A stretch of 64,000 bases of DNA from Halorhabdus rudnickae. GTDB lineage: Archaea > Halobacteriota > Halobacteria > Halobacteriales > Haloarculaceae. The position numbers and the translations under genes are program-made. The notes under the pieces are model-generated. The model was not told where the DNA came from, searched no databases, and was given only the letters and a program-made list of their open reading frames with translations. The first letter of the stretch is position 1. Every line of letters starts with the position of its first letter. The DNA is taken from positions 62,001 to 126,000 of the forward strand of contig NZ_CAAHFB010000006.1 in assembly GCF_900880625.1 (NCBI RefSeq), in the 5' to 3' direction. This document shows positions 1-64,000 of the stretch, piece after piece.

Positions 1-1
1 C

Positions 2-1198
2 GAAGAGGGATACCATGCGGTCTATCCCTACTCGTCGGCGGGTGAGACCGTCGTTCCAGAGGTCAGCGAGGGCGAGGAACTGTCGATCGAGGACGTCGAA
101 CTCGAAGCCAAGCAGACCCAGCCGCCACGCCGCTACGGCCAGTCGCGGCTCATCCAGCACATGGAGGAGATGGGGATCGGGACGAAAGCCACGCGACACA
201 ACATCGTCGAAAAGCTCTACGACCGGGGATATGTCGAGAACGATCCGCCCCGGCCCACGAAACTCGCCGAAGCGGTCGTCACAGCCGCCGAGGAGTACGC
301 CGACCACATCGTCAGCGAGGAGATGACCGCCCAGCTCGAGGCGGACATGACCGCCATCGCCGAGGGTGAGGCGACCTTGGAGAACGTGACCGAGGAATCC
401 CGAGAGATGCTTGGCGAGATCTTCGAGGAGTTGCGCGCGTCCCGCGAAGAGATCGGCGAGTTCCTCCAGGAATCACTGAAGGCCGACCGAACGCTCGGCC
501 CCTGTCCGGAGTGCGGCGAGGACCTGCTGATCCGACGTAGTCGCCAGGGCTCGTACTTCGTCGGCTGTGACGGCTTCCCGGAGTGTCGGTTCACGCTCCC
601 GCTACCGAGTAGCGGCGAGCCACAGGTGATGGACGAGAGCTGCGAGGAACACGACCTCCGGCACGTCAAGATGCTGGCTGGCCGGGACACGTTCGTCCAC
701 GGCTGTCCGCGCTGCAAGGCCGAGGAAGCCGACGAGAGCGAGGACCGTGTGATCGGCGACTGTCCCAAGTGTGGCAACAGTCACGACGGCGAACTCGCGA
801 TCAAGCACCTTCGATCGGGATCGCGGCTGGTGGGCTGTACGCGCTATCCCGACTGTGAGTACTCGCTGCCGTTGCCCCGCCGAGGGGAAATTGTCGTGAC
901 CGACGAGACCTGCGAGGAGCACGACCTGCCACACATCGAGGTCCACGACGACGGTGACGACGAACCCTGGGAACTGGGGTGTCCCATCTGCAACTACGAG
1001 GAGTTCCAGGCCCGCAACGCCGTCGAAGATCTGGAGGACCTCGACGGGATCGGCCCGGCGACGGCCGAGAAGCTCGAGGACGCAGGCGTCGAAGCACCCG
1101 AGGATCTCGAAGAGGTGGATCCGGACGCTGTCGCCGGGAACGTCCAGGGCATCAGCGCCGATCGAATCCGAGAGTGGCAGACCGAGTTGTCGGCCTGA
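2..1198 (+). CDS. topA: DNA topoisomerase I, C-terminal part (5' end outside window)
   Basis: Type IA topoisomerase that relaxes negatively supercoiled DNA. The reading frame is open from base 2, so the gene starts upstream and about 398 codons are visible. The first third carries the conserved end of the core domain (RRYGQSRLIQHMEEMGIGTK, then GYV), which in the family lies near the gate. It is followed by four CxxC knuckles (CPEC, CPRC, CPKC, CPIC) forming topoisomerase-type zinc ribbons, and a C-terminal helix-hairpin-helix (LDGIGPATAEKL) typical of haloarchaeal TopA. The active-site tyrosine lies upstream of the window. The gene converges on the permease gene downstream, with a short T-run between them. 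Confidence 0.95.
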   Translation, partial: EEGYHAVYPYSSAGETVVPEVSEGEELSIEDVELEAKQTQPPRRYGQSRLIQHMEEMGIGTKATRHNIVEKLYDRGYVENDPPRPTKLAEAVVTAAEEYADHIVSEEMTAQLEADMTAIAEGEATLENVTEESREMLGEIFEELRASREEIGEFLQESLKADRTLGPCPECGEDLLIRRSRQGSYFVGCDGFPECRFTLPLPSSGEPQVMDESCEEHDLRHVKMLAGRDTFVHGCPRCKAEEADESEDRVIGDCPKCGNSHDGELAIKHLRSGSRLVGCTRYPDCEYSLPLPRRGEIVVTDETCEEHDLPHIEVHDDGDDEPWELGCPICNYEEFQARNAVEDLEDLDGIGPATAEKLEDAGVEAPEDLEEVDPDAVAGNVQGISADRIREWQTELSA

Positions 1199-1221
1199 CA
1201 CCGGCCGACCGGGTCGACTTG

Positions 1222-1229
1222 CTTTTTTC
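1222..1229 (+). terminator. T-run terminator of topA
   Basis: Six consecutive T residues lie 25 nt after the topA stop and just before the convergent permease gene. Archaeal RNA polymerase terminates at such U-tracts. No strong hairpin precedes it. Confidence 0.5.
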
Positions 1230-1236
1230 GTGTCGA

Positions 1237-3417
1237 TCAGTAGACGACGCGCTGGATGAGCCGTCCGATCAGTCCGGGCTGTCCGTCGCTTCCCGGGTGT
1301 AACACGAGGGCGTTGCCACGTTTCGCGATGTCGACGCCGGGACCATCACGAAGGACCGCACTCCCGGTGTCCGCAACGACCACAACATCGGCATCCTCGG
1401 TCGCACGGACGAGTGCGGCCGCGTCGTCGTCGCTCTCGACGATCGCCGATTCGGTCGGGACCGAACAGAGATCGGCCATCTCGGCGTGGTATTCGTCGAC
1501 TGAATCACGCCGCTCCTGCGTCGCATCCGGTGTGACCCCATGGACGAGTTCGATCGTCGCGTCACGGGCTGTCGCGAGCAGGTTCGCGATTCGTACCTTC
1601 TCGGGATCGAACGGCCCGCCATCGTCGACCAGGGCGATGCGATCGATCCCGTCCAGACTCTCGGCATCGACGCCCAGCACGTCGAACGAGCGACTCGGGC
1701 CCATGATCACGTCCGAAAGTTTCTCGGTGAAGGTTGGGCCGGTTTCGTCGACGACGACCAGATCGTAACCGTGGAGGTCGGCGACGTTCGCCACCGTCCG
1801 ATCGACATCGTGACTGACGATCTCCCCGTACTCGACGGGGACACCTGCGTTCTCTGCGAGCGCAGCCGTCCGTTCCTCGAACACCTGATCAGCCTCCGAG
1901 AGCGTCGACTCGGCGTACGACAGCGGCGTCTGGTCGGGCACCTGATCGAACTGGACGACGGTAACACTCCCGTTCCGGGCGCGAGCGACCGGGATCGCCA
2001 CGTCAAGTAGCCGTTCCTCGGCGGCCGCCGTGGTATCCTCGGTGAGGGCCACGAGGACATCCGACTCGTCGGCGTCGTGACAGACCGATCGGGTTTCCTC
2101 GACGGCCCGGCGGTCGATGCCACGCCGGATCGCGTCAGTGAGTGCGCCTTCGCGGGCGACGTTGCGATGGGCGTACGCGAAGTACCAGCCGACGCTGCCG
2201 ACGATGATCGCGATCGCACCGACGAACGGGATCAGCCCCATCTGGGTGAGCAAGACGAGACCACCCAGGACGCCGAAGCCCTGCAGCCAGGGGTACAGCG
2301 GCGACTCGTAACTGGGGTCGTAAGCGATGTCGCTCTCCCGGAACGCGACCAGTGCCACGTTGATCAGGACGAACACGAGGATCTGGAACGCGCTCGCGAG
2401 TTTGGCGATGTCCATGATCGGGACGAACGCGATCAGCGCTAGCATGACTAGGCCGGTCAGCGTGATGGCCGTGATCGGCGTTCCAAACCGCTCGCTGACT
2501 TTGGCGAACGTCGGCGGCGCGAGGTCGTCTCGGCTCATCGCGAAGGGGTATCGCGAGGAGGAGAGTAATCCGGCGTTTGCTGTACTGATCAATGCGAAGA
2601 TCGCGGCGAGGACCACCGCAATGACGCCGGGCGTGGACATGGTCGCTTCGGCCACGTCGGCCACGGGCGTGTTCGATCCGACGATCCCCGCCGGATCGAC
2701 GCCGACGATCACCGCCACGACGAGCACGTACAGCAGCGTGGTGAAGCCAAGCGACCAGATCATCCCCCGAGGAATGATCCGATCAGGATCCTCGATCTCC
2801 TCAGCGACGCTCGCGATCTTCGTCACTCCCGCATAGGAGACGAAGACGAACCCGGTCGCCTCGAGAATACCGCCGGCTCCCGATCCCAGGAACCCCTCGA
2901 AGGAGGCGCCCTGGACCGATCCGAGGCTTCCACCGACGAACCAGGCCATCGCTGCGAGCATGATCCCGACGATGATGACCTGTAGGCGACCGGTTTGTTT
3001 GGCCCCGAGGAGGTTCACGAGGATGAGTACCGCCGCGAGGGCAAGTGCAACCGGCTTTATCGGCAACTCGAAGTATAACAGCAGGTACGGGACGCCACCA
3101 ACGAGTGCCAAGGCACCCTTAAACGAGAGGGCGAACCAGGTTCCGATGCCCGCGATCGTTCCCAGTAGCGGCCCCATCCCGCGTTCGATGTAAAGGTACG
3201 TTCCGCCTGCCTCCGGCATCGCAGTCGCCATCTCGGCCTTGCTGAGAGCGGCCGGAAGAACAACCAGCGCGGCCAGAATGTACGCCAGCACCACCGCCGG
3301 GCCGGCCATTTTCAGTGCGAGCGCCGGCAGGATAAAGATGCCACTGCCGACCATCGCGCCGATACTTATCGCCAGTACGGAGAGTAATCCGAGATCCCGT
3401 TCGAGTTCTTTCGGCAT
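1237..3417 (-). CDS. APC-family amino acid permease with C-terminal UspA domains
   Basis: Membrane transporter of the amino acid-polyamine-cation superfamily. Residues about 10-420 hold around 12 hydrophobic segments, beginning with the typical first helix (SIGAMVGSGIF) that contains the unwound substrate-binding GSG. The last 300 residues are two universal-stress (UspA-like) domains in the cytoplasm, a fusion common in haloarchaea and thought to bind nucleotide and regulate transport. The gene starts 6 bp after the TrkA-N gene, so the two are almost certainly one transcript. The substrate cannot be read from the sequence; a cationic or neutral amino acid is likely. Confidence 0.9.
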   Translation of the reverse strand: MPKELERDLGLLSVLAISIGAMVGSGIFILPALALKMAGPAVVLAYILAALVVLPAALSKAEMATAMPEAGGTYLYIERGMGPLLGTIAGIGTWFALSFKGALALVGGVPYLLLYFELPIKPVALALAAVLILVNLLGAKQTGRLQVIIVGIMLAAMAWFVGGSLGSVQGASFEGFLGSGAGGILEATGFVFVSYAGVTKIASVAEEIEDPDRIIPRGMIWSLGFTTLLYVLVVAVIVGVDPAGIVGSNTPVADVAEATMSTPGVIAVVLAAIFALISTANAGLLSSSRYPFAMSRDDLAPPTFAKVSERFGTPITAITLTGLVMLALIAFVPIMDIAKLASAFQILVFVLINVALVAFRESDIAYDPSYESPLYPWLQGFGVLGGLVLLTQMGLIPFVGAIAIIVGSVGWYFAYAHRNVAREGALTDAIRRGIDRRAVEETRSVCHDADESDVLVALTEDTTAAAEERLLDVAIPVARARNGSVTVVQFDQVPDQTPLSYAESTLSEADQVFEERTAALAENAGVPVEYGEIVSHDVDRTVANVADLHGYDLVVVDETGPTFTEKLSDVIMGPSRSFDVLGVDAESLDGIDRIALVDDGGPFDPEKVRIANLLATARDATIELVHGVTPDATQERRDSVDEYHAEMADLCSVPTESAIVESDDDAAALVRATEDADVVVVADTGSAVLRDGPGVDIAKRGNALVLHPGSDGQPGLIGRLIQRVVY

Positions 3418-3423
3418 CGTGAA

Positions 3424-3834
3424 TTAGCGGATCTCCAGCGTCTCCTGTACGGTCCGGTCGTACAGATCGACTGGAGTGATTGTTTCCGTCGCAATTCCCT
3501 CAAAGGCACCTTCTCTGGCCGCGTCGTTGACGCGAACGATGACGGTATCGACGTCGTGGCCGACGCGGAAGTGCTGAGCGATGAGCAGGTTCGTCGAATC
3601 CCGATCGGTCGCGACGATCGCAACGTCACCCGACAGTTTCTCGTCGCCAAGACCGGCATCGAGCGACGTTACGTGCGTCGAAAGTCCGGCCCGGTCGGCC
3701 AGTCGGTGTTGCTTCCGACGATCCGTGACGAAGGCGACGGGTCGTGACTCGGCGAGTTCTTCGGCCAGCACTCTGACATCGCTCGTCGTGCCGACGACGA
3801 TGACCTCACTCGGTTCCGCTGCTGTTTCGGTCAT
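3424..3834 (-). CDS. TrkA-N (RCK-like) domain protein
   Basis: A 136-residue single Rossmann-fold protein (VIVVGTTSDVRVLAEEL, then VAIVATDRDSTN) resembling the N-terminal NAD-binding domain of TrkA/KtrA, but with a degenerate glycine loop. I chose the start at MTETAAE. The open frame extends 36 codons upstream, but that stretch is basic and cysteine-containing, unlike the rest. It lies immediately upstream of the APC-UspA permease and probably acts as its cytoplasmic nucleotide-sensing regulatory subunit. This pairing recurs in haloarchaea. Confidence 0.8.
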   Translation of the reverse strand: MTETAAEPSEVIVVGTTSDVRVLAEELAESRPVAFVTDRRKQHRLADRAGLSTHVTSLDAGLGDEKLSGDVAIVATDRDSTNLLIAQHFRVGHDVDTVIVRVNDAAREGAFEGIATETITPVDLYDRTVQETLEIR

Positions 3835-4157
3835 CCTGGCGAGCACGCTCCTGGCAGGCCCGACGGTTCGATAAGCGATACAGTTCCGCGATTGGACGCG
3901 ACAGCCGAATCGTAGTGTTCCATACATCCGACTATAATTCACGGAGCGTCATAAACTAGTCGTCTATATTGACGCACCGTCAAAATATACTGGCAAATGT
4001 ATCCGTTTCACTCCCAATATCTGTTTGGAGAGGACAATATACAGCTAGCTCCGGAATCGACTTCCGGGCAGTTCCGGAGACCCCGCTCGCACCGATCGCC
4101 CGATGTCCGTGGTCACGACACTGTGACGAGAACAGTCAGCAGAGAGCGATCGACCGG
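3835..4157. promoter_or_regulatory. Intergenic region with a 15-bp palindrome
   Basis: No gene is seen between the divergently placed TrkA-N gene and the lrp stop. It contains an AT-rich stretch, and at 3969-3983 the perfect inverted repeat TTGACG-CAC-CGTCAA inside an extended imperfect palindrome with AT-rich flanks. It could be an operator for the TrkA-N/permease operon. No function can be assigned from sequence. Confidence 0.35.
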
Positions 4158-4625
4158 CTAGTCTTCGACGGCGAACCCTTTGAACGGCGTCTCGTATTCG
4201 TTACGGATGATGTCCTCGTCCTCGATAGTGAGACCGATCTCATCGAGTTCGCGGCCGATCCGGCTCAGGTCGTCACCGTCCAGGCCAACAGCCTCGATGT
4301 GGATGTTTCCGACGCCGGTCATCACCTCGCGAACGGCGACGACACCGTCGACCTCCTGGGCCTCTTCAGCGAGTTCCTCACGGTCGGGGACGGGTGCGGT
4401 ACAGATGATCAGCGTGTGTAACTGCAATCCCGTGCTCTCGTAATCGACCTCGGCGTGATAGCCCGCGATGACGCCGTCTTCCTCGAGACAGCTGATCCGG
4501 GTCCGGACGGTACTTGGCGCGACATCCATGCGCTTGGCGATCGTGCTCGTCGAAATCTTGCGCGCGTCGTCCTGGAGCGCATAGAGGATCGCCCTGTCGA
4601 GGTCGTCGAGTTCGTGAGCGGCCAT
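4158..4625 (-). CDS. Lrp/AsnC-family transcriptional regulator
   Basis: A 155-residue DNA-binding regulator. Residues about 7-55 form the AsnC-type HTH ([20 protein letters not shown], ending in [16 protein letters not shown]). The rest is a RAM (ligand-binding/oligomerisation) domain with the TGVGNIH segment. The start MAAHELD is chosen because it matches the usual N-terminus; the longer open frame upstream is the antisense of aspS. It is divergent from aspS across 133 bp, so it may control itself or aspS. The effector is unknown. Confidence 0.9.
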
Positions 4626-4758
4626 TGGGGACCGTTTCGGGACCCGGAACAGAAACGTTGTGGTCATCGGAAGCGAATGGAACCCCCTGATCGAATGGCG
4701 ACCGACCGGGAGCGAGAATACGTGGAGTTTAATCCCCGGCCCGAAAATGCTCTGGCAC

Positions 4759-6063
4759 ATGCACGATCGAACGTACGCTGCTGACGCCGAGCCGGGTGAC
4801 ACTGCAACCGTCGCGGGCTGGGTCCACGAGATCCGGGACCTCGGCGGGATCGCCTTCCTGATTCTCCGGGACACGACCGGGAAAATCCAGGTCAAAATCG
4901 AGAAGGACAACCTCGCAGAGGACCTCGTCGAGACGGCCTTGGACGTCCACCGCGAGAGTGTCCTCCGGGTCGAGGGTGACGTCGAAGAAGAGGAACGCGC
5001 GCCAACGGGCGTCGAGATCTCGCCCGACGACATCGAGGTGATCGCCCCTGCAGATCCCGAACTGCCACTCGACCCCTCCGGGAAGGTCGACGCCGAACTC
5101 CCGACGCGGCTGGACAACCGAACGTTGGACCTGCGCAAGCCCGAGATAAAGGCAATCTTCGAGATCCGCGCGGAAGTCCTGCGCTCGGTGCGGGAGGCCT
5201 TCCGCAGCCTGGATGCCACGGAGATCAACACGCCCAAGATCGTCGCGACCGGGACCGAAGGCGGGACAGAGCTGTTCCCGATCACGTACTTCGGTCAGGA
5301 GGCGTTCATGAACCAGAGCCCCCAGCTGTTCAAGCAGCTGATGGTCGGTTCCGGCCTGGAACGGGTCTTCGAGATCGGCCCGATCTTCCGCGCCGAGGAG
5401 CACAACACGCCCCGGCACCTCAACGAGGCCACCTCGATCGACTTCGAGTCCGCGTTCTACGACCACACCGAGGCGATGGACGCCTGCGAGACGGTCGTGA
5501 AAGCCGCCTACGAGGGCGTCGCACAGAACTGTGCAGAAGAACTCGAGCTCCTCGGCCTCGACGAGGAGTTCACGGTCCCCGAGGGCGACTTCCCGCGACT
5601 CACTTACGAGGAGGCCATCGAGCGGGTCAACGCGACAGGCGAACTCGACGACGTACTCGTCTGGGGCGACGATCTCTCGACGGAGGCCGAACACGCCCTC
5701 GGCCAGGACGTCGGCGAGCACTACTTCATCACCGACTGGCCCAGCGAGATCAAGCCCTTCTACATCAAAGACCACGACGACGACCCCGAACTCTCGACGG
5801 GTTTCGACATGATGCACCCCTCGATGGAACTCGTCTCCGGCGGCCAGCGTGAACACCGCCACGACCACCTCGTCGAGGGCTTCGAACAGCAGGGCCTGGA
5901 CCCGTCGGCCTTCGAATACTACACCAAGATGTTCAAGTACGGCATGCCGCCCCACGCCGGCTGGGGGCTTGGCGGCGAGCGCCTCGTCATGACGATGCTC
6001 GGCCTGGAAAACATCCGCGAAGCAGTGCTGTTCCCGCGAGACAGGCAACGGCTGAGCCCGTAG
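4759..6063 (+). CDS. aspS: Aspartyl-tRNA synthetase (archaeal type)
   Basis: Charges tRNA-Asp, and possibly tRNA-Asn as a non-discriminating enzyme. An N-terminal OB-fold anticodon-binding domain ([21 protein letters not shown]) is followed by the class II core: motif 2 around [12 protein letters not shown] and motif 3 [21 protein letters not shown], ending [11 protein letters not shown] took the ATG of MHDRTY because a TATA-like TTTAAT lies about 28 nt upstream, which suits a leaderless transcript; the ATG 12 nt earlier is possible. The 3' end is followed by two degenerate copies of its last codons (see repeat entry). Confidence 0.95.
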
Positions 6064-6360
6064 GGCGAAGCCGTCCCTGACGAGCGGGAGCTCAGAAGTC
6101 ACAGCCCGCGTGGCCGGCTGCGCCGGCCACGTTCCTAGAGGTCGGCAAAGCCGACCTCTCGCACAGCCGAGCGGAGCGAGGCGAGCAGGGACGTCTTCCG
6201 GCGTCGTCGGCGCTCCGCGCCGACTGCAACCAATGCCTGGCATCGCCCTGTTCCCGCGGGATCGCCAACGTCTGAGTCCTTGACGAAGACGTTGGGAGCC
6301 AGCGAGACGTTTCCGTCTCGCAGGATCACCAGCGGTTGAGTCCCTGACGAAGACGTTTTG
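6028..6360 (+). repeat. Three copies of the aspS 3' end with hairpin-rich spacers
   Basis: The last 36 nt of aspS (6028-6063, encoding [11 protein letters not shown]-stop) recur at 6248-6283, encoding exactly [11 protein letters not shown]-stop with synonymous changes. A third, more degenerate copy at about 6315-6347 reads SQDHQRLSP-stop. Copies two and three share the flank GACGAAGACGTT. The first spacer contains three near-perfect hairpins: 6109-6131 (10-bp stem, TGC loop), 6137-6159 (10-bp stem, AAA loop) and 6206-6224 (8-bp stem, TCC loop). The second spacer contains one at 6302-6321 (8-bp stem). No gene is seen here. Confidence 0.85.
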
Positions 6361-6375
6361 TCTGTGTGCCTTCCG

Positions 6376-6810
6376 TCACAGATCGCCGATCGCCTGCGCG
6401 CGGAGTTCGCCCGTCAGGTGCAGGCCATGACTGTCGATCCGGCGGACGATCCGTTTGGCCTGGGTCATCTTGAGATATTTGTCCTCGCTGGCGGCCCGGA
6501 TCACTGTCCCGAACGTCTCGGTCACCGTCGCGCCCAGTCCATCAGCGATCGTCCGCAAGTGACGATCGTCTATCACGAGTCCGATCGTCGGATCGGCGTC
6601 CAGCGACTCGTCTGCTCGGTCGTCGACTATCGCGTCCAAAAGCGTCTCCAACAGACGGCTTTCGACCACTGCCTGCTCGACGCCGACGCGGATCCGCAGG
6701 TCCGAGAGGCCGTTTCGGATGGTCGTACTGCGATCCTCCGCCAACAGGTCCGCGACGGATTCAAGCTCTGCCCTTTGCTCGTCGGGCAACCAAACACTGA
6801 CTGACGGCAT
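6376..6810 (-). CDS. RHH antitoxin-like domain fused to a truncated PIN-like (DUF3368-like) domain
   Basis: 144 residues. The N-terminus (MPSVSVWLPDEQRAELE, to about residue 45) looks like a ribbon-helix-helix DNA-binding segment of UPF0175/CopG-type antitoxins. Residues about 75-144 (VIDDRHLRTIADGLG, then TVTETFGTVIRA, then GLHLTGELRAQAI) match the C-terminal pattern of DUF3368 PIN-like toxins. The toxin's N-terminal acidic half is absent. It probably derives from a toxin-antitoxin pair that fused and lost nuclease activity, now acting as a regulator. No separate partner gene is adjacent. The family call is from pattern memory. Confidence 0.6.
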   Translation of the reverse strand: MPSVSVWLPDEQRAELESVADLLAEDRSTTIRNGLSDLRIRVGVEQAVVESRLLETLLDAIVDDRADESLDADPTIGLVIDDRHLRTIADGLGATVTETFGTVIRAASEDKYLKMTQAKRIVRRIDSHGLHLTGELRAQAIGDL

Positions 6811-6903
6811 TGTATCCGAACGACAACAACGTAAACACACAATCTGGCGACGACCCGGACGCATCCCGAAGGATTCTACCGGGTGGGCCCGCAAGTCAGC
6901 GCG

Positions 6904-7788
6904 ATGACTGGCGAGGCGACGGCGTTCGTCCCGGGCCACGTCACGGGCTTTTTCACCGTCGAACGGACCGACGACCCGACGACGACGGGGTCCCGTGGCG
7001 GCGGTCTGACGCTCACTGACGGCGTTCGGGTGACGGTCCGGCCGGCCGAGGAGACGACGGTCGTCTTAGAAGACATCGGCGTCGAGATCGAGGCCGTCGA
7101 TCGGGTACTCGAGGCGCTCGGCGTCGAGGCGACGGTGATCGGCGAGACCGACCTGCCGCTCGGGTCCGGCTTCGGCGTCTCGGGTGCGATGGCACTGGGA
7201 ACGGCGCTCGGGGCGAACGCTGTCTTCGAGAGCGAACTCTCGACGAGCGAACTCGTCACGATTGCCCACGGCGCGGAGGTTCAAGCCGGGACCGGACTGG
7301 GAGACGTCGTCGCACAGGCCCGCGGGGGAATGGTGCTTCGACTGGAAGCCGGCGGGCCACAGACGAACGAGCTAGACGGGATCCCGGCTCGGCCGCCGGT
7401 CGAGTATCTCACGCTCGACGAGCTGGATACGGCGGACGTGATCGGTGGCGACACCGACCGGCTCTCGGCGGCGGGTGGCGATGCACTCTCCCGGGTGGTG
7501 AGCGAACCGACAGTCGAGCAGTTCATGTACGCTTCACGGCGGTTCGCCCGCGAGGCTGACCTGCTGACCGCCGAGGTCCGGAACGTGATCGAAGACGTGA
7601 CCGCAGCCAACGGCGAGGCCTCGATGGCGATGCTCGGCGAGACCGTGTTCGCGCTGGACACCGGCCTCTCCGAGGCCGGATACGATCCCAACGTCTGTCG
7701 GGTCGATCCGACCGGTGCGACACTGGAGGTCGAGGCCGGCGAAGGCCAGGGCAAACAGCTTGACGGTCCGGACGGGGGCGAGCAGTAG
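6904..7788 (+). CDS. Pantoate kinase (GHMP family)
   Basis: Phosphorylates pantoate to 4-phosphopantoate in the archaeal coenzyme A route. A 294-residue GHMP-fold kinase: an N-terminal strand (AFVPGHVTGFF), the ATP-binding LPLGSGFGVSGAMALGTALG loop at about residues 82-101, and GTGLGDVVAQARGG near residue 130 as in PoK. I chose MTGEAT as the start; the frame opens seven codons earlier at a weaker position. It is followed 35 bp later by phosphopantothenate synthetase, the next enzyme, which confirms the pathway. Confidence 0.92.
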   Translation: MTGEATAFVPGHVTGFFTVERTDDPTTTGSRGGGLTLTDGVRVTVRPAEETTVVLEDIGVEIEAVDRVLEALGVEATVIGETDLPLGSGFGVSGAMALGTALGANAVFESELSTSELVTIAHGAEVQAGTGLGDVVAQARGGMVLRLEAGGPQTNELDGIPARPPVEYLTLDELDTADVIGGDTDRLSAAGGDALSRVVSEPTVEQFMYASRRFAREADLLTAEVRNVIEDVTAANGEASMAMLGETVFALDTGLSEAGYDPNVCRVDPTGATLEVEAGEGQGKQLDGPDGGEQ

Positions 7789-7823
7789 CGACGTTTTTTA
7801 GCGGCGAACCCCGAGCGGGACCC

Positions 7824-8585
7824 ATGAGTGACGTGGACGTTCCGGAGAGTCACCCACGCTACGAGTCGCTGTTGACTCGCCACCGCATCGAAGAAGGCGT
7901 CGAGAAGGGCATTACCAGTCAGCAGGGTCTGATCGCCCAGGGTCGCGGCGAAGCCTTCGATTACTTACTTGGCGAGCAAACGACCGAGAGCGCTGAGAGG
8001 GCCGAACAGGCCGCGGCCGCCCACCTCCTGCTGGCCGATCATCCCGTCCTCTCGGTGAACGGTAACGTCGCGGCACTGGTCCCCGAGGAAATCGTCGAAC
8101 TCGCCGAGGTGACGGGCGCAGACCTGGAGGTGAACCTGTTCAACCGGACCGAAGAGCGGATCGAAGCGATCGCCGAGCACCTCCACGAGCATGGCGCCAG
8201 TGAAGTGAAGGGACTGACTGCCGACGGACGAATCCCGGGGATCGACCACGAGCGTGCGAAAGTGGACGCCGACGGGATCGGCGACGCCGACGTAGTCGTG
8301 GTCCCGCTGGAGGACGGCGATCGCGCCGAGGCGCTGGGCGAGATAGGCAAGACCGAGATCGTCGTCGATCTGAACCCGCTCTCGCGGTCGGCACAGGTGG
8401 CTGCCGTTCCGATCGTCGACAACGTGATTCGGGCGGTCCCGAACGTCACAGCCTACGCCCGCGAATTACAGGGACACTCGGAGACCGAACTCCGAGCGAT
8501 CGTCGACGAGTTCGACCCGAACGAAACACTCGCGGCCGCCGAGCGAGCGATCAGGGGCGGCGACGTCAATATCGGTGGGCAATAG
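7824..8585 (+). CDS. 4-phosphopantoate--beta-alanine ligase (phosphopantothenate synthetase)
   Basis: Joins 4-phosphopantoate and beta-alanine with ATP to form 4'-phosphopantothenate. 253 residues matching the archaea-specific PPS family along its whole length, with SHPRYESLLTRHRIEEGVEK at the N-terminus, SVNGNVAAL in the nucleotide-binding core and the LNPLSRSAQVA segment. A TATA-like T-run lies about 27 nt before the ATG, so it may also have its own leaderless promoter besides co-transcription with pantoate kinase. Confidence 0.93.
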   Translation: MSDVDVPESHPRYESLLTRHRIEEGVEKGITSQQGLIAQGRGEAFDYLLGEQTTESAERAEQAAAAHLLLADHPVLSVNGNVAALVPEEIVELAEVTGADLEVNLFNRTEERIEAIAEHLHEHGASEVKGLTADGRIPGIDHERAKVDADGIGDADVVVVPLEDGDRAEALGEIGKTEIVVDLNPLSRSAQVAAVPIVDNVIRAVPNVTAYARELQGHSETELRAIVDEFDPNETLAAAERAIRGGDVNIGGQ

Positions 8586-8658
8586 CGTCCGACCTGCCAG
8601 TCACCGGTATCGACGCGAGAGCCGGTGTGTTTAGGTAGACGCGTCCGGAATGGGGCGT

Positions 8659-9309
8659 ATGAGTCTCGAAGTCGACGTGCGGAAACTGGACCTTTTCAAC
8701 AAGATAGCCAGAGAGGGTTCCGAGACGGTCTCGGACCACCTCGATCAGATGGCCGGCGTCGAGACCGAGATCGCCGTCTCGAAGATCAACTTTCTCGACA
8801 TCGAGGACGTCCGGACACACATGGGTGACGGAAAGCGGGTGGGCATCTACGTCGAACTCACCGAACCGCCCCACGGGTACGTCCTGTTCATGCTCGGCCC
8901 GGAGGAAGCCAAACAACTGGCAGGGCTACTCGTCGGCGATGCAGGCGACGACGAGAGCGAGGGGTTCAATGACATGGAGCGCTCGGCGATCCAAGAGGTC
9001 GGCAACATCATGACCAGCGGATACATCGACGGCTGGGCGAACGTCTTGGACACGACGGTCGGCATGTCCACGCCCTCGTTCGCCTACGGACCGGCGGACG
9101 GGATCGTCGACAAGATGGGCGGGTGGCCCGACGAGGACATCGCGTTCGTGATCGACTCACAACTCACTGCGAGCGAGGGCGACATCGCGCTGACAATTTA
9201 CACCTTCCCGCGGCTGGTCGAACTCGTCGATCTCATCCAGAACATCGACATCTCGACGGTCGTCGGCGAGGACACGGCCCCCTCCTCTGACATCGCTGAC
9301 AACGCATGA
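8659..9309 (+). CDS. CheC-family chemotaxis protein
   Basis: 216 residues. The CheC pattern is present twice: near residue 105 (FNDMERSAIQEVGNIMTSGY) carries the E...N active-site motif of CheY-P phosphatase, while a second site is not clear. CheC dephosphorylates CheY-P, and in archaea may link to the archaellum motor through CheF/CheD. It stands apart from any che or arl cluster here, next to CoA biosynthesis genes. I chose the ATG of MSLEVD over MGRM three codons upstream. Confidence 0.85.
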   Translation: MSLEVDVRKLDLFNKIAREGSETVSDHLDQMAGVETEIAVSKINFLDIEDVRTHMGDGKRVGIYVELTEPPHGYVLFMLGPEEAKQLAGLLVGDAGDDESEGFNDMERSAIQEVGNIMTSGYIDGWANVLDTTVGMSTPSFAYGPADGIVDKMGGWPDEDIAFVIDSQLTASEGDIALTIYTFPRLVELVDLIQNIDISTVVGEDTAPSSDIADNA

Positions 9310-9380
9310 CGTACATGTAGCGCAAGTAAAACGATTCGAAACCGACAATCGGGTCCGGTACGTAACATAGCCGGTCCCGA

Positions 9381-9614
9381 ATGCCCTCCGCTCGAAGCGG
9401 TTCGGAAACCTGTCCCATCTGTGGCGAGCCATACGATCGGCGGATTGTCGTCGCCCGCGGCGACCAGTGGAGTGACCTTTACCCGGGGACGCCACTCTCG
9501 TTCTTCCGGAAGTACCGCCGACGGTGTACCGCCGGCGAAGACGTCGAAACAGGCGAGACACTCGGCGAAGACCAGCAGGCGATCTACTTCCACGGTAAAC
9601 GCCACAGCTACTGA
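9381..9614 (+). CDS. Small conserved haloarchaeal protein with a CPICG knuckle
   Basis: 77 residues with one CxxC knuckle (CPICGEPYDRRIVV), a later cysteine (RRRC) and a C-terminal YFHGKRHSY that together could make a zinc site. I do not recognise a family. Its composition is normal for a haloarchaeal protein, and the start ATG lies at the expected distance after a promoter-like sequence. It sits between cheC and the TRIC-like channel on the same strand. Confidence 0.6.
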   Translation: MPSARSGSETCPICGEPYDRRIVVARGDQWSDLYPGTPLSFFRKYRRRCTAGEDVETGETLGEDQQAIYFHGKRHSY

Positions 9615-9677
9615 CGAGTGCGACCGTCAGCGTCCGAAACGGAGCCTTCAATGGGGCCGCCTCCCTGGGCGTAGTCA

Positions 9678-11377
<1,700 letters not shown>

Positions 11378-11460
11378 CCACCGTTCCATCGTCGGGTCGC
11401 ATGCCGCAGACTGTGACTGATCGGGGTCGAACTTCGTGCCAGCAGGACGTGACCGAACAC

Positions 11461-11493
11461 GGTACCACAAGGCGCTTTACCCGGTGGTACCAT
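11461..11493. promoter_or_regulatory. Paired GGTACC boxes before the next gene
   Basis: GGTACCAC at 11461-11468 and GTGGTACCAT at 11484-11493 flank a TATA-like CTTTAC (about 11475-11480) just before the ATG at 11503. The second box occupies the same TATA-to-start position as the palindrome before thi4, suggesting a shared regulator. Confidence 0.45.
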
Positions 11494-11502
11494 ATTCTAA
11501 TC

Positions 11503-12270
11503 ATGGTCGAGCGGATCACGCTCTATCGCGCGCCGACGACGCCGGCGGACGCCGACGTGATCGCCGAGTGGCTGGACAGACGCGTCGACGCGACCGTCGC
11601 CGTCCGGGATCGGTTCCTCTCGCAATTCGGCGACGAGGCCCTTCCCGAGGACTTCGCCGAGGCGCGGGTACTCGATCCCGACGCTCCCGAGACCGGCAAC
11701 ACGATGCTCGGGATCGTTCGCTACGAGGAGCGAGCGCTCGAACGTCCCGAGCGGGCGGGCGGCGTCATCTACGACGGGCTGGCCGTCCAGCGTGCCCTCC
11801 ACGATCGAGTGCCCACCGAGGAGTGCGGTCTCGATCACCTGCACGTCCCCTTGCTCGACCGCGTCGTGGGTACCTGGGGCGACCACGACGGGCGCTGGCA
11901 CAAGCGCGTGAACGTCCTCGGACAGCCCGCCCTCGTGTCCGTTCCCGGCGTCTACGAAGCCCCAGCCAAACCCGAGCAGTACTACAAACAACAGCAGAAA
12001 CACGCCATGCTCTCAGGGGATGCGCCCCCGCGTGAGGTTCTCGAAAACGAAGTCGACGGCGAGTTCCTGGTCGCGGACGACCCCCGAACGACCGAGGCGC
12101 TGTGCGGGTACGCCCTCCAGGCCTACCACTACCTCAAGACCGGCGAGGAGTTCTGTGACGAGCCTGACTGTCGGCTCTCGAATCCACACCGCCAGCCGGG
12201 CGTCATCGAGGCACAGCTCCGCGATCCACCCTTCTGTGACCGACACGCGGAACTGTATCGCCAGGAGTGA
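11503..12270 (+). CDS. Conserved haloarchaeal protein, possible DUF6775/archaemetzincin-like
   Basis: 255 residues starting VERITLYRAPTTPADADVIAEWL. It has a conserved C-terminal cysteine/histidine segment (CGYALQAYHYL, then FCDEPDCRLSNPHRQPG, then PPFCDRHAELY) that could bind zinc. No HEXXH is present. I recall similar proteins annotated as putative metallopeptidases (DUF6775), but I am not certain. The start is the ATG after the GGTACC/TATA promoter, implying a leaderless message. Possible co-regulation with thi4 hints at a thiamine-related role; this is inference only. Confidence 0.6.
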   Translation: MVERITLYRAPTTPADADVIAEWLDRRVDATVAVRDRFLSQFGDEALPEDFAEARVLDPDAPETGNTMLGIVRYEERALERPERAGGVIYDGLAVQRALHDRVPTEECGLDHLHVPLLDRVVGTWGDHDGRWHKRVNVLGQPALVSVPGVYEAPAKPEQYYKQQQKHAMLSGDAPPREVLENEVDGEFLVADDPRTTEALCGYALQAYHYLKTGEEFCDEPDCRLSNPHRQPGVIEAQLRDPPFCDRHAELYRQE

Positions 12271-12326
12271 TCGGACGACACACGCCCAACAATACTGCCA
12301 GGTACGATCACGGCTGCCAGGCACGA

Positions 12327-12992
12327 TCACGAGCACGTGCCGGCCACGAGTCGCAGGTATCCCAGTCCAAAGGTTTCCCGTCGGTTCTCGGACGTTAGCG
12401 TGGCGACCCGGCTGTGGGCAGTCTTGACGCGTTCGCCCAGACGGACGGCGGGCGACGCGGCTGCCGTCCGACTCGACGGTGCGGACCAGCGAGTGAAGCC
12501 TCGAAAGAGTACGTTCGAGGGACGGGCGATCCGGCGATCAGAGGGTGCGGCGTCCAGCAATGCGATCCGGCCGTCCGACGACAGAAGCTCCGTCCACGTT
12601 TCGATCACCCCCGCAGGGTCGGCGAACATCCCCACGACGAACGACGCGAAGACGGCGTCAACATCGGCATCGATCGGCGACTCCACGGCGTCGCCACGAA
12701 CCAGAGAGACATTCTTCCAACCGCAACGTTCGATCCGGTCGCGGGCGCGATCGAGCATCCCCGGCGCCAGGTCGAGTCCGATCACCTGTCCCGAAGCTCC
12801 GACGCGTTCACGGAGCAACGGCAGGTTCACACCCGTCCCACACCCCATCTCGACGACCGTCTCGCCGGCCGCGAGATCGAGGGCAGCAATACCGCGGCGG
12901 CGCCACTCGTGGACAGGCGGCGCACTCGCCAGTAGATCGTATGGGCCCGCCCAGCGATCGTAGAACCGCTGGACCGGACCGGTATCAGTCAT
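12327..12992 (-). CDS. Class I SAM-dependent methyltransferase
   Basis: 221 residues of the UbiE/Methyltransf_11 type: VQRFYDRWAGPYDLL at the N-terminus, SAM motif I VVEMGCGTGVNLPLL near residue 45, and acidic motif II IGLDLAPGMLDRARD. The start MTDTGPVQ lies 1 bp from the stop of the HTH-ThiN gene upstream, so it is the third gene of a dcd-thiR-methyltransferase operon. The substrate is unknown. Confidence 0.88.
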   Translation of the reverse strand: MTDTGPVQRFYDRWAGPYDLLASAPPVHEWRRRGIAALDLAAGETVVEMGCGTGVNLPLLRERVGASGQVIGLDLAPGMLDRARDRIERCGWKNVSLVRGDAVESPIDADVDAVFASFVVGMFADPAGVIETWTELLSSDGRIALLDAAPSDRRIARPSNVLFRGFTRWSAPSSRTAAASPAVRLGERVKTAHSRVATLTSENRRETFGLGYLRLVAGTCS

Positions 12993-12993
12993 T

Positions 12994-13890
12994 TCAGACG
13001 AGGTCTCGGGCGAGGGAGGCGACAGCCGGTGCATCGGTTCCCAGCAGGTAGACGATCGGTTCGACGCCGAACCCGCCGGCCTGATAGAGGACATCCGCTT
13101 GAGCGACGTCGTCACCGGCATCCGCGAACGCGGCCACGAGATCGGCGTCCGCATCGAACTCGACGGTGGTGTATCCCTCCGCCTCCAGCGCCTCGATGAG
13201 TGTCGGTTCGTAGCCGACGTTTAGCATCGCCCGGGCGTCGTTGCCCCGCTCGCGGGCGGCCAGCAACACGCTTGCGACGTGTTCGCTGACGCCGAACTCC
13301 GGGTCGCCGGGGACTGATGCCCGCCCCTTCACGTCGAGGACGCGCCCCGGGACGGCCGCCACGTCGTCGATCCCCGTCGCCTCGGGCAAACACTCCACGA
13401 GGTTCGAGCCGACTGCCGGAATCAGGCCGGCGAACCCGCTGGTGTTCTCTAAGATGCCGAGCCCTCGACGGACCGACGAGCGAACCCGCTCGGACTGACG
13501 GACCCGGCTCTCGGGATCGTGGATCGCGATCGGCCCGCCGTGTTCCGCAAGTGGGGGGAACGCTTCCTCGTGGAGTTGGGATAGCAGGTCCCCCTCCTCC
13601 AGTCGACGGACGAACACCTCTGTCTCCGCCAGTGCCTGGACCCGGCTCATCTCGCCGTCGGCCAGTCCGTCGGCCAGCCGGTCGACTAGCTCAGCGAGGC
13701 GCTGATCGGCCAGCAGCGTCTCGTTGCGCTCGACCTCGCCGTGGGCGTACTTCGAGACGGCACTCTGGCTGATCCCGAGCAGATCTGCGACCTCCCGCTG
13801 GGTCAGATCACGATCCCTGAGGCGCTCGGCGAGCATCGACCGGAAAGTCGGTAGGAACTCCTCGACGACGATCTCCTCGACGAACTTCAT
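12994..13890 (-). CDS. ThiR-like regulator: HTH domain fused to ThiN (thiamine-phosphate-binding) domain
   Basis: 298 residues. Residues about 25-60 form an XRE-type HTH ([23 protein letters not shown]). The C-terminal half ([17 protein letters not shown], then [24 protein letters not shown], ending [12 protein letters not shown]) is a ThiN domain, which in archaea either makes or senses thiamine phosphate. Such fusions (ThiR) are known archaeal thiamine repressors. It overlaps dcd by 4 bp (ATGA). Its proximity to thi4 makes it the likely ligand of the GTGGTACCAC boxes. A paralogue lies at 43.3 kb. Confidence 0.88.
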
Positions 13891-14474
13891 TGGTCGCCCC
13901 CAAATTCTCGGTCTCCCTGAATGCGGGACGCCTGTGGGCCCTCCTGACCCTGATACTTCGAGCCGCGTTCCTCGCCGTACGGCCGGTCGGCCGGACTGGT
14001 CAGTTCGGTGAAAGTCAACTGCGAGATGCGCATGTCCGGGCTGAGTGCCACTGGGGCAGTGCCGAGGTTCGACAGTTCGAGGGTGATGCGTCCCTCGAAC
14101 CCGGGATCGCACAGTCCTGCGGTGGCGTGGACCACGATCGCGAGACGCCCCAGAGAGGACCGACCCTCGACGTGGGCGATGAGATCGTCGGGGATGGCCA
14201 CGCGCTCTTTCGTCGTTCCCAGCACGAAATCGCCGGGATGGAGAATGAACTCACTGTCCTCGTCGACAACGGTCTCCTCGACGTATTCGTCGACCTCCTG
14301 CTCACTGTTGGGATGGATACAGGGGATGTTGGCGTGTTGAAATTCCAGGAACTCCCGGCCGAGTCGGAGGTCGACGCTCGCGGGCTGGACCTGTAACTCC
14401 GGATCGTCCAGCGGTTCGATCCGGAGGTCGCCCGCTTCCAGTCGTCGCAGAATGTCCGCATCGGAGAGGATCAT
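13887..14474 (-). CDS. dcd: dCTP deaminase
   Basis: Converts dCTP to dUTP in pyrimidine deoxynucleotide synthesis; some archaeal members also hydrolyse dUTP. 195 residues: [17 protein letters not shown] at the N-terminus, the nucleotide-binding [12 protein letters not shown] segment, and [21 protein letters not shown] carrying the catalytic glutamate. First gene of an operon with the HTH-ThiN regulator, which it overlaps by 4 bp. Confidence 0.95.
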
Positions 14475-14552
14475 GTACCGATCCTGCAGTGGCGAAAGGG
14501 TAAAGTTCCCGATCCGGACGCCGGGTCCTCGGACGGGACCAACGCCCGTAGA

Positions 14553-15311
14553 TCAGGTGAGAGCCGTGAGCAGGAGGACGATCGCAAAGAGGGCAGACAC
14601 CGACGCCGCGTGGATGCGACTGGCCTCGTGAACGGCGGTGAGGCCGCCGAAAAGCACGTACGACTGCCAGAGTGTGCCAGCGACGCTGACCGCCGTCGTC
14701 AGTATGCCGATCGGTCCGACCCCGAGCGCCCGTACCGCCGACAGCACCGCCTCCGGATCGGACGCCGAGAGCGCTCCGTCCGGCAACGAGAGCACCAACA
14801 GCGGGACCACGATCGCGATGGTCACCACCTGGACGACGCCACACCAGGCGAGGACTTCGAGCGTCTGGCCGACGGTCCCCTCGGTTCCGATCCCGCCGAT
14901 CAGCAGGTGTATCGCCACGCCGCCGATCAGCCAGAGCAACAGCATGCCGACGAACAGCGTGGGCAATACCCCGGTCGCTTCCTGCCAGACCACGGTCCCG
15001 ATCTCGACTGTCTCCTGTTTCGGTTCGGTACACCCTGCCGGCGTGCCATCCGTCTCCCCGATGTCGGTCCCGGAGAACGGGCTGTCCCCTCCGTCGTCAC
15101 ACATCCACTCCGGCGGTCGGTCCGGGTTGTCCCGAGTGATCGTGCCGGTCATCCGCTCGGAGACCAGCCACAGGAACCCACCGGCCTGGAGCGTGACGAT
15201 CATAGCGACGAGGAAGGCGATGACGAGCGCGCGAGCGCCGTGGAGGTCGCTCGTGCGGCGTCGGAACCACGACTCCGGGCGGAGGACGAACGCTTTCAGT
15301 TGCGGGAACAC
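14553..15311 (-). CDS. YIP1-like integral membrane protein
   Basis: 252 residues beginning VFPQLKAFVLRPESWFRRR, the typical Yip1-domain entry, then about five hydrophobic segments. An extracytoplasmic loop of about 60 residues carries two cysteines and is followed by a conserved GGxxxHLL segment. I chose a GTG start because a TATA-like AAGTAATTTT lies about 28 nt upstream and no ATG precedes the domain; the much longer open frame upstream is antisense to pth2. Function unknown, possibly membrane trafficking or permease-like. Confidence 0.7.
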   Translation of the reverse strand: MFPQLKAFVLRPESWFRRRTSDLHGARALVIAFLVAMIVTLQAGGFLWLVSERMTGTITRDNPDRPPEWMCDDGGDSPFSGTDIGETDGTPAGCTEPKQETVEIGTVVWQEATGVLPTLFVGMLLLWLIGGVAIHLLIGGIGTEGTVGQTLEVLAWCGVVQVVTIAIVVPLLVLSLPDGALSASDPEAVLSAVRALGVGPIGILTTAVSVAGTLWQSYVLFGGLTAVHEASRIHAASVSALFAIVLLLTALT

Positions 15312-15419
15312 AGCCCCCGCGTTTGTCGGTGGAGACAAAATTACTTTTGATTGACGACCGGACAGCCGACGCCGTTCGAAGTGAGTAGCGATAAGAGAGT
15401 CCGCTTCGACAGTGGAGAC

Positions 15420-15758
15420 ATGAAACAGGCAATCGTCGCCCGAGCCGACCTGAACATGGGCGAGGGTAAACTCGCCGCCCAGGTCGCCCACGCCTCGCTT
15501 TCGGCCTACGAGGACGCCGACCGACGGGACCGAAGCGAGTGGAAAAGCGAGGGTCAAAAGAAGGTCGTCCTCCAGGCCGACGGCGAGTCCCAACTGTTCG
15601 AACTCGCCGACGTCGCCGAACGCGAGGGACTCGCCCACGCGATCGTCCGGGACGCCGGCCACACCCAACTCGAACCGGGCACCGTCTCGGCGCTGGCGGT
15701 CGGGCCTGGCCGCGACGAGCTGATCGACCGTGTGACCGGCGACCTCTCGCTGTACTGA
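15420..15758 (+). CDS. pth2: Peptidyl-tRNA hydrolase, archaeal/eukaryotic Pth2 type
   Basis: Recycles peptidyl-tRNA by cleaving the ester bond. 112 residues covering the whole Pth2 fold: [21 protein letters not shown], then [26 protein letters not shown], and [15 protein letters not shown] with the conserved catalytic region. The ATG was chosen because the fold begins there. Confidence 0.95.
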
Positions 15759-15852
15759 CCACGATCGCTCGACCGCTTTCAATCCCCCTATTTATCTCTT
15801 ACTGAAGCCTTTATGTATCACGTGCCCTAACTCGCAGTGAACGCACGAGACT

Positions 15853-16590
15853 ATGCAAGGAAACCAGCAACAACAGGCCTACGATCGCGGGATCACGATC
15901 TTCTCGCCGGACGGCCGACTGTACCAGGTAGAGTACGCACGTGAAGCCGTAAAGCGCGGCAGCGCGAGCGTCGGCGTTCGGACCGAAGAGGGCGTCGTCC
16001 TGGCGGCCGACCGGCAGGCTCGATCGCCGCTGATCGAACGTGACAGCATCGAGAAGACCCACAAGATCGACGACCACATCGCCATCGCGTCGGCCGGCCA
16101 TGTGGCCGACGCACGCAAACTCATCGACTTCGCCCGCCGGCGCTCGCAGGTCAATCGCCTGCGCTATGACGAGCCGATGGGCGTCGAGTCACTGACGAAA
16201 GCAATCACAGACACGATCCAAGAGTTCACCCAGACCGGTGGCGCGCGGCCCTTTGGCGTCGCGCTGATCGTCGGCGGGATGGAAGACGGCGAGCCGCGAC
16301 TCTTCGAGACCGACCCCTCGGGTACCCCCTACGAGTGGTCGGCACTTGCAGTCGGCGGCGGCCGCGAAGAGATTCAGGAATATTTCGAAGACAACTACGA
16401 GGACGGTATGACGCTCGAACAGGGCGTCGGCCTCGCCCTGGAGGGACTTGCCGAGCCCAACGACGACGGGCTCGATCCCGACGGCGTCGACCTCCAGACG
16501 GTCGACGAGGAGGGTGTCCTCGGCGTGAGCCAGGACGTGATCGAGGAGCACCTCGAAGAGCGCGACCTGCTCGGAGGTGACGACGAATGA
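15853..16590 (+). CDS. psmA: 20S proteasome alpha subunit
   Basis: Outer-ring subunit of the archaeal 20S proteasome. 245 residues with the diagnostic alpha-type N-terminus (QAYDRGITIFSPDGRLYQVEYAREA, quoted here in part as YDRGITIFSPDGRLYQVEYA) that gates the pore, then the NTN-hydrolase fold (GVVLAADRQARSPL), and an acidic C-terminal tail. It overlaps psmB by 4 bp (ATGA), so both subunits are translated from one message, presumably keeping them in balance. A TATA-like CCTTTATG lies about 45 nt upstream. Confidence 0.96.
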   Translation: MQGNQQQQAYDRGITIFSPDGRLYQVEYAREAVKRGSASVGVRTEEGVVLAADRQARSPLIERDSIEKTHKIDDHIAIASAGHVADARKLIDFARRRSQVNRLRYDEPMGVESLTKAITDTIQEFTQTGGARPFGVALIVGGMEDGEPRLFETDPSGTPYEWSALAVGGGREEIQEYFEDNYEDGMTLEQGVGLALEGLAEPNDDGLDPDGVDLQTVDEEGVLGVSQDVIEEHLEERDLLGGDDE

Positions 16591-17291
16591 ACCCCAATCT
16601 GAACTTGAGCCCCCACGACAGCGGACGACCCGATCCCTACGCGCCCGAACTCGGCTCGATCGCGACCGACGAAGGCGACGCGGAGAACGTGACCAAGACC
16701 GGCACGACGACCGTGGGCCTCGCAACCGAGGACGGTGTCGTGATCGCGACCGACCGTCGGGCGAGTCTCGGCGGCCGGTTCGTCTCGAACAAGAACGTCG
16801 TCAAGGTCGAGCAGATCCACCCGACGGCAGCCATGACGCTGGTCGGCAGCGTCGGCGGCGCCCAGTCGTTCATCCGGACGCTGCGTTCGGAGGCCAGCCT
16901 CTATGAGACGCGTCACGGCGATCCGATGAGCATCGACGCGCTGGCGACGCTGGCGGGTAACTTCGCCCGCGGTGGGCCGTTCTTTGCGATCCACCCGATT
17001 CTGGGTGGCGTCGACGACGAGGGCAGTCAGGTCTACACGATCGACCCAGCCGGCGGCGTCATGGCGGACGATTACGCCGTCACCGGCAGCGGGATGCAAC
17101 TCGCCTACGGGACCCTCGAGGGCGAGTACGATACCGAGATGTCGATCGCGGACGCACGCGATCTCGCGGCGAAAGCGGTCCAGGCCGCAAGCGAGCGCGA
17201 CACTGGCTCCGGCAACGGGCTCGTGATCGCCGAGATCACCGACGAGGGCGTCGAGATCGAGGAGTTCGACGACCTCGACGACGCGATCTAA
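16587..17291 (+). CDS. psmB: 20S proteasome beta subunit (catalytic)
   Basis: Catalytic inner-ring subunit. 234 residues with a propeptide of about 39 residues. Autocleavage is predicted at VTKTG|TTTVGL, exposing Thr40 as the nucleophile; the partner Lys and Asp are in IATDRRASLGG and nearby. Directly coupled to psmA through a 4-bp overlap. In several haloarchaea the two genes are unlinked, so the operon arrangement here is informative. Confidence 0.96.
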   Translation: MNPNLNLSPHDSGRPDPYAPELGSIATDEGDAENVTKTGTTTVGLATEDGVVIATDRRASLGGRFVSNKNVVKVEQIHPTAAMTLVGSVGGAQSFIRTLRSEASLYETRHGDPMSIDALATLAGNFARGGPFFAIHPILGGVDDEGSQVYTIDPAGGVMADDYAVTGSGMQLAYGTLEGEYDTEMSIADARDLAAKAVQAASERDTGSGNGLVIAEITDEGVEIEEFDDLDDAI

Positions 17292-17387
17292 GCGGATCGA
17301 GCCGCCGTTAGATCCCCTTATCAGACCGCTGGCGGGAGACCAGCACGCTCTTTTCCGGGGACACTGTATGACGTTCGAACCCTCGAC

Positions 17388-18752
17388 ATGCGCCAGGCAC
17401 ACCCCATCGAACGGGCAGTCGGGATGGAGTACTACGTCAGCGATAGCGACGGCGTCGGCGGCCACCTCCGCCGCGAGCCCGCAGCCTTCGGCGTCAGGGA
17501 GCGAGAGGCCTTCGACGTCGAGCCGATCGATGCCGAACCCGGCGCGTACCCGCATGTCGTCTTCCGGACGACGCTGTCGGGCTGGGACACAAACGACTTC
17601 GCGAGTGTCCTCTCGGATCACCTGGGGATGAGCCGCGAACGCGTCTCCTGGGCCGGGACAAAGGATAAGCACGCCCGAACGACCCAGCTGTTCTCCGTCG
17701 CGAAGGTCGACCCCGCTAATCTCGAAGCAATCGACCTCTCTGATGTCGAGATCGAGATCCTCGGTCGGAGCGGCCGGCCGATCCTCTTCGGAGATCTGGC
17801 AGGGAACGAATTTGAGATCCGCATCAGCGAACCGGACGATCCGGAACAGGTCGATGCCATCCTGGACGAACTCGCTGCGTTCGGCGGCGATGGCGACGAA
17901 CATAGCACCGAGGCCAACGATGGATCGATCCGGATCGGCGTTCCCAACTACTTCGGCCAGCAGCGCTTTGGCAGCGAGCGCCCGGTCACCCACGAGGTCG
18001 GCCTCGCCATCGCGCGTGGCGACTGGAAAGGCGCCGTCCTCGCCTACGTCGGCAATCCACACGAGCGCGAGCGCGAGGATACTCGTGAAGCGAGAGCGTT
18101 CGTTGCGGAAACTGAAGACTGGGCGGGCGCACTCGATCGGCTCCCGAATCGCCTTGGCTACGAGCGATCGATGTGCCATCGACTTGCCGAAAACGGCGCC
18201 GAGGAACCCGAAGACTTCCGGGCGGCACTGGAAACCGTCCCGACGAATCTGCAGCGGCTGTTCGTCAACGCCGCCCAATCCTACGCTTTCAACCGGATCC
18301 TCTCGGCACGCTTAGATCGGGAGCTGCCATTCGACGAGCCGGTTGCTGGCGACGTGGTCTGTTTCGCCGACAGCGACGCCCCCGACGGGCTTGCACTGCC
18401 GGACACCGACCGGACCCAGCGCGTGACCGCCGAGAACGTCGGGACGATCCGTCGTCACTGCGAACGCGGGCGGGCGTTCGTCACGGCACCGCTGCTCGGG
18501 ACCAAAACCGAACTGGCGGATGGCGAACCGGGTGAGATCGAACGGGCAGTCTTCGACGAGTTGGGAATCAATCCTGCGGACTTCGATTTGCCGGGCGAGT
18601 TCCACTCGAAGGGGACGCGACGGGCGATCTTGCTCCGGACTGACGTCTCCGTCGAGCACGATCCACTGACACTCTCGTTTGCGCTCCCGAAAGGGTCGTA
18701 CGCGACGGTCGTCCTCCGAGAGATCACGAAGGCAGATCCCGCGGACCTCTAA
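17388..18752 (+). CDS. truD: tRNA pseudouridine(13) synthase TruD
   Basis: Isomerises U13 (and related positions) in tRNA. 454 residues with the archaeal TruD signature: the catalytic aspartate D93 in [24 protein letters not shown] before the insertion domain, and [10 protein letters not shown] near the C-terminus. It follows the proteasome genes on the same strand after about 95 bp. Confidence 0.94.
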
Positions 18753-18821
18753 GAGGACTCGTTTCGCCAGGTGGATTTCCAAGTATTGAGACCGTGGTCT
18801 GTGCGTAAGGCCTGTTCCTCT

Positions 18822-19285
18822 ATGTCTCCTCAAGACGATTCGTATTGGAGCGAAACGGTCTTAGACGAATCAGTTGAACACAAGAATATGGAAGAGCCAC
18901 CCAGCGACCTCGAAACCATCCGGAGCCGGCTCAACGTACCCAGGAGACACGATTCTCGCTACTGCAGGGCATCTTGGGCCATCCTGACGGATTGCCGACG
19001 CTGAAGGAACTCGACTACGTCAACCCGAGCAAGAGTCGGACGACGATCCGCCAGCACCTCGAAGCACTCGTCGACGCCGGGATCGTCGAAGAAGTGTTCT
19101 TGGGCGAGGATCGGCGGCGCAACGACCGCCCCTACAAGTTCTACGGACTCAGCGAGGACGGTCGGGCGTTCTTAGAGGAGCACAAACTGCTTCGGGGCGA
19201 AGACACGCTGGGGGAGATCTACGATCGCGTGGAGAAGACCGACGAAATCGAACGCTACGAGGGCGCGCCGCGACCCGAACGATGA
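18822..19285 (+). pseudogene. Winged-helix transcriptional regulator, frameshifted
   Basis: The first frame reads MSPQDDSYWSETVLDESVEH to SRLNV and then runs off. A one-base shift near 18936-18939 restores TQETRFSLLQGILGHPDGLP, then the HTH (TLKELDYVNPSKSRTTIRQHL) and a wing (RPYKFYGLSEDGRAFLEEH). Together they make a typical haloarchaeal ArsR/MarR-like regulator of about 154 residues. One missing base explains the split; it may be true decay or a sequencing error. A shorter product starting at an ATG in the second frame would lack the N-terminal helices. Confidence 0.65.
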
Positions 19286-19394
19286 CGTGAACGGCCTCGG
19301 AGGTGGTCCATGCCGTCGGGTGCACTGAGACCGGAAAGAGTGGTTCGACAAGCCGCCACCGGGGCCGTGGCTCTCCACCGTGTTCGGTCCCTGT

Positions 19395-19664
19395 TCAGGT
19401 CACGATCAGTTGGACAACGACACCCAGGGCGAAGATCGCCGCGCCGGCCAGCAGTGCGTACGTTTGTAGTCCGTATTCAGTGACGATCGGATTGATCTCG
19501 TAGCGAACGAGTCCATAGAGACTGCTCACCAGGAGGACGATTCCGCCGACCAGCACCATCGCGCCACCGAGAGTGGACTCACCGACGCTTACGGCACCCC
19601 ACACCGCCAGGAGGACGCCGAGGCAGAGATACGCCAGCGATACTGCTCGAGACGGGTGGAGCAT
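19395..19664 (-). CDS. Small integral membrane protein
   Basis: 89 residues, almost entirely hydrophobic, with three membrane helices (LAYLCLGVLLAVWGAV, GGAMVLVGGIVLLVSSLYG, ALLAGAAIFALGVVVQLIV). I took MLHPSRA as start; MPIDPLR seven codons upstream is equally possible. No family recognised. Convergent with the broken regulator and divergent from the MFS gene. Confidence 0.6.
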   Translation of the reverse strand: MLHPSRAVSLAYLCLGVLLAVWGAVSVGESTLGGAMVLVGGIVLLVSSLYGLVRYEINPIVTEYGLQTYALLAGAAIFALGVVVQLIVT

Positions 19665-19791
19665 TCTCAAAGGATCTATCGGCAAGTTAGTGAATCCTCG
19701 GATCAGATGGACGTATCGGTTGTCGAGCAGAGAGACCGAAGACAGGTATCGCTGGACAAGAATTTAGGCGACCGGCGTCGGAAACTGACAT

Positions 19792-21123
19792 ATGCCGGAC
19801 GAACAGGCCGAGACCGCAGGCCCGATTGACGCCTTCCGATCGTTTTTCGCGCTCCGACGGGACGTCCTCGTGCTCTCGCTTGCGATGTTCGCGTTCAGCC
19901 TGGGCTTTCAGATGACCAGCCGCTACCTCCCCGAGTACATGACTGCACTGGGCGCTTCGGGGTTCGTCGTCGGCCTCTATGGTACGTTCGGGAATATCAT
20001 CTCGGCGGTGTTCCCGTATCCCGGTGGCGCTATCTCCGATCGGATCGGATCGCGGTACGCACTGACGCTGTTTGGCTTTCTCTCGACGCTTGGCTTTGCC
20101 ATCTGGCTGGTCGCCGGGCAGTTCGATGCGTTCACCATCGCCGGCGTCACGATCGAACCCTGGGTGTGGATCTTCGTCGGTCTGCTGCTGGCCCAGGCCT
20201 GGAAGTCCTTCGGCCTGGGGGCGACGTTTGCGGTCGTCAAGCAAGCGACCGAGCCCTCACGACTGGCGGCCGGGTTCGCAAGCACGGAGACCTTCCGCCG
20301 GGTGGCCTTTCTCGTCGGGCCGGTGCTCGCGGCCGTTCTGATCGGACTCCACCCCGAGTTCACGGTGAGTTTCCAGTACGTCCTCGCGGTGGCGGTCGTC
20401 TTCGGCGCGGTCGGAACACTCGTCCAGCACGTCCTTTACGACGCGAGCGAGGACACGGTCGGCGATTCTTTCGCCGGGATCGAACAGATCCGGGCGGACT
20501 TACGAGAGATGCCGGCGGCACTCCGGCCGCTGTTGGTCGGCGACACGCTGGTCCGCTTTGCCAACGGCATGGTCTATGTCTTCTTCGTGCTCGTGGTCAC
20601 ACGTTTGTCCGAAGTGGGTCTAGAGACGACGCTATCTGTGGGCGGATTCTCCTATGCGGTCGATCTCTCTCCAGCGGCCTTTTTCGGCATCCTGCTGGGC
20701 GTCGAGATGCTGGTCGCGCTGCTCGTGATGGCCCCGGCAGCGAAGGCTGCCGAGTACGTCGGCCTCAAGCCCGTCGTCGCGCTCGGTTTTGCGGTGTATG
20801 CGATCTTTCCGGTCGTCCTCATCAACGCGCCGGCGACCGCGACGGCGATGGTCGCCGTCTTCGCCTTTTCGGGGCTCCGATTCGCCGGCTTGCCCTCCCA
20901 CAAAGCGCTGATCGTCGGCCCGGCCGAGGCCGATGCGGGCGGTCGGGTCACCGGGACGTACTACCTCGTCCGGAACCTGGTCGTGATCCCGAGTGCCGCC
21001 ATCGGCGGGTACCTCTGGGATTACGTGAGTCCGGAAATCGCCTTCACGCTCGCTGCCGTAATCGGTGTCATCGGGACCGGTTATTTCCTCGTCTTCGGCG
21101 AGGAGTTCGAGGCGTATCGATAG
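19792..21123 (+). CDS. Major facilitator superfamily transporter
   Basis: 443 residues with 12 predicted membrane helices. The loop after helix 2 reads GGAISDRIGSRYALTLFG, the MFS motif A (GxxxDRxGRR-like). The second half begins near residue 225 after a cytoplasmic loop, as expected for a 6+6 fold. Substrate unknown. The N-terminal tail is acidic and cytoplasmic. Confidence 0.88.
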   Translation: MPDEQAETAGPIDAFRSFFALRRDVLVLSLAMFAFSLGFQMTSRYLPEYMTALGASGFVVGLYGTFGNIISAVFPYPGGAISDRIGSRYALTLFGFLSTLGFAIWLVAGQFDAFTIAGVTIEPWVWIFVGLLLAQAWKSFGLGATFAVVKQATEPSRLAAGFASTETFRRVAFLVGPVLAAVLIGLHPEFTVSFQYVLAVAVVFGAVGTLVQHVLYDASEDTVGDSFAGIEQIRADLREMPAALRPLLVGDTLVRFANGMVYVFFVLVVTRLSEVGLETTLSVGGFSYAVDLSPAAFFGILLGVEMLVALLVMAPAAKAAEYVGLKPVVALGFAVYAIFPVVLINAPATATAMVAVFAFSGLRFAGLPSHKALIVGPAEADAGGRVTGTYYLVRNLVVIPSAAIGGYLWDYVSPEIAFTLAAVIGVIGTGYFLVFGEEFEAYR

Positions 21124-21191
21124 TCGCTCGCGGTTGAGCTACATTCGCGGATCGTCCCGCTTATTCGGCACGAGCCCCGAGAGCCGGAAGA

Positions 21192-21911
21192 ATGCAGTGT
21201 CGGCAATGCGCCGCGGAACTCGACCGCCCGGGCGATTACTGCCTGGTATGTCACACGGCCAATGCCGACGTGGTAGTTCTGGAACTCGACCGAGAGCGCG
21301 CCCGAGTGACGACGATCGACGACGAAGAGATCCTCGGGCGACGCGTCGTCACGACGACTCCGGAGACGGGGGAGTTGAACGGCGTCGAACTACGGAACTT
21401 CGCCGGCCAGATCGTCGACGAAGTCCACCGCAAGCGCCCCGAAGAAGTGTACGTCACGGGCGATCGGACGGTCATCGATGCCGTGCGCGCGCAGTTGCAT
21501 TACGAGTGTTACCGCGTCGAAGGCAATGATCCAGTCGAGCGGGTGATCGAGCGCCGCGGAGAACCCGCCCTGGAAGTCGTCGAGGCCAGCGCGGCCGAGA
21601 AGATCGGCGGCACCCACTCGACGTTGATCGGCGATCGAGACGGCAAACGAGCGATCGAGACGGTTGCCGGCCACCCCCACGTCAAGAAGATTATCCCGGG
21701 ACCGATCGATGCGAGCGGGTCGAGCGCTCGTGGCGGCGTCCGTGCGAAAGCGACCCGAGCCGATCAGGGCGGCAACGTCCGACTCCTGATCCGGGACGGC
21801 TCCAGCGTCCAGGAGAACCGCGTCGTCACGACTGCAGGCGATCGAGAACTCGGCGAACACGTCCGGGCTGACCTCAACGAGGCGTTGCGGGAGGCCGACC
21901 TGGCGGAGTGA
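21192..21911 (+). CDS. DUF2103-like protein with N-terminal zinc ribbon
   Basis: 239 residues. The N-terminus has two CxxC knuckles ([20 protein letters not shown]), followed by a domain with [18 protein letters not shown] and [13 protein letters not shown], which I associate with DUF2103 (archaeal, function unknown). The C-terminus is a basic-acidic mixed domain ([19 protein letters not shown]). Probably an RNA- or DNA-associated protein, given the neighbouring ribosomal and polymerase genes; this is inference. Confidence 0.75.
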
Positions 21912-21944
21912 TGGGTCACGAGCCGGGTTGGAATCCGGCCACGG

Positions 21945-22028
21945 TTCAACAGGTGGTCGGATACGGATCTGGGGCGCGATTCAACAGGTGATCGTGTACG
22001 GATTTGGGCCGAACTCAACAGGTTTATG
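21945..22028 (+). repeat. Degenerate tandem repeat upstream of rpl37ae
   Basis: Two consecutive 34-35-bp units (21945-21979 and 21980-22013) each begin TTCAACAGGT and contain TACGGATcTGGG. A third partial unit begins CTCAACAGGT at 22014 and runs into the TATA-like GTTTATGGG of rpl37ae. The number of units is too low for a CRISPR. The position just upstream of the promoter suggests regulator-binding sites or replication-slippage duplications. Confidence 0.75.
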
Positions 22029-22055
22029 GGCGCGCTCGCGTGATCAGATAGTACT

Positions 22056-22337
22056 ATGGCCGAACGAGGAGAGACCGGCAGCGCCGGCCGGTTCGGCGCG
22101 CGCTACGGGCGGGTCGCCCGACGTCGCGTCGCCGAGATCGAGGAGAACATGCGCGACGAACACGAGTGTCCCGAGTGCGGCGAGGAGCGTGTCTCGCGGC
22201 AGGGAACGGGCGTCTGGGAGTGTGGCTACTGCGGCTACACGTTCACGGGCGGCGCCTACAGTCCCCAGACTCCGGGTGGCCGGACCGCCGAGCGGTCGAT
22301 CCGCGCGGCACTGGCCGAGACCACAGAGGAGGAGTGA
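22056..22337 (+). CDS. rpl37ae: 50S ribosomal protein L37Ae
   Basis: 93 residues with the L37ae zinc ribbon: [18 protein letters not shown] at the N-terminus, then [20 protein letters not shown] and YCGYTF, giving the four-cysteine site. First gene of the rpl37ae-rpoP-pcc1 cluster conserved in archaea. A TATA-like GTTTATGGG lies about 30 nt upstream of the ATG. Confidence 0.95.
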
Positions 22338-22338
22338 C

Positions 22339-22473
22339 ATGGCCTACAAGTGCTCGCGCTGCAAACGCGACGTCGAACTCGACGAGTACGGCGGCGTCCG
22401 CTGTCCCTATTGTGGGCACCGGGTCCTGCTGAAGGAGCGTTCCCGCGACGTCAAAGAGATCGGCGTCCAGTAA
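22339..22473 (+). CDS. rpoP: DNA-directed RNA polymerase subunit P (Rpb12-like)
   Basis: 44 residues: [17 protein letters not shown], then [15 protein letters not shown]. The two CxxC pairs bind zinc in the polymerase platform. The ATG is 1 bp after the rpl37ae stop, so translation is probably coupled. Confidence 0.96.
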
Positions 22474-22488
22474 GACGGTTCCAGTCGG

Positions 22489-22770
22489 ATGGACCACGAA
22501 GCAGTTCTCACCTTCGAGTATTCTGACCCCGACAGCGCCCGCCTCGTCGAGCGCAGTGTGGCTCGAGAAATCGGCGAGATCGGTGGCGACCGGACGCGGA
22601 CGCGGATCGGCCGGGTAGACAACACGCTGACGCTGACCGTCGAGGCGGCGGACCTGATCGCACTTCGCGCCGGGCTGAACACGTGGACGGGACTCGTCGC
22701 CGTCGCCGAGGAATCTGGGGCGGTTCATCCGGCCAGTGAACAGCTCAAGGACGCCCATCCACCCGATTGA
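22489..22770 (+). CDS. pcc1: KEOPS complex subunit Pcc1
   Basis: Subunit of KEOPS, which makes threonylcarbamoyl-adenosine at A37 of tRNAs; Pcc1 is the dimerisation subunit that binds Kae1. 93 residues with the Pcc1 fold: ALRAGLNTWTGLVAVAEE near the C-terminus, preceded by RIGRVDNTLTLTVEAADL. Fifteen bp after rpoP. Confidence 0.9.
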   Translation: MDHEAVLTFEYSDPDSARLVERSVAREIGEIGGDRTRTRIGRVDNTLTLTVEAADLIALRAGLNTWTGLVAVAEESGAVHPASEQLKDAHPPD

Positions 22771-22853
22771 GGACGGTCCTGTGGCTATCGGACCGCTGAG
22801 AGAGGTCGTCTCTGTATCTGACAGTCGAATCTGGGTCCTCGGTCGGCAGTTTT

Positions 22854-23525
22854 ATGCGGTGGTTCGACCTGTCCCAGCACATGACGGCGGGGTACTGGCG
22901 GCACGGGAGCCGCCCGTATCGAACGGTTGCTTCGGGGTTCGTCGGCGGGGTGGCCGCGCACCTCGTCGGGTTCGCAGTGATCTACCTGCGGACAGCCGGG
23001 TCACTGAGTGCCGACGACATCGAGACGATCGGCGGTCTCGGAGAACTGGGCATCCAGATCGATCCACCCGGAGTTTGGCAGGTCGTGGGATGGCTCTATT
23101 ATGCGGCCCACAACGTCGACGTAATGCTGGAAGTGTCAGGGCTGGGACGATCGAGGACAGGAAGACTCCCGCTTACAGAGGGAATCCTCTGGGAGCGGTG
23201 GTTCGTGCTCGTGCCGATCGTGACGCTCCTGGCGGCGGGGTTCGTGCTCGCGTTCGTTGGGTCCGCTCCCGACCTTCGGGGTGCCATCCTCACAGGGAGT
23301 TCGGTCGCGGTGGGATACGCCACGCTCGCGGTGGCAGGCGTGGTCGTGACGGCGTGGGACATCACGGTCAGTTACGGCAGCCTGTCCGCGAGTGGGTCGG
23401 TCAGTCCGGATCCGCTCTGGGGGGTCCTCCTGGCGGGGATCCTGTATCCGATCCTCCTTGGCGGGCTCGGTGGCGCGGTCGCCAGGACAGTCACGCATCA
23501 GCGAAACGATCGAAACGGGCGATGA
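22854..23525 (+). CDS. Haloarchaeal multi-span membrane protein
   Basis: 223 residues with about five membrane helices ([21 protein letters not shown], quoted in part; [54 protein letters not shown]) and a non-cytoplasmic loop between helices one and two. No family recognised with certainty. It separates pcc1 from pfdB in an otherwise conserved archaeal cluster, so it is probably a lineage-specific insertion. Confidence 0.7.
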
Positions 23526-23589
23526 AATCATGACGTCACGGTCGCTGCCAAAGAGTGGGTTTTTCAGTACGGATCCCGACTCAAGGGAT

Positions 23590-23988
23590 ATGCAGGGAAA
23601 TCTGCCACCTGAAGCACAAGAGAAACTCGAAGAGTTGCAGGACCTCCAGGAAACGGCCCAGCAGGTCGCCCAGCAGAAACAGCAGGCCGAGACCCAGCTA
23701 ACTGAGGCCCAAAACGCCCTCGATACCCTCGAGGACGTCGATCCCGACACCGGGATGTACCGGGAAGTCGGCGAACTCCTCGTCGAGACCGACTACGACG
23801 AGGCCGAAGACGACCTCTCCGAGAAGGTCGACAACCTCGAGGTCCGCGTCGAGACCCTCGAGAAACAGGAGCAGCGCGTCGAAGAGCAGTTCGAGGAACT
23901 CCAGGGCGAACTCCAGGAGATGCTCGGGGGCGGCGGCGGTGCCCTCGGCGGCGGCCCCGACGTCGGTCCGGGCGCCGGCGGGGCATGA
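23590..23988 (+). CDS. pfdB: Prefoldin subunit beta
   Basis: Beta subunit of the hexameric prefoldin chaperone that hands unfolded proteins to the thermosome. 132 residues: two long coiled coils around a beta hairpin ([19 protein letters not shown]), and a glycine-rich tail. The start [16 protein letters not shown] is chosen because the domain begins there. It overlaps the DUF3194 gene by 4 bp. Confidence 0.95.
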
Positions 23989-24242
23989 CCGAAGAGGAGA
24001 CCGCCGAACCCAGCGACGAGACTGTCGTCCAGACTGCCGCTGAAGCTGCCGAGGATGTCGTCTTCTCTCGGTTCGATCGCTCGACAGTCGCAGATCTGGA
24101 CGTGGCGGTGACCTTCGAGAACGACACACTCGAAGTCGATATCTATCTCGACGCGCCGGAGGGGAGAGCCGACTCGGAACAGGTCGCCGACGACGCCGCG
24201 CTGGCCGCGCGTTCGGCGGTGGATGACCTTCTGTCCGGGTGA
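23985..24242 (+). CDS. DUF3194 protein
   Basis: 85 residues, acidic. It follows prefoldin beta with a 4-bp ATGA overlap, the arrangement in which DUF3194 is found across euryarchaea. The conserved segment is the strand pair [21 protein letters not shown], quoted in part as [17 protein letters not shown]. Function unknown. Confidence 0.85.
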
Positions 24243-24277
24243 GGATCCGGCAGTCGACGATCTTTTCTCCGGATAAA

Positions 24278-24523
24278 TCAGCGACTGTCCTCGAGTGGGG
24301 CGGCACGATCCTGGGTACGATCGCCGATGAATCCCGTTCGGAAGCCGATCCAGGCGAGGACGCTGATGAACAGGATCGGCGGGAGTATCATGAACCCCCA
24401 GAGTGGATCGAGTCCCCAGAACAGGAGCAAAAGGAGGTCCGCGAGGCCAAGCGCGAGAAACGGGAGCACCGCTTTCAGTGCCTGTCCACGGTCGTACTCG
24501 CGCTCCGGAACGAGATCGCTCAT
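24278..24523 (-). CDS. Small membrane protein
   Basis: 81 residues with two to three membrane helices (AVLPFLALGLADLLLLLFWGL, quoted in part; WGFMILPPILFISVLAWIGF) and a charged C-terminal tail. The start MSDLVPER was chosen because the open frame upstream is antisense to the next gene. No family recognised. Convergent with DUF3194, divergent from the nuclease gene. Confidence 0.65.
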   Translation of the reverse strand: MSDLVPEREYDRGQALKAVLPFLALGLADLLLLLFWGLDPLWGFMILPPILFISVLAWIGFRTGFIGDRTQDRAAPLEDSR

Positions 24524-24695
24524 CGAGTTTCCTTGGTGGCCGGCGGACAAAAAGACGATGACAGCGGAAACGGGGGCCAGACGGGAAGCGATGAGGCAGG
24601 TATAGTTCCGCCGTCGGCGGGATCGATCCTGTCTCGGTCTCGATCGAGCGTGGGTCAGGGGAGTGCTTTTCACCTCGCACGCCCAACCTGGGGCC

Positions 24696-25232
24696 ATGGA
24701 ACACCAAGCGACGATCGAGGGGGTCGGCGTCGGCGTCGGCGATGACGGCGCGGGGGCGCCGGTGGTCCTACTGCGCGCCCGCGAGCAACTCGTCCCCATT
24801 TTCGTCAGCGGTGACCAGGCCCAGTCGATGCAACTCGCCATCGAAAGCGAGCCCTTCGAGCGGCCCCTGACGCACGATCTGCTGATCGAGATGATCTCCG
24901 AGTTCGGCGCCGCGATCGACCGGGTCCGGATCGACGACCTCTCGGATGGGACCTTCTACGCGAAGATCGATGCCGAGCAGTACGTCGACGGATCCCGAAA
25001 GAACGCGGTCTTCGACGCCCGCCCCAGCGACGGGATCGCGATCGCTCTTCGAGAGGACTGCCCGGTCGTCGTCAGCGACGAAGTGATCGACGAGGCCGGT
25101 CGTCCGCCCGAAGCGTTCGAACCGGATAACGAGCAAGACCTCGATGTCGACGATCCCGATGCACTCGATCCCTCCGATCTGCGGGCCGACGATCCCGAGG
25201 ACCCCGACGAGCGCGACGAATTCGATTTCTGA
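24696..25232 (+). CDS. Bifunctional nuclease-domain (BFN/DUF151) protein
   Basis: 178 residues. The BFN core is clear: VPIFVSGDQAQSMQLAIE, then RPLTHDLLIEMISEFGAAID and ARPSDGIAIALR. The C-terminus is a long acidic tail typical of haloarchaea. The family has reported DNase/RNase activity in some plants and bacteria; the archaeal role is unknown. The ATG was chosen where the domain begins. Confidence 0.9.
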   Translation: MEHQATIEGVGVGVGDDGAGAPVVLLRAREQLVPIFVSGDQAQSMQLAIESEPFERPLTHDLLIEMISEFGAAIDRVRIDDLSDGTFYAKIDAEQYVDGSRKNAVFDARPSDGIAIALREDCPVVVSDEVIDEAGRPPEAFEPDNEQDLDVDDPDALDPSDLRADDPEDPDERDEFDF

Positions 25233-25358
25233 CGATACTCATCCGACGTTAGGGTACAGTGTATTCCCGATCGGACAGCAGCTGTTTCAATATTATTTTA
25301 AACCGAAAGTCCTATGCTCCAGGACGATTCTAACTCTATTTGAAATGGTGATTGGACA

Positions 25359-26513
25359 GTGACGTCGGTCGAACTCCTCGTCGAAGTACTCCGAGCAGGG
25401 ATCGACGAGACCCTGTCATACTTGACGCTGCACGTAATCACGTGCCTGGTTCCGGCGTTTTTCATCGCTGGAGGAATCTCAGCAGTCCTCTCGGACCATT
25501 TCGTCAGGCAGTACCTGAGTGGGGACGCGCCAAAACTGCACGCCTACTCGATGGCGTCGGTCGCTGGCGTGGCGCTGGCGGTGTGTAGTTGCACGATCCT
25601 GCCGATGTTCGCTGGACTCTACAAGAAGGGCGCGGGGATCGGTCCTGCGACGGCCTTTCTCTTCTCGGGGCCAGCCATCAATGTACTCGCAATCGTGTTT
25701 ACCGCGAGTGCACTCAGCCTTCCACTCGGTGGCGCACGAGCCGTTTTCGCGGTGACGATGGCCGGCGCAATCGGCCTGACGATGGCCTTCGTCTTCGGGA
25801 GCGAGGACGGCGAGAACGCCGAAACACAACCCGCGGTGACCGACGGCGGACACGCAACCGGCCGTCGCCCGACGTGGGTGACTACCGGCTTCTTCGGCAG
25901 TCAGGTTGCGATCCTGCTGATCGCCGCGACCGGCCTGCTGACCTGGGAAATCAAGGGACCGCTGCTCGCGCCGCTGTTTGCTGTACTCGGGTACCTGCTG
26001 TGGGCCAAATTCGATCACGAAGAGATCGAGGAGTGGTTCCAGGAGACATGGTTCTTCACGCGGACGATATTCCCGCTGTTGATCGCTGGGACGTTCGTCA
26101 TCGGACTCATCGGTGCGATCGCGGCCATCGCCCAGGGAATGAGTCCCCTAGAGACGATCACGAGCGGGGGCGAAACCTTCGTCGCCCACCAGGTCGCGCC
26201 CGGACTGCTGACCAGGGAGATTTTCGGCCAGACGACCGTGCTGTCGGCCGGACTCGGATCGGCCATCGGCGCGATTCTGTACATGCCGACGCTGTTGGAA
26301 GTGCCGATCGTCGGCTCGTTGTTCGGGTACACTAACGGCCTGATGGCCGACGGCCCTGCCCTGGCGTTGCTGCTGGCCGGGCCGTCGCTGTCGCTGCCGA
26401 ACATGCTGGTAATATGGAAGACCATCGGCACCAGGCGGACGGCCCTGTACGTCAGCCTCGTGGCGGTCGCGGCCACCATGGCGGGCCTGCTCTGGGGCCT
26501 GGTGCTCGTCTGA
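25359..26513 (+). CDS. ArsP/DUF318-type permease (metal or metalloid efflux)
   Basis: 384 residues with about ten membrane helices. The diagnostic CSCTILPMFAGLYKKGAG loop with the CxC pair is at residues about 75-95, and PAINVLAIVF follows. A second half carries LGSAIGAILYMPTLLEVPIV. GTG start. It heads a cluster with a thioredoxin-like protein and ArsR on the same strand and an ArsC-like phosphatase beyond them, pointing to arsenic or heavy-metal efflux. The AT-rich 125 bp upstream hold its promoter. Confidence 0.88.
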   Translation: MTSVELLVEVLRAGIDETLSYLTLHVITCLVPAFFIAGGISAVLSDHFVRQYLSGDAPKLHAYSMASVAGVALAVCSCTILPMFAGLYKKGAGIGPATAFLFSGPAINVLAIVFTASALSLPLGGARAVFAVTMAGAIGLTMAFVFGSEDGENAETQPAVTDGGHATGRRPTWVTTGFFGSQVAILLIAATGLLTWEIKGPLLAPLFAVLGYLLWAKFDHEEIEEWFQETWFFTRTIFPLLIAGTFVIGLIGAIAAIAQGMSPLETITSGGETFVAHQVAPGLLTREIFGQTTVLSAGLGSAIGAILYMPTLLEVPIVGSLFGYTNGLMADGPALALLLAGPSLSLPNMLVIWKTIGTRRTALYVSLVAVAATMAGLLWGLVLV

Positions 26514-26557
26514 GGTATCGATACCAAACCAATTCGAACCAATGCACACTCCAATCC

Positions 26558-26797
26558 ATGCAAATCGAAGTCATCGGCCCTGGCTGCCCCAGGTGCCAGA
26601 AGACCGCACAGAACGTTGAAATAGCCCTCGACGAACTCGACGGGGTCGACGCGACCGTCGAGAAGGTCGAAGCGCAGATGGAGATTATCGATCGCGGTGT
26701 GATGCACACGCCCGCGGTCGCCGTCGACGGCGAGATCGAGATTGAAGGCGACATCCCAGACATCGACCGGCTCGTCGACATCTTCGAGTCAGCCTGA
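26558..26797 (+). CDS. Small redox-active disulfide (thioredoxin-like) protein
   Basis: 79 residues: MQIEVIGPGCPRCQKTAQNV has a CPRC active site at residues 10-13, and HTPAVAVDGEI is the cis-proline region. This is the TM0996/MTH895-type mini-thioredoxin family often found beside ArsP-type permeases, where it is thought to reduce or carry the metal(loid) or keep permease cysteines reduced. Confidence 0.9.
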   Translation: MQIEVIGPGCPRCQKTAQNVEIALDELDGVDATVEKVEAQMEIIDRGVMHTPAVAVDGEIEIEGDIPDIDRLVDIFESA

Positions 26798-26872
26798 CGG
26801 AACTGGCCGGGGGCGCTCGGCCACTGCGCAGACACTGATTTGTGTCTGGATCTCCTGGACACCGACACGCGA

Positions 26873-27208
26873 ATGTCCTCTCAGTCGAACGACTATCGGG
26901 TCGATCCCGAGACGATGACCGAGCTCCAAGCGCTCGTCGCTGGGAGCGATCTCGACGCCGCGATGAACATTTTCGAGGCACTCTCCGACGAACGCCGAGT
27001 CCTCGTCATGCGGTTGCTCGGAGAATCGGAACTGTGTGTCTGTGATCTCGTCGCGATCTTCGACATCGAATACTCGAAACTCTCCTACCATCTCAAAGTC
27101 CTGAAGGAGGCGGACCTCGTCACCGCGGATCGCGACGGCAACTACGTGACCTACCGACCGACGGCGTGTGGCGAAGACGTCATCGACGTGATCCGGGAAT
27201 TCGAGTGA
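26873..27208 (+). CDS. ArsR-family metal-responsive repressor
   Basis: 111 residues with a winged helix (FEALSDERRVLVMRLLGESE, then YSKLSYHLKVLKEADLVTADR). The metal-binding motif ELCVCDL lies in the alpha-3 helix as in arsenite-sensing ArsR. It probably represses the upstream permease and thioredoxin genes. The start MSSQSND was preferred over an ATG 11 codons upstream. Confidence 0.92.
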   Translation: MSSQSNDYRVDPETMTELQALVAGSDLDAAMNIFEALSDERRVLVMRLLGESELCVCDLVAIFDIEYSKLSYHLKVLKEADLVTADRDGNYVTYRPTACGEDVIDVIREFE

Positions 27209-27223
27209 CGCCGTCGGGGACGA

Positions 27224-27649
27224 TCACTCGATCGAGCCGAACAGATCCGCAAACAGTTCCCGGACGTTGGCCTCGACCTGCTCGCGGATCTCACGGACGC
27301 GCTCGGGGTCTTCCCCGTCAGGATCGGGGAGTGCCCAGTCGCGAACCGCGACGTCGGCGTCGAGTTCCAGCGTCGAACAGCCCATCGTCACCACGACGTC
27401 ACACTCGTTGAGTTCCGCCGTCGATATCGCCTGGGGCACCCGATCGGCGAGGTCGATACCGACCTCGGCCATCGTCTCGACCACGCCGTCGTGGACTGCC
27501 TCGGCCGGATCAGTCCCACCGGTGACGATCTCGACTTCGTCTTCGAGGCCGCGGCGCGCCCGCTCCCGCTCGACAAAAGCCGTCGACATCTGGCTTCGGC
27601 CCGCGTTCTGCACGCAGACGAACCCCAGTCTCGTGACAGTGTCCTTCAT
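27224..27649 (-). CDS. Arsenate reductase-like low-molecular-weight phosphatase
   Basis: 141 residues with the CX5R phosphatase loop CVQNAGRSQ starting at Cys12, and the general acid region WALPDPDGEDPE. Thioredoxin-coupled ArsC enzymes and LMW tyrosine phosphatases share this fold; the ArsR/permease neighbourhood favours arsenate reduction. Convergent with arsR. Confidence 0.85.
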   Translation of the reverse strand: MKDTVTRLGFVCVQNAGRSQMSTAFVERERARRGLEDEVEIVTGGTDPAEAVHDGVVETMAEVGIDLADRVPQAISTAELNECDVVVTMGCSTLELDADVAVRDWALPDPDGEDPERVREIREQVEANVRELFADLFGSIE

Positions 27650-27734
27650 CTATCCCGATTCGAACCTCGTCGGTGGAGTAGATTACTATATCCAAGATGT
27701 CGAACTCCGTAGCGTCACCCCAACGCAGCCACGC

Positions 27735-28250
27735 TCACTCGTACGTGACATCCGGTGTCTCGACTGACTCTCCGAGTACCGACGTAAGCACGTCTGCCGC
27801 ACCGACGAGCGGGGACTCCGCTGGCGCCGAGAGCGGATCGTCGCGACTCCAGGCGTACCGAACAGTCCAGTCGGGATCGACGACGAACACCGCCCGCTTG
27901 GGAACACCAGCGTGACCGCGAAACTCCTCGTGGACGACATCGTATGCGTCGGCGATCGTAGCGTGGGAGTCGGCAAGAAGCGGGATTTCGATGCCTCGCG
28001 TGTCGGCGTACTCCTCGTGAGCGAACAGACTGTCCGAGGAGATTCCCCAGACGACCAGATCGTCGCGGTCGAGCCACTCGCTGGCGGCGAGAAGATCCGG
28101 CGTGATCGTCGGCACGAAATCAACCGGATACCACAGTAAAAGCGCCGCCCGCCCCTCCCGGAGTGGATCCATCAGATTGTAGTACGCCGGTTGGCCGTCG
28201 ACGATCCCCGGCAGCGAGAAGTCAGGGGCCGTCGCACTCTCCTCGATCAT
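27735..28250 (-). CDS. Peroxiredoxin-like protein lacking cysteine
   Basis: 171 residues with the AhpC/TSA fold: APDFSLPGIVDGQ, then LLLWYPVDFVPTITPDLLAASEW, quoted in part as WYPVDFVPTITPDLLA, and AVFVVDPDWTVRYAW. The peroxidatic Cys of the usual DFTxxC loop is replaced (DFVPTIT), and the whole protein has no cysteine, so it cannot be a thiol peroxidase. It may be a binding or regulatory derivative. The second of two close ATGs was taken as start. Confidence 0.8.
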   Translation of the reverse strand: MIEESATAPDFSLPGIVDGQPAYYNLMDPLREGRAALLLWYPVDFVPTITPDLLAASEWLDRDDLVVWGISSDSLFAHEEYADTRGIEIPLLADSHATIADAYDVVHEEFRGHAGVPKRAVFVVDPDWTVRYAWSRDDPLSAPAESPLVGAADVLTSVLGESVETPDVTYE

Positions 28251-28370
28251 ACCATCCACTCAGGGGTGTGCTCATAAGAGAATACTGTCCGGACAGACCG
28301 TCGTCGGCCGACTACGATGGGACCCGCCGCGACCGGAACGCTCTCGACGGCGGAGCCACTACGTTCGCGT

Positions 28371-29045
28371 ATGTACGAGGCCGTCGTCTTCGACAACGAC
28401 GGCGTGCTGATGGAGCTAACGGAGATGGACCTCCATCGACGCGCCGCCCGCGAGGCCTTCGAGCGGGTCGGTATCCACGATCCCGCCGCTGAGCACGTCG
28501 AAGCGATGAGCATCGGGGTCACAGTGCCGAAACTGCAGTCCGTCTGTGATCACTACGGCCTCGATCCCCGTCGCTTCTGGCACGAGCGCGATAGCCTGAT
28601 GGCCAGACGCCAGCAGGCCGCCATCCGCCGGGGGGAGAAAGGCCTCTACGAGGACATCGGGACGCTTGCTGAGCTGGAGCGTCCGATGGGAGTCGTGAGT
28701 TCCAACCAGCAGGCGACCGTCGAGTTCGGCTTGCGGACCTTCGACCTCGCGGGGCACTTCGAGACGATCCATGGCCGAGGACCAGCGGTCGAGAGCCTCC
28801 GGCGGAAGAAACCCGCACCCTACTATCTGGAGCGGGCTATCGACGACCTCGGAATCACGGACGTGCTGTACGTGGGTGACAGCGAAACCGACGTCCAGGC
28901 GGCTCACGCGGCCGGCATCGACGCGGCGTTCGTCCGCCGACCCCATCGCAAGAGCGCGGAACTTTCGGTCACACCCGAATACGAGATCGACGGCCTCGCG
29001 GAGCTACCAGCTATTCTCGACGGCAAGCGGCCGGCGAGTGACTGA
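28371..29045 (+). CDS. HAD-family phosphatase
   Basis: 224 residues. Motif I FDNDGVL places the nucleophile at Asp8 and the acid/base at Asp10. Motif II is VVSSNQQAT, motif III the lysine of RRKKPAPYYLE, and motif IV YVGDSETDVQAAHAAG. This is a phosphoglycolate-phosphatase-like subfamily I HAD; the substrate is not predictable. Confidence 0.9.
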   Translation: MYEAVVFDNDGVLMELTEMDLHRRAAREAFERVGIHDPAAEHVEAMSIGVTVPKLQSVCDHYGLDPRRFWHERDSLMARRQQAAIRRGEKGLYEDIGTLAELERPMGVVSSNQQATVEFGLRTFDLAGHFETIHGRGPAVESLRRKKPAPYYLERAIDDLGITDVLYVGDSETDVQAAHAAGIDAAFVRRPHRKSAELSVTPEYEIDGLAELPAILDGKRPASD

Positions 29046-29073
29046 GAACGGGATAGATCGAACAGTCCGTCTC

Positions 29074-29153
29074 ATACTGGTGGCTATAACATTTCGAAAT
29101 GATCCGGTACGACGGTGTGCCGGATATCTTTACGAACGTATAGCCACCAGTAT
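29074..29153. repeat. 80-bp palindromic element between convergent genes
   Basis: Perfect 15-bp inverted repeats ATACTGGTGGCTATA (29074-29088) and TATAGCCACCAGTAT (29139-29153) enclose about 50 bp that contain a second hairpin (TCCGGTAC...GTGCCGGA, 29103-29124). It ends at the last base of the SMR exporter gene. It could be a MITE-like solo palindrome or a bidirectional terminator. Confidence 0.8.
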
Positions 29154-29476
29154 CAGGAGCCACCGGAGACGAGGTGCAGGCCGACAATCCCGACGACGAT
29201 CGTTCCGATGAAGAAGATCCGTGCGAGCGTGGCCGGTTCGTCGAAGAGGACGATTCCCAGAGAAGCCGTCCCGACGGCCCCGATCCCGGTCCAGACTGCG
29301 TAGGCAGTCCCCACGGGGAGTTCTTTGACAGCCTGGGCTAGCAAGACCATGCTGATCACGAGCGCGAAGGCCGTTCCGAGTGTCGGCAGTGGTTTCGAGA
29401 GTCCGTCGGAGTATTCGAGGCCGATCGCCCAGGTAATTTCGAACAGGCCTGCCACGAACAGGATCCACCAAGACAT
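29153..29476 (-). CDS. Small multidrug resistance exporter, Gdx (guanidinium) type
   Basis: 107 residues and four helices. MSWWILFVAGLFEITWAIGL has the essential Glu13. The segments LPVGTAYAVWTGIGAVGTAS and GIVLFDEPA match the Gdx/SugE branch closely rather than the EmrE branch, so guanidinium/H+ antiport is the best prediction. I see no recognisable guanidine riboswitch upstream. The stop codon touches the 80-bp palindrome. Confidence 0.88.
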   Translation of the reverse strand: MSWWILFVAGLFEITWAIGLEYSDGLSKPLPTLGTAFALVISMVLLAQAVKELPVGTAYAVWTGIGAVGTASLGIVLFDEPATLARIFFIGTIVVGIVGLHLVSGGS

Positions 29477-29707
29477 TACCGCTCGGCTAGGCCGGCCCAG
29501 TATGTGAACGCAGTGATCTATGCCGAAACTCCCCACGCAAACGCCCGTTCAGAAGACAAACGCTAAGGACTGCCCCACCAATGAGCCAGGGTGCAACGAT
29601 AGCGGAAGCGAAATAGCGACAGGGAAAGTAGCCTTCAGGTCTGCTGTCGTGATCAGTCGGCCTGGATCTTGCTGAGGCACGAGCGATCGCGTCACAGAGG
29701 AAATCGA

Positions 29708-31759
29708 ATGCAAGAACTCCGCGTCATAGTTGCGTTTGCCGCCGCGAGCGTCTCGCTTCTGCTGGCGATCTACGCGTTTGTGGTACGGTGGCACCGGGGG
29801 CCGAATAAGACGCTCACAGCGTTCGGCGTCCTGATGATGGGGACAATGGGGTGGACACTTACTACGGGAGTTGGTGATATCGCATCGACTGCCGGCAGGA
29901 TGGAGTTGTGGCTACACGTCGAGCAGATCTCTATCGTTCTCGTCCCGGGCGCGTGGTTTGCCCTCGCGGTAGCCTATACGGGCCGCGAGCAGTGGCTCAC
30001 CCGCGAGACAGTGTCGCTACTCGCCGTCGAACCAATCGTGACGCTGTTGGTAACTGCGACTGATCAGTGGCACGACCTCATGTGGACCAAGATAGTCAGG
30101 GCGACGACCAGCGACGGGGTGGCCTACCTCGAATACACCTTCGGCGCGTACCACTACGTCCATCTGTTGTACTCCTATACGCTGGTTCTGGCCAGCGCTG
30201 GCCTGTTCCTGTGGATGATACTGACGTCGGACCGACTCTATCGCCGCCAGTCGGTCGCGCTGACGGTCGGCGTACTCGCCCCGCTGGCGACAAACGTTGT
30301 GAACGGCAGCGGTCAGCCCTGGGACGTGTTGTTCACGATGCCGACAGGGTTCACCGTTACGGGAGTGGCAGTTGGCTACGCTATCTTTCGCTTTCAGCTG
30401 CTTGATGTCGTTCCGATCGGCCGTTCGACCGTCATCGAGAACATGCGAGATGGGTTCGTTGTCCTCGACGAGGACGACCGAATCGTCGATCTGAACCCGG
30501 CGGCACACGTACTGGCCGACGAAGAAGCGATCGGGATGCAGGCGACGACGGCACTACCGGAGGTCGCACACCTGTTTGCCCGCACCGACCCCGAGAGCCA
30601 AACCCACGACGATATCGTCATCGAGACCGACGACGGACAGCGGTTCTACACCGTGCGTCTCGCACCGCTCCGGGACGACGACCGACTCGGTCGATTACTG
30701 ACAATCCGTGACGTGACGGACAGTCGACGTATCGAGAACCGGTATCAGGCACTCATCGAGAACGCATCGGACGTTATCACAGTTCTCGATACCGACGGAA
30801 CGGTCCAATACGTCAGTCCGTCGGTCGACCAGGTACTGGGCTACGACGCCGGGGCGCTACTCGGAACGTCGATTCTCATGTACGTCCATCCCGACGACCG
30901 CGACCGGGTGCAAACGGCACTCGACACTGTCGAAACTGAGACCGACATCGTCCGTTTCGAGTACCGGATCGAAGACGTGGACGGCTCCGTCCGGGTCGTC
31001 GAATCGATCGGCCGAGACCTCACCGGCAACCCCTTCGTTGAGGGCCTCGTGGTTCACACTCGTGACGTGACCGAGCGACATCAACGAGAACAGGAACTAG
31101 AGCGGACCAACGACCACCTCGAAGCGTTCGCGAATGCGGTCAGTCACGACCTCCGGAACCCACTCAACGTTGCGTCGGGGAATCTCGAACTCGCGCGGGT
31201 ACACGGGGACGAGAAATATCTCGACCGGATCGAGACCGCCCACGAGCGGATAGAAAACCTCATTGGAGACTTGCTCACGCTCGCAAAACAGGGCCAGACT
31301 GTCGACGAAACGGTCACTGTAGATCTTGCGACGGTCGCAGCCGACGCCTGGGAGACCGTCGAGACGAAACGATCGACGCTCGAAGTGAGAGAAACAGGGG
31401 TGATCGACGCCGATCGAAGCCGACTCACGCAGTTGTTCGAGAATCTCTACCGGAATGCGATCGATCACGCCGGAGCGGACGTCGCGATTTGGGTCGGGAC
31501 GGTCGAAGATGGCTTCTATGTCGCTGACGATGGCCCTGGGATTCCCGAGGAGGAGCGCAACGAGGTGTTTCAAAGCGGCTATACGACCAGTGACAACGGA
31601 ACGGGATTCGGCCTCGCGATCGTCCAAAACATCGTCGACGCTCACGGCTGGTCGATCCGAGCCGTCGAAAGCGAATCCGGCGGCGCCCGATTCGAAGTCC
31701 AGAGCGTCGAACCCGAAATCGAGACCAGTACAGCGCCGAAGCCAAAACACGAAGACTGA
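29708..31759 (+). CDS. Sensor histidine kinase with seven-helix N-terminus and two PAS domains
   Basis: 683 residues. Residues 1-230 are seven membrane helices (histidine-kinase 7TM sensor type), 240-345 and 350-460 are PAS domains (the second with SPSVDQVLGYDAGALLG), then a HisKA domain with phospho-acceptor His480 in SHDLRNPLNVASG, and an HATPase domain with YRNAIDHAG (N box), DDGPGIP (G1) and GTGFGLAIVQNIV (G2). No response regulator is adjacent. The signal is unknown; the 7TM part suggests a membrane-borne or light/redox cue. Confidence 0.92.
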   Translation: MQELRVIVAFAAASVSLLLAIYAFVVRWHRGPNKTLTAFGVLMMGTMGWTLTTGVGDIASTAGRMELWLHVEQISIVLVPGAWFALAVAYTGREQWLTRETVSLLAVEPIVTLLVTATDQWHDLMWTKIVRATTSDGVAYLEYTFGAYHYVHLLYSYTLVLASAGLFLWMILTSDRLYRRQSVALTVGVLAPLATNVVNGSGQPWDVLFTMPTGFTVTGVAVGYAIFRFQLLDVVPIGRSTVIENMRDGFVVLDEDDRIVDLNPAAHVLADEEAIGMQATTALPEVAHLFARTDPESQTHDDIVIETDDGQRFYTVRLAPLRDDDRLGRLLTIRDVTDSRRIENRYQALIENASDVITVLDTDGTVQYVSPSVDQVLGYDAGALLGTSILMYVHPDDRDRVQTALDTVETETDIVRFEYRIEDVDGSVRVVESIGRDLTGNPFVEGLVVHTRDVTERHQREQELERTNDHLEAFANAVSHDLRNPLNVASGNLELARVHGDEKYLDRIETAHERIENLIGDLLTLAKQGQTVDETVTVDLATVAADAWETVETKRSTLEVRETGVIDADRSRLTQLFENLYRNAIDHAGADVAIWVGTVEDGFYVADDGPGIPEEERNEVFQSGYTTSDNGTGFGLAIVQNIVDAHGWSIRAVESESGGARFEVQSVEPEIETSTAPKPKHED

Positions 31760-31869
31760 TCGTCCACGTCCCTGAGGCGAGCGGATGGGAAATACGTTGA
31801 CTCCGGACATCCAGGCTTTCCACTCACGCTCAGGTCCGTTAGCGAATATACCTTCCAGGGCAAGATAGT

Positions 31870-33408
31870 CTAGTCGTCAGCGACCAGCGGTTCGGACTCC
31901 GTCTCGACCAGTCGGTCGATGGCTTCGACCATGGCCTCGACGGAGGCCCTGGTGATGTCGGCGTCACTGCGAGCGACAGTCACGGAGCGATCGCCTTTCG
32001 ACATCTCGACTTCGACGGTGACGACAGCATCAGTTTGGCCGGTGATGGCATCGACGTGGTAGGAATCGAGACTCCAGTCGACGTGGTGACCGAGTGCGGC
32101 CTCGACAGCGTTCATCGCAGCGTCGACGGGGCCGTCGCCGACCGAGGCCTCTTTGCGTTCGACGCCATCGATCAACAGGCGGATGCTCGCGGTCGGGGTG
32201 CCGCTCCCGGCGACCGTGTTGAGGTCGACGAGTTCGATCCGGCGCTCGCGATCGCGATCCTGGACATCTTCGGCGATCGCGAGTAGATCGGCGTCAGTGA
32301 CACGCTTGTCCCGTTCCCCGAGTTCCTTCACACGCTCGAAGACGGCGTCGAGCTCCGCGTCGGTAACGTCGACGTCGTGCTCGTCGAGTGCCGCGGCCAC
32401 GCCAGCCCGGCCGGCATGTTTGCCCAGCGCGAGGCGGCGTTCCCGACCCACCTTCTCGGGTGGGTAAGGCTCGTACATCGACTCGTCCTTGAGCGTGCCG
32501 TCGGTGTGGATGCCGCTCTCGTGGGTGAAGGCGTTCTCGCCGACGACGGCCTTGTTGGGAGCCAGCGGGATGCCCGTCTTGTTGGCGATGAGCTGGGCGA
32601 GATCGTGGACCTGCGTGAGATCCATCGTCTCGACGCCATAGCCGTGATCTAAGGCGATGGCGACCTCCTCTAAAGCGACGTTACCGGCCCGCTCGCCGAT
32701 GCCGTTGATCGTCCCGTGGACGAGATCGGCACCCGCAGCGAGCGAGACCAGGGTGTTGGTGACCGCCAGCCCGAGGTCGTCGTGGGTGTGAGTGCTCGTC
32801 GGCCCCAGTTGGGCGAGTCGGGAGACGACATCCAGCGTCCGGTCGGGCGTGGCATGCCCAACGGTGTCGGCATAGCAGACCCGATCGGCGCCGGCGTCGA
32901 GAGCCTCACGCATGAGCTCCTCGAGGAAGTCCAGATCGGCGCGGGAGCCGTCCTCGCCGATCACCTCGACCCAGAGGTCGTGATCGACGGCGTACTCGAC
33001 CAGCTCGGCGGTGTCGGCGATCACGTCTTCGCGGGTCGTCCCGATTTTATCCTCGATGTGGCGGTCGCTGGCCGGGACGACCAGGTGGATGCCGTCGACG
33101 CCGGTGTCCAAGGCGAGGTCGACGTCGCTCTCGACGTTCCGGGCGAAACTGGTGACCGTCGCGTCCAGGTCGAGGTCCGCCACGCGGCGGATCGTCTCGC
33201 GCTCGCCCGGCCCGGTGACGGCACTACCGGCCTCGATCACGTCGATGCCGGCGGCGTCGAGTCGGCGGGCAATGTGTGCTTTCTCCGCGGGCGAGAGCGA
33301 TACCCCGGGTGCCTGTTCACCGTCTCGAAGCGTCGTATCGAGCAGGCCGACGTTCGTCAGCGATTCGAGTGGCTGGGTCGCCGGGTGCTCGCCGAACAGT
33401 CCTGACAA
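31870..33408 (-). CDS. 2-isopropylmalate synthase / (R)-citramalate synthase family
   Basis: 512 residues. The catalytic TIM barrel starts LLDTTLRDGEQAPGVSLS, carries STHTHDDLGLAVTNTL (metal-binding histidines) and NAFTHESGIHTDG. The C-terminal LeuA dimer domain is allosteric (SIRLLIDGVERKEASVGDGP). Condenses acetyl-CoA with 2-oxoisovalerate (leucine) or pyruvate (isoleucine route); sequence alone does not separate these. The start at this position is a TTG and no ATG follows before the domain, so the true start may be upstream, where the frame stays open. Confidence 0.85.
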   Translation of the reverse strand: MSGLFGEHPATQPLESLTNVGLLDTTLRDGEQAPGVSLSPAEKAHIARRLDAAGIDVIEAGSAVTGPGERETIRRVADLDLDATVTSFARNVESDVDLALDTGVDGIHLVVPASDRHIEDKIGTTREDVIADTAELVEYAVDHDLWVEVIGEDGSRADLDFLEELMREALDAGADRVCYADTVGHATPDRTLDVVSRLAQLGPTSTHTHDDLGLAVTNTLVSLAAGADLVHGTINGIGERAGNVALEEVAIALDHGYGVETMDLTQVHDLAQLIANKTGIPLAPNKAVVGENAFTHESGIHTDGTLKDESMYEPYPPEKVGRERRLALGKHAGRAGVAAALDEHDVDVTDAELDAVFERVKELGERDKRVTDADLLAIAEDVQDRDRERRIELVDLNTVAGSGTPTASIRLLIDGVERKEASVGDGPVDAAMNAVEAALGHHVDWSLDSYHVDAITGQTDAVVTVEVEMSKGDRSVTVARSDADITRASVEAMVEAIDRLVETESEPLVADD

Positions 33409-33577
33409 AATTCGGTCCTCGCTACGCTGGGAGAATTTCGCGCCCAGCCGCCTTGCGGCGACTTCCTCTATCCTCGCTCGTCGGGTGTTCCGACATTGTA
33501 CTCACGGAAATGTGCTCGACATTGATGAAGATATTGGTCCCGGCGGAACACAACGGCGTCCGCGGGCCGGTCGACAG

Positions 33578-33952
33578 TCACTCACCGTCATCCTCTAGAA
33601 AGACGCGATCGCCAGTCGAGACATCGGCGGCGACGCCGGGGGGTAACTCGATCACGCAGTCCGCTTTTGCCAGCCCGAAGCCGAGCCACGGCCGAAGCCG
33701 ATCGACGCGCTCGACACGTTCCTCGACCAACCACAGCACGTCGATCGGCGTCCGGACGAACAGCATGTCGATGTCCCGGCGGCCGACCCCCTCGAAGGGA
33801 AACACGAGTGCGAACCCGTCCGGGAGCGACGATCGAAACCGGAGTCCACGGAGCTTCGCCAGAGCGTCGTCCGCGACGGCGACGTCGGTCGCCAGGACAG
33901 TTCGCCCGCCTTCGTCGTCGCCGTCCCCCGCCGGATCGTGAACGACACGCAT
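33578..33952 (-). CDS. DUF192 family protein
   Basis: 124 residues with the DUF192 pattern: ALAKLRGLRFRSSLPDGFAL, DMLFVRTPIDVLWL and VIELPPGVAADV. Function unknown in archaea; some bacterial members are exported, but no signal peptide is seen here. It is upstream of leuA on the same strand with a 170-bp gap; in that gap I see no gene. Confidence 0.88.
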   Translation of the reverse strand: MRVVHDPAGDGDDEGGRTVLATDVAVADDALAKLRGLRFRSSLPDGFALVFPFEGVGRRDIDMLFVRTPIDVLWLVEERVERVDRLRPWLGFGLAKADCVIELPPGVAADVSTGDRVFLEDDGE

Positions 33953-34033
33953 GTCGGACCCTACAGTGGGTGCGGACTAACGCCTTTGGGACGCCGATGG
34001 GCTTTTGAAGGGCTTTGTCTTAGCCGGAGTGCC

Positions 34034-34624
34034 ATGGAGAAGACGGACGCGGGGACGACCGTCGGCGTCGACGATCCCTATGCGTACGTCGACCGATGTG
34101 ACTACTGCACCGACGAGGGCCGCTGTCGGTTCGCGGTCGAACACGGCGATCGCGATCGGGACTTTGCGGAGGTATTGAGCGAGAGGGAGTTCCAGTGTCC
34201 GGTCGTCGGCGACCCGGACGAGACGGGGTTGTCGGGGCCGTGGGACTGGAAGGACTGCCCGCACATGCGGGCGCGCAACCGCGAGCGGGAGTGCGTCCGG
34301 TGTGGACTCGAAGAACGACGGTCAGCCCACACCGACGACCGACCGCTGCTCGAAGAGCACCACCTCTCCTATGCCGACGGCAGACCCGATCAGGCCGACG
34401 GTCCGACCCCGACTGCGGGTGACGAGACGGACGCCCAGGTGAGCCACGAGATCACGGTCTACCTCTGTCGATGGTGTCACGCAAAGGTTCACGACTCCTG
34501 GGCGAATCTGGATGATCCCGCCTCCCCTGCTCTCGCGGCACTGGCTGCCCGGGAAGAACGCCGAAGCCAGGAACGCGCGGAGCTGGCCTTCGAGTCGGCG
34601 GCCGAACGGCGCAAGGACGGGTGA
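34034..34624 (+). CDS. HNH-like zinc-binding haloarchaeal protein
   Basis: 196 residues. Cysteine pairs CDYC, C-P-H and CVRCGLEERR are followed by LLEEHHLSYAD and VYLCRWCHAKVHDSW. The EEHHLSY...CRWCHAKVH arrangement resembles the beta-beta-alpha metal finger of HNH endonucleases. Widespread in haloarchaea as an uncharacterised protein. Nuclease activity is inference. Confidence 0.75.
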   Translation: MEKTDAGTTVGVDDPYAYVDRCDYCTDEGRCRFAVEHGDRDRDFAEVLSEREFQCPVVGDPDETGLSGPWDWKDCPHMRARNRERECVRCGLEERRSAHTDDRPLLEEHHLSYADGRPDQADGPTPTAGDETDAQVSHEITVYLCRWCHAKVHDSWANLDDPASPALAALAAREERRSQERAELAFESAAERRKDG

Positions 34625-34749
34625 ACGACGGGGTCGGAATGTCTGAGGATTGGAAAGTGTCGGGCGTATCGAGCGACGCAGTTTTCACATGTGATAATTT
34701 CAGACGTATGCCTAAGTGACACGTCGGAGACGCTACCTAGGTGGAGAGG

Positions 34750-35811
34750 ATGACAGCGACAAAGCGAGCACTCGGGATCAACTACGTAACGGGGACGGGT
34801 GTCGTCCTTGGCATACTTTTCGTCCCGGCCCTGACCCATCGTGGGACACCCACCACGGAGACAACGGTTGCAGTGCTCGGGTTGCTCGCTGCGGTCGGTT
34901 TGACTGCCACCGGCGTCTGGCTCCGGTCGTGTCGACTGCGGGGCGAACAAGTCTGGCGGGTCGCGACACACGTGGGACTCGGCATCGGCGTGGTAACGGT
35001 GACGGACCTCCTGGTCGGATTGAGAGCTGTCACAGACCTCGGGTCGACAGGGTCGGCGCTGCTCGCCAGTTCGATCGTCATCGGTGGTACCGGTGGGGGC
35101 GTCGTCGGGATCGTCCGGGAATTCGAGCGATCGACGCGGACGCTTACCCAGAGTACGGAGGTTCTCTCTCGGGCACTCAGGCACAACCTTCGCAACGACC
35201 TGACCGTAATCCTCGGCCAACTCGACGAACTCGAATCGGAGGTTTCGGGACCAGCACGCGTACACGTCAGATCGATCCGCGGGAAGGTAGACGAGATGGT
35301 GGAACTGTCCGAACAGGCCCAACAGATCGAGGTCGCCGTCACCGGCGAAGGGCGTCGCCGTCATCCGATCGACGCCGTCGAGATCGTCGACCGCCGCGTG
35401 CGGGCCACCAGGGCAGCCCATCCCGGAGTGCGTTTCGAAACCGACTTCCCGGAGACGGCGTGGGTCAGCGCCGACTGGATGCTCGAAACCGCGATCGAGA
35501 ACGTATTCGAGACGGCCATCGCCAACGGCGGGAGCGAAACGGTTCTGCGGATCGAGGTCGAACACCCCGGTCCCAGGTCGACAGTCGTCCGGATCGTCGA
35601 CGTCAACGGCCATCTCCCCGCCGCCGAAGTCGAACCCCTCAACTCGGGGACCGAAACGCCACTCCAGCACAGCGAAGGACTCGGTCTGTGGCTCGTCAAC
35701 TGGATCGTCGAGGGATTCGGCGGCACACTGGAACTCGAGCAGTCCGAGGACACCTGCGTCGTGACCTTGCGATTGCGTCGAGCCATGCCGACCAGTCACG
35801 AACGGTTCTAG
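34750..35811 (+). CDS. Membrane histidine kinase (haloarchaeal type)
   Basis: 353 residues. Four membrane helices in the first 120 residues, then a HisKA-like box with His145 in LRHNLRNDLTVILGQLDELE, and a degenerate HATPase domain (ENVFETAIANGG, EGLGLWLVNWIVEGFGG). No PAS or receiver domain. I preferred the ATG of MTATKR over a GTG three codons upstream. Signal unknown. Confidence 0.85.
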   Translation: MTATKRALGINYVTGTGVVLGILFVPALTHRGTPTTETTVAVLGLLAAVGLTATGVWLRSCRLRGEQVWRVATHVGLGIGVVTVTDLLVGLRAVTDLGSTGSALLASSIVIGGTGGGVVGIVREFERSTRTLTQSTEVLSRALRHNLRNDLTVILGQLDELESEVSGPARVHVRSIRGKVDEMVELSEQAQQIEVAVTGEGRRRHPIDAVEIVDRRVRATRAAHPGVRFETDFPETAWVSADWMLETAIENVFETAIANGGSETVLRIEVEHPGPRSTVVRIVDVNGHLPAAEVEPLNSGTETPLQHSEGLGLWLVNWIVEGFGGTLELEQSEDTCVVTLRLRRAMPTSHERF

Positions 35812-35884
35812 AGCCATAGCGGCGTACGCTCGGGACGCCCGGTGTTTCCGGGGATATTTATCCGGTAGGACGCTATCGGCGTCC

Positions 35885-36433
35885 ATGACCCGGATCGACG
35901 TGATCGACAATCACGGCCAGTTCACGCACCTCGAACAGCGGGCGTTACGCGACATCGGCGTCGACGTCGACCTCATCGAGAACACGACACCCCCCGAAGA
36001 GATCGACGCTGACGGACTCGTGCTCTCGGGAGGACCATCGATGGATCGGATCGGCAATTCCCCCACGTATCTCGATCTGGACGTACCGATCCTCGGAATC
36101 TGTCTCGGGATGCAACTCATGGCCACGGAACTCGGTGGCACGGTGGGTGCCGGGGAGTACGGTGGCTACGCCGACGTGACCGTCGAGATCCTCGAAGAGG
36201 ACGATCCCCTCGTTGGCTCGCTGGCGCCCGAAACCCGCGTGTGGGCGAGTCACGCAGACGAAGTCAAAGAGGTGCCGACGGGCTTTCAGCGAACGGCGAC
36301 CTCCGACGTCTGTGCGGTCGAGGCGATGAGTGACACCGACCGAGATCTCTACGGCGTCCAGTGGCATCCCGAAGTGGCCCACACCGAGGAGGGCCAAGCC
36401 GTCTTCGAGAACTTTCGCACAGTCTGTGAGTGA
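35885..36433 (+). CDS. guaAa: GMP synthase, glutamine amidotransferase subunit
   Basis: Hydrolyses glutamine to supply ammonia for GMP synthesis; archaeal GMP synthase is split into two subunits. 182 residues with the class I amidotransferase triad: Cys in LGICLGMQLMA, His and Glu in YGVQWHPEVAHTEEG. A TATA-like TATTTATCC lies about 33 nt upstream of the ATG. The synthetase subunit is not in the window. Confidence 0.95.
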   Translation: MTRIDVIDNHGQFTHLEQRALRDIGVDVDLIENTTPPEEIDADGLVLSGGPSMDRIGNSPTYLDLDVPILGICLGMQLMATELGGTVGAGEYGGYADVTVEILEEDDPLVGSLAPETRVWASHADEVKEVPTGFQRTATSDVCAVEAMSDTDRDLYGVQWHPEVAHTEEGQAVFENFRTVCE

Positions 36434-36480
36434 GCAGCGGTGAGACAGGTTTAACCCCATCGGGGGATCCAGTCGTAGCA

Positions 36481-38337
36481 ATGACGGCCACGCAGGGAGA
36501 TCTTGCTGGACTCTCGCGGTATATCTTCCGCGCGCCACGATGGTACTCCTCGATCACCTTCGCACTGCTGATCGCCGCACTCACCGGCCTGGCAGCGTTC
36601 GACTCACGGTACATCCTTGAGGACGCCTGGCAGGGGATTTTTTACATCGGTTTTCCGACACTCGTCGCCAGTGTCCTCACGCCTCCGATCGACCGAATGC
36701 TCGGCGGTCAACTGACGCCCAATCGAGCATCGCTGCTCGCGCTCGGCTGTGAACTACTCGTCATCGGTGTGCTGATGGGAGCGAGCGTGATCTCGGTCTT
36801 CACGCCGCTCGGTCAGATATTCGTCTTCAACGCCTTGTTGTTCGCGCTGGCGGCGATCTTCGCCTTCCGGCTGTTGATCGTCATGGCGATCTCGCGTCAC
36901 CGCCTCCCCGTCGCAGCGATCCCCGCGAGCGTCCAGACCGGCGTCGCCGCCGTCCTCCTGTTCGTCTACAGCGGAACGATGCGCTACCTCGAGATCGGCG
37001 GCCCACTGACGCGTTCGTATCTCTCGCGCCCGGACGCGGCCCCGCCGGAGTTGCTCGTCGTTCTCCCCGGGGACTTCGCCTTGCTCGTCGTCCTCTGTGT
37101 CCTCTATGCCGGTGCAGTCTGGCTGTTCCTGGTCGTGATCGACCGGCCGTGGCGACGGAGCCTCGGCGTGAGCGCCCTGGACTTCCTCCGGGGATTCATC
37201 GGCCACATCGCCGAAGGCTCGCGCGAACTCGAAGGCTTCTTCGAGGAAATCGGCGAGGAGGCGCTGGTCCCGGTGACGGTGCTTTCGTTCCGCCACCCTG
37301 ACGGTCCCGAGAAGGCCCGCTTCGTGCTGCCGATGATCCATCCAGGGCCGATGGGCGAGATCGGCGGCGGAAACCTGCCGCTGCGCGTCGCCGAGGAGGC
37401 CGATGGACTCGGTTTTCCACCCCACGCCACCGCCGGCCACGACTTCAACCTCGTCACCGAACGTGAGGTCCAAACCATCCTCGACGCGGTCGAACGCGCT
37501 CAGGACAAAATCGAGTACGGGGAGAAAGCAACCCCCGGCGACCGACTCGAGGAGGGCGAGGCAACGCTGACCGGACAGGCCTTCGGCGACGACGCTCTGG
37601 TGACGACCACCTTCTCGCCCGGGTTCGCTGACGATATCGAGTACGCCGTCGGGCTCTCGGCGCGCGCGGAGGCGCGCGCTGGACACCTGGATGATATCCT
37701 GCTGATCGACGCCCACAACTGTAACAACGGTCTCGACGGACCAAATCTGGGCCACGTCGTCCCGGGTGGCGAGCGCTCTTTCGACCTGATCCACGGCGCC
37801 GAACGCCTCGGCAAACGCCTCGCAGACGCCGAGCAAGCGCCGGTTCGGCTCGGTATCGCAGCCGACGAAACACCCTGGGACCCCCAGGAAGGGATCGGCC
37901 CGCTCGGCATTCGGGTCGCCGTCGTCGAGGTCGGCGGTCACTCGACGGGCTACGTCCTCGTTGACGGCAACAACATGGAACCGGGGCTACGCGAGCGCAT
38001 TACCGACACCGTCGACGACGTCGACCTGCTTGAAGTGATGACCTCGGATACTCACATCGTCAACACCGTCGAGGCCGAGAACCAGGTCGGGGACGCCATC
38101 CCCGAGGATGAGTTGGTCACGCTGATCGACAAATTGGTCGGAGACGCACTCGAAGATCTGGAACCGGTCGAGGCCGGGATGGCCAGCGAGCAGTCCGAGG
38201 TGACGGTCTTCGGCAACGACCGCACCGAGACGCTCGCGAGTACGGCCAACGCCGTCGTCTCGATGGGCGCGGCCATGGCGGGGCTGTTCGTCGTCGTCGT
38301 CGTCACGATCAGCCTCCTGGTGTTCCTCCTGACGTGA
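36481..38337 (+). CDS. DUF2070 family membrane protein
   Basis: 618 residues. Six or seven membrane helices occupy the first 230 residues, then a large soluble domain with conserved MIHPGPMGEIGGGNLP, HATAGHDFNLV and DAHNCNNGLDGP that looks like a metal- or phosphate-binding enzyme fold, and a final membrane helix (GLFVVVVVTISLLVFLL). Archaea-specific, function unknown. Starts 47 bp after guaAa. Confidence 0.9.
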   Translation: MTATQGDLAGLSRYIFRAPRWYSSITFALLIAALTGLAAFDSRYILEDAWQGIFYIGFPTLVASVLTPPIDRMLGGQLTPNRASLLALGCELLVIGVLMGASVISVFTPLGQIFVFNALLFALAAIFAFRLLIVMAISRHRLPVAAIPASVQTGVAAVLLFVYSGTMRYLEIGGPLTRSYLSRPDAAPPELLVVLPGDFALLVVLCVLYAGAVWLFLVVIDRPWRRSLGVSALDFLRGFIGHIAEGSRELEGFFEEIGEEALVPVTVLSFRHPDGPEKARFVLPMIHPGPMGEIGGGNLPLRVAEEADGLGFPPHATAGHDFNLVTEREVQTILDAVERAQDKIEYGEKATPGDRLEEGEATLTGQAFGDDALVTTTFSPGFADDIEYAVGLSARAEARAGHLDDILLIDAHNCNNGLDGPNLGHVVPGGERSFDLIHGAERLGKRLADAEQAPVRLGIAADETPWDPQEGIGPLGIRVAVVEVGGHSTGYVLVDGNNMEPGLRERITDTVDDVDLLEVMTSDTHIVNTVEAENQVGDAIPEDELVTLIDKLVGDALEDLEPVEAGMASEQSEVTVFGNDRTETLASTANAVVSMGAAMAGLFVVVVVTISLLVFLLT

Positions 38338-38417
38338 GCGGCTAGATCGACTCGTCACAGTGCACTGTCTGCACTGTCAGGAACGATAGAGGACACTCGC
38401 CGGTACTGGATTGAAAA

Positions 38418-38439
38418 CGCCGAGGGAGCGATTTGAACA
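38418..38439 (-). repeat. Third (most distal) copy of the tRNA-Ser 3' end
   Basis: Twenty-two nt that match the acceptor/T-arm end of tRNA-Ser(CGA) with three mismatches (CGCCGAGGG then AGCG then ATTTGAAC on the plus strand). It is 153 bp from the next copy, and the unit also contains an inverted GTTCAAATCTCC at 38489-38500. Confidence 0.75.
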
Positions 38440-38570
38440 ACGCGGTCACGGTCCTGCTCACTTCGTTGCGCGGGCTGCGTGCCCTCTCGTTCAAATCTCC
38501 ATGTGCCGTTTTCGCGACCGAGTGCTCGCGACACGCAATGCGGTCGCTCACGGATTGAAATCGCGAAAAA

Positions 38571-38592
38571 CGCCGAGGGGGAGATTTGAACT
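38571..38592 (-). repeat. Second copy of the tRNA-Ser 3' end
   Basis: Identical over 22 nt to the 3' end of tRNA-Ser(CGA). It is 121 bp from the proximal copy. The unit contains an inverted GTTCAAACTCC at about 38641-38651. The rest of a tRNA is absent. Confidence 0.85.
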
Positions 38593-38691
38593 CCACTCAC
38601 TCCCGTTCGCTCCCGGTGGTCGCTCACCTCCCGCTCGAACGTTCAAACTCCCGCGTTGGACAACTTCCTCACGTCTGTTCGGAAGGAGAAG

Positions 38692-38713
38692 CGCCGAGGG
38701 GGAGATTTGAACT
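38692..38713 (-). repeat. First copy of the tRNA-Ser 3' end
   Basis: Identical over 22 nt to the tRNA-Ser(CGA) 3' end, and over 28 nt if the shared GAGAAG beyond the tRNA end is included. It is 132 bp from the functional gene. Its unit contains an inverted CCAAATCTCCC at about 38745-38755. Confidence 0.85.
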
Positions 38714-38779
38714 ACGCGAATCTCGCTTTGCTCGATTCTCTCATCCAAATCTCCCGTGACGACGATACGCTGTCACGGA

Positions 38780-38805
38780 CGCGAGAGCGATAAAACGCTC
38801 TCGCG
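38780..38805. repeat. Hairpin downstream of tRNA-Ser
   Basis: Perfect 10-bp stem CGCGAGAGCG / CGCTCTCGCG with a six-base loop ATAAAA (TTTTAT in the tRNA's direction). It is 19 bp beyond the tRNA 3' end, so it may help termination or processing, or be part of the repeated unit. Confidence 0.7.
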
Positions 38806-38823
38806 AGGTTGTGACGTGAGAAG

Positions 38824-38908
38824 CGCCGAGGGGGAGATTTGAACTCCCGAGTCCGTGAGGACACCTGCTCTCGAGGCAGGCGCCTTGGCCAGGCTAGGCT
38901 ACCTCGGC
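38824..38908 (-). tRNA. tRNA-Ser (CGA)
   Basis: An 85-nt class II tRNA. The acceptor stem GCCGAGG/CCTCGGC pairs fully, the anticodon stem CCTGC/GCAGG encloses loop CTCGAGA with anticodon CGA (plus-strand 38871-38873), a long variable arm follows (GTGTCCTCACGGACTC), and the T arm is GGGAGTTCAAATCTCCC. Discriminator G. No intron, CCA not encoded. Its 3' end is copied three times downstream. Confidence 0.97.
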
Positions 38909-38989
38909 TCACTCGGTCATACTCCAGTGCCGTGTTTATCCGTTTCGATCTCTCGAAGCTACAAAGGACGGGCAGCGACCCCACACCCC

Positions 38990-39227
38990 ATGGATAACAG
39001 CGAGGCGAGCGAGACCTGCGATCGCCACCTCGCGGAACTCGAGTCGGCGATTATCACCGATCGGGAGTTCCTCGAAACCGTCCTGCTGGGCGTACTCGGT
39101 CGCGGAACGTCCCGCTGGAAGACGTCCCCGGGACCGGCAAGACCCTCACTGCCCGGAGTCCAGCGGCGACGTTTGACCGCTCCTTTTCGCGAATACAGTT
39201 CACCCCGGACCTGCTTCCCGCCGACGT
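38990..39227 (+). pseudogene. MoxR-type AAA ATPase, truncated and frameshifted
   Basis: [20 protein letters not shown] leads to [13 protein letters not shown]. After a missing base near 39105 the next frame reads [17 protein letters not shown] (Walker A) and then [15 protein letters not shown], all typical of the N-terminus of MoxR ATPases. The remaining 200 or more residues are absent. It is a remnant, not a functional gene. Confidence 0.8.
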
Positions 39228-39322
39228 AAGCGCGAGGACAGCGAGTACCCCAATCATCAGAATTCCGGCCGTCCGACGATCGGTTATACGGGTCGTGACT
39301 TGGCTGGCGCCGACTTTGTGTG

Positions 39323-40907
39323 TTATCCCTGTCCGTACCCGCCGCCACCCGGCGTCAAGATGGTGATGACGGTCTCCGCCGGGAGTTCGCGGGTCGTCTT
39401 CGCGGGGACTGGTTCACCGTCGATCAGGTTCCGGCCCGCTGCCCCGCTCGCGCCACCCGCCCGGCCGTCCGGGGCGTGTCGGCGACGTTCGGTCAGCAGC
39501 GAGACGGTCGCCGCGCTCTCCAGGCGGATCGACCGTCGTAGCCCGTCCCCACCCTCGTGGGCACCGTCGCCCCCGCTCTCGCGCCGGATCGAATACGCCT
39601 CGACCCGGAGCGGATAGGCCGTTTCGAGGGCTTCGACGGGCGTGTTCTCGGTATTGGTCATACCGACCTGGACGCCGTCCATGCCGTCTGTGTCGGCCGT
39701 CGCGCCCCCGCCACCGCCGATCGTCTCGTAATAGGTGAACGTCGGCGAGCCGATCACGAGGTTGTTCATCGTCCCCTGGCCGGCCGCCGGGACGCGTTCG
39801 GGCGCGGCCTCGCCGATCGCCGCAAAGACCACGTCCGCGACGCGCTGGCTGGTCTCGACGTTGCCGCCAACGACGGCCGCCGGCAGCTCGGGGTTCAACA
39901 GCGATCCGACAGGGGGCGCTGACCGATACCGGGTCATAACAACCCTGGTTCGGCGGCACGTCCGGGTCTGTCACGCACCGAACGACGAAGTAAACCGCAC
40001 TCTTTGCGACCGACAGCGGCGCGTTGACGTTGCCAGAAACCTGCTCGGCCGTCTCCGAAAAGTCCACGTCCAGACGATCGCCGTCGATCGTCACGGTCAC
40101 CGCGATCGGGACGTCCGCGTCGGTGATTCCGTCACCCTCGAGTACGTCTCTTGCCTCGTAGCGGCCATCCGGCAGGGCAGTGATCTCGCTCTCGACTCGC
40201 TCGCGGGAGTACTCGATCACCGCGTCGAACGCCGTCAGGAGTCTCTCTCCGTGTTCGGCGAGCAACTCGCCGATCCGTTCGGCGCCACGTTCGTTGGCCG
40301 CCCGCTGGGCGCGCAGATCCGCACGGCGCTCGGCGGGATTGCGGACGTTCGCCAGCAGCAGGTCCTCGACCTCGTTGCGCACCTCGCCGCCCGTTACGAG
40401 TCGCGTCGGCGGGATCCGCAACCCCTCCTGATAGACGTCCCGCGCACCGGCGGGCATGCTGCCGGGCGCCATCCCACCGACATCGGCGTGGTGAGCCCGC
40501 GACGCGGCGTAGGCGACGAGTTCATCGCCTCCGTCGGGTGGACGCCGCCCGCTCGACGACTCCGCGGTGTCGGACACCTCGGCCACGATCGGCGAGACCA
40601 TCGTCACGTCCGGAAGGTGGGTCCCGCCGGTGAAGGGATCGTTCAGGACGAACACGTCGCCGGGGTCAGGATCACGGCCACGCACCGCGGCGACGGCGTC
40701 GGGCATCGCGCCGAGATGGACCGGGATGTGTTCGGCCTGGGCAACGAGTCGGCCGTCGGCGTCGAAGATCGCCGTCGAGCAGTCCCGGCGCTCGGCGATG
40801 TTCGGCGAATACGCCCCGCGGATCAACACGTCGCCCATCTCCTCGGCGACGCCCTCTAGCTGGTTGCGCACGATCTCCAGTTCGATCGCATCGAAAGCGT
40901 CGCTCAT
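39323..40907 (-). pseudogene. hyuB: Hydantoinase/oxoprolinase subunit B, frameshifted
   Basis: HyuB-type protein. Frame one reads FDAIELEIVRNQLEGVAEEM, then DPFTGGTHLPDVTM and ends sensibly at CYDPVSVSAP. The other frame continues GSLLNPELPAAVVGGNVETSQ to [12 protein letters not shown], the normal C-terminus. One extra base in or next to a run of five C residues (plus-strand G at 39912-39916) explains the break. Together they give the usual 520-530 residues. It overlaps hyuA by 4 bp. It may be a true inactivation or a base-calling error. Confidence 0.85.
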
Positions 40908-42898
40908 CGGCCGACACCACCGTCCAGGACGAGCGTTCCGCGCTCGTCGACCGATGCCGTCCATCCCGGCGGCAAGACGACCGTACTCTCCCCGCCCGCG
41001 ACGATGGCCGGCCCATCCACGACGCCCCCTGCGGAAAGGCCCTCGCGAGCCAGCACCGGCGTCTCTCGATACCGTCCCTCGAAGGAAACGTCTCTGACCG
41101 TCCGGCGTGTGTCGCCACTCTCCCGCCCCGACAGCGGCGGGTCCTCGCCGTCGATCCGCGCGGTCGTCCGGAGCGTGAGGAGTTCGACCGCCTCATCGTC
41201 GAGGCGATAGCCGCGGACCCGCTCGTGAGCGGCGTGAAAGCGCTCTCCCATCGCCGCCGGGTCGAAGGGATCGGTCGCGGGAACAGTCACCTCGTGGCTC
41301 TGGCCCGCATACCGGAGGTCAGCCTCCCGTTCGATTGTCGCACGGTCGGGGTCGCTCGCGTCCGAACGGACGGCTGCGTCCAGTTCCTCGTAGCACGCTT
41401 CGATCGTCGCCACGTCGGCCGCCGAGAGGCGTCTCCGGTGGGTGCGGGCAGCGTCGTGCGTCTCGTCGGCGGCGAGCAGGCCCAACGCCGAGAGGACGCC
41501 GCTGGCCGCTGGGACGAGAACGCGCTCGATCCCGAGCCGGTCGGCCAGCGCAGCGGCGTGCATCGGGCCCGCACCGCCGAAGGCGACGAGTGTGAACACC
41601 CGCGGATCGTGACCGCGCTCGACGGTCACCGACCGGATCGTCCGCGTCATCGTCGCATTGGCGACGCGATAGACCCCCCGGGCCGCCTCCACCGGCCCCG
41701 CAAGGTCGGCCGCTGCGGCGAGGTCGGTGAGGACGGCCTCGGCGGCGTCGGCGTCGAGTTCGAGATCGCCCAGCGATCCGCCGCCGAGATACCCCAGCTG
41801 GAGCGCAGCGTCCGTGACTGTCGGCGCAGTGCCACCGCGGCCGTAGCAGGCCGGGCCGGGGTCGGCACCCGCGGATCGTGGACCGACCCGGAGCGCCCCG
41901 CCCGCGTCCACCCAGCCGATACTGCCGCCGCCCGCCCCAACCGTCTCGACGTCGACCATTGGCACGCCGACCGGGCGCTCGGCGACCGTCGCGTCGGTGG
42001 TTCTGGCCGCCGTACCGTCGGTGACCAGGCCCACGTCCGCCGAGGTCCCGCCCATGTCGAAGGTGACCAGCCGATCGGCATTCGCGACAGTCGACGCACC
42101 GACGACCCCTGCCGCCGGACCCGACAACAGCGTCGTCACGGCGTGCTCACGGACAGTCGCCGCGTCGGCGATCCCCCCGTTCGATTGCATGACACGCGGA
42201 GCGGGCAGTTCACGCTCGCGTGCCTGATCGGCCAACCGGCCCAGATACTCGTCGATGACTGGCGTCACGGAGGCGTCCGCGACGGTAGTGGCTGTCCGCT
42301 CGTACTCCCGGAAGGTAGAGAGCACCTCGTGGCTCGTCGAGATCGACCAGTCGCCGTGCTGGTCCAACGCGGCGGCGACTCGCCGCTCGTTGTCGGGGTG
42401 GGCGTAGGCGTGCAGCAGGCACACGGCGACGCTTTCGACCTCTTCGGGAATCGAATCGGCGAGTTCTCGTGGCGCGTCTGGATCGACGGCACGCTCGATA
42501 CCGTTCGGCGTCGCACGCTCCTCGATCTCGAAGCGTCGGTCGGACGGGACGAGCGGGTCCGGCTTGCCCACATCGAGGTCGTACAGCGACGGGCGATCCT
42601 GGCGGCCGATCTCGAGGACATCCGCAAACCCTTCGGTCGTGACCAGCGCCGTCTTCGCCCCCTCCCCTTCGAGCATCGCGTTGACGGCCGCCGTCGTCGC
42701 GTGTCGGAGCCGATCGACGGCCGCCAACTCGATCCCGGCTGCCGCACACGCCGTCTCGATCCCGTCGATGACGCCCTCGCTTTGCTCGTCCGTCGTCGGG
42801 ACCTTGGCTGTCGTGAGCGTGCCGTCGACGATCAGTACCACGTCAGTGAACGTGCCGCCGACATCGACGCCGAGCCAGGTCCGCCCGCCCGCGTTCAT
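40904..42898 (-). CDS. hyuA: Hydantoinase/oxoprolinase subunit A
   Basis: ATP-dependent ring-opening enzyme subunit for hydantoins or 5-oxoproline-like substrates. 664 residues: GVDVGGTFTDVVLI phosphate-binding loop at the N-terminus, HATTAAVNAMLEG, VTFDMGGTSADVGLV, and VAFGGAGPMHAAALADRLGI. Coupled to hyuB through an ATGA overlap. If hyuB is really broken, the complex would not work. Confidence 0.92.
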   Translation of the reverse strand: MNAGGRTWLGVDVGGTFTDVVLIVDGTLTTAKVPTTDEQSEGVIDGIETACAAAGIELAAVDRLRHATTAAVNAMLEGEGAKTALVTTEGFADVLEIGRQDRPSLYDLDVGKPDPLVPSDRRFEIEERATPNGIERAVDPDAPRELADSIPEEVESVAVCLLHAYAHPDNERRVAAALDQHGDWSISTSHEVLSTFREYERTATTVADASVTPVIDEYLGRLADQARERELPAPRVMQSNGGIADAATVREHAVTTLLSGPAAGVVGASTVANADRLVTFDMGGTSADVGLVTDGTAARTTDATVAERPVGVPMVDVETVGAGGGSIGWVDAGGALRVGPRSAGADPGPACYGRGGTAPTVTDAALQLGYLGGGSLGDLELDADAAEAVLTDLAAAADLAGPVEAARGVYRVANATMTRTIRSVTVERGHDPRVFTLVAFGGAGPMHAAALADRLGIERVLVPAASGVLSALGLLAADETHDAARTHRRRLSAADVATIEACYEELDAAVRSDASDPDRATIEREADLRYAGQSHEVTVPATDPFDPAAMGERFHAAHERVRGYRLDDEAVELLTLRTTARIDGEDPPLSGRESGDTRRTVRDVSFEGRYRETPVLAREGLSAGGVVDGPAIVAGGESTVVLPPGWTASVDERGTLVLDGGVGR

Positions 42899-43038
42899 GG
42901 CCCCGGATCAGAGGAGCGGGCGGTTAAACGCTTGGGCAGACGGCTGTGTGACACGAGAGACACCCGAAGGAGATCAACGGACCCCGACAATCAGATTCCT
43001 ACGTGAGAAATAAATAGCAGGCCCACGTATCGAGGCCC

Positions 43039-43275
43039 ATGAGCGGACCAGGCCGCGACACGGAGTACACCGTCGAGGACGTCACGACGATCTTCCAGGA
43101 CCGTGAGGATTACGCCGAGCCGCTGACAGCGAGTGAGGTGGCCGAGGCGCTCGGTTGTTCCCGGCGGACCGCACTCAACAAGCTCCACGATCTCGAGGAT
43201 TCGACGGACATCACCAGCAAGAAGGTCGGCGGGCGCTCTCGGGTATGGTGGATCCCGGTGCACGTCGATCAGTGA
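43039..43275 (+). CDS. Small winged-helix DNA-binding protein
   Basis: 78 residues. TASEVAEALGCSRRTALNKLHDLED is a clear HTH, followed by a wing (SKKVGGRSRVWWIPV). Similar stand-alone haloarchaeal HTH proteins are unassigned regulators. Divergent from hyuA across 140 bp, so it could control the hyu genes. Confidence 0.82.
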   Translation: MSGPGRDTEYTVEDVTTIFQDREDYAEPLTASEVAEALGCSRRTALNKLHDLEDSTDITSKKVGGRSRVWWIPVHVDQ

Positions 43276-43299
43276 GCGAAGAGACAGCGTGGTGCGGAC

Positions 43300-44217
43300 T
43301 TACGTAGAGGCGTCCCGAGCCAGTTCGATCGCCAGCCGCGTCGCGTCGACGGCGTCGCTCCCGAAGACGTAGGTGATCGGCTCGATCCCGAACGCCCCTT
43401 CGTGATAGATGACCTTCGGTACCTCGCCGCGCTCGCGGAACACGGTCACGAGGCGCTCTCGACGGTCGTCGTAGCCCGCGTCGAATTCGATCGGATCGAT
43501 CCCGCGATCGCGGGCGGCCGCCAGCACTGCCTCCTCGGTCGCGAGGTTCAGCGCGGCCCGAACCGAGGGATCGACGCTCCTGGCCGCCAGGATGGTCCGG
43601 GCGACGTGTTCCGAACCACCGAACTCTGGGTTTGCGGGGACGTCGATCCGCCCGCGCATCGCGTGTATTCGGCCCGGGACGGCCGCCACGTCGAGTTCGT
43701 CCTCGGCGTCGGGTAACGCCATACCGACGTTCGTCCCGACGTTGGGGACGAGTGCGACCATTGCCGTCTCGTCTTCCAGCAGCCGGGTTGCCTTCCGGAC
43801 GGCCGAGAGTACCGCGCGTTCGGTGCCGACCGACTCGTCGTAGCCACGCACACAGAGGTCACAGCCCAATCCCTCGAGGGAAGGGACCTGTTCCTCGTGA
43901 ATCGCACAGATCGGCCCCCGATCCTCGAAGGCGCGGACGACCTCGAGGAACTCCCCCAGGGCCTCGTAGGCGTCCATCGAGCCGTCGGCAAAGCCCGCCG
44001 CGACGCGATCGACGGCCCGCTGGAGTCGCGGATCCTCGCTGAAACGCTCCTCGACCGCGACGTCGCCACTGACGTACTTGCTCACCGCGGCCTGGGTGAC
44101 CCCGAGATGGTCAGCGATCTCCTGCTGTGTCAGCCCCCGGTCGGCGAGCGCTCTGGCGAGCATCGCCCGCGCCGTCGGCAGAAATCTGTCGACGACGATC
44201 TCGCTCGGGAATCGCAT
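43300..44217 (-). CDS. HTH-ThiN regulator, cysteine-containing paralogue
   Basis: 305 residues. It has the same layout as the 13-kb regulator: HTH (LTQQEIADHLGVTQAAVSKY) and C-terminal ThiN (MVALVPNVGTNVGMALPDAE, then GAFGIEPITYVFG). Unlike that copy it has CAIHEEQ and GCDLCVRG between the domains, a possible metal or redox site. Probably senses a thiamine-type or related phosphate ligand. Targets unknown. The start MRFPSEIVV is supported by alignment to the paralogue (MKFVEEIVV). Confidence 0.85.
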   Translation of the reverse strand: MRFPSEIVVDRFLPTARAMLARALADRGLTQQEIADHLGVTQAAVSKYVSGDVAVEERFSEDPRLQRAVDRVAAGFADGSMDAYEALGEFLEVVRAFEDRGPICAIHEEQVPSLEGLGCDLCVRGYDESVGTERAVLSAVRKATRLLEDETAMVALVPNVGTNVGMALPDAEDELDVAAVPGRIHAMRGRIDVPANPEFGGSEHVARTILAARSVDPSVRAALNLATEEAVLAAARDRGIDPIEFDAGYDDRRERLVTVFRERGEVPKVIYHEGAFGIEPITYVFGSDAVDATRLAIELARDAST

Positions 44218-44377
44218 GCCAGGCGTTTCGACGCCGCGGCCTATAAGCACCCACTTCGCCACTCGGGAACCCGGACACGATGGGCGAAAGTGTTTCCCGT
44301 CACTCACGGGGCAATTCGGTCAGCGAGAGAGAGAGAGAGAACGAAGGGATCGGAAAGGGAAACGGGGGCGACCGAAC

Positions 44378-45373
44378 TCACCAGCGGTGATGGACGTCCT
44401 CGTAGACGAACTCCTCGTAGATGTCCCGGACTGCGCCGTAAGTCTCGTGACTGAGGGAGTCCATCCCGGCGGCGTCAACGTTGTCCCGGATATGCTCGGG
44501 CGAGGTCGAACCCGGGATGACCGTCGAGACGGCATCGTGATCGAGAATCCATCGCAGCGCCATCTGGGCCATCGTCATGCCCTCGGGAACGTGGGTTTCC
44601 AGTGCGTCGACGGCGTCCAGTCCCTGCTCGAAGGGCAGGCCGGCGAACGTCTCCCCACGGTCGAAAGCCTCGCCCTCGCGGTTGAAGTTCCGGTGGTCGT
44701 TTTCCGGGAACTCCGTGTCTCGATCGATCGCGCCCGTCAACAGCCCCGAGGCCAGCGGTACCCGGACGATCACGCCGACGTTCCGTCGCTTGGCCTCCTC
44801 GAAGAACAGTTCCGCCGGACGCTGGCGGAACATGTTGAAGATGATCTGGACAGTCTCGATGCCGGGGTACTCGATGGCCTTCAGTGCCTGCTCGACCTTC
44901 TCGACGCTGACGCCGTAGTGGGCGATCTTCCCACGGACTTTCAGATCGTCGAGCGCATCGAAAACCTCGGGCTGGTAGTAGACATCGTTGGGCGGGCAGT
45001 GCAACTGCAAGAGATCCAGCGTCTCGGTTCCGAGGTTCTCGCGGCTGCGATCGACGAACGATTCGAGGTTCTCGGCGTTGTAGCCCTCGGCCGTGTGGGG
45101 ATCGAGTCGCCGCCCCGCCTTCGTCGCGACGACGATGTCCTCGCGGTCGTAGTCGTCCTCCTCGAGGACGGTCCCGATATGGCGCTCGCTGGTACCGTCG
45201 CCGTAGACGTCCGCAGTATCGACGAAGTCGATCCCCGCGTCCAGCGCAGTGCGGACGACCGCGCGGCCGTCCTCGTCTGAAACGTCACCCCAGGCTGCGC
45301 CGCCGATATTCCAGGTCCCGAGACCGATCTCCGTCACGTCCCATCCCGTCGTCCCGAGTAGTCTCCGCTGCAT
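44378..45373 (-). CDS. Aldo/keto reductase
   Basis: 331 residues of the AKR TIM barrel: GLGTWNIGGAAWG, catalytic Asp and Tyr in FVDTADVYGDGTSE, Lys in VVATKAG, His in LLQLHCPPNDV, and the NADPH site VIPGSTSPEHIRDN. Likely reduces aldehydes or sugars. I took the second ATG (MQRRLLG). The spacer downstream holds a (GA)8 run at 44324-44341 and no gene. Confidence 0.92.
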   Translation of the reverse strand: MQRRLLGTTGWDVTEIGLGTWNIGGAAWGDVSDEDGRAVVRTALDAGIDFVDTADVYGDGTSERHIGTVLEEDDYDREDIVVATKAGRRLDPHTAEGYNAENLESFVDRSRENLGTETLDLLQLHCPPNDVYYQPEVFDALDDLKVRGKIAHYGVSVEKVEQALKAIEYPGIETVQIIFNMFRQRPAELFFEEAKRRNVGVIVRVPLASGLLTGAIDRDTEFPENDHRNFNREGEAFDRGETFAGLPFEQGLDAVDALETHVPEGMTMAQMALRWILDHDAVSTVIPGSTSPEHIRDNVDAAGMDSLSHETYGAVRDIYEEFVYEDVHHRW

Positions 45374-45495
45374 GTTCAACCACTATATTAGCCCTCCACA
45401 CACTTGTAGCGCCCGCTCCTGGCCCGAAGGGCTAATCCCGGGTTCGACCACGGTACGGTGGGTCGTCGCCTTGACCACCAACGTCGGAGGCGACG

Positions 45496-45660
45496 TCAGT
45501 GATCGCCGACCCACTTCGCGCGGCGCACGTCGTAGCTCCCACACTCCGGACAAGTGTGATACTGGACCGGGTGTGGCGTCTCACAGGACAGGCAGAGATA
45601 TGGGAGCGCCTCAGCCTCGTCGGCACCCGAGAGGAACGTGTCACGATCGAAGACACCCAT
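45496..45660 (-). CDS. Small zinc-ribbon protein
   Basis: 54 residues: MGVFDRDTFLSGADEAEALP, then CLSCETPHPVQYHTCPECGSYD with two CxxC pairs, ending RRAKWVGDH. Compact haloarchaeal zinc ribbon, function unknown. The start was chosen over an ATG 12 codons upstream because the domain begins here. Confidence 0.75.
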   Translation of the reverse strand: MGVFDRDTFLSGADEAEALPYLCLSCETPHPVQYHTCPECGSYDVRRAKWVGDH

Positions 45661-45853
45661 CGTTACCACAACTGTATCGTGCACACCGAAGGTCAAAAAG
45701 GCAGTCGATAGTTTACGCCTTCGACCCCGCTTTCGTCTGTCGGTTTGGATTCATTTATAACGGAACCAGATATATGATCAGTAGAAGGACATATACTATG
45801 TATTTTATTTATTTTCAAATAATACACGCATCTCTCGTGGCCGTGCGTCGAGT

Positions 45854-46001
45854 ATGGTGGCCCCCATCACGACACTGGGCGAGCGCTCGCGAACAGATCT
45901 CGGGTAGGGCGCTACCACACGAGCACGTCTTCGTGGACCTATGGCTGACAGCGGAGCGCAACCCGACCGACACCGATTGGGATGCTGTCGTGGATGCCTG
46001 A
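45854..46001 (+). pseudogene. Phosphotriesterase-family remnant (N-terminus only)
   Basis: MVAPITTLGERSRTDLG runs into a stop. After removing one base near 45903 the frame continues GRALPHEHVFVDLWLTAERN, the metal-binding HxH opening of phosphotriesterase-related TIM-barrel proteins. Only about 48 of some 330 residues are left; the sequence is cut off next to the mobile-element boundary. The 190 bp upstream are AT-rich and hold no gene. Confidence 0.65.
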
Positions 46002-46038
46002 CCGGATTCTTGACGATACGCTCGAAGACGACGAATAA
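46002..46038 (+). pseudogene. Remnant of an element gene outside attL
   Basis: The segment encodes DRILDDTLEDDE-stop, very similar to the C-terminus DALDDALEDDE of the small element gene that ends at 48407. It lies just outside the left 61-bp repeat and partly overlaps it, suggesting an older related element was here. Confidence 0.6.
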
Positions 46039-46093
46039 ACAGGCGATTATCTGTCTGTCGTACTTCGGCAGGAAACCAAGTCCGCCCTCCCCG
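46033..46093 (+). repeat. attL: 61-bp direct repeat with tRNA-Tyr 3' end
   Basis: Matches 52973-53033 with two mismatches in 61 positions. Its last 13 bp (TCCGCCCTCCCCG) equal the 3' end of tRNA-Tyr in reverse orientation, while the rest matches the sequence just beyond that tRNA. Homology stops sharply at 46094. Confidence 0.9.
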
Positions 46094-46149
46094 TACTGAG
46101 GTATCTTCCGCGCGGTACTCCTCTCCGTCTGGCTTGAAATTACGTGAAT

Positions 46150-47141
46150 TCATAGCTCGAAGAACCTCCGTCGCTGTTCCGCCTTCTGACGCTTGCTCCG
46201 CCGGTCGTAGTGCTTATCCAGAATGTCCTCACTCGCGTCCATCCGATCCGACACGAGAGAACGATCCTCGTCAGCGAGCCGGTGCGCCGTTACCCGTCCA
46301 CTCCGAACGTCGTGGGGAGATCGCGCCGACGGGCACGTACTCATCTGCGAGTAGTGGGCGGCCTCGCACTCCTCCGGGTCACGGTCATGGGGACAGCCCT
46401 CGCCACGCCAGCACGGGCGCGTGACGCGGTACAAGGTGTCTCGACAAGCAGACACCGACACCCGGCCGTTCCGGGTCGTCACGAGCGGGGCACGCCCATA
46501 CTCGTCAGTCACGCCCTCTCGCGGACCGTGGATGTAATCGTCAAGAACCTGGGCGACGTGACCGCTGATCGCATTCCATCGCTCACTCTTCTCCCCGTTC
46601 TTGAGCGGGGTGCCTTTCTCCGGGCGGTGAACGAAATGAACCGCCGGTCCGTCGGCACGAGGGCGTTCACCCTCTAAGTCCACGTCGCCAAGGTCGAGCG
46701 ATCGGAGCGCCCCGACTCGGCACCCAGTGTGCCACAGTAACAGAACGATCACGTGGCGACGACTCGCGTACTCATATCGCTCCAGGTAATCGACGATCTC
46801 GACAGCACGGTCCGGGTCGAGCGTACTATCGCTCACGTCCTGGGACCCGTCCATCCGGGGAAGTGGAACCTGATCAAACAACTCCTCGCGAACGGCGTCC
46901 ACCTCGCCACAGAACCGAAGGAACGCCCGGAGCGTCGCCACACGCGATAGGCGTACAGGTCCCGGCCGGACAGCTCGTTCAGGTTCGCGATCCCCTCCTC
47001 GTCACACCACGCGACGAACGCACGCAGGCGGTACTTCTGACCGTCGAGCGTTTGATCCGCCGCGTCGTCGCGGGACTCTAGATACAGGTCGAGCGCCTTG
47101 GAAGGGGACAGTGGCTCCAAAGCGGCGCTCACGCTCGACAC
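46150..47141 (-). pseudogene. Tyrosine recombinase (integrase) with internal deletion
   Basis: The C-terminal catalytic domain is intact: Arg in HTGCRVGALRSLDL, HDVR, and a final DKHYDRRS with the nucleophilic Tyr. The N-terminal SAM-like core-binding domain (KALDLYLESRDDAADQ, then YRLRAFVAWCDEEGIANLNE) ends at LSGRDLYAYR and is out of frame with the following VATLRAFLRFCGEVDAV. Around 20 linker residues that I would expect are missing at the junction near 46933-46945. The start is uncertain (GTG or the TTG six codons earlier). Confidence 0.85.
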
Positions 47142-47664
47142 CCTCCGCTCTTGGACCAACCGGATTCAGGCCCGAACGAACTCCCACTGAAGGAGTGGAT
47201 TCGATCGCTCTCACACTCGCGGGCGATCGGTGCGCACGGATGCGCGAATCGCCAGCGTCCGGTTTGTTTGTCGCTGCGAACCGTCGGCACGGCCTCGTCT
47301 TCGTACATAGGCAGCAGGAAGTGAAACCACCCGTGGGAAAAGGGGCAGTCCACACGCGAGGTGAAAGTGAAATTGGTCGGCGTAGCGATACCGCCCGGTG
47401 GTACTGTCGGGGTGGCTTTTCGTCGTGGGCTTGGTGATCTCATACCGGGTCGCTCCCAAGAGCGACACCCCTGCCGACTGGGACACCGGCGGGCAACTTC
47501 CTCTCGTGAGCCTGCTGACGCAGGTTCGGGTGTGTCACTCTCAATTCATCGGTGATGTAACCCTCTTACTTAAATCCTAACGTACGTTATTCTATAGAGT
47601 AACGAATGTTTTGTAGCCGACAATCATCCGGTGGAAATATGGAATCGTCTTCCAAGTGCAGGAT
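47142..47664. other. Element spacer without a convincing gene
   Basis: Several overlapping open frames exist on both strands, none with a recognisable domain or a good start context. The rightmost 80 bp are AT-rich (AACGTACGTTATTCTATAGA) and hold the likely promoter of the winged-helix gene; AACGTACGTT at about 47579-47588 is a perfect 10-bp palindrome that may be its operator. Confidence 0.5.
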
Positions 47665-47931
47665 ATGCGCAGACCGAGGGTTTCGTGGATGACTCAGGCA
47701 GATGATCGTCTACTTGAAACCCTCGATGATTCCGGTTTGATACTTTCTCCTCGGGTTCTGGCTATCAACACCGACTATTCACGTCACTACGTGAGTGAAC
47801 GGCTCGCGGTTCTCGTAGAGGGTGGTCTTGTCGCAAAAGAGATGGAAGGAATCTATCGGATCACAGAGAAGGGAAAACAGTACCTCACGGGCGATCTCGA
47901 TGCTGACGATCTGCAACTCGAAGGAGAGTGA
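47665..47931 (+). CDS. Winged-helix protein, PhiH1-repressor-like
   Basis: 88 residues: RRPRVSWMTQADDRLLETLD, then ILSPRVLAINTDYSRHYVSE as recognition helix, then a wing (GGLVAKEMEGIYRITEKGKQ). This family of haloarchaeal phage and plasmid repressors commonly carries the SWMTxADDRILE start. It probably controls the element's own genes. I took the ATG; a GTG three codons earlier is possible. Confidence 0.82.
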   Translation: MRRPRVSWMTQADDRLLETLDDSGLILSPRVLAINTDYSRHYVSERLAVLVEGGLVAKEMEGIYRITEKGKQYLTGDLDADDLQLEGE

Positions 47932-47937
47932 ACAGCT

Positions 47938-48312
47938 GTGTCAGACTACGAAGTCACCCCGCCGCCGGATCGTATCGCGGAGAAGGTACAAATCCGGACT
48001 GCGTTCACGACCGAACAGGGCGAAGTCGTTCGGTTCATGGTGCAACTCGAATACTGGCACCGTGGCGACTGGAAGCCCGTCGTCCGGTATGACCATGACC
48101 GAGGCGCGAAAGGCGGCCACGATATCGCCGAGAAAGGGCTTCACATGGACATCTATCGAGACGGTGAGAAAGTCGATGTGAAAGACGTCAGCGGTCCGAT
48201 CCCGCCCGCCAAAGGGCTCGATTACGCCGAAGACGACTTACGTGAGAACGTCCAACGATATATCAAGAGGTTCGAGCAATGGCACGACATCAAAAACGAG
48301 AGCAACCTGTGA
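47938..48312 (+). CDS. DUF7718-like element protein
   Basis: 124 residues: YEVTPPPDRIAEKVQIRTAF, then LEYWHRGDWKPVVRYDHDRG and AKGGHDIAEKGLHMDIYRDG. I recall this as a conserved protein of haloarchaeal integrated elements (DUF7718), function unknown. GTG start 6 bp after the winged-helix gene; it overlaps the next small gene by 34 bp. Confidence 0.7.
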   Translation: MSDYEVTPPPDRIAEKVQIRTAFTTEQGEVVRFMVQLEYWHRGDWKPVVRYDHDRGAKGGHDIAEKGLHMDIYRDGEKVDVKDVSGPIPPAKGLDYAEDDLRENVQRYIKRFEQWHDIKNESNL

Positions 48313-48407
48313 GCGACGACGAGCTTGAGGAGATGCCCGACCGCATCAGCGAGCACTTCGAGAAGGTTCGGGATGCTCTCGACGACGCGCTCGAAGACGA
48401 CGAATAG
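48279..48407 (+). CDS. Small acidic element protein
   Basis: 42 residues, too short for most gene finders: MARHQKREQPVSDDELEEMP, then SEHFEKVRDALDDALEDDE. It overlaps the end of the preceding gene in another frame. A homologous C-terminus survives just outside attL (46002-46038), which supports that it is a real, recurring element gene. Confidence 0.6.
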   Translation: MARHQKREQPVSDDELEEMPDRISEHFEKVRDALDDALEDDE

Positions 48408-48971
48408 GCTACTCGTCCATCTCTTCACGTTGATGGTTCTCTCAAAGTACGACCGATTGCTGTTTGATCAGACCCGAGGGTCGCACTCGTACACACGACG
48501 GCGTAGATCAGAGAATCTACGGTAACAGAATGGAGTTTCGTTTTATACCCCTCCGGAATGACGGCTCGATCACGCCGGAGACCTACCCTGACGTCATCGG
48601 CACCCGCGAAATATGCACACGCTCGCGAGCGTCTCGTGTGCATATCGAGAGAAGCGGAATTCTCTCCGTGTGAACCCCAGGGTCTTTCCGACTCGACCTT
48701 CCCATCTGCACCCGAACATTGTTTTCCACTCCGCCATTACTGAAGTGGAGTGTAATTCTGTGCGTGGTGACGACCTCTTCGAACGGTCAGAACGCCCTGA
48801 GGACACGTACGAGCTAAGCGCACTGAAATTCCGAGACCAAGAAGTTGACCTCACGCATACGGCCGCTAACCAAGAGCTTCCTTCAAACCGAGGTTGGCGA
48901 TACAGGCAACCTATATTGAACAGCACTTCCTAGGTTGACATACAATCTCTTCGATGTATTCAACTTTTACA
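48408..48971. other. Element spacer with a palindrome
   Basis: No convincing gene; open frames here lack domains and have poor composition. At 48611-48645 there is an 11-bp inverted repeat ATATGCACACG...CGTGTGCATAT around the inner palindrome GCTCGCGAGC, a strong hairpin that may terminate the small-gene operon. Confidence 0.6.
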
Positions 48972-49860
48972 TTAACGCACTTGCGTACGTCGTCTGTCCG
49001 GATCTTTTAGTTCAGGTATTTCCTCCAACATCTCTTCAGCGAGTGTGAAGTCATCTTCAGCGGAGAATAGTTGACGATTTGATTGACTAACTTGTAGTGA
49101 GTTAAAATTATCTACAATGCCTCCATCGATAACAGGCATTTTTGCATAAATATCCTCGAAATCCTCTGGGTCTAGAATACCCAGCATGTATTTTGGAGAG
49201 AGGGGAAAATATATCTCTATACCCTGATTTTCGATACCAAGATCCCCTCGAAACGGGCCGAAGTCTCGTTGATTGTGCAGACAAAGCGGATGATCCGATG
49301 TCCAGAACGGCGTTCCTGTTTTGTTCTCAAGTAACGTCCAATTCTTGTTTAAAAATATTTCAGCGGTTTCTATACTGTTTTCTCTGAGTGTTTCATTTTG
49401 GATAGCTCGTGCGAACTCCTCAGTACCTAACTGCTCAAATTCCTCATCAGGTATGAATTCAGCTATTCCCTTTTCTTTCAGTGCCTCTTTTGTCTGCTCG
49501 CCCGAATCAATAAGTGCATTCCGCCTCTCACGAGTGCGATTAAATTGTACTGATAAAAACAGCCCCATCCGCATCCTTTCTTTTTTTTGTGAGTGTTGAC
49601 AAGCTACCTTCGCTCAATAGCTTCTTATATGGGTCACCCGCTTTCCCCTCAATTTTTGTTAGAAGGGATTCAATCTCTGGATCCTCAAACTCAGCTGGGT
49701 CGTAGAAAAAATTCTCCCCTCCAATATTATCAAGTGTTGATTGAAATTTCCGCTCATTTGGTTTGTCAAATACCCACACTTGAGAGTTGGAATTGCTGAC
49801 GAAGAATTTCTTGAGGTGCATTCGGGGGACATAATGTTGGAATTTATATTCATCCCGCAT
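48972..49860 (-). pseudogene. DUF4238 protein split by an A8-run frameshift
   Basis: The first frame starts MRDEYKFQHYVPRMHLKKF and continues DNIGGENFFYDPAEFEDPEI, the DUF4238 N-terminus, to STLTKK. The second frame gives RMGLFLSVQFNRTRERRNAL and FWTSDHPLCLHNQR to the end. Removing one A from the eight-base A run (plus-strand T at 49582-49589) joins them into about 295 residues. The gene is strikingly AT-rich compared with its surroundings, a sign of transfer. DUF4238 genes often occur on mobile elements and in defence contexts; the function is not known to me. Confidence 0.75.
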
Positions 49861-50695
49861 ACAAGGATATCTCTCTTATTATCAAATAACATTTCCGCAA
49901 AGTATAATCCAATATTTTAATCTGGAACCTGTGTTCGTAACTAACTCGCTCAGTGAACAATACGCGCTGTGTATCTTGCAGGAGAGTCCTGACAAAACTT
50001 GGATAGACAGAGCGGTGTTTTCTGTGGTACACTATCTCAAGAACCAATAGTGAGACCGATTGAACAACCGGATCGTCAAAACCACCATACAACACGCGTA
50101 TCGTCTCATGTTCATCATCACAAGGCGAGCATATTATATAATACGCCCGCAGGCGCGAAATTCTGAATATCGGGGATCCGGTTCAGTGGGCGGGTCCACT
50201 GGGTGACACTCACCAGTCCGTCTGAAGGCGTGGACAAGGCGCTTGAACAAATCGAGTGACGCCGCTGGAATCACAATCCCGCCACCACCACACGCCCCCG
50301 GGGACGACGTATATATCTATATAATATGGGCGGCTGAGAAAGCTGATTCTGTTGAGCCACTGGTTCCGGGGGTGGGCCTCCGGCGTCATCCCCAAAATTT
50401 TCGCGCGACCCGCAAGGGGGTCTGTTTCGGCTCGACCGCCGTAGCTGCCAGCGGTGTGTTTTGATGACGTGGCCTTAGCCACACCCCTAAGAGAGAACCC
50501 AGCCCCTGGGGTGGTGTTCTCTCGCGGCGATCGCCCCGATCTCCCGGCCGGCGCACTCGAGGAAGTCAACTCAGGTTTCACTATACAGCTGATAGACTAC
50601 AACCAGATTTGCATAACTGCCCGAAAAGAGGGTCGATAGCGAGCGTTGCCACTACCCGCGAACCGGGACGCTCCCGGCTCGCGAGCGGCTACCTG
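49861..50695. other. AT-rich to GC-rich spacer in the element
   Basis: No recognisable gene. The first half is AT-rich like the DUF4238 gene. At 50491-50523 GAGAGAAC pairs with GTTCTCTC around a C4/G4 core, a stable hairpin possibly terminating the leftward operon or marking an origin. TATATATCTATATAATATG at about 50310-50328 is a strong TATA-like stretch with no obvious gene after it. Confidence 0.45.
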
Positions 50696-52309
50696 CTACC
50701 CTGGAGTGAGCCACCGCCAGGCATCGCCGACGCTCCCGTCCTGGAAGCGAACCCGCGCTTGTCGGTAGCGCTCCTCGGGAAGCCCGGCATTCTTCCAGAG
50801 ACGGAAGCCTTCACGGATCGCTTTCCCCGCGTCGGTGTGATCGTCAAAGCGGAGCTTCAGCCGCGCCTCACGCGCGTCTTGGAAGTCGATACCGTGGCGA
50901 TGAGCCCACGCGATGAACGCGCTCATTGTCTCGTCCATCCCGCGCTCGGCGGCTTCGATAGCCTTCGCCGTCGTCTCTGCCGCCCGCTTGACAGACTCCC
51001 GAGCTTCGGCTACGGCGTCGTGAACCAACTCCGCGATGTACTCCGAACGGAGAGACACCTTGGCGTACTCCCGATGCACAAGGTCCTCCATGTCGCGCAA
51101 CGCGTCGCGCACGCTTTCGACGTGGCGGCCGTGGGCGTCCGCGATCTCCGCGGGCGCGATCTCCCCGCCGTCGGTAACCAGCGTCTCCCACTGGGTCGGC
51201 CGGAGCCCGTCGGCGAGGTATCGCACGACGACGCTTTCCTGACTCTGGCGGACGCGGGTCATGTCGAGCCCGATCGGGTCCGGCCCGCTCTCGTCCACCT
51301 TGGGCGTGAAATATGCGTCCTCGACAAACGGCCCGCTCCCTCCGCCACTGGGTGCAACGTCGATTCCGGCGTCAGCAAGCACCGACAGGACGGTTTGATC
51401 TAACTCTCTCCGTAGGCGGTCAAGGTCACACCAGCGAACCGTTTCGTCGTCATCGAGCAGGGACACCTGTAGCGACGCGCCGACCTTCGGATGGGCCAGT
51501 GGGTTGTCCTCGTCGAGCCCTTCTGCTTCGCGAGCGTAGTAGTGCTTCACCTCTTTCGGCAGCCGGTGATCCGGGAAGGCTTCGCGAACGCGGCGCTCGT
51601 CAAGCGTCACCGTGTGGTAGTAGCCCGGCAGGTTCCGCCCGTGCTCGTCGTCATCGTTTTGGACGACCTTCCGATACCCCGAGCGGTCGTCTTCGAGAAG
51701 GTGGCCCATCGAGGCGATCGGCCCGTCCCGCGCGTGGATGGGTCCGCTCGCGTCCCGGTGTACCCGGCCGTAGCGCTCGGCGTCCTGGATGTTCGTCATC
51801 GGGTGTGGATCACGGAAGTACCGGCCAGCGATCCCCAGAGCAGCACCCGCACGGGCCACCAAATCAGGATAGCGCTCGAAGGCAATATTCGAACCCTGGA
51901 CACGAACGTTCACGCCCTCACCGAACCCGTCGGGGACGGGGATCTCGACCCGCGAGCCGTCCGAACGCTCGCCTTCCATCCCGGGCCACCGTGGCGCGAT
52001 GTGAGCAACGAACTCTTGCTGCCCGATCGGGTCCTCTGCCGGGTCCCGATACACTTTGATCCGGTACTCCCGCATCGTCTCAAGACGCCACTCAGTGCCG
52101 TGTGGCGTCATATTTCCGGGATGGACGATGTTGCTTTCTTGGTAGGAGAGACGCGCCCGCCACTGTTCGCCCTCGGCAGAGAATGATGCACTCTTCGACC
52201 CACCAGCGTTCTTCACCGCGGAGTCAGCCGCGAAGAACGGAGCCAGTCCGTCGTCAGAATAAAGAAGATTCGCGTCGAACTCGTGACACGCGAGCGTGAC
52301 CGTCTTCAC
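50696..52309 (-). CDS. Large haloarchaeal element protein (DUF7845-like)
   Basis: 537 residues, GTG start overlapping the stop of the preceding small gene. The N-terminal part is beta-rich (VTLACHEFDANLLYSDDGLA, then EGEQWRARLSYQESNIVHPG), the middle has GRYFRDPHPMTNIQDAERYG, and the C-terminal 150 residues include an HTH-like segment (APAEIADAHGRHVESVRDAL) and a coiled coil (ESVKRAAETTAKAIEAAERG). I recall similar proteins (DUF7845) in haloarchaeal proviruses; it might be the element's replication or DNA-binding protein. Confidence 0.7.
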   Translation of the reverse strand: MKTVTLACHEFDANLLYSDDGLAPFFAADSAVKNAGGSKSASFSAEGEQWRARLSYQESNIVHPGNMTPHGTEWRLETMREYRIKVYRDPAEDPIGQQEFVAHIAPRWPGMEGERSDGSRVEIPVPDGFGEGVNVRVQGSNIAFERYPDLVARAGAALGIAGRYFRDPHPMTNIQDAERYGRVHRDASGPIHARDGPIASMGHLLEDDRSGYRKVVQNDDDEHGRNLPGYYHTVTLDERRVREAFPDHRLPKEVKHYYAREAEGLDEDNPLAHPKVGASLQVSLLDDDETVRWCDLDRLRRELDQTVLSVLADAGIDVAPSGGGSGPFVEDAYFTPKVDESGPDPIGLDMTRVRQSQESVVVRYLADGLRPTQWETLVTDGGEIAPAEIADAHGRHVESVRDALRDMEDLVHREYAKVSLRSEYIAELVHDAVAEARESVKRAAETTAKAIEAAERGMDETMSAFIAWAHRHGIDFQDAREARLKLRFDDHTDAGKAIREGFRLWKNAGLPEERYRQARVRFQDGSVGDAWRWLTPG

Positions 52310-52419
52310 GACGGCTCACCCCCTTCGCCTTTAGGCCAGGTTTGAGGGATCCGCTCGCCCCGCTGGACATCGTACAGGTCGGAGGCGGGGATGAACTCAG
52401 GCACCTGCACGTTCCCCAC
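52306..52419 (-). CDS. Very small element protein
   Basis: 37 residues from a GTG: VGNVQVPEFIPASDLYDVQR, then GERIPQTWPKGEGGEPS. It overlaps the sigma-like gene upstream by 23 bp and the large gene downstream by 4 bp, filling the otherwise empty space in the operon. Supported by the coupling only; no domain. Confidence 0.5.
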   Translation of the reverse strand: MGNVQVPEFIPASDLYDVQRGERIPQTWPKGEGGEPS

Positions 52420-52606
52420 CTCCGATTTTTCGACGCGCTCGACTCAGGAGGTTCCCGACCGTCCCGGGTTTCCGGCCGGTCTTCCGTGCGTACTCACGAA
52501 CGCCGTAGCCCTCGATCTCGACGGCCTCGTAGGCGTCTTGCTCGGCCGACGTGAGGGCGGACAGGTCTTCCTCGTAGTGGGACAGCGTCGTCTGCGCGCC
52601 CGTCAA
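52397..52606 (-). CDS. Sigma-factor-like HTH protein
   Basis: 69 residues: LSALTSAEQDAYEAVEIEGY, then GVREYARKTGRKPGTVGNLLSRARRK, quoted in part as VREYARKTGRKPGTVGNLLS, which is a sigma region 4-type HTH. Common in haloarchaeal proviruses as a small transcription regulator. Overlaps the zinc-finger gene upstream by 4 bp. Confidence 0.78.
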   Translation of the reverse strand: MTGAQTTLSHYEEDLSALTSAEQDAYEAVEIEGYGVREYARKTGRKPGTVGNLLSRARRKIGGGERAGA

Positions 52607-52851
52607 TGTTCCTCACCCCCGAAGCACTGCGGATACCCGCACAGGTCGTAATGCGGTCGGTAGGCATCGACAGGAACCAGCGTATAGTCTGCTCTGTCGT
52701 CGTAGCAGACTGGACACGCCGGTTCAGGTTCATCAGAGTCCGGGTCCGGCCGATGCAACGTGTCCGCGTACTGAGAGCGGTTCCGGACCGCCATCTCAGT
52801 CTCGGCGTCGGTGTCGGCCGACCCCGACCCGGATCGGCTCACGTCCACCAC
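52603..52851 (-). CDS. Small zinc-finger protein heading the element operon
   Basis: 82 residues. An acidic, probably disordered N-terminus is followed by ACPVCYDDRADYTLVPVDAY and HYDLCGYPQCFGG, giving two cysteine pairs for one zinc. First gene of the four-gene leftward block, each overlapping the next. Confidence 0.7.
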   Translation of the reverse strand: MVDVSRSGSGSADTDAETEMAVRNRSQYADTLHRPDPDSDEPEPACPVCYDDRADYTLVPVDAYRPHYDLCGYPQCFGGEEH

Positions 52852-52854
52852 CCC

Positions 52855-52973
52855 CGGGTTTCAGCTACGAAATTCGGGAGACGGCGCGGACCCGCAACTT
52901 GAAACCCGTTCAACTCACCAAATCGGGCCGATTTCCCGAAACTCGAAAGTGGCGCGTTAGTGCCTGAAACCCG
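52855..52973. repeat. Three copies of a CTGAAACCCG box beside attR
   Basis: CGGGTTTCAG at 52855-52864 is the exact inverse of CTGAAACCCG at 52964-52973; TTGAAACCCG at 52899-52908 differs by one base. The last box ends exactly where the 61-bp att repeat begins. Integrase arm sites or replication iterons are both possible. No gene in this stretch. Confidence 0.7.
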
Positions 52974-53033
52974 AGTAAACAGGCGATTAGCTGTCTGTCG
53001 TACTTCGGCAGGAAACCAAGTCCGCCCTCCCCG
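52973..53033 (+). repeat. attR: 61-bp direct repeat overlapping tRNA-Tyr
   Basis: Partner of the repeat at 46033-46093. Positions 53021-53033 are the last 13 nt of tRNA-Tyr; the remaining 48 bp are its downstream flank, including the hairpin-prone CTGTCTGTCGTACTTCGGCAG. Confidence 0.9.
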
Positions 53034-53094
53034 ATTTGAACGGGGGGCAAGTCGATCTACAGTCGACTGCTCTACCAGTCTGAGCTAAGGGCGG
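53021..53094 (-). tRNA. tRNA-Tyr (GTA)
   Basis: 74 nt. Acceptor CCGCCCT/AGGGCGG with discriminator A, D arm AGCTCAGACTGGTAGAGCA, anticodon loop CTGTAGA with anticodon GTA (plus-strand 53058-53060), T arm CCCCCGTTCAAATCGGGG. No intron visible, CCA not encoded. Integration site of the mobile element; the gene remains intact. Confidence 0.97.
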
Positions 53095-53248
53095 ACGCAT
53101 TTTCACGTAGGTCCGGTCTCGGACTTAACGGTTATCATTCACGGCGAGATCCCGACGCCGCCAGCCGTTCGTTTCTGATGCGACAGACACACGTCAGACA
53201 TTCACGAAGATTGAAGTAGGACGCCAGTCAACCCGTATGACAGGCCGT

Positions 53249-53803
53249 ATGAGCAAAATCACGTTCCGCGCCGACGACGACCTCGTTGCCCAACTCGAGG
53301 CCTTCGACGCCTCGAAGAGCGAGGTCATGCGCGAGGCGTTGCGGGCCTTCCTCAAGGAGCCGAGTGGACCGTCTCCCACGGAGGGAGAGTCTGCCTCGGT
53401 GTCCGCGCCTGGGCCTACCTCGGCCGAGGAAAGTCTCGACGACCTCATCGAGGAGCGTGTCGACGCCGTCCTCGCAGACCGGCTCGGAACTGTCGGACGG
53501 TCCGGGACACAAGACGTCAACATCACGCTCTCGCTCGCAGACGCAGTTGTGACGCCGGAGCAGCGGACCGAGACCGGAGCCGAGGAACGAACCGCCACCC
53601 CCGAGAAAGGGGACGTCAGCGAGGATCGGACCTGCGCGAAGTGTGGCGAGACTGTCTCCGCGGAGCACGTCTACTGCCCCAACTGCGGGGAGAAAGCCTC
53701 CCACCGAGTCTTCTGTGAGTGTGGCGACGAGCTCCGCTCGGACTGGGCGTTCTGCCCGAGCTGTGGCCGTCGGACGGCAGCCGCCGACGTACTCGATCAG
53801 TAA
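53249..53803 (+). CDS. cdrL: CdrL-like cell-division regulator (RHH plus zinc ribbons)
   Basis: 184 residues. The N-terminal ribbon-helix-helix (KITFRADDDLVAQLEAFDAS, then EVMREALRAFL) is joined by an acidic linker to two C-terminal zinc ribbons (CAKCGETVSAEHVYCPNCGE and CECGDELRSDWAFCPSCGR). This matches CdrL, the long regulator that binds upstream of the cdrS-ftsZ2 operon in haloarchaea. Located directly upstream of that operon. I chose MSKITF rather than the ATG four codons earlier. Confidence 0.85.
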   Translation: MSKITFRADDDLVAQLEAFDASKSEVMREALRAFLKEPSGPSPTEGESASVSAPGPTSAEESLDDLIEERVDAVLADRLGTVGRSGTQDVNITLSLADAVVTPEQRTETGAEERTATPEKGDVSEDRTCAKCGETVSAEHVYCPNCGEKASHRVFCECGDELRSDWAFCPSCGRRTAAADVLDQ

Positions 53804-53855
53804 TCATCGCGTAAACGCACCTCTACGTGGCATTTACGCTATTCCTCGGGGGTGT

Positions 53856-54014
53856 GTCTTACACTAGGGGAAACCTTTATAACCCCTCACTCTGTGGTAC
53901 GGTAATGCGTAAGACGGGATCGTCTTACACCGTGGCGCACCGGGTGCAACCGTCCGCAGTCTGGCGGTTATGTGGTGTAAGACGAGCGGGCGACCCGCCG
54001 CGTCCGTCTTACCC
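53856..54014. promoter_or_regulatory. Five GTCTTAC boxes upstream of cdrS-ftsZ2
   Basis: GTCTTACAC at 53856-53864, the inverted pair GTAAGAC (53909-53915) / GTCTTACAC (53922-53930), GTGTAAGAC at 53975-53983 and GTCTTACCC at 54006-54014. The TATA-like CTTTATAACC (about 53874-53883) lies between the first and second boxes, so the leader carries most sites. Spacing and orientation suit RHH regulators such as CdrL or CdrS. The binding protein is inferred. Confidence 0.65.
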
Positions 54015-54032
54015 AAAGGGGAACGACAAAAC

Positions 54033-54221
54033 ATGGAGCGTGTGACACTACGGATTCCGAAGCAGCAGATCGAGGAGGTCGAACAGATGGTCGAAACGGG
54101 GGAATACCCTAACCGGAGCGAGGCGATCCGGTCGGCCGTCCGGGAAATGCTCGCCGAGCAGGACACGGGCAAGGAGCGCCCCTCGGAGAAACACAAGCGG
54201 CGAACCTGGGCGAAGGTGTAG
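54033..54221 (+). CDS. cdrS: CdrS-like short RHH regulator
   Basis: 62 residues: [20 protein letters not shown], then [17 protein letters not shown], a compact ribbon-helix-helix with a basic C-terminus. In haloarchaea CdrS is co-transcribed with ftsZ2 and regulates division and cell-shape genes. It ends 3 bp before ftsZ2. Confidence 0.92.
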
Positions 54222-54224
54222 ACC

Positions 54225-55439
54225 ATGCAGGACATAGTCAACTCGGCCCTCGAACACGAGGAACAGGAGAGTCGGGATGTCGACGCGGACGGCGAGGATT
54301 TCGGCGACCCGCGTATCGTGATCGTCGGCTGTGGCGGTGCCGGTAACAACACCGTCAATCGGCTGTACAACATCGGCGTCGAGGGTGCCGATACGATCGC
54401 GCTGAACACAGACAAACAACACCTCAAGATGATCGAGGCCGACACCAAGATCCTCGTCGGCAAGTCTCTCACCAACGGGCTCGGCGCGGGCGGCGACCCC
54501 TCGATGGGCGAGCGCGCAACCGAGATGGCTCAGGGGACGATCAAAGAGGTACTCGGCGACGCCGACCTCGTGTTCGTCACGGCCGGCATGGGTGGCGGGA
54601 CTGGTACTGGCGCGGCGCCCGTCGTCTCGAAGATCGCCAAAGAGCAGGGTGCGATCGTCGTCGGCATGGTCTCGACACCGTTCAACGTCGAGCGTGCGCG
54701 AACAGTCAAGGCCGAGGAAGGGCTGGAAAATCTGCGCAACGAGGCCGACTCGATCATCGTCCTGGACAACAACCGCCTGCTGGATTACGTCCCCAACCTG
54801 CCGATCGGCAAGGCTTTCTCGGTGATGGACCAGATCATCGCCGAGACGGTCAAGGGGATCTCCGAGACAATCACTCAACCGTCGCTTATCAACCTGGACT
54901 ACGCGGACATGTCCGCGATCATGAACCAGGGCGGCGTTGCAGTGATGCTCGTCGGCGAAACTCAAGACAAGAACAAGACCCAAGAGGTCGTCAGCGACGC
55001 GATGAACCACCCACTGCTGGACGTCGACTACCGCGGCGCCAGCGGTGGACTGGTCCACATCACCGGCGGCCCCGACCTGACGTTGGACGAGGCCGAGGGC
55101 ATCGCGAGCAACATCACCGACCGCCTGGAGGCTAATGCCAACGTCATCTGGGGTGCCCGCATCGAGGAAGAGTACAAGGGGAAGGTTCGCGTGATGGCGA
55201 TTATGACTGGCGTCCAGTCGGCCCAGGTTCTGGGTCCGACGACCCAGAAACAGGCCAACAAGTCCCGACAGGCCATCGAGGACGTGGACGTCGACGACGG
55301 AGCGTTCGATGCTGCAAGTAACGTGGACGCCGACTTCGACGGCAATTCGAGTTCCGGCGGGCGGAGCTTCGGCGAAACCGACGGCGGTCGAAACGCCGTC
55401 GAGAAAAACAACGGACTCGACGTCGTGCGGACAAACTGA
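54225..55439 (+). CDS. ftsZ2: Cell-division GTPase FtsZ2
   Basis: 404 residues. Nucleotide-binding [15 protein letters not shown], tubulin signature GGGTGTG at residues 123-129, and synergy loop [12 protein letters not shown] type ([16 protein letters not shown]). The N-terminus [10 protein letters not shown] and the cdrS linkage identify the FtsZ2 paralogue, which drives ring constriction; FtsZ1 is not in the window. The C-terminal tail ends in [10 protein letters not shown]. Confidence 0.95.
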
Positions 55440-55443
55440 ACGG

Positions 55444-55458
55444 CGTTCCGTTTTTTCG
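55444..55458 (+). terminator. T-run terminator after ftsZ2
   Basis: GTTCCGTTTTTTCGTC directly follows the ftsZ2 stop and precedes the convergent ncsA gene. Six T residues are at 55451-55456. Confidence 0.6.
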
Positions 55459-55461
55459 TCG

Positions 55462-56418
55462 TCAAGCCTCCAGCACGTCTAGTAACTGGCACTTTCGACA
55501 GTGGCCGCCAGTCGTTGGCGCGCCACAAGTATCACAGGACGTATACGATCGGTCGCGGTCGACACTCCGAGACGCCTGGCGGGCCAGTTGCTCGTAGCCG
55601 GCCATGATCGAATGACGCGTCCCCGGATGGGCGTCCTCCAGTTCGTACAGCAGCGACTGGATCTTCCCCCGGAAGGACTCCGACGCGTGGGGGCACTCGG
55701 TGATGTGGGCCGGCAGATCACGTAACCGGGCGTACAGCGCCACCTCTTTCTCAGGAACGTCCCGAAGCGGCTTGGCGCGCGGGACGTGACGATCGGTCAG
55801 CGTCCGCTCGTCGAGTGGACCGAGGCTGGCGTCGAAGTGTTTGGCCATCTGGTCGACATCTCCTTCCAGAAAGTTCATCATCGCGGTCTCGGCCTCGTCG
55901 TCGAGGTTGTGGCCCGTCAGCAACAGGTCGGCGTCGTATTCCGCGGCGTAATCCGAGAGCAGATCACGGCGGAACACGCCACAGTAGGCACACGCAGCCA
56001 TGCTCTCAGGATCGTCTTCGACGACCTCGTCCATCCGGACACCGAACTCCTCGGCGTAGCTGACCGTCTCGTGACGAATGTCGAGATCGTCGGTCAGTTC
56101 CTCGGCCGCTACCAGGCTTTCGTCACGGTAGCCCTCGATCCCCTCGTGAATCGAGAGCGCGAGCAGTTCGATCCGGGGATCCTCGGCGAAGGTCTCCGCG
56201 AGGATCTGTGCGAGGACGACGCTGTCTTTCCCACCGGAAAGACCGATCAACCAGGTCACCGGCTCCTCGGGCGTGGCGTCGTCGGGGACGAGACCGTCCT
56301 CCCGGATGCGCCGCCGGACGCGTTTCTCGACGGACCGTCGAAAGTGCGTCCCACAGAGATGTGCCCCGGAGTAGGCCGCGTGCATCACCGCCGGCTCACC
56401 GCACCGGTCACAATCCAT
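55462..56418 (-). CDS. ncsA: tRNA 2-thiolation protein NcsA (Ncs6/TtuA family)
   Basis: Adenylates and thiolates the wobble uridine of lysine-type tRNAs, with a ubiquitin-like SAMP as sulfur carrier. 318 residues: N-terminal zinc ribbon (CDRCGEPAVMHAAYSGAHLC), PP-loop SGGKDS at 61-66, catalytic-cysteine regions CAYCGVFRR and ECPHASES, and a C-terminal zinc ribbon (CDTCGAPTTGGHCRKC). Start at MDCDRC, where the zinc ribbon begins. Confidence 0.93.
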   Translation of the reverse strand: MDCDRCGEPAVMHAAYSGAHLCGTHFRRSVEKRVRRRIREDGLVPDDATPEEPVTWLIGLSGGKDSVVLAQILAETFAEDPRIELLALSIHEGIEGYRDESLVAAEELTDDLDIRHETVSYAEEFGVRMDEVVEDDPESMAACAYCGVFRRDLLSDYAAEYDADLLLTGHNLDDEAETAMMNFLEGDVDQMAKHFDASLGPLDERTLTDRHVPRAKPLRDVPEKEVALYARLRDLPAHITECPHASESFRGKIQSLLYELEDAHPGTRHSIMAGYEQLARQASRSVDRDRSYTSCDTCGAPTTGGHCRKCQLLDVLEA

Positions 56419-56530
56419 CGACGTTCGGTAGCCGACTGAAACGGGTAGGGATTTCGCTCCCGACATGGCCGTTGGCCCCAATCCTGCCGGACAGACAACC
56501 GTTTTGCCCGTCGGCCGTCAATCGACGGCG

Positions 56531-57184
56531 ATGAGCGAACTCGATCGCGAGGCGGCAGTCGATCGACTCGAGGCTCTCGTCGAAGCCGTCGATCGCGAGA
56601 CGATGCCGGTACCCGTCCGGGAGATATGGGTCTATGGCGACCTCGCCCTCGGACTGGACCCTGTCGAGCGTCTGGACGTCTACCTCACGAAGGAGCTCCT
56701 GTTCGGCCAGGCGGACGAAGAGGCGACGTCACTGAACGAGGATCTGGGCGTCGAGGGGATCGGCGAGACGGTCCGAACTGAGTGGGTCCGCGAACGCCCC
56801 GAATCCGTCGCGGCGAATCCCAGTGGGCACGTCGCACCCGAGAAGTGTCTCGCCGAACATCTCCTCGAGGAGGGAGAGCCCATCCACCTCGAGGTCTGTA
56901 ACGCCTCCTTCGAGGATAACGTCACGCGCCGCCTGGAGGGGGCGCTCGCGCGGGAGACCTACGAACACGTCCTCGATCCCCGCGGCGTCTGCCTGTGGCT
57001 CGATGGCCGCCGCTCGCCGGAAGCCTTCGAGAAACTCCGGGCAGGTGAGTACGTCTTCCCGACGCTCGCGGGTGCACTGGAACAACTTGGTGCCGGCGAG
57101 ACCGAAGCCAGCGCGGCAGCCGAGACCCTGAAAGCACGCCGCGACCGCCAGGAAGGGACCACCGTCCGGGGCGACGTGCTCTGA
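56531..57184 (+). CDS. Conserved haloarchaeal protein (DUF7095-like)
   Basis: 217 residues: MPVPVREIWVYGDLALGLDP resembles the start of a nucleotidyltransferase-like fold, then ERLDVYLTKELLF, and VLDPRGVCLWLDGRRSPEAF near the C-terminus. I recall it only as an uncharacterised haloarchaeal family. Divergent from ncsA over about 110 bp. Confidence 0.7.
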   Translation: MSELDREAAVDRLEALVEAVDRETMPVPVREIWVYGDLALGLDPVERLDVYLTKELLFGQADEEATSLNEDLGVEGIGETVRTEWVRERPESVAANPSGHVAPEKCLAEHLLEEGEPIHLEVCNASFEDNVTRRLEGALARETYEHVLDPRGVCLWLDGRRSPEAFEKLRAGEYVFPTLAGALEQLGAGETEASAAAETLKARRDRQEGTTVRGDVL

Positions 57185-57188
57185 TAGA

Positions 57189-57977
57189 TCACGTCCGTCC
57201 GATCGCGACGTAGAACGGGACCGTCTCGGTGCGTTCGTAGGTGCCATTTTGCATCTGCTCGACGACCGTCCGTCCCATCTCACGCCAGTCGGTCCGGAGT
57301 TTGTCGTAGTCCGCCGCCGAGAGCCCGCCAGCGAGCATCGTCACGCGATCGGACGCCAGCCCTCGGCCACTGGCTTTCCGACGCGCCGCCTCCAGATCCG
57401 CCGACGAGTACGGCTGAGTGACCGTCCGCTTGTGATCGTACCGGGAGACGTCGACCGACGTCAGACCCACTGCCTCCAGTAGCGGTCGGAGTGATGACCC
57501 GAGAGTGGCGTCCGTCTCGACGCCGTCGAGGTAATGACGGCGTGCCTTCCGGGCCAGCGCCGACTCCGCGTCGACCGTCGACTGTACCGTGACGCTACCG
57601 TTGTCCGGTTCGATCACTGCTACGGCGTCGCTGGCGACGCGGGCGAACTCCTCGATGACCGTATCCGGCTCGGAGAGGTTGATCAACAGCGCCTGACAGA
57701 CCGCCAGCTCGAAGGTATCGTCGTCGAACGGGAGTCGGTAGGCGTCGCCCGCCACAACCGGCGGATCGGCGTGTTCGAGGAGTGTGGGATCGGCGTCACA
57801 GCCCACAACGTCCCCGTGGGTCTCCTCACGGAGCACGCGGGTGAGTTCGCCAGTGCCAGAACCGACGTCCAGTACCCGATCACGTCCCGACAGTTCGAGA
57901 GCCGACAGCGCCTGACGGGACTCATCCCACATACCGCGGCGCGTGTGCGTGAGATACTCGGCGTCGAACCGACGCAT
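57189..57977 (-). CDS. Class I SAM-dependent methyltransferase
   Basis: 262 residues: RRFDAEYLTHTRRGMWDESR at the N-terminus, SAM motif I VLDVGSGTGELTRVL, GCDADPTLLEHA and LPFDDDTFELAVCQALLINL, typical of Methyltransf_11. The start MRRFDAEYL was chosen among two nearby ATGs; the longer frame upstream runs antisense to nothing useful and overlaps nfo. Substrate unknown. Confidence 0.88.
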   Translation of the reverse strand: MRRFDAEYLTHTRRGMWDESRQALSALELSGRDRVLDVGSGTGELTRVLREETHGDVVGCDADPTLLEHADPPVVAGDAYRLPFDDDTFELAVCQALLINLSEPDTVIEEFARVASDAVAVIEPDNGSVTVQSTVDAESALARKARRHYLDGVETDATLGSSLRPLLEAVGLTSVDVSRYDHKRTVTQPYSSADLEAARRKASGRGLASDRVTMLAGGLSAADYDKLRTDWREMGRTVVEQMQNGTYERTETVPFYVAIGRT

Positions 57978-58044
57978 ACGCATAGGGAGGGAGGTTCCAG
58001 GGAAAAGCAGGTCGATCCGACAGCCGGACAGATCGCCGATCACG

Positions 58045-58875
58045 TCAGGCCGAACGCAGTTCCCGAGCCCGCTCGACGTTCCAGGCGAACCCGCGACCGT
58101 CTTCGGTGGGCGTCTCGAGGACGAACGGCAGGTCACGGAGGCCGGGATGATTCAACAGGGCGGCGATGCCATCCTCCCCGATCTTGCCCTCGCCGAGGTG
58201 TGCGTGCTCGTCCTTGTTCGTCCCGCACGCGTGTTTCGAGTCGTTGAGGTGCAGACACTCCAAAACGTCCAGTCCGACCTGCGCTGCAAATTCGTCGACG
58301 GTTTCCTCGACAGCGTCCGGCGTCGAGAGATCGTAGCCAGCAGCGAAGAGATGGGCCGTGTCCAGACAGATCCCGATATCCTGTTCGCTGCGAGCCAGGA
58401 CACCGGCCAGATGATCGAACTCGCCGCCGAGTTTCGTCCCGCTTCCGGCATCCGATTCGACGAGGACAGTCACCCCCTCGGGCACGTCGAGTTCGTCCAG
58501 CGCGCTCGCGGCGTTGTCCAGCCCCTGTTCGACGCCTGCACCCGTATGCGCGCCGAGGTGGACGTTCACGTACTCGACACCGAGACGGTCGGCCGCCTCG
58601 ACCTCCCGTTGCATGGAGTCGATCGACTTCTCCCGGAGATCGTCTTTGGGTGTACAGAGGTTCACCAGATACGATGAATGGATCACCCACGGCCCGACGC
58701 CAGCATCGGTTGATCGCTCGCGGAACGCCTCGACCTCCCTGTCCTCAAAGGATGGATCTTGCCAGACCTGCGGCGAATGGGAAAAGATCTGTCCGCAGTT
58801 GCCGTCGTATTCGAGCTGTTCGTCGACTGCGTTGGAGACGCCGCCCGCGATCGACGTGTGCGCACCGATTTTCAT
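58045..58875 (-). CDS. nfo: Endonuclease IV (AP endonuclease)
   Basis: Cleaves abasic sites in base-excision repair. 276 residues of the zinc TIM barrel: [97 protein letters not shown], with the family's His/Glu/Asp metal ligands. Start at MKIGAHT. It is followed by the methyltransferase on the same strand. Confidence 0.94.
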
Positions 58876-59025
58876 ACCCACACCTCGGCCGGCGACGGCA
58901 AAGTCGCTTCGACAGCGACAACCCGGATGCGAATGGACAAGTTCTATATATCGACATACGATTTAATTGCGCGATCGCATCCCGACGCGCCGGGCTTTTG
59001 ACCGCAAGCCCCCAACTTGGTCACG

Positions 59026-59928
59026 ATGGTTTCGAACGTCGCGCCGGTGCTCGCCGAGTTGGAGGCCGAAGACTTCCACCTCTTATCGGGGATCGAACAG
59101 GGAATGCGCTTCTCGGAGTGGGTCGACCGGGAAGAACTCCCGGAATACTCCCGACTGACAGCTGAAGACGTCGATTATCGGCTAGACCGCTGCGAGGATC
59201 GGGAACTCATCGAGCGCAAGACGATCCAGTACGAGGGCTTTCGGCTGACCTTCGAGGGATACGACGCGCTTGCCTTGCACACCTTCGCCGAACGTGACAC
59301 CATCGAGGAAGTCGGATCGAGTCTGGGAGTTGGGAAAGAAAGCGACGTCTACGAAGTCCGTTCGTACAAACCACTTGCACTGAAATATCACCGAGAGGGC
59401 TATACAAATTTCCGAGAAGTGATGCGCGAACGCGAGTACACAGCCGACCGCGATCACGTCTCCTGGCTGTATACGGCCCGAAAGGCAGCCGAACGCGAGT
59501 ACGCCGTCCTCGAAGCACTATACCCCGGAGTTCGTGTCCCGAGGCCAGTCGATCACAACCGTCACGCGATCGTCATGGAACGCATGGACGGCGTCGAACT
59601 CTCCCAGACGAAACTCGAATCCCAGCAGGTGCGGCCTGTCCTCGATCTGATCCTTCAGGAAGTACAGAACGCCTACGAGGCGGGATACGTCCACGCGGAC
59701 ATGAGTGAGTACAATGTCTTTGTCGCCGAAGACGGCGTGACAGTCTTCGACTGGCCCCAGGCGGTCGAAACCGAACACGAGAACGCGCGGGAACTGCTCG
59801 GGCGCGACGTCGAAAACGTCCTCGGGTACTTCCAGCGGAAGTACCCAAACGCTGTCGAAGACGTAGACAAAACAGCTGTCGCCACAGCCATCGCGGACGG
59901 CCACTTCGAATCGATCGACGCGATCTGA
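59026..59928 (+). CDS. rio2: RIO2-family serine/threonine kinase
   Basis: Atypical kinase/ATPase for 40S-type ribosomal subunit maturation. 300 residues: N-terminal winged helix (LAELEAEDFHLLSGIEQGMR), P-loop LGVGKESDVYEV, catalytic HADMSEYNVFV with Asp225, and metal-binding FDWPQAV. It sits not far from ribosomal protein genes. Confidence 0.94.
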   Translation: MVSNVAPVLAELEAEDFHLLSGIEQGMRFSEWVDREELPEYSRLTAEDVDYRLDRCEDRELIERKTIQYEGFRLTFEGYDALALHTFAERDTIEEVGSSLGVGKESDVYEVRSYKPLALKYHREGYTNFREVMREREYTADRDHVSWLYTARKAAEREYAVLEALYPGVRVPRPVDHNRHAIVMERMDGVELSQTKLESQQVRPVLDLILQEVQNAYEAGYVHADMSEYNVFVAEDGVTVFDWPQAVETEHENARELLGRDVENVLGYFQRKYPNAVEDVDKTAVATAIADGHFESIDAI

Positions 59929-60559
59929 AAGTTGAATCCCTCGGTTTTGGCTCTGGAGCATATTTCGACGAAGAGAACCCGCCACGTGCCGAGCCAATAA
60001 ACCATAGAATGCTATAGAGAATTGAAAGGGCGACGTGACACCATCGTGAGCCGGCCACGCTCGTCGGTCAGAAATTAGACGACGGTCGAAACCAGCAACC
60101 GAACCGCGTCGACTTCGCATGTACCACTTTATCTCCGTCGACGTCGGTAGCATCACGACCACCGCCGTACTGAGCGGCTACGTGGTCTCTCCCGGAGCCG
60201 TCCGTCGTATTCTGCCTGCCCACGTTCATCGAAATAGACCGTGTGCATCTACAGCAGAATACACCGTCGCACCGATCGAGATCCTCGACGGCGTATCTCG
60301 ATGATGGCATTCTGAGGATGCCCGAAGGGTTTCAGTCAACCACCCACAGACGAGAACACCGAGACACGAACGACCGCGCCATCGCACGCGCCGCATAGGG
60401 AGTATCGCTGACGCCAGTGGCTGAACGTCCGTGTGCCCGTCGAGGAGCAACGCTTGTCCATCGGCTCGTTGTGGTATCGTTGTCGGAGAGACGTTGGGTG
60501 ACCGAGAACGGCTGTCCGCCACGAGTTCGAATTCCTTAAGAGGACGAACGGAATAGATC
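59929..60559. other. Gene-poor stretch
   Basis: I see no reliable gene. Short frames on both strands read as low-complexity Arg/Ser/Thr-rich sequence without domains. The minus-strand reading GHTDVQPLASAILPMRRVRW might be transposase-derived debris, but I cannot support that. The last bases hold the TATA-like TTCCTTAAG of rpl15e. Confidence 0.5.
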
Positions 60560-60567
60560 CACTAACT

Positions 60568-60639
60568 CGCTGGTCGGCGGGCAACCAGCGGGCACCTGCA
60601 TACGCAGGTCGGAATGTGGCCGCTCGGCGGCTGAACCAC
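60568..60639 (+). promoter_or_regulatory. Structured 5' leader of rpl15e
   Basis: Three hairpins in series: CGCTGGT/ACCAGCG (60568-60590), ACCTGC-ATAC-GCAGGT (60594-60609), and GTGG-CCGC-TCG-GCGG-CTGAA-CCAC (60616-60639). The promoter lies about 120 nt upstream of the ATG, whereas most haloarchaeal messages are leaderless. An autoregulatory site for L15e or a small stable RNA are both possible. Confidence 0.55.
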
Positions 60640-60659
60640 TCAACGCCCGCGGTGAAACC

Positions 60660-61250
60660 ATGGCACGAAGCTTCTACTCACACATTCGAGACGCTTGGAA
60701 GGACCCGGACGACGGCAAACTCGCCGAACTCCAGTGGCAGCGCATGCAGGAGTGGCGCGAACAGGGCGCAATCGAGCGCATTGAGCGACCGACCCGCCTC
60801 GACCGCGCCCGGTCACTGGGCTATAAAGCCAAACAAGGAATCGTCGTTGCACGCGCAAGCGTCCGCAAGGGCAGCGCACGCAAACAGCGACACAAGGCTG
60901 GACGCCGCTCGAAGCGACAGGGCGTGACCCGGATCACCCGCCGGAAGAACCTCCAACGGGTGGCCGAGGAACGCGTCACCAAGAAGTACACCAACCTGCG
61001 CGTCCTCAACTCCTACTGGGTCGGCGAAGACGGCAGCCAGAAGTGGTTCGAAGTGATCCTTGTGGATCCGAACCACCCCGCGATTGAGAACGACGACGAC
61101 CTCAACTGGATCTGTGACGACGCCCACGCCGAACGGGCGCTTCGCGGTCTGACGAGCGCGGGCAAGCGCAACCGCGGCCTCAACGTCCGCGGAAAGGGTG
61201 CCGAACACACTCGTCCGAGCAACAGAAGCGATCGCAACCGCGCGAAGTAA
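60660..61250 (+). CDS. rpl15e: 50S ribosomal protein L15e
   Basis: 196 residues: ARSFYSHIRDAWKDPDDGKL, then RARSLGYKAKQGIVVARASV, KGSARKQRHKAGRRSKRQGV, and LNSYWVGEDGSQKWFEVILV, all standard L15e. A long Arg/Lys-rich rRNA-binding centre and an unusually structured upstream leader. Confidence 0.96.
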   Translation: MARSFYSHIRDAWKDPDDGKLAELQWQRMQEWREQGAIERIERPTRLDRARSLGYKAKQGIVVARASVRKGSARKQRHKAGRRSKRQGVTRITRRKNLQRVAEERVTKKYTNLRVLNSYWVGEDGSQKWFEVILVDPNHPAIENDDDLNWICDDAHAERALRGLTSAGKRNRGLNVRGKGAEHTRPSNRSDRNRAK

Positions 61251-61374
61251 GCCCTCAACGTTTTTCGCGGATCGGTATCGAACTCCATAGCGGCGGGTGT
61301 GCGCCAGGCTCTAACTGATAGGGCTGCCTGAATGGAAAGGGAAACGAGACAACGAAAAAACAGCGAGACAGACG

Positions 61375-61980
61375 TTACCGGGCGGCGGCCGCGACGCGTT
61401 CTTTCTCTTCTTTCTGGTTGACGGCGTAGGTAGAGACGTCGTTGTTGGCGGCGCCGATCAGTTGCCCAGCGAGGGCCTCCTCGGCGTCGGTCGGCGTCTT
61501 GAAGGAGTCGTTGTAGACGCCTTCCGCGAGGAACTTCAGCGCCTGATCGACGCGGCGCTGCGGGGAAATGTCGACGGCCTTGGGGACGGAGATCCCGCCG
61601 TACTTGAGCCGGACGGTCTCCTCACGAGGGGCACTGTTCTCGATTGCACGGACGAGGATCTGGATCGGGTTCTCGTCGGTGCGCTTGTGGACGATCTCGA
61701 AGGCCTCCCGGACCATCCGGGTGGTCTGTTGTTTCTTGCCCGTGTTCTCGTCGGTCTGCATGAGGCGGTTGATCAACCGTTCGACGATGGAGATTTCGGA
61801 CTTCTGGAACTGCTTTCGGGCGTGGCGACCCATCGTGTGGGCGATGGGCGTGATCGTCACGTACCGTTCGGTCGAGGGGTCCCGGAACTCGATGTCGTCG
61901 GTCGACCAGCGACCGAAGAGTTTCGCGCCCGTCGTCTCCTCGGCGTCACCGTCGGCCTCGGATTCAGTCTCGGCACTCAT
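61375..61980 (-). CDS. rps7: 30S ribosomal protein S7
   Basis: 201 residues with the archaeal acidic N-terminal extension, then the S7 fold: HARKQFQKSEISIVERLINR, NPIQILVRAIENSAPREETV and KYGGISVPKAVDISPQRRVD. Two bp after rps12 in the str operon; the EF genes usually following are outside or absent here. Confidence 0.96.
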   Translation of the reverse strand: MSAETESEADGDAEETTGAKLFGRWSTDDIEFRDPSTERYVTITPIAHTMGRHARKQFQKSEISIVERLINRLMQTDENTGKKQQTTRMVREAFEIVHKRTDENPIQILVRAIENSAPREETVRLKYGGISVPKAVDISPQRRVDQALKFLAEGVYNDSFKTPTDAEEALAGQLIGAANNDVSTYAVNQKEEKERVAAAAR

Positions 61981-61982
61981 GG

Positions 61983-62411
61983 TTATCGCACCGGTTTCTC
62001 GGCGTTGCCGCGGACGAGTTCGATCATCGAGACGCCGTTTACCTTCTCGACTTTATAGTTGACCCCGGAGAGGTCGCCCATCGCGCGACCCTTCGCGCCA
62101 CCGATGCCCGCGATGGTCACTTCGTCGTGCTCGTCGATGAACGAGATGGCGCCGTCGCCGGGACAGAACGCCGTGACCTGTTTGCCGTTCTTGATCAGCT
62201 GAACCCGGACACACTTTCGGATCGCCGAGTTTGGCTGTTTGGCCTCGATGCCGACCTTCTCTAAGACGATGCCCCGACCCTGAGGAGCGCCCTCGAGGGG
62301 ATCGGACTTGGCCCCGAGCCCGCGCTCCCGTCGGGCGTACTTCGAGTCGGACCACCGGTGTTGCTGGCGGTCCTTCTTGAGTTTACGAGCGGCGTACTTG
62401 CCGTTTGCCAT
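61983..62411 (-). CDS. rps12: 30S ribosomal protein S12
   Basis: 142 residues: [40 protein letters not shown], and the decoding-centre loop [20 protein letters not shown], where streptomycin-type resistance maps in bacteria. The start MANGKYAAR is conserved; the ATG 12 codons earlier is not needed. First gene of rps12-rps7. Confidence 0.96.
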
Positions 62412-62599
62412 AGTGACCGGGAATACCCCGTGAAGGTACTTAAGCATCTTCTTTTCGACCCCAGTGATCCATCGGGGGTACGCTGTCCGCCCGGACCGTC
62501 AGTATGCTACCGGTGCAAAATCTGCCTGCACGAGGCCACATTATCTCATTTGATACTAACAGAGCAACGCTTACACAAAGACTCGGCAATATTGCGGTA

Positions 62600-64000
62600 A
62601 TGAGTAAGTTAGATGAGTGGCTTCCGGACCGGAACGGCAAAGAGTCTGTGTCGGAGAAGAAAACTATAGAACAGTGGTTACCGGACGGGATCAGGAAACA
62701 GTACATCCGGAAATTTCTCGCGGTCGTCGTCGTATTTAGCGCTATCGTGTTACTGCTGGGTATCTACACCCAGATGACCGTCGCGACGGAGTTGACGGAG
62801 AATCGCAACGAGCAACTGGCTGCTTCGGCGGATCTAACGGCAGAAAACATCAATAAGTGGATGAGCGGGAAAGAGAGCCAGGCACTAGCCCTCTCAAATG
62901 ACCCAGCGATCGCGGCAAGCGACCCAAATTTGCAGAAGGTCAAAAACGCAATAGAGATCGAGGTGATGCTTCGGGACGATCTGGTTGCCATTCATTTCAT
63001 CGATACACAAGACGGCACGATCCTCGAAAGTACTGAAAACGAATTGAAAAACACAACGCTGGAATCACGAAACATCACCTGGAAATCGGGTATTCAAGGG
63101 GCGGGGCTGGAAGGGCTAACCCGGGATACCGCCGGGCGTCACGAGATTTATACCGTTGGGAACAGGTCACTCATCGGGTTTACGAGTGCGACCTCATCGT
63201 ACGGACACGCGATTATCATGGAGTACGATATAGATGAGAGAAGTGATGGGTTTCGAAACACTATCGACGGAGAAACGACACAGATCGTCTCAGCGTCCGG
63301 GACCGTACTGTTTCCGTCGAACGAGAGCAAAGCGCTGGAGCCATATTCCGACGGAGATACAAATATAACGGAGATACATCAGGACCTCAACGGAACGAAC
63401 GGCGTCTTCCAGCACGGAGAAAACGTTGTCGCGTACGCCCCGGTCGCAGGCATGGACTGGGTTGTCGTAAAGCAGGTGCCAAAAGAGAACGCCTACGCAC
63501 TCAAACAGACGGTCCAGACCGATCTGATCGTCCTGATTCTGGCGGCAGTGACGGGACTTGGGGGACTTGCATTGTTCGTCAGCCGGGATATCATTCCACG
63601 CATTACTGCGGTCAGCGACGCGGCCTCGGAGATCGCAAATGGTAACCTGAACGTCGCAATCGAAGACGAAGGCCGGATCGACGAAATAGGGCAGGTTCGT
63701 GACTCATTCAGGGAGATCAACGAGTACCTCGGTACCGTTGCGTCCCAGGCGGACGCGCTTGCTCGACAGGATTTCGACGATACATCTCTCGAATCCGATG
63801 TGCCAGGCGAACTCGGGGAGTCCCTGAAAACGATGCGAACGGATCTCCAGGAGTCGATCGAGGAAATCGAGGCCGCCCGTGAACAGGCCCAGGCCTCCAA
63901 ACAAGAGGCCCAAGCCTTGTCCGATTCGCTCCAGCAGCAAGCCAACGAATTCTCGACCGTGATGGCTGAGGCAGCCGATGGGGATCTAACCCAACGCCTT
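62600..64000 (+). CDS. Methyl-accepting transducer protein (3' end outside window)
   Basis: 467 codons are visible with no stop. After a charged N-terminus (EQWLPDGIRKQYIRKF), one membrane helix (LAVVVVFSAIVLLLGIYTQM) leads into an extracellular dCACHE-type sensor of about 250 residues (VGNRSLIGFTSATSSYGHAI, then VAYAPVAGMDWVVVKQVPKE). A second helix (LIVLILAAVTGLGGLALFVS) is followed by HAMP domains (DEIGQVRDSFREINEYLGTV, ESLKTMRTDLQESIEEI). The signalling hairpin lies beyond the window. A haloarchaeal Htr for chemotaxis; ligand unknown. Confidence 0.9.
   Translation, partial: MSKLDEWLPDRNGKESVSEKKTIEQWLPDGIRKQYIRKFLAVVVVFSAIVLLLGIYTQMTVATELTENRNEQLAASADLTAENINKWMSGKESQALALSNDPAIAASDPNLQKVKNAIEIEVMLRDDLVAIHFIDTQDGTILESTENELKNTTLESRNITWKSGIQGAGLEGLTRDTAGRHEIYTVGNRSLIGFTSATSSYGHAIIMEYDIDERSDGFRNTIDGETTQIVSASGTVLFPSNESKALEPYSDGDTNITEIHQDLNGTNGVFQHGENVVAYAPVAGMDWVVVKQVPKENAYALKQTVQTDLIVLILAAVTGLGGLALFVSRDIIPRITAVSDAASEIANGNLNVAIEDEGRIDEIGQVRDSFREINEYLGTVASQADALARQDFDDTSLESDVPGELGESLKTMRTDLQESIEEIEAAREQAQASKQEAQALSDSLQQQANEFSTVMAEAADGDLTQRL

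Follow-up and report, generated by a model that had tools for sequence, protein, structure and literature searches.

Tandem hairpin units behind tRNA genes of Halobacteriales resemble a previously undescribed kind of miniature mobile element

Described systems and the tRNA-end units

tRNA genes are classical landing sites of integrative elements, and the known ones are large and bear their own enzymes. In integrons, an array of small cassettes grows from a fixed site, and the attC site is an imperfect hairpin with an internal loop, of which one strand is favoured. In the archaea, the SNJ2 tyrosine integrase uses a 14-nt site at the tRNA end (PMC8371274), and the target-site duplication of casposons measures 14–15 bp, of which no more than the final 4 bp of the tRNA belong to the gene and the rest to the flank (PMC6977970). 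The SMR-A repeats of Haloquadratum are ~110 bp long, lack a transposase gene, have inverted arms and occur in many copies; their mobilisation is unexplained, and they insert into the near-terminal palindromes of IS605-type elements or PATEs without target duplication (PMC3119063).

Here we describe short units that stand in tandem behind a tRNA-Ser(CGA) gene of Halorhabdus rudnickae. In the open-access literature we found no description of them; only papers on SMR, PATEs, casposons and tyrosine recombinases were relevant.

Like SMR-A, the units are small (median 130 bp), transposase-free, haloarchaeal and equipped with inverted arms. They differ in that they duplicate ~22 nt of the tRNA, whereas SMR-A duplicates nothing, and in that they lie behind tRNAs (of 61 covariance-model matches, 57 are behind intact tRNAs and 3 beside truncated copies) and not in IS605 or PATE palindromes. 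Additionally, they form polar arrays and their arms match the host. Since SMR-A has a different target and no target duplication, the units do not belong to that family by the tests made; the two may be part of the same story.

The elements of tyrosine integrases also target and restore the tRNA 3′ end and leave the displaced copy at the distal end, as seen in our pairs of empty and filled sites. However, they span kilobases and encode an integrase, whereas the units are 65–306 bp long and non-coding, and one of their arms pairs with the tRNA end. With casposons the units share the archaeal host, insertion at tRNA 3′ ends and a short direct duplication. The copy in the units, however, runs from position −22 to the discriminator base, while the casposon duplication lies mostly outside the tRNA; moreover, casposons encode Cas1 and have terminal inverted repeats, whereas the units are too short for a protein and their arms are internal.

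The likeness to integrons lies in an array built from one fixed site, a conserved imperfect hairpin and a strand-favoured structure. Yet attC ends are RYYYAAC/GTTRRRY and those of the units are GATTTGAAC/GTTCAAATC, the units carry no gene and have no linked integron integrase (linkage was not searched systematically), and their fixed site is a tRNA gene. Finally, MITEs, PATEs and REPINs are small, non-autonomous and palindromic as well (PMC3119063, PMC3116915), but they are dispersed throughout the genome, in contrast to the units, which are tied to tRNA ends and tailored to them; all 32 places with their hairpin pattern are beside tRNA genes or a truncated tRNA-Val copy. The units have the appearance of a kind of miniature mobile element that had not been described before. 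It is worth stressing that the basis of this claim of newness is that the units failed the membership tests for the families compared, and not a proven new mechanism.

The tRNA-Ser(CGA) array and the fold of its units

The window, i.e. the whole stretch of 64,000 nucleotides that was analysed, contains the following features at the tRNA-Ser(CGA) locus.

38824–38908, minus strand: intact tRNA-Ser(CGA), the insertion target (ARAGORN and Rfam RF00005)
38692–38823, minus strand: unit 1, 132 bp, tRNA-proximal, ending in an exact tRNA-end copy; weak R1 match, 28 bits
38756–38823, minus strand: unit 1, hairpin 1 and linker; fold −28 kcal/mol, z −5.2
38745–38755, minus strand: unit 1, left arm GGGAGATTTGG (inverted partial copy CCAAATCTCCC), by sequence complementary to T-loop and T-stem; hairpin z −4.9
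38692–38713, minus strand: unit 1, right arm, equal to the last 22 nt of the tRNA; 0 mismatches in 20
38571–38691, minus strand: unit 2, 121 bp, with a core from another family and no R1 match
38654–38691, minus strand: unit 2, hairpin 1 and linker in the short form CTTCC-GA-AC..GT-GA-GGAAG, by sequence; −7.8 kcal/mol, shuffles not beaten
38641–38653, minus strand: unit 2, left arm CGGGAGTTTGAAC (inverted partial copy GTTCAAACTCCCG), by sequence
38571–38592, minus strand: unit 2, right arm, tRNA-end copy; 0 mismatches in 20
38418–38570, minus strand: unit 3, 153 bp, distal and oldest; R1 match across the hairpin, 58.6 bits, E 4.7e-13
38501–38570, minus strand: unit 3, hairpin 1 and linker; fold −25.8 kcal/mol, z −1.6
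38489–38500, minus strand: unit 3, left arm GGAGATTTGAAC (exact inverted copy GTTCAAATCTCC), an inverted repeat
38440–38488, minus strand: unit 3, core hairpin of the CGCAGCCCGCGCAACGAAGTGAGCAGGACCGT type, a class-wide core family (R1 alignment)
38418–38439, minus strand: unit 3, right arm, an older tRNA-end form (T-stem CGCTC); 2 mismatches in 20

The first-pass annotation of this DNA had reported three copies of the tRNA-Ser end, two of them exact, downstream of an intact gene. We recovered them at exactly the spacings that it gave (132, 121 and 153 bp), with 0, 0 and 2 mismatches against the last 20 nt, and both ARAGORN and Rfam agree that the gene is intact. The inverted partial copy that it ascribed to each unit is present in all three (38489–38500, 38641–38653 and 38745–38755). 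Its view that every unit can fold on itself holds, as regards a strong hairpin, for units 1 and 3, whose hairpins beat shuffled sequences (z −4.9 and −2.4), but not for unit 2 (z −0.5). Absent from it were the host-tailored left arm, the core common to different tRNA types and the family extending throughout Halobacteriales. Two exact 20-nt repeats within ~500 bp at tRNA-Ser(CGA) exclude chance. The T-stem CGCTC of the distal copy is the one found in the present-day tRNA-Ser(CGA) of a relative (G004).

Upstream of the tRNA, only a truncated, frame-disrupted 5′ remnant of a MoxR-like AAA ATPase gene is left (38991–39235, plus strand); the gene is open at the same place in relatives (L005, L006). 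The end of the other tRNA gene in the window, tRNA-Tyr(GTA) (53020–53094, minus strand), is not copied downstream, and its G004 orthologue has two copies.

On the tRNA-sense strand, a unit consists of hairpin 1 with a short linker, the left arm, a conserved core hairpin and the host tRNA end, in this order. The left arm is complementary to the T-loop and the 3′ strand of the T-stem of the host, and the right arm is host tRNA sequence from the T-loop through the discriminator base. At the tRNA-Ser(CGA) locus of another genus, three tandem units of 69–73 bp lack hairpin 1; the minimal unit is therefore arms plus core.

We also observed a second, minority type of element (type II), which copies only the 3′ strand of the T-stem and the acceptor end (~13–16 nt). 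The partner of its left arm is the acceptor rather than the T-loop, and this type occurs behind Gly, Arg, Ala and Ser-GGA tRNAs (G000, G003, G004). A right-arm variant with one extra T-loop base, TTCACAATC, recurs in many units, e.g., at Pro, Met and Asp tRNAs (L182, L186, L204). Drift of the individual tRNA copies can hardly account for this variant, since it is found behind several unrelated tRNAs.

Covariation in the core was measured on 97 non-redundant units from the whole order. Two positions of the core stem pair in 98% and 97% of units, compared with 44% and 50% when partners are shuffled. Double changes numbered 50 and 56 at these two pairs, and 39 and 41 at two more in the upper stem; an independent count also revealed compensatory change in the core stem. 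The nearly invariant motifs AGUCGCAGC and ACCGUCU/AACGUCU pair into a stem that contains a U-U mismatch and a 3x2 internal loop; at its tip, the core hairpin has a GA/GA internal loop, two base pairs and a GNA loop.

With RNA energies, the tRNA-sense strand folds better than the antisense strand in 58 of 76 units (p = 3e-5); DNA energies give 54 of 76. At the four inner T-stem positions, left arms form 189 of 304 possible pairs with their own hosts, against 126.5 ± 6.6 when shuffled within T-loop type, and where hosts have unusual T-loops the matching change is usually present in the left arm. G-T wobbles in the arms outnumber A-C mismatches (34 vs 21), but these counts are dominated by one end position and were therefore not taken as evidence on the strand. 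Core covariation, the sense-strand bias and the tracking of the host by the left arm mean that selection has acted on a folded single strand, and RNA and single-stranded DNA cannot be distinguished here.

At the window locus, Rfam recognised only the tRNA and one sX4 match far below cut-off, and no Rfam family matched the related loci. The identities of K-turn, H/ACA and C/D RNAs were considered and dropped as their defining boxes are missing.

The main rival to a mobile element is a functional structured RNA family, which we consider unlikely without being able to set it aside. The units would then be tRNA trailers or sRNAs that arise from readthrough of the tRNA promoter, with the hairpin kept for an RNA function (protein binding, or control of 3′ processing via T-arm pairing), and the arrays would be merely unstable and change through recombination. 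The order-wide compensatory changes with the invariant core motifs (AGUCGCAGC / ACCGUCU), the structure favoured on the tRNA-sense strand and the covariation of the left arm with the host T-arm are all in keeping with such a family. However, a single-stranded DNA intermediate would give equal covariation and strand bias, and in the absence of transcript data the covariation fits the RNA and mobile readings equally. Moreover, around half of the tRNAs have no units and close species differ at the same tRNA. Thus, no unit is essential, which counts against an RNA family.

Distribution, insertion sites and array growth

Recurrence of the tRNA's own end was scored in five genomes of the genus as a match to the last 20 nt with at most 4 mismatches within 450 bp of the tRNA; G003 was sampled at 30 tRNAs only and G000 as stretches around tRNAs. 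The own end recurred downstream at 94 of 198 loci and upstream at 0 of 198, and in control trials the ends of other tRNAs recurred downstream in 51 of 2996. An occupied tRNA has one to four cassettes, mostly ~65–200 bp long, directly behind the gene, and nearly all amino-acid types are represented in the genus.

In three genomes, the inverted T-loop arm pattern gave 32 places, and its reversed control gave 0; two of the places adjoin a truncated tRNA-Val copy and the others tRNA genes. The core pattern occurs at 71 haloarchaeal places in named genomes, 64 of which follow a same-strand tRNA at a distance of ~310 nt or less; its 13 bacterial matches, none of them with a tRNA, look like chance. 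A covariance model of the hairpin, built from 34 units, has matches in 18 of the 19 Halobacteriales genomes searched, but gave no match in 101 further genomes of the phylum. Among 61 model matches in five Halobacteriales genomes, 57 lie behind an intact tRNA, 3 behind a truncated copy and 1 elsewhere. The window array is one case of a general tRNA-linked feature across Halobacteriales.

The core hairpin without tRNA arms is also an optional extra hairpin in a ~115-bp sequence on haloarchaeal plasmids (122 records). This plasmid sequence is non-coding, up to 95–97% conserved, predicted to fold into a single long hairpin and without an Rfam match; copies exist in a short form (L413 3001–3116, L414, L415) and in longer ones (L396, L397, L400, L416–L418), and some carry extra hairpins, including the tRNA-unit core, at the inner junction. 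Chromosomal structured repeats with the motifs GGCTGGGGAGG..TGAGG and GGGACTGAAAGGGGC (L419–L434) have the same core hairpin without tRNA arms and likewise have no Rfam match.

Two loci with truncated tRNA copies deserve mention. Outside the window, at G000:C6:219300-220600 (L295), a truncated tRNA-Val copy is followed by two hairpin units and lies beside an apparent integrase gene, ~11 kb from the intact tRNA-Val(GAC) and in opposite orientation; it is perhaps an integrated element that was later inverted. At G091:C1:113137-121460 (L313), ~8 kb separate tRNA-Gly from its truncated copy, and a hairpin unit stands behind that copy; the older array seems to have been displaced when a larger element inserted at tRNA-Gly.

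Between sister species, the same tRNA is found with and without units, and the flank begins at the identical base. For example, tRNA-Pro(TGG) is empty in G006 and has one 127-bp unit in G004, with a flank identical at 100 of 100 positions. Further pairs of empty and filled sites were found for Ser-CGA, Glu-CTC, Lys-CTT, Ile-GAT, Gly-CCC, Ala-GGC, Met, Leu-TAA and others. The copied segment of ~22 nt starts at −22 and stops at the discriminator, and its left edge is sharp (−25 to −21 from the tRNA end); the last 20 nt had been a selection criterion, the edge had not.

Where species have a unit in common, the extra units are tRNA-proximal in seven tRNA types, namely Asn-GTT, Arg-CCG, Gly-GCC (G006 vs G004), Ser-TGA, Val-TAC (G005 vs G004), Met and Ala-GGC. 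At Leu-TAG, Gln-TTG and Gly-TCC, the proximal unit is common to the species and the distal part differs, perhaps because old copies have decayed. In 25 of 45 arrays the last copy is more diverged from the present tRNA than the first, and in 2 it is less so (p = 1e-4). Since extra units are mostly proximal, distal copies are more diverged and the distal copy in the window keeps an older T-stem, the arrays look, as far as sequence comparison can tell, like time-ordered insertion records that grow from the tRNA side.

The exact empty sites in sister species support the proposal of the first-pass annotation that tiny insertions repeatedly restored the tRNA 3′ end. So do the variable copy number, the fact that most tRNA types are affected and the usual position of extra units next to the tRNA. 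The same arrangement in all relatives, or the lack of units at any other tRNA end, would have refuted the proposal, and neither was found: copy number differs among relatives and many other tRNA ends have units.

It is improbable, in our judgement, that the arrays arose without dedicated mobility, i.e. through template switching, unequal crossing-over and gene conversion together with homologous exchange between strains. In agreement with such an origin, 10% of pairs at the same tRNA in different genomes have a core similarity of at least 0.8, compared with 0.5–0.8% otherwise, and modules are shuffled at the arms, with hairpin 1 and core swapped independently at Val-TAC, Glu-TTC and Ser-TGA. 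Speaking against it are exact first insertions at empty tRNA ends, near-identical cores at different tRNA types (Arg-CCG vs Lys-TTT in G004, 0.94), the same core hairpin outside tRNA loci and extra units that are usually proximal.

Insertion of the cassette by a Cas1-like or casposase-like enzyme, with the tRNA-end copy as target-site duplication and CRISPR-like growth, would explain the polar arrays with one repeat duplicated per insertion, and casposases do target tRNA 3′ ends (PMC6977970), but we consider it highly improbable: the ~22 nt copy stops at the discriminator, unlike the 14–15 bp casposon duplication of the last 4 bp of the tRNA plus flank, and the outer ends of the insert have no terminal inverted repeat. 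The alternative raised in the first-pass annotation, an att-site array left by larger, excised integrative elements, is scarcely tenable despite the truncated tRNA-Val copy beside an apparent integrase gene and the truncated tRNA copies in other genomes, because the intervals between copies are a conserved, covarying hairpin and not leftover or random flank, and the truncated tRNA-Val and tRNA-Gly copies reach past the T-arm (~29 nt or more), and the hairpin arrays have been displaced to positions farther out.

A possible route of movement and its meaning

Exact insertion sites, copy-number variation, the ~22 nt duplication, the conserved hairpin and the link to tRNA genes across Halobacteriales are observations. 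The reading that we prefer, with a probability of about 0.5, is an inference from them: the units would be mobile hairpin cassettes, non-autonomous and without coding capacity, whose insertion site is the 3′ part of tRNA genes. That they move is inferred solely from interspecies comparison. No recombinase, circular form or live transposition was seen, and this counts against mobile cassettes, as do the distal-only differences at Leu-TAG, Gln-TTG and Gly-TCC and, as described below, the clustering of similar cores by tRNA type, the swapping of acceptor ends and the separate exchange of hairpin 1 and core.

Each insertion of such a cassette would regenerate the tRNA 3′ end and displace the former end outward, so arrays would grow mostly from the tRNA side. 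Since the cassettes encode nothing, we infer that the enzyme comes from elsewhere, namely that a still unidentified recombinase acts in trans on the tRNA gene, in its T-arm or at its 3′ end; the nearest candidates would be SNJ2-type tyrosine integrases. The cassette is presumed to be recognised as a folded single strand. A length of 65–150 bp is very small for a double-stranded circle, one of 70–130 bp would be very stiff, and the conserved structure is strand-specific, which makes a folded single-strand intermediate likelier. A phage vehicle was considered and rejected, as no phage match was found and the second pattern gave 0 viral matches (the short pattern gave 9 matches to viral contigs, which were not inspected).

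As similar cores cluster by tRNA type across genomes, cassettes would be exchanged mostly between orthologous tRNA genes of different strains and would rarely change tRNA type. We saw no sign of a recent intragenomic burst across tRNA types, and similar cores are not clustered within a genome. If a cassette jumped to another tRNA type by a recombinase crossover in the T-loop, the acceptor ends would be swapped, so a further step is required for movement across types. The separate exchange of hairpin 1 and core shows that the arrays are shaped by ordinary recombination at the arms as well.

A more far-reaching form of the mobile reading remains tentative, and we would not rely on it: the mobile element itself could be a folded single strand, either ssDNA or RNA, whose own arm is adapted to each host tRNA. 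The left arm would be copied from, or co-evolve with, the T-arm of the tRNA that is entered. With an arm that adapts to the host, one core family could spread to almost all tRNA genes and form at each of them an array ordered by time. The hairpin module might also be able to enter other structured sequences, e.g., the conserved plasmid element. If this is true, the element would represent hairpin transposons of a class that has no known counterpart.

In the genomes examined, stacks of tiny hairpin cassettes stand at about half of the tRNA genes, and the order Halobacteriales includes the laboratory models Haloferax and Halobacterium. If the cassettes are mobile, they would reveal an unrecognised recombination system and a readable, time-ordered record of insertions at each tRNA. 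If they are instead transcribed, they would represent a large unrecognised family of tRNA-linked structured RNAs.

Follow-up and report, generated by a model that had tools for sequence, protein, structure and literature searches.

A conserved GTCTTAC box array between cdrL and cdrS-ftsZ2, probably an operator read chiefly by CdrL

Why does the short interval between cdrL and the division operon cdrS-ftsZ2 hold five copies of one seven-base word, and what reads them? The window (the whole 64-kb stretch of DNA that was analysed) contains six copies of GTCTTAC against 4.09 ± 2.12 expected from shuffling, and five of the six are packed into 157 bp between cdrL and cdrS, so that the clustering is unusual and the window total is not. 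An earlier note on this DNA had described five copies in both orientations within 160 bp, most of them downstream of a TATA-like element; all five exact copies were found, and four lie downstream of TTTATA. The TATA box together with conservation predicts a cdrS leader of about 130 nt, which would be unusually long. The features of the locus are as follows.

53249-53803, plus strand: cdrL, with a ribbon-helix-helix N-terminus, the CdrL middle region and a double zinc ribbon (ORF list and Pfam)
53856-53862, plus strand: box 1, GTCTTAC, upstream of the TATA box (exact word search, as for boxes 2 to 5)
53870-53881, plus strand: BRE/TATA-like element (GAAACC, TTTATA), read from the sequence; TTTATA at 53876-53881
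53903-53907, plus strand: predicted transcription start region, placed from the TATA position
53909-53915, minus strand: box 2, GTCTTAC
53922-53928, plus strand: box 3, GTCTTAC
53909-53928, no strand: inverted pair of boxes 2 and 3, GTAAGAC-N6-GTCTTAC, the sole pair in the source genome; N4 in most relatives
53977-53983, minus strand: box 4, GTCTTAC
54006-54012, plus strand: box 5, GTCTTAC, directly before a purine-rich stretch and the start codon
54018-54022, plus strand: GGGGA before the cdrS start, conserved, a putative ribosome-binding stretch
54033-54221, plus strand: cdrS, 62-aa ribbon-helix-helix regulator (Pfam RHH_1, 1.8e-8)
54225-55439, plus strand: ftsZ2, tubulin/FtsZ division protein (Pfam Tubulin, 1.1e-44, and FtsZ_C)

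The locus encodes a ribbon-helix-helix regulator, with CdrS above the Pfam RHH_1 cut-off and CdrL below it (16.3 bits, cut-off 20.5). The CdrL_M match also fell short (24.2 bits, cut-off 27), while the zinc ribbons and DZR of CdrL scored above cut-off. The CdrL N-terminus, M1-S2-K3-I4-T5-F6-R7, is invariant across 31 homologues. Residues 3, 5 and 7, which face DNA in ribbon-helix-helix structures such as NikR, are K, T and R in 31/31 CdrL sequences and R, T and R in 67/67 CdrS proteins encoded behind the haloarchaeal leaders described below. NikR is one of the closest relatives of CdrS with a solved structure; the structure prediction for CdrL was poor (mean pLDDT 66.7) and was left out of the argument.

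Conservation and uniqueness of the array

A cdrS search of 59 related genomes, including the source genome, gave a clear match in 55 and only a weak match in two more. One leader was taken from each of the 55 (for G015, that of one of its two cdrS genes), and leaders of three named genomes, Halobacterium salinarum DSM 3754 among them, brought the set to 58. Nine further leaders came from genomes that, by similarity of one protein, appear to belong to the genus Haloferax; these Haloferax relatives served as stand-ins for Haloferax volcanii and made up 67 haloarchaeal leaders; L197-L200 and L205, read later, stand outside the 67-leader and control-region counts. With no prior choice of word, GTCTTAC was the top 7-mer (229 copies in 58/58 non-redundant leaders, 1.9 expected). 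The earlier note had staked its case on the motif recurring in orthologous cdrS promoters, and it does: all 67 leaders carry at least two exact boxes, and 29 carry five.

The layout is conserved along with the spelling. The inverted pair, allowing two mismatches, was present in 55/58 leaders, and among these 55 box 2 was exact in 54, box 3 in 54, box 5 in 49 and box 4 in 33, with box 1 within one mismatch in 50. Boxes 2 and 3 are spaced 11 bp apart in 41/55 leaders and 12-13 bp in 12 (13 bp in the window), so that short boxes are repeated about one helical turn apart here, as they are in the 11-bp register outside the order described below; the other haloarchaeal gaps are mostly 51-57 and 27-35 bp. 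Box 2 begins 30-34 bp from the start of the TATA element in 54/55 leaders (32 bp in 37). Plus-oriented copies of box 1 lie 51-53 bp before box 2 in 37/38 cases; for 6 of the 7 exact copies that are reversed, the distance is 61-65 bp, about one turn further. The leader of Hbt. salinarum DSM 3754 bears the same array as the window, and GGGGA occurs within the last 30 nt of 60/67 haloarchaeal cdrS leaders. In L048-L051, boxes 3 and 4 are 78-79 bp apart where 52-57 bp is usual, as if roughly two helical turns had been inserted. Upstream of box 1, at 53811-53845, the window also holds GTAAAC/GTTTAC words, which recur at -270 to -185 in 36/67 leaders, sometimes in both orientations; across the window, the frequency of GTAAACG boxes was not above chance.

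Counted genome-wide, the pair occurs once per genome nearly throughout. The pattern GTAAGACN{1,8}GTCTTAC was found in 52/59 genomes, one copy each except for two in G015, and lay inside the cdrS leader in 51 of the 52; the exception, G052, has the pair and no cdrS match. In G015, whose assembly is 60% complete, cdrS is present twice and a separate pair accompanies each copy. Across the order, 373/392 Halobacteriales genomes and 340/345 good genomes had the pair, one copy each except for two in G384, compared to 7 genomes for the reversed control pattern; its position relative to cdrS was scored in the 59-genome set. Five good genomes have no exact pair (G096, G092, G269, G267 and G313), and the first two were read: G096, which appears to be Hbt. 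salinarum, with the same cdrS coordinates as the named genome, has GTGAGAC as box 2, and G092 has GTAAGAC followed by GTATGAC. A chance origin of the boxes was rejected on their clustering, the single pair per genome and the excess of 229 copies over 1.9 expected.

Which protein reads the boxes

By ChIP-seq, the only reproducible CdrL site in the Hbt. salinarum genome is upstream of cdrS-ftsZ2 (PMC7439475). CdrL as the box reader is well supported by this site, by the single pair per genome and by the poorer arrays of genomes that have no CdrL, and its binding to the individual boxes is predicted. Box 1 is present in 1/7 CdrL-less versus 49/51 CdrL-bearing genomes (Fisher p=5e-6), box 4 in 0/7 versus 33/51 (p=0.0016) and the pair in 4/7 versus 51/51 (p=0.0011), with shared ancestry ignored in each test. 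Three of the CdrL-less genomes (G035, G046 and G051) have only boxes 2 and 5 left; the loss of box 1 may simply accompany loss of the adjoining cdrL gene. The other four (G009, G011, G045 and G058), near-complete and lacking CdrL by profile search, keep the exact pair, indicating either that another protein reads it or that the CdrL losses are recent. A CdrL hidden elsewhere was rejected, a profile search of 11 genomes having returned weak, partial matches only, and no CdrL was found among the upstream ORFs of four of them.

The spelling of CdrS sites bears directly on CdrS as the reader. Hfx. volcanii CdrS has 18 ChIP-seq sites, including ftsZ1 at -50 and dacZ at -47, and its own promoter is missing from the table that lists them (PMC8406309); the tagged CdrS was expressed from a plasmid, under a construct name that suggests an N-terminal tag. 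The published motif is given as a figure (PMC8406309), and the motif used here was derived from these two target promoters in the nine Haloferax relatives. Their ftsZ1 promoters carry GTC(A/G)GAC-N4-GTCTGAC upstream of a TATA-like element in 9/9 genomes (first box GTCAGAC in 4 and GTCGGAC in 5), and their dacZ promoters carry one GTCAGAC in 9/9, a single clear box and not two. The same nine genomes also keep GTAAGAC-N4-GTCTTAC in front of cdrS, and from this comparison CdrL and CdrS sites appear equal in layout and one base per box apart. The window's boxes are all GTCTTAC, with none of the GTCTGAC/GTCAGAC spelling of CdrS sites, and GTCTGAC occurs in 2/58 non-redundant haloarchaeal leaders. 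CdrS as the present main reader was rejected because its own promoter is outside the 18 sites (PMC8406309) and its targets in the Haloferax relatives are of the GTCTGAC type. The earlier note had proposed an operator of CdrL and/or CdrS: the CdrL half is well supported by ChIP-seq (PMC7439475) and the single pair, and the CdrS half is not supported for haloarchaea by the CdrS sites (PMC8406309). Such an array may, as the note proposed, make division control a multi-site switch.

We regard it as unlikely that CdrS reads the boxes on its own or as a mixed CdrS:CdrL dimer, acting alone where CdrL has been lost. Each box is a hybrid, GTC-T-TAC, with a GTC half as in CdrS sites and a GTA half; the recognition strands of the two proteins are nearly alike; and the pair persists in four CdrL-less genomes. 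The asymmetry of the box does not demand a heterodimer, however, since NikR homodimers reportedly read a similarly asymmetric GTATGA half-site. In Hbt. salinarum, ftsZ2 expression falls 1.3- to 2.2-fold when cdrS is deleted (PMC7439475), suggesting that CdrS may act at this promoter, directly or indirectly. Against this reading stand the same two facts on which CdrS was set aside as the main reader, namely that none of the 18 Hfx. volcanii sites (0/18) is its own promoter (PMC8406309) and that its targets in the Haloferax relatives are spelled GTCTGAC.

Over the 59 genomes, GTCAGACN{2,6}GTCTGAC gave 64 sites in 34 genomes, with 0 for the reversed control; this number is not used as a count of CdrS sites because many of the 3-base-gap sites among 30 inspected resemble insertion-sequence hairpins. 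Such sites (L147, L152, L156, L161, L164-L166 and L175) are GTCAGAC-N3-GTCTGAC with common flanks. In the window's genus and some relatives (L148, L153, L154 and L157-L160), GTCAGAC-N4-GTCTGAC stands directly before a small conserved gene of about 76-84 aa, a possible CdrS target. L162 has, near 1501, a GTCAGAC-N4-GTCTGAC pair 165 bp upstream of a ParA/Soj-like ORF; the soj genes of Hbt. salinarum are responsive to cdrS (PMC7439475).

It is quite improbable that a third regulator reads the boxes while CdrL occupies the promoter for some other reason. Retention of the pair in the four CdrL-less genomes would fit such a regulator, but the cdrL gene adjoins the array in most genomes, and the simplest candidate for reading one site per genome is the regulator whose ChIP-seq also gives one site per genome.

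Control through RNA, with the transcribed and mutually complementary boxes 2-5 forming hairpins that govern translation or decay of cdrS-ftsZ2, is very improbable. In a predicted fold (z = -1.81), box 2 does pair with box 5 and box 3 with box 4, and in Hbt. salinarum the operon's ribosome occupancy does not track its mRNA level, suggesting post-transcriptional control of the operon (PMC8303175). However, the bases flanking the pair form a conserved mismatch (C in 57/59 and A in 58/59, pairing in 2/59), the flanks in general do not pair more than shuffles do, with p<0.1 at only two of the 12 positions tested (p=0.08 at position 3 and p=0.02 at position 11), the exact 11-bp register suits duplex DNA and not RNA, and box 1 lies upstream of the predicted promoter and so is not transcribed from it. 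Neither a known family (no Rfam match at gathering score) nor compensatory changes in the stems were found, and a hairpin as the main function was rejected on the conserved flank mismatch and the absence of a match at the Rfam gathering score.

An 11-bp array outside the order

Leaders from outside the order bear on how the array arose. The phylum sample held 33 genomes outside the order with a cdrS match, presumably including methanogens, given the known content of the phylum. Twenty were fetched (L177-L196); L194 could not be read as cdrS and is excluded, which leaves 19 loci, or 17 after removal of near-copies, and all 19 have an FtsZ signature in the fetched stretch. Exact GTCTTAC occurs in 0/17 non-redundant outgroup leaders. 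The top 7-mer there is GTCTGAC/GTCAGAC, the spelling of the CdrS sites, with 29 copies in 15/17 non-redundant leaders versus 0.24 expected. Allowing one mismatch, the 19 leaders carry 69 boxes (6.1 expected), and of the 50 gaps between neighbouring boxes 44 measure an exact multiple of 11 bp, against 0.04 expected (at most 1 in 300 shuffles). The register is specific to 11, with 89/104 pairwise distances fitting that modulus compared to 0-3/104 for moduli 8, 9, 10, 12 and 13, and it extends over up to 77 bp. Four flanking control regions at the same loci held 2-10 boxes each and no 11-bp gaps.

CdrL is stated to be absent outside Halobacteria (PMC7439475). On the strength of these leaders, CdrS looks like the ancestral reader of the array, and the polarity of the change, GTCTGAC to GTCTTAC, is taken from the outgroup spelling. 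The simplest history that they suggest is one in which CdrS used an 11-bp array to control its own operon and the boxes were later, in haloarchaea, re-lettered for CdrL.

A proposed mechanism and its relation to known systems

Our preferred reading is that the array is probably a double-stranded DNA operator for a ribbon-helix-helix regulator, chiefly CdrL, recoded from an ancestral CdrS array by one base per box. Conservation, uniqueness, spelling and spacing come from the present comparison, and CdrL occupancy in Hbt. salinarum and the lack of a CdrS site here in Hfx. volcanii from published work; the assignment of boxes to proteins, repression and the hand-over from CdrS to CdrL are what we infer from the two. 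Two dimers, spaced by about one helical turn, would sit on the inverted pair immediately downstream of the predicted start site. Extra contacts would come from box 1, on the far side of the TATA box, and from boxes 4 and 5 within the leader, the latter two perhaps serving as roadblocks or as aids to cooperative contact. Because the pair begins only a few bases beyond the predicted start, promoter escape should be blocked by a protein bound there; CdrL in this position would impede escape or the early part of elongation and in this way determine how much CdrS and FtsZ2 is made, and we expect it to limit and not to drive the operon. Since ftsZ2 is among the most highly expressed genes (PMC7439475), any repression would have to be partial or conditional. 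The older array would have been autoregulatory, read by CdrS as GTCTGAC in 11-bp register, and in the haloarchaeal lineage the change to GTCTTAC in each box would have removed CdrS and handed the array to a CdrS-like newcomer, CdrL.

The closest known system is the CdrL-bound cdrS-ftsZ2 promoter of Hbt. salinarum (PMC7439475), with the same operon, the same neighbouring gene and the same array. The word 'motif' does not occur in the main text of that paper, relative to which the boxes, their layout, their uniqueness and their ancestry are new. No description of the boxes was found in the literature searched, a search that did not extend to preprints and most subscription journals. The CdrS sites of Hfx. 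volcanii (PMC8406309) share a symmetric motif, and the ftsZ1 pair of the relatives lies at about the published distance; these sites differ from the array by one base per box, and the cdrS promoter is outside the 18. The NikR operator is GTATGA-N16-TCATAC, and the box variants GTATGAC/GTCATAC match its half-site. NikR, however, senses nickel and has half-sites set far apart, and CdrS, at 62 aa, is too small for a metal domain.

Type II plasmid partition by ParR-parC (PMC5016525) likewise sets a ribbon-helix-helix protein on tandem promoter repeats, in an autoregulated operon for a filament protein. That filament is actin-like ParM, whereas the cdrS operon encodes FtsZ, and the likeness is in layout only (PMC5016525). 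The cdrS boxes come close to being palindromes, and their spacing in haloarchaea is irregular: regular iterons like those of parC are seen in the single register of the outgroup, and in haloarchaea a spacing of about 11 bp is confined to boxes 2 and 3. That the ancestral leader was a parC-like scaffold, with CdrS on the 11-bp array tying the locus to FtsZ2 or the division ring, strikes us as a long shot; transcriptional control would then be a by-product, and haloarchaea would have shrunk the array and re-lettered it for CdrL. We know of no partition role for cdrS.

Read as an operator chiefly for CdrL, the array gives a candidate CdrL operator and would account for the single genomic site of CdrL. 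It would also be a readable instance of an operator array passing from one regulator to another by a change of one base per box, with the reading residue at position 3 being K in CdrL and R in CdrS. Finally, the 11-bp array in relatives opens autoregulation of an archaeal FtsZ operon to direct testing with short oligonucleotides.
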